From an uncultured archaeon (GTDB taxonomy: Archaea > Halobacteriota > Methanosarcinia > Methanosarcinales > Methanoperedenaceae), in contig CABMIA010000187.1 of assembly GCA_902386085.1 (NCBI GenBank), forward strand, positions 1 to 15,082: a DNA stretch of 15,082 nucleotides, read 5' to 3'. Below, piece after piece: positions 1 to 15,082 of this stretch. The stretch's first letter is position 1. Every line of letters starts with the position of its first letter. Below the pieces are notes generated by a model. That model worked only from the letters and a program-made list of their open reading frames with translations, was not told the origin of the DNA and did no database searches. Both the position numbers and the translations under genes were made by a program.

Positions 1-1756
1 CTGGGAAATCCCCGATTGTATGGCTTGCAATCACGCTTGAGTTCTGTGACGTTTCATTCCATTTTTTATAGTAATCACCTGTAGTGTGCCAGGCGGTAAC
101 GTTCACCCTGATATTATCCGAAGACACTGTTATGGTGGCGTTAAGCTTCCGGACTGCCAGGTCTAACGGCGTGTTGATTATCAGATCGGTCTCATTTGTG
201 TTGTCGATCGTGGTTATCGCAGTCCCGCCGTCTGCAAACCAGATGCCTTCGCCGTTGGGGTCGTATATCCTGGTGGTGGCGTTGTAGCCGGATGTGTTGA
301 TGGAGAAATGAGAATTTGATGATGAGAAATACACGTTTGTAATCTTTGCTACTGAAAGGGCGTTTTCATGATACCATTTTCCGTAGCCCATTATTGAAAT
401 GCCAGAGTTCGTGTAATTGGTCATGATTCGGGACCAATTTGACATTTTAATGTCATTTCCCTCATACTGCCATGATTCATCGAGAACAGTATGCGAATAC
501 GCCGGAGCATAAACTTTCTTTTGGCTTGCATTATTCCAAAATAAAGTAGTACCATTAACAAAATCGCCAATACTGTTAATATCTTCAATATCATAAGCCC
601 CATCAGAAGTTTCTCTCCAGATTATACCGTACTTATTATATGTGTAATTCCAGTGAGTATTATTGCAATCGTTTCCAAGACACGTCCCTATAAAAGGAAC
701 GTATCCAAAAACAGTTGTCGCATTTATGGTTTGATTGTCAATTGTACCATTCCAGTTTAAATCAGTATTTAATTGAGTTGAATAATGAATCCCCAACTCG
801 ACACTTTTATTTTGGATATAATTATGATATTTTGCACGAAGAGAATCATTATATGTTTTCCCAAAATAAAATGTTCTGTCCCAGTAATATGTAGCTTGTT
901 GCCCGTGCGCCAGCAGCCAGTCTATTCCAATATAAACTCGATATCGGGCATCAAACCCATATCCCATAGTGTTGTTGTTTGCGGTTACAGTTATGAGGTT
1001 CTTTGGAATCTGTTGCTGTACGCCATAAATAGTAATGTTCATAGTATCCTTTGAAATTGAAGATACGGTTATAAGAGTCGGAGATAAGAAATCATATGGA
1101 TAAGGGTTTGCCCAATCTTGGTGATATGCCGCTGAGGTGCTCTTTGTGGAATCATAAGCATCGTACACAAAAACCGTGCCATTGGAAAATATTTCCACGT
1201 AGGTATCAACATAGGTGTTGTATATTAAGTACTTTTTATCGGAAACAAGACTTCCTGTGCTTTTATAATAGTGGTTATATACCGTATATAAATTGCCATT
1301 ATAAGTTATTAGGACATTTGCCCTGTTTCCAAAATTCAAACTCACCGATGGAGACGATGTGTTCTTGGTAATGCTTAGATTTATTCTATATCTGCTGTGT
1401 CCCGATGGGTAGAACTGCCCCAGGAATAATTTAGCAAAATGAATGGGATCTGAATAATTTAGTACTATCCCATTATTCATAACCACGCTTGCATTAGAAA
1501 TTGCAAGATTGGTTCCTGTTCCCAGGAACCCATTAGGAATACTGGAAAGAGAAGTATAATCATAATTTAATACGGTGTCCCATCCCAAATTTAAGTTGTC
1601 TGTTATCCCACTTTTATCCAAATTTAGTGGTTCATTAGTTAAAAGTTGTCCTACAGTTCTTGTTGGCTTGAATAAATTAACTGCTGGCAACAATAAAATA
1701 TAGATAGTGGCTATAAATATGAACAGTATCGTTATACGTTTGTATGATAATTTCAC
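1..1756 (-). CDS. Secreted, sequon-rich surface protein with NodB-like (polysaccharide deacetylase-like) region, 3' end outside window
   Basis: This frame is open for 585 codons and leaves the window at its left edge. The start is GTG at 1756, just after an in-frame TGA, with AGGTGA five bases upstream. Residues 1-30 have a basic start (MKLSYKR) followed by a hydrophobic stretch, which fits a signal peptide or membrane anchor. The rest is polar, rich in Asn, Tyr, Ser and Thr, with about 25 N-x-S/T sequons, as in archaeal exported glycoproteins. Residues about 262-460 resemble a divergent NodB fold: GYGFDARY, then QQATYYWD, then VELGIHYS, which parallel the D-containing strand, ATYYF and HEVGYHYE of the deacetylase at 8297-9052. 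Only one acidic residue replaces the usual DD, so activity is doubtful. Residues after 470 look like a beta-rich C-terminal domain. Coding and export are well supported; the NodB assignment is inference. Confidence 0.82.
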   Translation of the reverse strand, partial: MKLSYKRITILFIFIATIYILLLPAVNLFKPTRTVGQLLTNEPLNLDKSGITDNLNLGWDTVLNYDYTSLSSIPNGFLGTGTNLAISNASVVMNNGIVLNYSDPIHFAKLFLGQFYPSGHSRYRINLSITKNTSSPSVSLNFGNRANVLITYNGNLYTVYNHYYKSTGSLVSDKKYLIYNTYVDTYVEIFSNGTVFVYDAYDSTKSTSAAYHQDWANPYPYDFLSPTLITVSSISKDTMNITIYGVQQQIPKNLITVTANNNTMGYGFDARYRVYIGIDWLLAHGQQATYYWDRTFYFGKTYNDSLRAKYHNYIQNKSVELGIHYSTQLNTDLNWNGTIDNQTINATTVFGYVPFIGTCLGNDCNNTHWNYTYNKYGIIWRETSDGAYDIEDINSIGDFVNGTTLFWNNASQKKVYAPAYSHTVLDESWQYEGNDIKMSNWSRIMTNYTNSGISIMGYGKWYHENALSVAKITNVYFSSSNSHFSINTSGYNATTRIYDPNGEGIWFADGGTAITTIDNTNETDLIINTPLDLAVRKLNATITVSSDNIRVNVTAWHTTGDYYKKWNETSQNSSVIASHTIGDFP

Positions 1757-1806
1757 TCACTTCACCTAATGAACTGCTAGTTTCTGCATTAAACGATGTT
1801 CAATTG

Positions 1807-1820
1807 GTATAATAAAATTT
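1807..1820. promoter_or_regulatory. AT-rich TATA-like element between divergent genes
   Basis: The run TATAATAAAATTT lies between the minus-strand surface protein start (1756) and the plus-strand wecB remnant (1857). It reads as a TATA-like box in either direction and is about 40-50 bases from both starts. This is a pattern-based guess; no BRE was confirmed. Confidence 0.3.
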
Positions 1821-1856
1821 CGGCAACGGAACAATTTAAGATACCTGAGAGCAAGC

Positions 1857-1990
1857 ATGAAAATCGTTTCCATCGTATGCCCCGTCTCCGGTTCATCATG
1901 TGTGCGCAGCTGTCCTGCGAACTGTAGAAAGAGCATGAGGAAATTCTGGTGCATACGGGACAACAGTACGACCTTGAATTATCGGATATT
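1857..1990 (+). pseudogene. wecB: Fragment of UDP-N-acetylglucosamine 2-epimerase (WecB-like), 5' part only
   Basis: The stretch starts with ATG and reads MKIVSIV, the classic beginning of non-hydrolysing UDP-GlcNAc 2-epimerases. It then shifts by one base. The new frame reads RFIMCAQLSCEL, a stop codon (TAG, 1925-1927), then KEHEEILVHTGQQYD and ELSDI, closely matching the WecB N-terminal signature (RPQFIK...SRELRKEHEEILVHTGQHYD). Similarity ends near 1990, about 45 codons into a family of about 360-400 residues, and the flippase begins 29 bases later. The gene therefore carries a frameshift, a nonsense codon and a large deletion. An intact WecB would make UDP-ManNAc from UDP-GlcNAc for surface glycans. 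The identification rests on remembered family motifs. Confidence 0.8.
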
Positions 1991-2019
1991 AAGTCTTACA
2001 TATTAACAGGAAGATATAG

Positions 2020-3246
2020 ATGAAAATTGAAAACTTGTTGAAATATTCAAGAGATCCACTCTATAAGAATTCATTTTTCCTGATGACAACAAGGGTATTT
2101 AATGTAGCTTGCGGCTTTATTTTCTGGATAATAGCAGCAAAATATTATTCTGTTGAAAATGTGGGTGTGGCTACAGCATTGATTTCATCGCTCAGTCTCG
2201 TGATCCTTTTTTCAAGATTCGGTTTTGACTTCGCCCTTATCCGGTTTATCAATATCAATGAAAAGGGTAAGGTCATCAATACCTGTCTCAACATAACAAC
2301 CCTCTTATCGATCGCCACAGGAATTATTTATATGATGGGTGCAAACATATTTTCCCCCAGTCTTTCTTTTATCCAGAAACCGGAATATGCGGCGCCTTTC
2401 ATGGTCTTTGTGATAATGAATTCTGTCGTTTCCATAACAGGCAATGCATTTACAGCCTTGAGGAATGCAAGTTATTTTTTCTATCAGAACGTGTTTCTTG
2501 CATCAAGGATTCCTCTTCTTATCCCACTTGCCTTAATGGGAAGCTTTGGTATTTTTGGGGCATTGGGACTTGGATATCTTTTTTCCGCAGTATTCGGGTT
2601 CTTTCTGCTAAAGAAGTTCATGAACTTTGATTTCAAGCTTGATATGCCTTTCATCAAAGAATCTTTCGGTTTTTCATCGGGAAATTATATATCCAGTATT
2701 TTTCAAGCGGTTCCCACATTAATCCTTCCGATATTAATCCTGAACATTTCAGGCGAAGCTGAAGCTGCGAGGTATTATATCGCTTTCGCAATTGGAAACC
2801 TGGTGCTGATAATCCCGGATGCTCTTAGCACTTCGCTTTTCGTTGAGGGAAGCCACGGGGAGAGCCTCAGGAAGATTGTTACAAGGGCGGGCGCTGCTAT
2901 TTTCTCTTTCCTTGTTCCCGCGGTGCTCGTCATAGTTCTATTCGGGAAATTTCTGCTCGGTCTTGTAGGAAAAGATTATGTGGGTGCATATGAGCTTTTA
3001 AGATTGCTGGCTTTATCGAGCTTCTTTGTGGCCGTGTATTCGCTTTTTATTCCAATCCAGAACGTGAGGCTGAAGGTGGAGAGCATTGTGAAATTGAATT
3101 TTCTAAGGTCTGTGCTCCTTATGGGTCTGTCATATATTTTTATTCTGAAGTTCGGGATCGTGGGCGCCGGATATGCATGGATGGTCACGTATGGGATTTT
3201 GAGCGTGGGGATTATCTGGATGGTGAGGAGGATGGGGTGGATATAG
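2020..3246 (+). CDS. Oligosaccharide flippase, Wzx/PST type (MVF superfamily)
   Basis: This 408-residue protein is hydrophobic over nearly its whole length, with roughly 11-12 likely membrane helices joined by short loops, as in polysaccharide transporters (PF01943/PF13440). Family-like features are the N-terminal helix pair followed by GVATALISSLSLVILFSRFG and the FDFALIRFIN segment, typical of the second and third helices of Wzx-like proteins. Such proteins flip lipid-linked oligosaccharides across the cytoplasmic membrane. The ATG at 2020 is preceded by AGGAAG about seven bases upstream, which supports this start. The gene converges on the GT-C-like gene, with only ten bases between the two stops, and follows a wecB remnant, so it probably once belonged to a plus-strand glycan gene set. 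Its substrate cannot be read from sequence. Confidence 0.88.
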   Translation: MKIENLLKYSRDPLYKNSFFLMTTRVFNVACGFIFWIIAAKYYSVENVGVATALISSLSLVILFSRFGFDFALIRFININEKGKVINTCLNITTLLSIATGIIYMMGANIFSPSLSFIQKPEYAAPFMVFVIMNSVVSITGNAFTALRNASYFFYQNVFLASRIPLLIPLALMGSFGIFGALGLGYLFSAVFGFFLLKKFMNFDFKLDMPFIKESFGFSSGNYISSIFQAVPTLILPILILNISGEAEAARYYIAFAIGNLVLIIPDALSTSLFVEGSHGESLRKIVTRAGAAIFSFLVPAVLVIVLFGKFLLGLVGKDYVGAYELLRLLALSSFFVAVYSLFIPIQNVRLKVESIVKLNFLRSVLLMGLSYIFILKFGIVGAGYAWMVTYGILSVGIIWMVRRMGWI

Positions 3247-3256
3247 GAAAAACATA

Positions 3257-4990
3257 TTATGATTTATAGATTTCTATGTTTAAGCTATCATATATTTTAT
3301 TGACATTTGGATCTTTTCTAAATTTCTTAAAGTCGGAAGCATTATAACGCTCCACTTTTTTATATACTGTTTGATATAATTCTTCTCCTATTGTAGTTAA
3401 TACAATATACTTATTATGTTCATCAAAAAAATCATTTTTATCATAACCGAAATGATTTCGTAGATTTCCTTCATTGCTAAATTTAATATCTTTGTTAAAT
3501 CTTCGTTTTGTTTCTGACCAACCAAATAATAAATCAGAAAATCTATATCCAATTGAACCTTGTAAGTCGTATATCGGTTTTTCGTCTTTGTTAATAAATA
3601 GCCAATTCATTCCATAAATTTCGTTAGAAGTAGTTGCAATATTTGGATGGTATATGATTGGAGAATAGAATGCTCCATACATACTCGCTGTAAATACCAA
3701 TGTTAAAATAATTGAGGAAATGATAGTACCTATAGGTGTCTTTATCTTTTTCAAAATTAGTTCATAAATAGAAATTGCAAAAAGAGGAATCATAGGAAAG
3801 ACTGTGAAATTCAGATTAGAAATTCTGTCAGGACTATGAGAAATGAAAGGATTAAAAGTTAAAAACCCTTCAAATAATCCAGATATTATTATAGATACGG
3901 TGAGTAAATATATTGTTTTTCTCTCATTCTTATTCAATTGTATTCTTCTTATCAGGATATAAATCAATAAAATTGTTATGAACAGTAGTGGTATTATGTA
4001 TCTACCATAATAGAAAAATATAAGTCTTATAAATTCTATCATTTCTAATTGAATTTTTGATGTTTTTTCTAAAGTTTCTGCCATAACAGACATTGTTATT
4101 GAATTTTTGAACGAATGATAAACAGCACGGAAAGAACTAAGATAATATCTATTATATATGAACCAAGTTATGAATGTGCAAATGGAAATCAAAATCATAT
4201 TTAATATTTTTTTATGTTTCCCTTTAATTAGCATATACAATTCCAAAAAAATAAATATAAGAAATAAATAAATAAATATAAAAGGATGCCCGAATGGAAG
4301 AATTAATACGAATAACATTAATATAAAGGAATAAGAAAACGTCTTTAAAGTCAAATATTTAGATAAAATAAAAAGAATTAATGGTATTAATATAAAAAAT
4401 AAATAATTCGGAACGATAGAAAAATGAAAATGTCCCAAATAATAGATAAAAGAGCATGGGATAATTATGTGCATAATTTTTGTATTATTAATATATAGTT
4501 TCGAAAAAATGAATATCCCATAAACAAATATGATTGAGAAGACGAGGGGTAATATTATTGATAAAATATTTGGAGGAATACCACTTATCATTGAGGTCGA
4601 AGAGAATATGATATGTGTAGCAGGGTATATATCAGATGGGTCAAAATTTCCCGTCAAAATTATATTGTTTATTTCACCCAAATGACTTATTTCATCATCT
4701 CGTCCTAAAACATAATATCCAAATGCATAAGGTATATAAAAAAGCAAGCAATAATTAATAAATAATGTAATAATTCCTACTATTTTAAATTTTTTCCATT
4801 CTGTCAAAATCAAAATACAACAAATAAAATAAACAATCAATAATCCATACCAAAAAGTAGGAGGAAGTTGAGAATAAAGATCAATTTTATAACCGATAGG
4901 AGTATATTTTTTTAATATTATTAAATTATTTGTTGTAATTGATAAAGATATCAAAGCGAGCAATGTTAGTATAATTTTATTAGTTTTCAT
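3257..4990 (-). CDS. Polytopic membrane protein, probable GT-C-type glycosyltransferase
   Basis: From the ATG at 4990 the product is 577 residues. The frame continues 24 codons upstream, but that part overlaps the end of the GT4 gene and does not look like a protein start, whereas MKTNKIILTLLALISL begins a clear first membrane helix. About 11-13 hydrophobic segments fill residues 1-450. The first large outside loop holds RDDEISH (about 97-103), an acidic motif placed as in GT-C enzymes that use polyprenyl-phosphate sugars. The last about 110 residues are soluble and end in a KIYDSLNIEIYK pattern like that of archaeal GT39/DUF2206-like proteins. It is the last gene of the operon, 14 bases after the GT4 stop. 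The gene is extremely AT-rich: bases 4201-4260 contain 9 G or C in 60. The family placement is inference; an O-antigen polymerase-like role is an alternative. Confidence 0.68.
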   Translation of the reverse strand: MKTNKIILTLLALISLSITTNNLIILKKYTPIGYKIDLYSQLPPTFWYGLLIVYFICCILILTEWKKFKIVGIITLFINYCLLFYIPYAFGYYVLGRDDEISHLGEINNIILTGNFDPSDIYPATHIIFSSTSMISGIPPNILSIILPLVFSIIFVYGIFIFSKLYINNTKIMHIIIPCSFIYYLGHFHFSIVPNYLFFILIPLILFILSKYLTLKTFSYSFILMLFVLILPFGHPFIFIYLFLIFIFLELYMLIKGKHKKILNMILISICTFITWFIYNRYYLSSFRAVYHSFKNSITMSVMAETLEKTSKIQLEMIEFIRLIFFYYGRYIIPLLFITILLIYILIRRIQLNKNERKTIYLLTVSIIISGLFEGFLTFNPFISHSPDRISNLNFTVFPMIPLFAISIYELILKKIKTPIGTIISSIILTLVFTASMYGAFYSPIIYHPNIATTSNEIYGMNWLFINKDEKPIYDLQGSIGYRFSDLLFGWSETKRRFNKDIKFSNEGNLRNHFGYDKNDFFDEHNKYIVLTTIGEELYQTVYKKVERYNASDFKKFRKDPNVNKIYDSLNIEIYKS

Positions 4991-5004
4991 GTATGTGTAT
5001 GATT

Positions 5005-6189
5005 TCAGTTTGTATGAATCTTGGCATAAACATCTAAGATTTTTTTTATTACTATTTCCCACTTGAATTGTTCGGCATAATTCATAATCATCTCAATATT
5101 CCATTCTTTATTTAGAGCGAACAAAATATTTTCCGCCAAGTCTTTTGCATTTGCTGTCTCACTCAACAAACCAATTTCATTTGAAATTATAATTTCTTCG
5201 CTTCCACCATTATAAGTTGCCACCACTGGTTTTCTGCATCGCATTGCTTCAATTTGCACTATCCCAAAACTTTCTCTTAAACTCGGCAAAACAAATATAT
5301 CGCAAGCATTCATCCAGATTGGAATCTCATTATGCGGTCTTCCACCAATAAGTTTGATATAAGAATCTAATCCTAGTTTCTTGATTTGTTTTTCCAGTTT
5401 GCCTTTTAATTCTCCGCTACCAACTATGATACATAAAATATCTTTTTTATGTTTTAGAACTTCTTGCATGGCCTCAATTAGATATTGATGCCCTTTTACT
5501 TCGAATAAATTCCCTACCGAAAGGATTACCTTCCTATCCAGAGGCAGGTTCAGAGCTCTCCTGCATTCTTTTAAATCTCGTGAATAAAATAAATTGCTGT
5601 CAAACCCGTTTGGTATAACTTCAACGGGTGTTTTCACATTAAGTTTATTAATACATTTTAAATTGCTAGTACTGACAGTAATGATTTGATCTGCCGAATT
5701 AAGAACATATTCTATCCTCTCTCTCCATTCATCATCTCTGAATGGCAGGTCATAAATATCATATCCGTGTGCAGTAACAATAAATGGGACCTTATATTTT
5801 TCTTTCAGTTTTGCACCAACGTAACCAGATGACCAGGCAAAATGTGAATGAATCAAATCGAATTTTATATTATTTCTTCTGATTTGCGCATCGACGGCTT
5901 TAAAGTGTTTTTCACCAAGATTAAAATAACCATTTTTAGTTGGTAAATAGATTACTCCAGTCGGTATCACATTTACATTATTAGGTTTATTTGTTAAATC
6001 AATGAGATTTTCTTTTGTGAAAGGTTTTAGATAATTAATTGGCAATAAGTTAGAGATTTCTGCGAAAGGATTATGCCTTACACAAACATCAATTTGATTA
6101 AAATGCTTTGAAGTCGTATCAACAGAATCTTTGACGAAGCTTTTATAGCTATGTGCAATGACAATCAAATTTTTATTTATAATATTCAT
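5005..6189 (-). CDS. Glycosyltransferase family 4 (GT-B fold)
   Basis: The 394-residue product has the complete two-domain layout of GT4 enzymes. The N-terminal Rossmann domain contains FDLIHSHFAWSSG (110-122) and TAHGYD (139-144). The linker region has VIPNGFD (191-197). The C-terminal domain starts at SVGNLFEVKGHQYLIEA and carries the nucleotide-sugar site ESFGIVQIEAM, with the E-x7-E pair at E306 and E314, followed by PVVATYNGGSEEII. The enzyme would transfer a sugar from a nucleotide donor to a lipid-linked acceptor at the inner face of the membrane. The start is ATG, three bases after the DUF354 stop codon, so translation is probably coupled. Acceptor and donor are unknown. No catalytic defect is visible. 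Confidence 0.93.
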   Translation of the reverse strand: MNIINKNLIVIAHSYKSFVKDSVDTTSKHFNQIDVCVRHNPFAEISNLLPINYLKPFTKENLIDLTNKPNNVNVIPTGVIYLPTKNGYFNLGEKHFKAVDAQIRRNNIKFDLIHSHFAWSSGYVGAKLKEKYKVPFIVTAHGYDIYDLPFRDDEWRERIEYVLNSADQIITVSTSNLKCINKLNVKTPVEVIPNGFDSNLFYSRDLKECRRALNLPLDRKVILSVGNLFEVKGHQYLIEAMQEVLKHKKDILCIIVGSGELKGKLEKQIKKLGLDSYIKLIGGRPHNEIPIWMNACDIFVLPSLRESFGIVQIEAMRCRKPVVATYNGGSEEIIISNEIGLLSETANAKDLAENILFALNKEWNIEMIMNYAEQFKWEIVIKKILDVYAKIHTN

Positions 6190-6192
6190 AGT

Positions 6193-7272
6193 TTAATTTA
6201 ATCTAAAACTGTTTTGAGCTTCGGGATTTTCCTTAATTTCATTGAAACTTTTTGGGTAATTCTCTGCAAACCATGTCATAAATGCAGTCACATCGATTTT
6301 CTCTTTTACCAGTTTTTCTTTTTTCTCCTTCCAGATTCTTTTCAGTTCAGGATTCTGAATAATTTCAAATGCTTTCTCCACGGCTTGATAGTTTTCTTTA
6401 TAATTAAACATCAAATTATATTTCTGCTCAAGCTCGACGAAATTTCCCATCGTTCCAACAAGTGAAGAAACATAAATTGAAGGTGTCCCCAAAATTGCGC
6501 TTTCCGTTGCCATAGTCGCTCCCTCTCCAATGTATAATGTAGCATAATACAGAAGGTCGTGCATTTTCTCAGGTGAAATCCTGATCCTGTATTTTTCCAG
6601 TTCGTCATCCAATCCTGCCTCTGAAGTGATTAATACCCTGCCGTATTTTTCCAGTTCTTTTACCAATACCTTTTTGTTTGTTATGCCATGCTGCCCGACG
6701 TCATGACTTGCTTTCCATGAAACAAAACGCAAAATAATGAATTTATCTTTTTTGCTTAATCCTATTTCATCCAGCACCGCAGGATTGGGTGTAAAATAAT
6801 TGGGGTGCAGGTGCGCGAGCTCTGTGTAGCCATTGTATCGAACTTGTTTTCTGCCGAGGTCTTTTTTGAAACATGCAGGGGTGCAAACGGCATCAGCAAA
6901 CGGTAAGTATAATCTGATCTGCTCCATGCTGTGCTCTGTATCTTCAAAGATAATGCATTTTTTGCGAAGCAAATATGAAACGTGTGCTGCACGAATTGAG
7001 CCAAATCCAATGAAAATATCAGGGTTAAAGCTTTTTACCGCAAAATACATTTTTAAATCAATTATTGGAATATTAATTAGTTTTTTAATTAACGAGTTGC
7101 CATAACTTCCGATATCTATGAAATCAAAACCATAATTATTTAATAATTCATAAGTAATGTCTTTTCTTGTTGCTGTAATTAGAACTTTATGCCCTTTTTT
7201 CTCCATTTCCCAGATAAAATTCTTGAAATAATGGACATGCGCAGGATGGTTTATGTCAACAACTATTTTCAT
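6193..7272 (-). CDS. DUF354 family protein (GT-B/UDP-GlcNAc epimerase-like fold)
   Basis: The 359-residue protein begins MKIVVDINHPAHVHYFKNFI, the hallmark start of the archaeal DUF354 family (PF04007). These proteins are related in fold to UDP-GlcNAc 2-epimerases and GT-B glycosyltransferases and occur in surface-glycan loci; their exact reaction is not established. Other family-like segments are DIFIGFGSIRAAHVSYL, IFEDTEHS and IGEGATMATESAILGTPSI near residues 248-266, the last resembling the nucleotide-sugar binding loop. A TTG four codons upstream (7284) would overlap the preceding gene. The ATG at 7272 is preferred because it gives the canonical N-terminus and leaves a four-base gap. The gene sits between the FemAB-like and GT4 genes in the operon, so a sugar-nucleotide or glycosyl-transfer step is plausible. 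Confidence 0.88.
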   Translation of the reverse strand: MKIVVDINHPAHVHYFKNFIWEMEKKGHKVLITATRKDITYELLNNYGFDFIDIGSYGNSLIKKLINIPIIDLKMYFAVKSFNPDIFIGFGSIRAAHVSYLLRKKCIIFEDTEHSMEQIRLYLPFADAVCTPACFKKDLGRKQVRYNGYTELAHLHPNYFTPNPAVLDEIGLSKKDKFIILRFVSWKASHDVGQHGITNKKVLVKELEKYGRVLITSEAGLDDELEKYRIRISPEKMHDLLYYATLYIGEGATMATESAILGTPSIYVSSLVGTMGNFVELEQKYNLMFNYKENYQAVEKAFEIIQNPELKRIWKEKKEKLVKEKIDVTAFMTWFAENYPKSFNEIKENPEAQNSFRLN

Positions 7273-7276
7273 TTTT

Positions 7277-8293
7277 TCAACCAAAACTCCCGAATACCAT
7301 ACTACTGAACTTCTTATAAACCAGCATTGGCATACGCTGATTTACTTTTGTTCCTATTCTGTATTTTAAATTATCGCGATTTTCCGTAAGAGATACTGGA
7401 TTCTTTGGATAATAACTATAATTTAATTTCTTCTCCACAGTACCCCATCTCTTCTTAAAATTGATCAATCCTGAATTATCATAGGATGTTCTTCCAAAAT
7501 CATAATATCTATATCCATTCTTACATGCATCTTCAATACTATTCCAGATAAAAGCATTATACGGATGCATTTCCAGATAATCCGGGTCTGCTGCGCCATA
7601 TCCATAGAGAACGGAATCTTTGAAGTATTCCATAATGCCGCCTGCTATTATTTCATTGTTAAACCTGGTAACATACAGGGAAACATGATCCCCCATTATC
7701 TCGAAAAGATTCTTGAAAAAATTCCAGGGATGACACGGGACTCCGATCTCCTTTTTCGTGATGCAGTTCAGTTCATAGAATTTTTTTATATCTTCGATAT
7801 TCCTTGTGGTTTCGACAGAAATTCCCGTTTTCTGTGATTTTTTTATCGCCCACCTGACGCTGCCTTTATCTAATTTCTGCCAGACCTGCCCGGTATCGGG
7901 TGATAATTCTAAAATGTATGTGGAAAAAGAATTCCGGTGCTGGAAAACCTCAGATTCGACATGTTCCCTGATTTCAAGAGAATCAACTCCCAGTTCTTCA
8001 AACAGCCTGATCCCTTCTTTCAATATATCCTCATTCCCGATAATGCCGCAAACATGGGAAAAAGGAACCGAACACAACCTGTTCCCGGTCAGTTTGCTTT
8101 TGATATGGAATAATGGCAATAGCCCGGCAATTTTTCCATTATCATCCTTCACAAACAAATAATATGGTTTGAATCCAAATGTTTTTTCCAGGAACTTCTT
8201 CCATTCGGGGGTATGATATATGCCTGATGCAGCGGCGTTATTTAAGAATTCCTTCCACTCATCTTCTTTCACGTTTTTTGTTATCTCTGCCAT
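7277..8293 (-). CDS. FemAB-like / GNAT-fold acyl- or aminoacyltransferase (Acetyltransf_6 type)
   Basis: The 338-residue product has two GNAT-like halves. The first carries YHTPEWKKFLEKTFGFKPYYL (26-46) followed by GKIAGLLPLFHIKS and GNRLCSVPFSHVCG. The second has EIIAGGIMEYFKDSVLYGYGA (214-234), then YYDFGRTS (263-270) and INFKKRWGT (277-285), a C-terminal signature of FemAB-related proteins including those linked to bacterial XrtA/PEP-CTERM loci (TIGR03019-like). Bacterial FemAB proteins add amino acids to peptidoglycan from aminoacyl-tRNA, but archaea lack murein. The likely role here is acylation or aminoacylation of a surface sugar. Its start lies three bases after the deacetylase stop and its end is four bases before the DUF354 ATG, so all three are probably co-translated. 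The family is well supported; the substrate is unknown. Confidence 0.85.
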   Translation of the reverse strand: MAEITKNVKEDEWKEFLNNAAASGIYHTPEWKKFLEKTFGFKPYYLFVKDDNGKIAGLLPLFHIKSKLTGNRLCSVPFSHVCGIIGNEDILKEGIRLFEELGVDSLEIREHVESEVFQHRNSFSTYILELSPDTGQVWQKLDKGSVRWAIKKSQKTGISVETTRNIEDIKKFYELNCITKKEIGVPCHPWNFFKNLFEIMGDHVSLYVTRFNNEIIAGGIMEYFKDSVLYGYGAADPDYLEMHPYNAFIWNSIEDACKNGYRYYDFGRTSYDNSGLINFKKRWGTVEKKLNYSYYPKNPVSLTENRDNLKYRIGTKVNQRMPMLVYKKFSSMVFGSFG

Positions 8294-8296
8294 TAA

Positions 8297-9052
8297 TTAT
8301 CTAACCGCCACCAGCATCTTCTTCCCCGCATTAAAAGCAGAATCCATCACGAAACTGAAACCCCAGTCCATTCCATTTCCCCATCTTTCAGGATGCGTTA
8401 AAATATAGATCCTGTCAATCCGGTTGCTTTCAATCATCGCGATCGTATCATCCGTGGTCTCAACTTCGCTTTCCTCTCTCCTCCCGGGAATAAAATCCCT
8501 TATATTGTTCTTCGAATTCCAGCTCCGCCCGGTATCAGAAAAATAGTTAATATCCTTTCCAGCAGATAGATATGCCTCCCCTATGATCCCGAAATCCCTG
8601 AAATCATATACCTTCCACAGCTCGCGATCGTCATATTTCGATAAAGGGTTCCCGTGCATGCAGATCGTCTTCACATCGCATACCTCCCTGAACTCCTTCA
8701 ACTCGCTCCCGAACAACCCAATCGCCTTCTCAAAATCCCCTTTCGCCTTTCCCAGCGCCTCATAATGGTACCCCACCTCGTGCCCCATGCCCTCTACTTC
8801 CCGCATGATCCAGGGCCTGAACACGCGGCTGTTCATCCTGAAATAATACGTCGCCCTTATGCCGCACTGCGCCTCTATCCTCGCCGTACCCAGCGCGCTC
8901 ATGGGCCTGCGGTCGATGTCGTGGCGCATAATCACAAAGCGCTCCGGCAGCGCCGCACCTGCGAAGTACTCTGACAGCGTCAGGGTTGGGTAGTTTTCTG
9001 CGACTGCGGAACAGAGGGAGTGGAATTTTGTGAGGGTGAAATCGAGGGACAT
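8297..9052 (-). CDS. Divergent polysaccharide deacetylase (NodB-like, WbmS-like subgroup)
   Basis: This 251-residue protein has the order of motifs seen in divergent CE4-type deacetylases: FVIMRHDIDRRP (39-50, metal-binding His/Asp pair), GIRATYYFRM (64-73), GMGHEVGYHYE (88-98), TICMHGNP (129-136), FGIIGEAYLS (154-163) and THPERWGNGMDW (219-230). Classical members have H-[ST]-x-x-H-P in motif 2, while here only one His is present in GYHYE, as in WbmS-like relatives. No signal peptide is visible, so it probably acts in the cytoplasm on a sugar-lipid or nucleotide-sugar intermediate. It is the first gene of the five-gene operon. Much of it is GC-rich (38 of 60 bases at 8881-8940), unlike the later genes. 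A damaged near-identical copy lies at about 10412-10870. Confidence 0.87.
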   Translation of the reverse strand: MSLDFTLTKFHSLCSAVAENYPTLTLSEYFAGAALPERFVIMRHDIDRRPMSALGTARIEAQCGIRATYYFRMNSRVFRPWIMREVEGMGHEVGYHYEALGKAKGDFEKAIGLFGSELKEFREVCDVKTICMHGNPLSKYDDRELWKVYDFRDFGIIGEAYLSAGKDINYFSDTGRSWNSKNNIRDFIPGRREESEVETTDDTIAMIESNRIDRIYILTHPERWGNGMDWGFSFVMDSAFNAGKKMLVAVR

Positions 9053-9100
9053 GATTTTTTAAAAATATTTTTTTTGCTGTATTACTTTTTTTCTTTTCAT

Positions 9101-9109
9101 TTTAAATAA
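9101..9109 (-). promoter_or_regulatory. Candidate TATA box of the glycan operon
   Basis: Read on the minus strand, TTATTTAAA lies about 50 bases before the ATG at 9052, where an archaeal box A would give a short leader. No clear Shine-Dalgarno precedes the ATG; the leader is almost pure A and T. Confidence 0.4.
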
Positions 9110-9120
9110 CTGTCAATAAT

Positions 9121-9272
9121 TTAATACTTTCTGTTGATGGATATCCGGATTCTCATAATGCTCTTGGTTCTCTGGAAGTGTGCGGTGTATTTTACGCACA
9201 ATTCCTGCGGGGAAGGAGCGCATGAGCGCCGGGACTTTTGAAAATATATAATTATGATTTGGTTATTGCGAT
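9121..9272. repeat. Intergenic repeat, copy A
   Basis: This stretch is about 75% identical by eye to 9434-9582 in the same orientation. Conserved blocks are AATACTTTCTG, CTGGAAGT, TGCGG-GTATTTT, CAATTCCTG, CATGAGCGCCGGG and TATAATTAT-TTGGTTATTGC. A hairpin is visible: TGTGCG pairs with CGCACA around the loop GTGTATTTTA (9179-9200). Short open frames exist on both strands, but differences between the copies mostly change amino acids, so it does not look coding. It fills much of the 9053-9663 gap. Confidence 0.65.
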
Positions 9273-9433
9273 TGATTGCCGAAACAGCCTCCATCTGCGT
9301 TTAATCTGCGGTTTGTGTTTTATAAACCAGATGCAAGTACAATTCTGTTTTTATCGGCGCATGGGTCGTTTCGGGAACATATCGGCGCGCGGCATTTTAT
9401 AATTATTGTGTTATACTTTTTGAAGAAAGCGGT

Positions 9434-9582
9434 TCAATACTTTCTGCTGACCAATATTCGAATTCGTATGATGGCCTCTGGATCGCTGGAAGTTTGCGGG
9501 GTATTTTGCGCGCAATTCCTGATAGGGAGGAATGCATGAGCGCCGGGGCTTTAATTATATAATTATTTTGGTTATTGCAATC
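9434..9582. repeat. Intergenic repeat, copy B
   Basis: This is the second diverged copy of the repeat at 9121-9272, about 313 bases downstream. The hairpin position is kept (TTTGCG, loop GGGTATTTTG, CGCGCA) with one G-U pair and one mismatch, and the loop core TATTTT is unchanged. A possible third, short piece with GGCGCGCGGC and TATAATTATTGTGTTA occurs near 9383-9415. The spacer also contains CATCTGCGTTTAATCTGCGG near 9293, which resembles a short motif scattered in many genomes. Confidence 0.62.
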
Positions 9583-9663
9583 TTCATCCGAGTTCATTAT
9601 GCTGAAACTTCTGCGGTCCTTCTCGCAGTCGGAAGCCCGCTCTCTACCTACTTTCAAATAATA

Positions 9664-10065
9664 TCATGTATCCAACCAATTTTCTACTCTTAACCCTTTG
9701 ACTCGCTCGAAATGTCTTTCATTGTTTGTAACAAGTGTTGCATCTTCTCCGAGTGCACATGATGCAATAAAAATATCTGCATCATCTATTATATTTCCTT
9801 TTTCCATGAGGGACACTTTAATTCTTCCGAATGTTTCACATATAATATCATTTGATTCAATAATCATCAACTCTTTTTTTATTTTTTCGATATTAAGAAT
9901 ATTTTTCTTTAATTTTTTAGATTTATATGCACCATAATATAGTTCACTAAGTGTGATAAATGATATGGAGAGAGATTCTAATCCAACCTCTAATGCCTTT
10001 TTTTCAATGCTCTCATATCCTTTTAGCCAGTAAATACAAATATTTGTATCAAGTAGATATTTCAT
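9664..10065 (-). CDS. vapC: PIN-domain ribonuclease toxin, VapC family
   Basis: The 133-residue product has the usual VapC length and architecture. It begins MKYLLDTNICIYWLKG with the first acidic residue D6, followed by SELYYGAYKS (E41), then NIIDDADIFIASCA (D94/D97), and ends with LVTNNERHFERVKGLRVENW, the standard VapC tail with TNN at 113-115. All acidic residues expected for the Mg-dependent PIN nuclease site are present, so it is probably active. VapC toxins cut tRNA or rRNA when freed from their antitoxin. Its ATG overlaps the stop codon of the upstream gene in an ATGA (10062-10065), as in coupled toxin-antitoxin pairs. Confidence 0.93.
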   Translation of the reverse strand: MKYLLDTNICIYWLKGYESIEKKALEVGLESLSISFITLSELYYGAYKSKKLKKNILNIEKIKKELMIIESNDIICETFGRIKVSLMEKGNIIDDADIFIASCALGEDATLVTNNERHFERVKGLRVENWLDT

Positions 10066-10316
10066 AGTTTAATATCTCTTCCACCAAATCCAGTTCTATT
10101 TGAGTAAATATCATTGATTATCTCATCTGCATTTCGGTCGTCTTCCCAGATTCCACAAAGACCGCTTGATTTTTTTGCCATGGGTTTTTTTATTTTTACA
10201 GCCAGGAGAGATTCCTTTAGTGAATGTAGTATGTTAATAACCATCGGAAGAGCTTCTTCAGGTATTTCTTTTACTTCATTCAATATTAAAGTTTTATATT
10301 TGCTTTTTGTTTGCAT
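10062..10316 (-). CDS. Putative antitoxin partner of VapC
   Basis: This 84-residue acidic/basic protein precedes the PIN toxin and overlaps it by ATGA. Residues 1-45 (KTLILNEVKEIPEEALPMVINILHSL) form a helical segment like those of DUF2281-type antitoxins that lack a clear RHH or AbrB fold. Residues 50-84 carry SGLCGIWEDDRNADEIINDI followed by a basic, glycine-containing tail, a pattern often seen in the toxin-binding end of VapB-like antitoxins. No standard DNA-binding motif can be pointed to, so autoregulation is uncertain. Assignment rests mainly on position, size and overlap. Confidence 0.78.
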   Translation of the reverse strand: MQTKSKYKTLILNEVKEIPEEALPMVINILHSLKESLLAVKIKKPMAKKSSGLCGIWEDDRNADEIINDIYSNRTGFGGRDIKL

Positions 10317-10327
10317 AATATTTCATA

Positions 10328-10352
10328 TAAATTCTTACACTTTTAAACCTAT
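10328..10352 (-). promoter_or_regulatory. Candidate promoter of the toxin-antitoxin pair
   Basis: Two TATA-like stretches occur on the minus strand before the antitoxin ATG (10316): TTTAAAA near 10344-10350 and TTTATAT near 10326-10332. The first would place transcription start close to the ATG, giving a nearly leaderless message. No strong ribosome binding site is seen, which agrees with that reading. Confidence 0.35.
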
Positions 10353-10411
10353 TGGCATTTAAAATTTTAGAATGCATGGTTTTAAGTTTTCCTTCAATTT
10401 TTGCATCCGTT

Positions 10412-10870
10412 CTATCCTCCCAGTAAAAAGCATGCTCCCGGCCATCCTGTTGAAGTTCGGATAGAAGCCTTCCTTCTAATAACCCCAGATATTACCCGCC
10501 GATGATCCCGGAAAACCTTGAACTCCTTCAATTCGTTCCCGAAGAGACAAATCGCCATCCCAAAATCCCCTTTCGCCTTTCCCAGCGCCTCATAATGGTA
10601 CCCCACCTCGTGCCCCATGCCCTCAATCTCCCGCATGATCCAGGGCCTGAACACGCGGCTGTTCATCCTGAAATAATACGTCGCCCTTATGCCGCACTGC
10701 GCCTCTATCCTCGCCGTACCCAGCGCGCTCATGGGCATGCGGTCGATGTCGTGGCGCATAATCGCAAAGCGCTCCGGCAGCGCCGCACCTGCGAAGTACT
10801 CTGACAGCGTCAGGGTTGGGTAGTTTTCTGCACTGCGGAACAGAGGGAGTGGAATTTTGTGATGGTGAAA
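10412..10870 (-). pseudogene. Broken duplicate of the polysaccharide deacetylase gene
   Basis: From about 10560 to 10865 this strand matches the intact gene at 8297-9052 with about six differences in 300 bases. It encodes MRHDIDRMPMSALGTARIEA, then ATYYFRMNSRVF and GMGHEVGYHYEALGKAKGDF. It is inactive for several reasons. The start ATG has become ATC near 10874. One base is lost in the early codons (GCGACTGC becomes GCACTGC near 10831), causing a frameshift. The copy also loses the CMHGNP part by an internal deletion near 10520, after which only a trace of FGIIGEAYLS remains before similarity ends. The C-terminal THPERW motif is absent. A restart at the internal ATG (10759) would give 115 residues without most motifs. 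Divergence is higher downstream of 10560 than upstream, so decay or gene conversion is uneven. Confidence 0.88.
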
Positions 10871-10940
10871 TCGAGTAGGATGGTTTCTTCTAAAAAGTAT
10901 TTCTTACTGAATTATTTTTTTCTAATTCATGTAAATGGCA

Positions 10941-10948
10941 GTTATAAA
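10941..10948 (-). promoter_or_regulatory. TATA-like box upstream of the deacetylase pseudogene
   Basis: TTTATAAC on the minus strand lies about 70 bases before the lost start codon. The preceding AATTATTGA also occurs upstream of the intact copy's TATA-like box (near 9112-9120), suggesting that the promoter was duplicated with the gene. Confidence 0.3.
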
Positions 10949-10998
10949 CCTTCAATAATTCTTTTTCATCAGTCATATTTTAGGAATAACACATTCAA

Positions 10999-11316
10999 CT
11001 ATTCTCTTGTGAAATATAACAAAATACTGAGCGCTACAAACTCAAGGGCGTCGGGGATTACCACATATACAGGATTATATCCGAGAAGGTTCACTATCAT
11101 AGGATACGCTTCCCCCTTGGGCGGACTCCCTATGATCAAAAGCAGCAGGATTGCCCTTGAAAAGCTCTGGAGCAGGAGCGCGATCGTGAATATGATAAGA
11201 CCCAGGGTGAAGTTGGATTTGATTTTACTGTATATCTCAAAATATGAAACCAGAAGCACGAGCAGCAATACGATGTTGCCTGCCGTTATATAATAGGCGA
11301 TCTCAGTTATCTGAAT
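10999..11316 (-). CDS. Small three-helix membrane protein (DUF7521-like), apparent ATT start
   Basis: The protein has about three membrane helices: LLLVLLVSYFEIYSKI, GLIIFTIALLLQSFSRAILLLLII and VYVVIPDALEFVALSILLYF, separated by the loop GSPPKGEAYPMIVNLLGYNP. The pattern resembles small archaeal membrane proteins (DUF7521-like) found beside winged-helix regulators; function unknown. The nearest standard start, TTG at 11268, cuts into the first helix and has no ribosome binding site. The frame is open upstream to ATT at 11316, which lies exactly six bases after a perfect AAGGAGGT. That start gives 105 residues beginning with QITEIAYYITAGNIV. Either ATT is used or a former ATG has mutated. The gene follows the winged-helix gene on the same strand and is probably co-transcribed. 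Confidence 0.72.
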   Translation of the reverse strand: MQITEIAYYITAGNIVLLLVLLVSYFEIYSKIKSNFTLGLIIFTIALLLQSFSRAILLLLIIGSPPKGEAYPMIVNLLGYNPVYVVIPDALEFVALSILLYFTRE

Positions 11317-11322
11317 AGAATT

Positions 11323-11330
11323 ACCTCCTT
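11323..11330 (-). promoter_or_regulatory. Consensus Shine-Dalgarno fixing the start of the small membrane protein
   Basis: AAGGAGGT on the minus strand is a full complement of the 16S rRNA 3' end. The codon six bases downstream is ATT (11316-11314), in frame with the membrane protein; no ATG, GTG or TTG lies at a suitable distance. Confidence 0.75.
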
Positions 11331-11394
11331 CTTATCTTCATACATTCCTCTTATCAATTTTTTCCCAAATCTCATTAAACTCATTTAAATTTGC

Positions 11395-11613
11395 CTACAT
11401 GGCCTTGGAAATAAAATACATCGCCCCATATTTGTCGCCCTCCATAGTGATTACCCCGTTCTTGGTAAGAACATCGAGATGGTGCCTGATCGTTTTATAG
11501 TCCATATTCAAAGACTCAGCTAATTGGTTTGCATTATAAGGCCGGTCGATAAGGAGCTTCAGGATCAGCGCGCGGGTCTGTCCTCCCCGTGTTCCTGCAA
11601 TCAAATACCACAA
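11395..11613 (-). CDS. Winged helix-turn-helix (ArsR-like) transcriptional regulator
   Basis: The sequence RALILKLLIDRPYNANQLAESLNMDYKTIRHHLDVLTKNGVI, read in parts, shows a classic winged HTH. The HTH is at about residues 27-50, with recognition helix DYKTIRHHLDVL, and the wing is GDKYGAMYFIS. Such proteins bind promoter DNA; an effector is not evident. The conservative start is TTG at 11613 (72 residues), but the frame stays open upstream and adds RREDFLKKL, residues that commonly begin archaeal members of this group. AGGAGAGAGG at 11631-11640 lies five bases before an in-frame CTG (11625). The true N-terminus is therefore probably 4-11 codons longer and may use a rare start. It precedes the small membrane protein gene, a pairing seen in other archaea. 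Confidence 0.85.
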   Translation of the reverse strand: MWYLIAGTRGGQTRALILKLLIDRPYNANQLAESLNMDYKTIRHHLDVLTKNGVITMEGDKYGAMYFISKAM

Positions 11614-11693
11614 CAGTTTCTTCAGAAAATCCTCTCTCCTGTTAATCCGATTAGATGAATATAATAATTATTATAACTTTTGGTTTAAAACCT

Positions 11694-12305
11694 TTATACC
11701 GGACCGCCATAACCCCGTACTTTAAAGTCAGCGCAGTACTCTTTTGCTATTTCCCTGCATTTTTCGATGTCCACCACAGGAAGATTTACCACCGTGAACC
11801 GCAGTTCCATCCCTGTCTTTGAAACATCCTTTGCGAACTCAAGCATCTTTTCATATGAATTTTTGAATTTCGGATCGCATAACCGGTTATACGTGTCTTC
11901 ATCCTGTGCATTCAGGCTGACCGAGACAACTTTCATACCCGCGAATTTCAATTCTCTTGCCACATTCCTGTCAGGATAGAGGAGCCTGGCATGACCGATA
12001 GTATCAAGCCTGACCGGTACGCCGCGTGTCGTGAGCCATTTTGTGATCTCAAGGACGTCGTCCAGGCGCAGCAGAGGTTCTCCCAGGCCTGTGAAAACCA
12101 CCTCTTTGTATTTTGAGAGTTCTGTTTTCGAAAGTTCATTTATTATTTCAGAAAGCGACGGTTCACTTGTAAGGCGAAGATTATGGCCATATACCCCGTC
12201 AGAATAACGCTTGATACAGAAAATACACTCGGCAGTGCATCTGTTTGTGATGTTAAGATAAAGGTTCCCGTGCGCTTCGTAAATGATAGTATCTTTTCTG
12301 TTCAT
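11694..12305 (-). CDS. Radical SAM protein, TatD-linked family (TIGR04038-like)
   Basis: The 203-residue protein (ATG at 12305; a TTG at 12317 is an alternative) starts with TIIYEAHGNLYLNITNRC and then carries the radical SAM cluster motif C-x3-C-x2-C (RCTAECIFC) that binds a [4Fe-4S] cluster. VVFTGLGEPLLRLDDVLEI is the SAM-binding GGEP-like segment, and PVRLDTIGHARLLYPDRN and VVSVSLNAQDEDTYNRLCDP continue the partial TIM barrel. Small size, the conserved GHNLRL-EPS segment after the cluster, and absence of a second cluster domain fit the family often found next to TatD DNases. No tatD gene is in this window. The reaction is unknown. The gene is flanked by an IS200 element upstream and the regulator gene downstream. 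Confidence 0.88.
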   Translation of the reverse strand: MNRKDTIIYEAHGNLYLNITNRCTAECIFCIKRYSDGVYGHNLRLTSEPSLSEIINELSKTELSKYKEVVFTGLGEPLLRLDDVLEITKWLTTRGVPVRLDTIGHARLLYPDRNVARELKFAGMKVVSVSLNAQDEDTYNRLCDPKFKNSYEKMLEFAKDVSKTGMELRFTVVNLPVVDIEKCREIAKEYCADFKVRGYGGPV

Positions 12306-12363
12306 TATCCATGTCAATTATAAGCTGTTATTACTCATATTACTTTTCATCTTGATAACTATA

Positions 12364-12387
12364 CCCCGCAGCTCTGCTGCGGTTGGG
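12364..12387 (+). repeat. IS200 left-end hairpin
   Basis: Stem CCGCAG/CTGCGG (12366-12371 with 12377-12382) and loop CTCTG, identical to the right-end hairpin. It should be the single-stranded binding site of TnpA. Confidence 0.85.
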
Positions 12388-12435
12388 ACAAACCACAACG
12401 CTAACATTTTTTAACGTGGGTACATATTGAAACTA

Positions 12436-12888
12436 ATGATTGAGTTAGAGCATGCAAGCCATTGTGTCTATAGAATTCGATACCATATGGTATTTTGTAT
12501 AAAATATAGAAAAAAATTATTAATCGATAACGATCGTATTGGATTTTTTAAAGAAATTTGTTCAGAGATTGGAAAAAGATATTGGATTAAATTTGATGCA
12601 ATGGGCACAGATGGTGATCATGTGCATGTTTTATTGGGTGCAGCCCCAAGATATGCGCCTTCAAATATTATGCAGATAATAAAAAGTATAACAGCCAAAA
12701 ACATTTTTAAGAAATACCCTGAAATTAAAAAACAATTATGGGGTGGACATTTTTGGAGTGAAGGAGGATATATTGGAACACTTGGAGATGGAGTAACAGC
12801 AGAAATTATTAAAAATTATGTTGAGAAGCAAGGCACTAAAGAAGAAAAGGAAGGACTTAGCCAAATGAAGCTTTTAGATTTTGAATAA
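12436..12888 (+). CDS. tnpA: IS200-family transposase TnpA (Y1 HUH)
   Basis: The product is a full-length Y1 transposase of 150 residues from the ATG at 12436; a TTG at 12427 would add three. The region YRIRYHMVFCIKYRKKLL is the usual N-terminal strand. DHVHVLL contains the HUH metal-binding pair, and NYVEKQG carries the catalytic tyrosine (Y128), which attacks the DNA strand at the element ends. The segments WGGHFWSEGGYIGTLGD and PSNIMQIIKSITA match the conserved middle of the family. All catalytic residues are present and there is no stop, so the element may still move. The plus-strand gene faces the minus-strand genes on both sides. Confidence 0.95.
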   Translation: MIELEHASHCVYRIRYHMVFCIKYRKKLLIDNDRIGFFKEICSEIGKRYWIKFDAMGTDGDHVHVLLGAAPRYAPSNIMQIIKSITAKNIFKKYPEIKKQLWGGHFWSEGGYIGTLGDGVTAEIIKNYVEKQGTKEEKEGLSQMKLLDFE

Positions 12889-12903
12889 AAATGAAACTGC
12901 AAA

Positions 12904-12956
12904 GCGACAGCACGGTCATGCCCCGCAGCTCTGCTGCGGTTGGGTAGTGCTGTCGC
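12904..12956. repeat. IS200 right end: hairpin nested inside a perfect 10-bp outer stem
   Basis: The inner hairpin (12923-12939) repeats the left-end palindrome. Around it, GCGACAGCAC (12904-12913) pairs perfectly with GTGCTGTCGC (12947-12956). The outer stem has no counterpart at the left end. It may be a bidirectional terminator between tnpA and the aminopeptidase gene, or part of the element's right end. Confidence 0.75.
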
Positions 12957-12965
12957 AACGTTTGA

Positions 12966-13802
12966 CTATCTTGTCGTTACTTCGCATTCATTTCCTGTCA
13001 CGATGACCGTATGTTCGGATTGTGCGACGATTTCATTGCCTGCTTCGATCATCTCCCGGTATTCCCGCAATCCGCCTGCATCCGCGATCCTGATTTGCGG
13101 GATCCATCTCCGTGCAAAAGGAAGGTCTCCAAATCTCTCCCTGAGTTCCAGGTCTGTTTTTGTTTTAATACGGTTTACTGCAAAAATATGGGGTTTTCCG
13201 TATTTTATGCTGCCTTTACCATACGTGGCAAACGGCTCGATTGCAAAAACCATATCCTTTTTTATTTTCTGGCCAAAAATGCTACCGTAGTTCGGTATTG
13301 CAATGCCTGCATGAAGTTTATACCGTTCAAGGCTGTGCCCTGTCAGGTCCCTCACCGGATTAAAACCGTATTTTTTAATTGTTTTTTCGATTAATTTCCC
13401 TATAATTCCTGTATGGCTCCCATCCCCGACAGAAGCAATAGCATTTTCAAGCGCCTCTTCGCAGGCCTTTATTAACATGCCGTGGTTCCCTGTCCCTATC
13501 TCCACGGTACTGGCGGTGTCTGCAATGTACCCTTCGATATGAACCCCGACATCTATTTTTACAACATCGCCTTTTTTAAAGCGCACCGCGTTATCTTCGG
13601 GCGTGTAATGGGAAGCGATCTCATTGATGGAAATGTTGCATGGAAATGCTGGTTTTCCCCCGAGGTCTCTGATCCTGTTCTCAACATATCCTGCAAGCTC
13701 AAGGAGCGGCATATCTTCCTTTGCGCGCAGGACTGCTTCATTCCTGACGCGTGAGGCGATTTTTCCTGCCTCTATGTAGCATTCATGAATAACTTCGTTC
13801 AT
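12966..13802 (-). CDS. map: Methionine aminopeptidase, archaeal type II
   Basis: The 278-residue enzyme removes the initiator methionine from new proteins in the cytosol. The five metal ligands can be placed by comparison with the Pyrococcus enzyme: D84 (VVKIDVGVHIEGYIADTA), D95, H156 (DLTGHSLERYKLH), E189 (VFAIEPFAT) and E263 (QSEHTVIV). The substrate-site histidines are H65 (SHYTPED) and H164. The type II insert lies between H164 and E263 (KTDLELRERFGDLPFARRW). The start ATG overlaps the transporter's TGA in an ATGA, which indicates coupled translation. Length is slightly below the roughly 295 residues of typical members, without loss of motifs. Confidence 0.97.
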   Translation of the reverse strand: MNEVIHECYIEAGKIASRVRNEAVLRAKEDMPLLELAGYVENRIRDLGGKPAFPCNISINEIASHYTPEDNAVRFKKGDVVKIDVGVHIEGYIADTASTVEIGTGNHGMLIKACEEALENAIASVGDGSHTGIIGKLIEKTIKKYGFNPVRDLTGHSLERYKLHAGIAIPNYGSIFGQKIKKDMVFAIEPFATYGKGSIKYGKPHIFAVNRIKTKTDLELRERFGDLPFARRWIPQIRIADAGGLREYREMIEAGNEIVAQSEHTVIVTGNECEVTTR

Positions 13803-14665
13803 CTGTCCCTGGCAACTAATGCTGCCCCGGATAATATAAGCGCACCGCCGATTATTATAAGGAGTGTCAGTTTTTCGTTCAGGATGAGAACTGATAAAAT
13901 AACCGCACTCACTGGCTCGATCAATCCGAGGATACTTGCGTTCGCAGCCCTGATTTTTGCAAGGCCGTTAAAATACAGCGACACGGCAAGTATGGTGGGG
14001 AATATCGCAAGGAGTATGAGATAAATAATATTTCCTGAAACCACACTCTCAGGAACAAGACCTGCAGGGAGAAGGATCAGGCTCGCTATCAGGAAACTCC
14101 AGAAAGCCTGGGTATAGCCCGGGTAGCTCTTGCTGATATATTTTGAGGTAATTATCTGGAATGCATACGCAATGCCTGAAAGGATGCCTGCAATTATCCC
14201 GGCCGACTGCAATGAAAAACCGATCTTTTCAGGATCGACTATGAACAGGATACCGGCTATCGATAAGACAAGAGCGATTATCCCTTTCTTCGTTGATCTC
14301 TCATTCAGGAGCAGGGGTGAAAGCACGGTCACATACACCGGAGCAGAATATAGCAGGAGAACCGCAACTGAGACCGATGCTTTTATGATGGTAATAAAAT
14401 ACGCCAGCATGGTTGCCAACTGCAGCATGCTGAATAATACCAGGTAGGCTTTTTTATCTTTAAGCCGTATTTTCTTGAGATTCCCCGTGATTGATAAAAA
14501 AATAAGAAGTATTATGAACGCGAATGTCACCCTGTAAAAGATAATGCTCTGCGCAGACATCCCGTGGATCATCTTTGCAAATATCCCGGCAAAGCCCCAC
14601 AGCACTCCTGCTGCGATTATTTCTCCCCGGCCTTCAAAGGCATCCCGGATACTGGTTGAGTTCAC
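13799..14665 (-). CDS. EamA/DMT-family membrane transporter
   Basis: The product has ten likely membrane helices arranged as two EamA repeats. The first begins EIIAAGVLWGFAGIFAKMIHG and the second SAGIIAGILSGIAYAFQIITS. Typical end-of-repeat motifs are SAPVYVTVLSPLLLNE and GLIEPVSAVILSVLILNEKL. Such proteins export or import small metabolites such as amino acids; the substrate cannot be read from sequence. Two GTG starts compete. The one at 14665 (288 residues) has AGGTGA exactly five bases upstream, the same arrangement as the surface protein gene at 1756. The other, at 14674, adds three residues. It lies between the iorA-like gene and map and overlaps map by four bases. A link with aromatic amino acid or indoleacetate metabolism through iorA is only speculation. 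Confidence 0.9.
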   Translation of the reverse strand: MNSTSIRDAFEGRGEIIAAGVLWGFAGIFAKMIHGMSAQSIIFYRVTFAFIILLIFLSITGNLKKIRLKDKKAYLVLFSMLQLATMLAYFITIIKASVSVAVLLLYSAPVYVTVLSPLLLNERSTKKGIIALVLSIAGILFIVDPEKIGFSLQSAGIIAGILSGIAYAFQIITSKYISKSYPGYTQAFWSFLIASLILLPAGLVPESVVSGNIIYLILLAIFPTILAVSLYFNGLAKIRAANASILGLIEPVSAVILSVLILNEKLTLLIIIGGALILSGAALVARDR

Positions 14666-14724
14666 CTGATTCACCTGCCTCTGGATATCTTATGAAGCAA
14701 AAAAACATTTGTTAAAAAACACCG

Positions 14725-15082
14725 TTAATATCTCGGACATCTCGCCCGGGCAAGGATCACCGAGATCCCCTCAGCATTGATTTTCCTTTCCAGCAGGTCT
14801 TTTATATCAATGTCAGCCTTCGGATCCATAATCCCGGTGTCCCGGACGCAGGCCCTGACAAGTTCTGTCAGGTCGGGAACATCCTGCCCTCCCGTCATTG
14901 CAGAGACCTCGTTCTGCAGCACTATAACAACAAGCTCATGCCTGTTGTGGACTGCATTGATCAATCCTGAAATCCCTGAATGCGCAAGGCCAAAGTCCCC
15001 CACGATGGCTATCCCCTTCCTGTTGAACCCGGATGCAGTACCTATCGAAGAGCCGAGAGAGAACGCTGCATCCAGAAGGCAA
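14725..15082 (-). CDS. iorA: Indolepyruvate:ferredoxin oxidoreductase alpha subunit-like, 3' part, no ferredoxin domain
   Basis: The frame is open to the right edge, so the 5' part is outside the window; 118 residues are visible. They form the end of a thiamine-diphosphate domain: DAAFSLGSSIGTASG, then IAIVGDFGLAHSGISGLINA (GDG-type motif, here GDF), then VVIVLQNEVSAMTGGQDVPD, the IorA signature resembling NxxTAMTGxQ. The end, RACVRDTGIMDP and AEGISVILARARCP, also matches IorA. IorA oxidatively decarboxylates aryl-pyruvates with ferredoxin as acceptor. Canonical IorA continues with a C-terminal two-cluster ferredoxin domain, but this protein stops right after RCPRY, and the 50 bases before the transporter encode no cysteine cluster motif. 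It is either a shortened variant or a paralogue. Confidence 0.82.
   Translation of the reverse strand, partial: CLLDAAFSLGSSIGTASGFNRKGIAIVGDFGLAHSGISGLINAVHNRHELVVIVLQNEVSAMTGGQDVPDLTELVRACVRDTGIMDPKADIDIKDLLERKINAEGISVILARARCPRY

Follow-up and report, generated by a model that had tools for sequence, protein, structure and literature searches.

Analysis of a 15,082-nucleotide stretch of DNA (the window), whose host is probably Candidatus Methanoperedens, a methane-oxidising archaeon, points to an operon for a lipid-linked surface or extracellular polysaccharide in which a sugar would be deacetylated and then given a new amide, most likely with a tRNA-borne amino acid; we place this reading at a probability of roughly 0.6. 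That the five-gene block is a polysaccharide module is very probable and that one and the same sugar is deacetylated and then receives the amide is probable, whereas the case for aminoacyl-tRNA as the donor of the FemAB-like enzyme is evenly poised. We observed the gene content, the linkage of deacetylase, FemAB and DUF354 genes, a FemX-type fold in a confident structure model, an invariant lysine of catalytic type, and a complete set of CE4-type residues, and from these we infer the substrate, the donor, the sequence in which the steps occur, and what the last protein does. In the proposed scheme, the DUF354 protein and the GT4 enzyme would add sugars to a membrane-lipid carrier at the inner face, the CE4-like deacetylase would free the amine of one amino sugar by removing its N-acetyl (or N-formyl) group, and the FemAB/FemX-like enzyme would make a new amide there, for which an aminoacyl-tRNA would most likely supply an amino acid. 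Export of the unit would then fall to the neighbouring flippase, and the large last protein may transfer or polymerise it outside.

Organisation of the operon

A previous sequence-only reading had described five minus-strand genes spaced by 3–14 bases, and this was exact: the ORF check of the window returned all five open frames in 3257..9052 (Table 1), with gaps of 3 nt (deacetylase to FemAB), 4 nt (FemAB to DUF354), 3 nt (DUF354 to GT4), and 14 nt (GT4 to the last gene) when the first in-frame ATG is taken as the start (at 7272 for DUF354 and 4990 for the last gene). The surface-glycan assembly operon proposed there is supported. A flippase gene lying 10 nt from the end of the operon was absent from that account. 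Positions 8686-8985 of the deacetylase region are repeated at 10516-10815 (95%) and 9003-9107 at 10832-10936 (74%).

Table 1. Features of the operon and its surroundings in the window.
Feature	Coordinates	Strand	Basis
CE4-like polysaccharide deacetylase (RHDxD family), first gene of the operon	8297..9052	-	residues and structure model
FemAB/FemX-like double-GNAT transferase, probable sugar N-aminoacyl (or N-acyl) transferase	7277..8293	-	PF02388, PF13480, TIGR03019, model
DUF354 protein, GT-B-like glycosyltransferase or sugar-nucleotide enzyme	6193..7272	-	PF04007
GT4-family glycosyltransferase	5005..6189	-	PF00534 146.4 bits (cut-off 26.4), PF13692, PF13439
Large protein with a hydrophobic look, possibly a GT-C-type transferase or polymerase	3257..4990	-	no family over cut-off
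Wzx-like polysaccharide flippase, convergent with the operon	2020..3246	+	PF01943 30.6 bits (cut-off 28.2)
Disrupted, incomplete copy of the 5' half of the deacetylase gene with upstream bases	10412..10936	-	repeats; remaining frame 115 aa

The DUF354 protein matched PF04007 at 100.4 bits (cut-off 22), with sub-threshold matches to Glyco_transf_28 and murG; our literature search found no paper that joins DUF354 with a glycosyltransferase, and none of the DUF354 papers listed looked relevant by title. For the last protein (601 aa), the profile search gave PF20176 (DUF6541) as the best match at E 0.23, and its reading as a GT-C protein is a guess from its hydrophobic look. Homologues of the last gene were found in six of 59 other relatives searched, at 27–29% identity; the full five-family set is not conserved. 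Alternative starts are present for both genes, a TTG at 7284 for DUF354 and a GTG at 5062 for the last gene.

The deacetylase

The deacetylase gave no Pfam or NCBIfam match in the profile search, and its identity rests on invariant CE4-type residues together with a weak structural match to CE4 enzymes. In the alignment of 61 of the 72 named deacetylases with the window protein (A6), H44, D45, D47, and H220 are invariant (62/62), and H91 and H96 are present in 61/62; by motif, we take the conserved Asp and His to be metal and catalytic residues, and the DxD of the window protein presumably stands where the CE4 motif usually has DD. The structure model (pLDDT 95.3) found the CE4 chitin deacetylase 7bly as its best, though weak, PDB match (E 7.3e-4), and the high-probability entries among the 50 matches listed were mostly CE4. 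The protein has metal-site residues of the type known from CE4 deacetylases (NodB, chitin deacetylases, and the ArnD deformylase) but is highly diverged from them, in the DxD and with a best structural E of only 7.3e-4.

The FemAB-like transferase and its donor

The second protein of the operon matched PF02388 (64.7 bits, cut-off 24) and PF13480 Acetyltransf_6 (55.4 bits, cut-off 22), and scored 188.9 bits against TIGR03019, under the cut-off of 260.35. Its structure model (pLDDT 93.9) predicts a double GNAT fold like that of FemX. FemX, FemA, and Sbb17/Sba18 fill the first 11 places of the PDB search, headed by 6snr, 1xf8, and 7z5y (TM 0.66-0.69 by query length), although identity to the FemX structures is only 13–16% at 4.8–6.6 Å rmsd. 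The Sbb17/Sba18 entries are titled aminoacyl-tRNA-dependent peptide synthases, and two of the three hold the amino-sugar compound streptothrisamine. Lysyl- and alanyl-phosphatidylglycerol synthases follow at ranks 12 and 13. Residue K280, invariant in all 44 sequences of alignment A5 (43 of the 48 named FemAB proteins and the window protein), aligns with K305 of FemX. His188 of the window protein aligns with Arg211 of FemX, which we take to be a UDP contact; the acceptor therefore probably differs from that of FemX. The available text of one study terms K305 of FemX catalytic and describes how Orf11, which resembles FemX, uses Gly-tRNA to turn streptothrisamine into the glycyl form (PMC12945691).

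It could instead be that the enzyme uses acyl-CoA (or acyl-ACP) and that the module swaps N-acyl groups as an ordinary polysaccharide N-acyltransferase would, as the Acetyltransf_6 match allows. CoA enzymes do appear in the structure search, but lower down (VipF first at rank 14, N-myristoyltransferase from rank 34), behind the aminoacyl-tRNA enzymes that rank first. K280 could be kept for another reason, yet its invariance speaks against this alternative, as does the absence from the window protein of the usual CoA-loop pattern [RQ]xxGx[GA], which occurs in five of the 44 aligned proteins, all bacterial; we consider a CoA-type donor unlikely, and deacetylation followed by acylation, as had been proposed, is upheld as the likeliest chemistry. 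Action on a surface peptide or protein rather than a sugar is very improbable: FemX and FemA themselves lengthen murein peptides, but the genes linked here are polysaccharide genes, no gene for a peptide substrate was noticed among them, and there are FemX-like enzymes whose substrate is an amino-sugar compound (available text of PMC12945691). The sequence-only reading saw a paradox in a FemAB enzyme of an archaeon with no murein; this appears weak, as this FemAB branch is already tied to polysaccharide loci (TIGR03019) and an archaeal protein (L039) passes that model at 268 bits against 260.35. FemAB domains of sponge Thaumarchaeota are described only as cell-wall related in the available text of PMC7848895.

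Conservation of the gene linkage

We then surveyed linkage in 392 genomes of the phylum. The sequence-only reading had allowed that deacetylase and FemAB genes might not co-occur in other archaea, and this fails because the pair is conserved there: 41 of the 48 best FemAB-like matches, some of which are rows of the search profile itself, lie within 5 kb of a deacetylase. A total of 104 deacetylase places was found, from which the nine lowest-scoring (fragments, including the broken copy in the window) were dropped, leaving 95 in 76 of the 79 positive genomes; the other three genomes held only dropped fragments, and one of the nine was kept for the archaeosortase C count below. With 150 FemAB matches listed, at least 46 of the 95 deacetylases lie no more than 5 kb from a FemAB, always one of the same strand, while the two genes often stand apart, 49 deacetylases having none of the listed FemAB matches in that range; the tally of 46 comes from the first 76 rows and one linked row (G076), the only linked one among the remaining 74. 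For 31 of 48 linked pairs, the distance downstream to the start of FemAB is 680–1047 bases, which is next-gene spacing. DUF354 lies within 5 kb of at least 53 of the 95 deacetylases (150 DUF354 matches listed), and both partners do so at no fewer than 32 of the 95, in 29 genomes, among the matches listed; for this three-partner count, 44 FemAB rows were chosen from linked or near ones, and the FemAB total (46) agrees with that of the full list. Since the linkage recurs in other genomes, chance does not account for how the first genes are arranged.

Named loci extend this picture beyond archaea. For 64 named deacetylase genes, 3 kb of downstream sequence was available, and FemAB follows directly in 21 and lies within 4 kb in 27; an ATP-grasp gene accompanies 11, two have both (counted within the 27 and the 11), and 28 have neither. 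We do not claim that an ATP-grasp ligase replaces FemAB beside the deacetylase (Fisher p = 0.10). Of 78 named loci, which are the best-scoring of 573, are biased to close relatives, were sorted into archaea and bacteria from record titles, and include one archaeal locus without a called deacetylase frame, 37 are bacterial, and 18 of these carry FemAB no more than 5 kb from the deacetylase. The core set is therefore not specifically archaeal, and 'archaeal' as its defining feature had to be dropped. A DegT-type aminotransferase, which fits amino-sugar chemistry, lies within 5 kb in eight of 41 archaeal and six of 37 bacterial named loci. Other neighbour clusters carry labels that we assumed (CapK, PHP, PIG-L, hexapeptide, and NodB-type); the CapK-like representative had no Pfam match. 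Conceivably, the genes form a loose mosaic island of sugar-modifying functions, gathered by lateral transfer and sharing no pathway, as the fall in G+C through the operon, which goes from 51.5% in the deacetylase to 24.9% in the last gene, the seven or more changes that archaeal/bacterial labels need on the FemAB tree, and the few relatives with a last-gene homologue would allow. Nevertheless, the first three genes stay linked across archaea and bacteria despite transfer and the linked FemAB matches share the strand of the deacetylase, and we regard such an island as quite improbable.

Archaeosortase C and lipid carrier enzymes

Archaeosortase C matches (53 of 56 rows, fragments left out) have a deacetylase of the family within 10 kb in 24 cases, and 18 of these 24 also have FemAB, counted over the best 48 FemAB matches. 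The operon could thus be part of an archaeosortase C/PEF-CTERM system whose glycan is, or is made together with, the anchor for archaeosortase-cut surface proteins. The same genome carries, on another contig (C46), a second deacetylase, archaeosortase C (253.6 bits, cut-off 100; the single TIGR03762 match of the genome, near that deacetylase), two PEF-CTERM proteins, and an MraY/WecA-like PF00953 transferase; in a genome of the same genus (G002), a FemAB of the window's broad half lies about 4 kb and a deacetylase about 2 kb from archaeosortase C. However, among the 48 best FemAB matches, one of 23 in the window's half of the tree is linked to archaeosortase C against 18 of 25 in the other half, and in the window's own clade (12 rows of the 62-row tree) a sortase link was tested and not found (0 of 11–12). 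In two of nine genomes with a FemAB of this clade, an exosortase-family match exceeds the cut-off, but in neither does it lie near the deacetylase; no sortase was found in the window, and neither of the two PF09721 matches of its genome lies on the window contig. A sortase-coupled role for this operon is accordingly rather improbable. Of what the sequence-only reading proposed to look for nearby, an archaeosortase and a lipid-carrier sugar-phosphate transferase exist in the same genome, but on that other contig near the second deacetylase copy; a PF02397-type phosphoglycosyl transferase was not found in this incomplete genome.

Significance and comparison with known systems

We tentatively suggest that a sugar is deacetylated and then aminoacylated from charged tRNA by a module widespread in archaea and bacteria, with a sister archaeal form coupled to archaeosortase C. 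If so, the aminoacyl-tRNAs of translation would feed archaeal cell-surface building, and archaea would have, in the sister form with archaeosortase C, a counterpart to the bacterial exosortase-polysaccharide system; the linkage of that form suggests a partner pathway for archaeosortase C. With an aminoacyl-tRNA donor, a reaction known from murein and from certain antibiotics would reach the surface sugars of archaea, and the chemistry at the FemAB step of bacterial exosortase-linked polysaccharides could be predicted as well. To our knowledge, little has been mapped of the genes and chemistry behind the matrix polysaccharides of archaea. Methanogens and methane oxidisers often live in aggregates, and the marker set of deacetylase, FemAB, and DUF354 would flag such loci in both. 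The titles, abstracts, and passages searched in the open-licence literature described no archaeal pathway with a deacetylase and FemAB, although an earlier mention is possible. The sugars of methanochondroitin are N-acetylated, and it would therefore not need a deacetylase. None of the papers on methanochondroitin that the search listed, with the available text of PMC9723798 among them, linked it to the genes of the operon.

Archaeosortase C/PEF-CTERM loci have a deacetylase of the same family with mostly the sister form of FemAB nearby, whereas at the window locus the FemAB is of the other form and an archaeosortase is absent; G002 is the exception in the genus. The nearest described relative is the bacterial XrtA/PEP-CTERM exopolysaccharide cluster (TIGR03006 deacetylase and TIGR03019 FemAB), in which, as in the window, a polysaccharide deacetylase stands beside a FemAB-related gene, glycosyltransferases, and a flippase. 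In Rubrivivax psc1, nodB adjoins femA among glycosyltransferases and a flippase, and other insertions in the cluster suppress an aggregating phenotype (available text of PMC3684757). The window differs from the XrtA cluster in a deacetylase without a TIGR03006 match and a FemAB under the TIGR03019 cut-off, and loci of its type differ in having DUF354 as a frequent partner and, across the window-clade genomes checked, no exosortase found close to the deacetylase; in a relative of the same order (L022), however, a deacetylase of the window type and a TIGR03006-like domain form one fused protein (120.3 bits, cut-off 276.2). In comparison with FemX, FemA, and the FemX-like enzymes Orf11, Sbb17, and Sba18, the FemAB of the window stands apart in its low identity (13–16%) and in a gene context of polysaccharide rather than murein or antibiotic synthesis, but it has in common with them the double GNAT fold and the catalytic-type lysine.

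Organization of the operon and its surroundings

The sequence-only reading had proposed a glycan operon of five minus-strand genes, and all five were found at the coordinates assigned to them, separated by gaps of only 3, 4, 3, and 14 bases. The Wzx-like flippase adjoining the end of the operon is probably part of the same system. The G+C content falls from the first gene to the last (51.5, 38.2, 35.6, 32.4, and 24.9%), which is indicative that the five genes may have differing histories. The genome to which the window belongs (as contig C187) measures 1.69 Mb and is 64% complete.

Features of the window, with positions on the forward strand
Feature	Position	Strand	Remarks
CE4-like deacetylase	8297-9052	minus	first in transcription order
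FemAB-like protein	7277-8293	minus	second in transcription order
DUF354	6193-7272	minus	third in transcription order
GT4 glycosyltransferase	5005-6189	minus	fourth in transcription order
Last protein, without family	3257-4990 or 3257-5062	minus	fifth; 577 or 601 aa
Wzx-like flippase	2020-3246	plus	adjoins operon end
VapC-like PIN-domain gene and overlapping small frame	9664-10065 and 10062-10316		
Broken partial deacetylase duplicate	10412-10936		compared with 8686-9107
Transposase region	12361-12944		transposase at 12427-12888
Truncated protein	2-1756		at least 585 aa

Upstream of the operon, the VapC-like gene sits between the intact deacetylase and a broken copy of its 5' part, which lies ∼1.8 kb upstream of the intact gene and is 95% identical to it over 300 bases and 74% over another 105. 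The small partner frame has no family match, and together with the VapC-like gene it is perhaps a toxin-antitoxin pair. A VapC-like homologue of the same cluster is also found directly upstream of the deacetylase in G023, a genome of the same genus (locus L021, 8498-8938). Elsewhere, an IS200-like Y1 transposase is flanked by two copies of a 27-base GC-rich motif (96%). The protein truncated by the contig end gave no family match in the profile scan and, by eye, looks like a secreted surface protein.

Linkage of the deacetylase, FemAB, and DUF354 genes

The observation of the sequence-only reading is confirmed, its basis being linkage that other genomes have kept. In G023, the nearest relative with the set (99% complete; deacetylase 74% and FemAB 72% identical), the deacetylase and FemAB genes are adjacent and DUF354 lies one gene further; since this adjacency is the same, the pairing did not arise through misassembly. 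Among 392 genomes of the phylum, the deacetylase was detected in 79 (profile A3, E 1e-20), FemAB in 137 (profile A4, E 1e-15), and DUF354 in 129 (PF04007, E 1e-12). FemAB, with 150 matches listed, lay within 5 kb of at least 46 of the 95 usable deacetylase matches, every linked pair being on the same strand, and 41 of the 48 best FemAB matches had a deacetylase within that distance. The FemAB start fell 680-1047 bases downstream in 31 of 48 linked pairs. Among the matches listed, DUF354 was within 5 kb of 53 of the 95 deacetylases, both partners were near 32 (in 29 genomes), at least one was near 67, and neither was near 28. As positive genomes of roughly 2-4 Mb carry one to four DUF354 matches, we estimate chance linkage at about one per cent.

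Comparable linkage was found among 78 named loci, the best-scoring out of 573: of the 41 archaeal ones, 23 have FemAB within 5 kb, 29 have DUF354, and 17 have both, and for the 37 bacterial ones the figures are 18, 19, and 12. Bacteria with both partners include Desulfobacteraceae, Chloroflexota, Pelotomaculum, and Thermosipho, and the module is therefore common to both domains. The archaeal counts bear out the expected co-occurrence of deacetylase and FemAB in other archaea; the bacterial ones show that it was wrong to regard the set as archaeal. Nor is the full five-family set conserved: GT4 recurs often, and homologues of the last gene occur in only 6 of 59 other relatives.

At L022 (6772-8457), a single protein joins a deacetylase of the window type to another deacetylase domain, which is TIGR03006-like (PF01522 and PF11959), and one Altarchaeum contig (L100) carries several partial deacetylase frames. 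L040, L070, and L077 have, after the deacetylase, a gene that we take to be PHP-like and an ATP-grasp gene, perhaps another route to an amide; a general tendency for ATP-grasp genes to replace FemAB beside the deacetylase was not significant (p = 0.10).

Two forms of FemAB

No fewer than seven changes between archaeal and bacterial labels are required on a tree of 44 FemAB proteins, in which the window protein clusters with those of Methanosarcina and Methanolobus, adjoining Pelotomaculum. The tree falls into two halves. Five proteins of the window's half score 158-268 bits against the bacterial PEP-CTERM-linked model TIGR03019 (L039 exceeding the cut-off), and five of the other half 42-68; the window protein scores 188.9 bits. 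Judged by sequence, the window's half is the nearer to the TIGR03019 family.

Archaeosortase C was found in 54 of the 392 genomes. Within 10 kb of 24 of its 53 usable matches lies a deacetylase (on the opposite strand in 21), and FemAB is also present at 18 of these 24. Archaeosortase C and deacetylase co-occur in 32 genomes against 10.1 expected, a comparison in which related genomes are not independent. When all 48 best FemAB matches were placed in a tree (from a short search, with weak support at 18 of the 59 inner forks), archaeosortase C was near 18 of the 25 that fell in the other half, against 1 of the 23 that fell in the window's. The other half is thus the form found mainly near archaeosortase C. 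None of the 12 rows of the window's well-supported clade (11 from the best 48) is near archaeosortase C. An exception outside the best 48 is G002, of the window's genus, with a window-half FemAB ∼4 kb from archaeosortase C; in G021 the FemAB-archaeosortase C distance is ∼9 kb. Window-clade FemAB occurs in nine of ten genomes checked for exosortase; of these, two gave an exosortase-family match that clears the cut-off, in neither case near the deacetylase.

The window's own, incomplete genome yielded one FemAB match. On another of its contigs, C46 (locus L121), archaeosortase C is accompanied by two PEF-CTERM proteins, a flippase, a DUF1616/VanZ/S-layer protein, an MraY/WecA-like transferase (PF00953), and, at the very contig end, a second complete deacetylase.

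Predicted chemistry and known systems

The deacetylase model, confident (pLDDT 95.3) but diverged, has as its best PDB match a CE4 chitin deacetylase (E 7.3e-4), and the sequence profile gave a single weak PDB match, a peptidoglycan deacetylase (E 0.042). The full set of candidate catalytic residues is present.

For the FemAB model, likewise confident (pLDDT 93.9, pTM 0.91, built with 44 sequences), PDB ranks 1-11 are FemX, FemA, and the aminoacyl-tRNA-dependent Sbb17/Sba18, ranks 12 and 13 are lysyl- and alanyl-phosphatidylglycerol synthases, and CoA-dependent enzymes begin only at rank 14. FemX position Arg211, presumably a UDP contact, is His188 in the window protein, so the acceptor probably differs from that of FemX. 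The window's K280, the sole residue invariant across all 44 proteins, aligns with FemX Lys305, described as catalytic in the review PMC12945691, which also describes glycylation of streptothrisamine by the FemX-like Orf11 using Gly-tRNA. Streptothrisamine is bound in two of the three Sbb17/Sba18 entries. The window protein lacks the usual CoA-loop pattern, which occurs in 5 of the 44 proteins, all bacterial and including two close kin. Because tRNA-type enzymes rank first, K280 is invariant, and the CoA-loop pattern is missing, aminoacyl-tRNA is the likelier predicted donor than acyl-CoA.

In the simplest reading, DUF354 and GT4 would build sugars on a lipid carrier, the deacetylase would strip one N-acetylated sugar, FemAB would acylate the freed amine, the flippase would export the product, and the last protein would transfer or polymerise it. 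The earlier interpretation stands in outline, shorn of its restriction to archaea. The predicted chemistry is unusual and testable. As the sequence-only reading had held, no described archaeal pathway with this gene set was found in the open-licence literature searched.

At L043, L076, and other archaeal loci, DUF354 is followed by a gene that we take to be CapK-like. Methanosarcina acetivorans MA1063 is listed among homologues of a possible CapK protein in Haft 2006 (PMC1569441), a paper that detected PEP-CTERM in no archaeon; for ANME-2 archaea, PMC5244752 describes archaeosortase C together with PEF-CTERM. In a 75-kb polysaccharide cluster of Rubrivivax, insertions elsewhere suppress an aggregating phenotype, nodB and femA not being among the genes marked as hit (PMC3684757). 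There, nodB adjoins femA, both labelled PEP-CTERM-associated, an adjacency that resembles the deacetylase-FemAB pair of the window.
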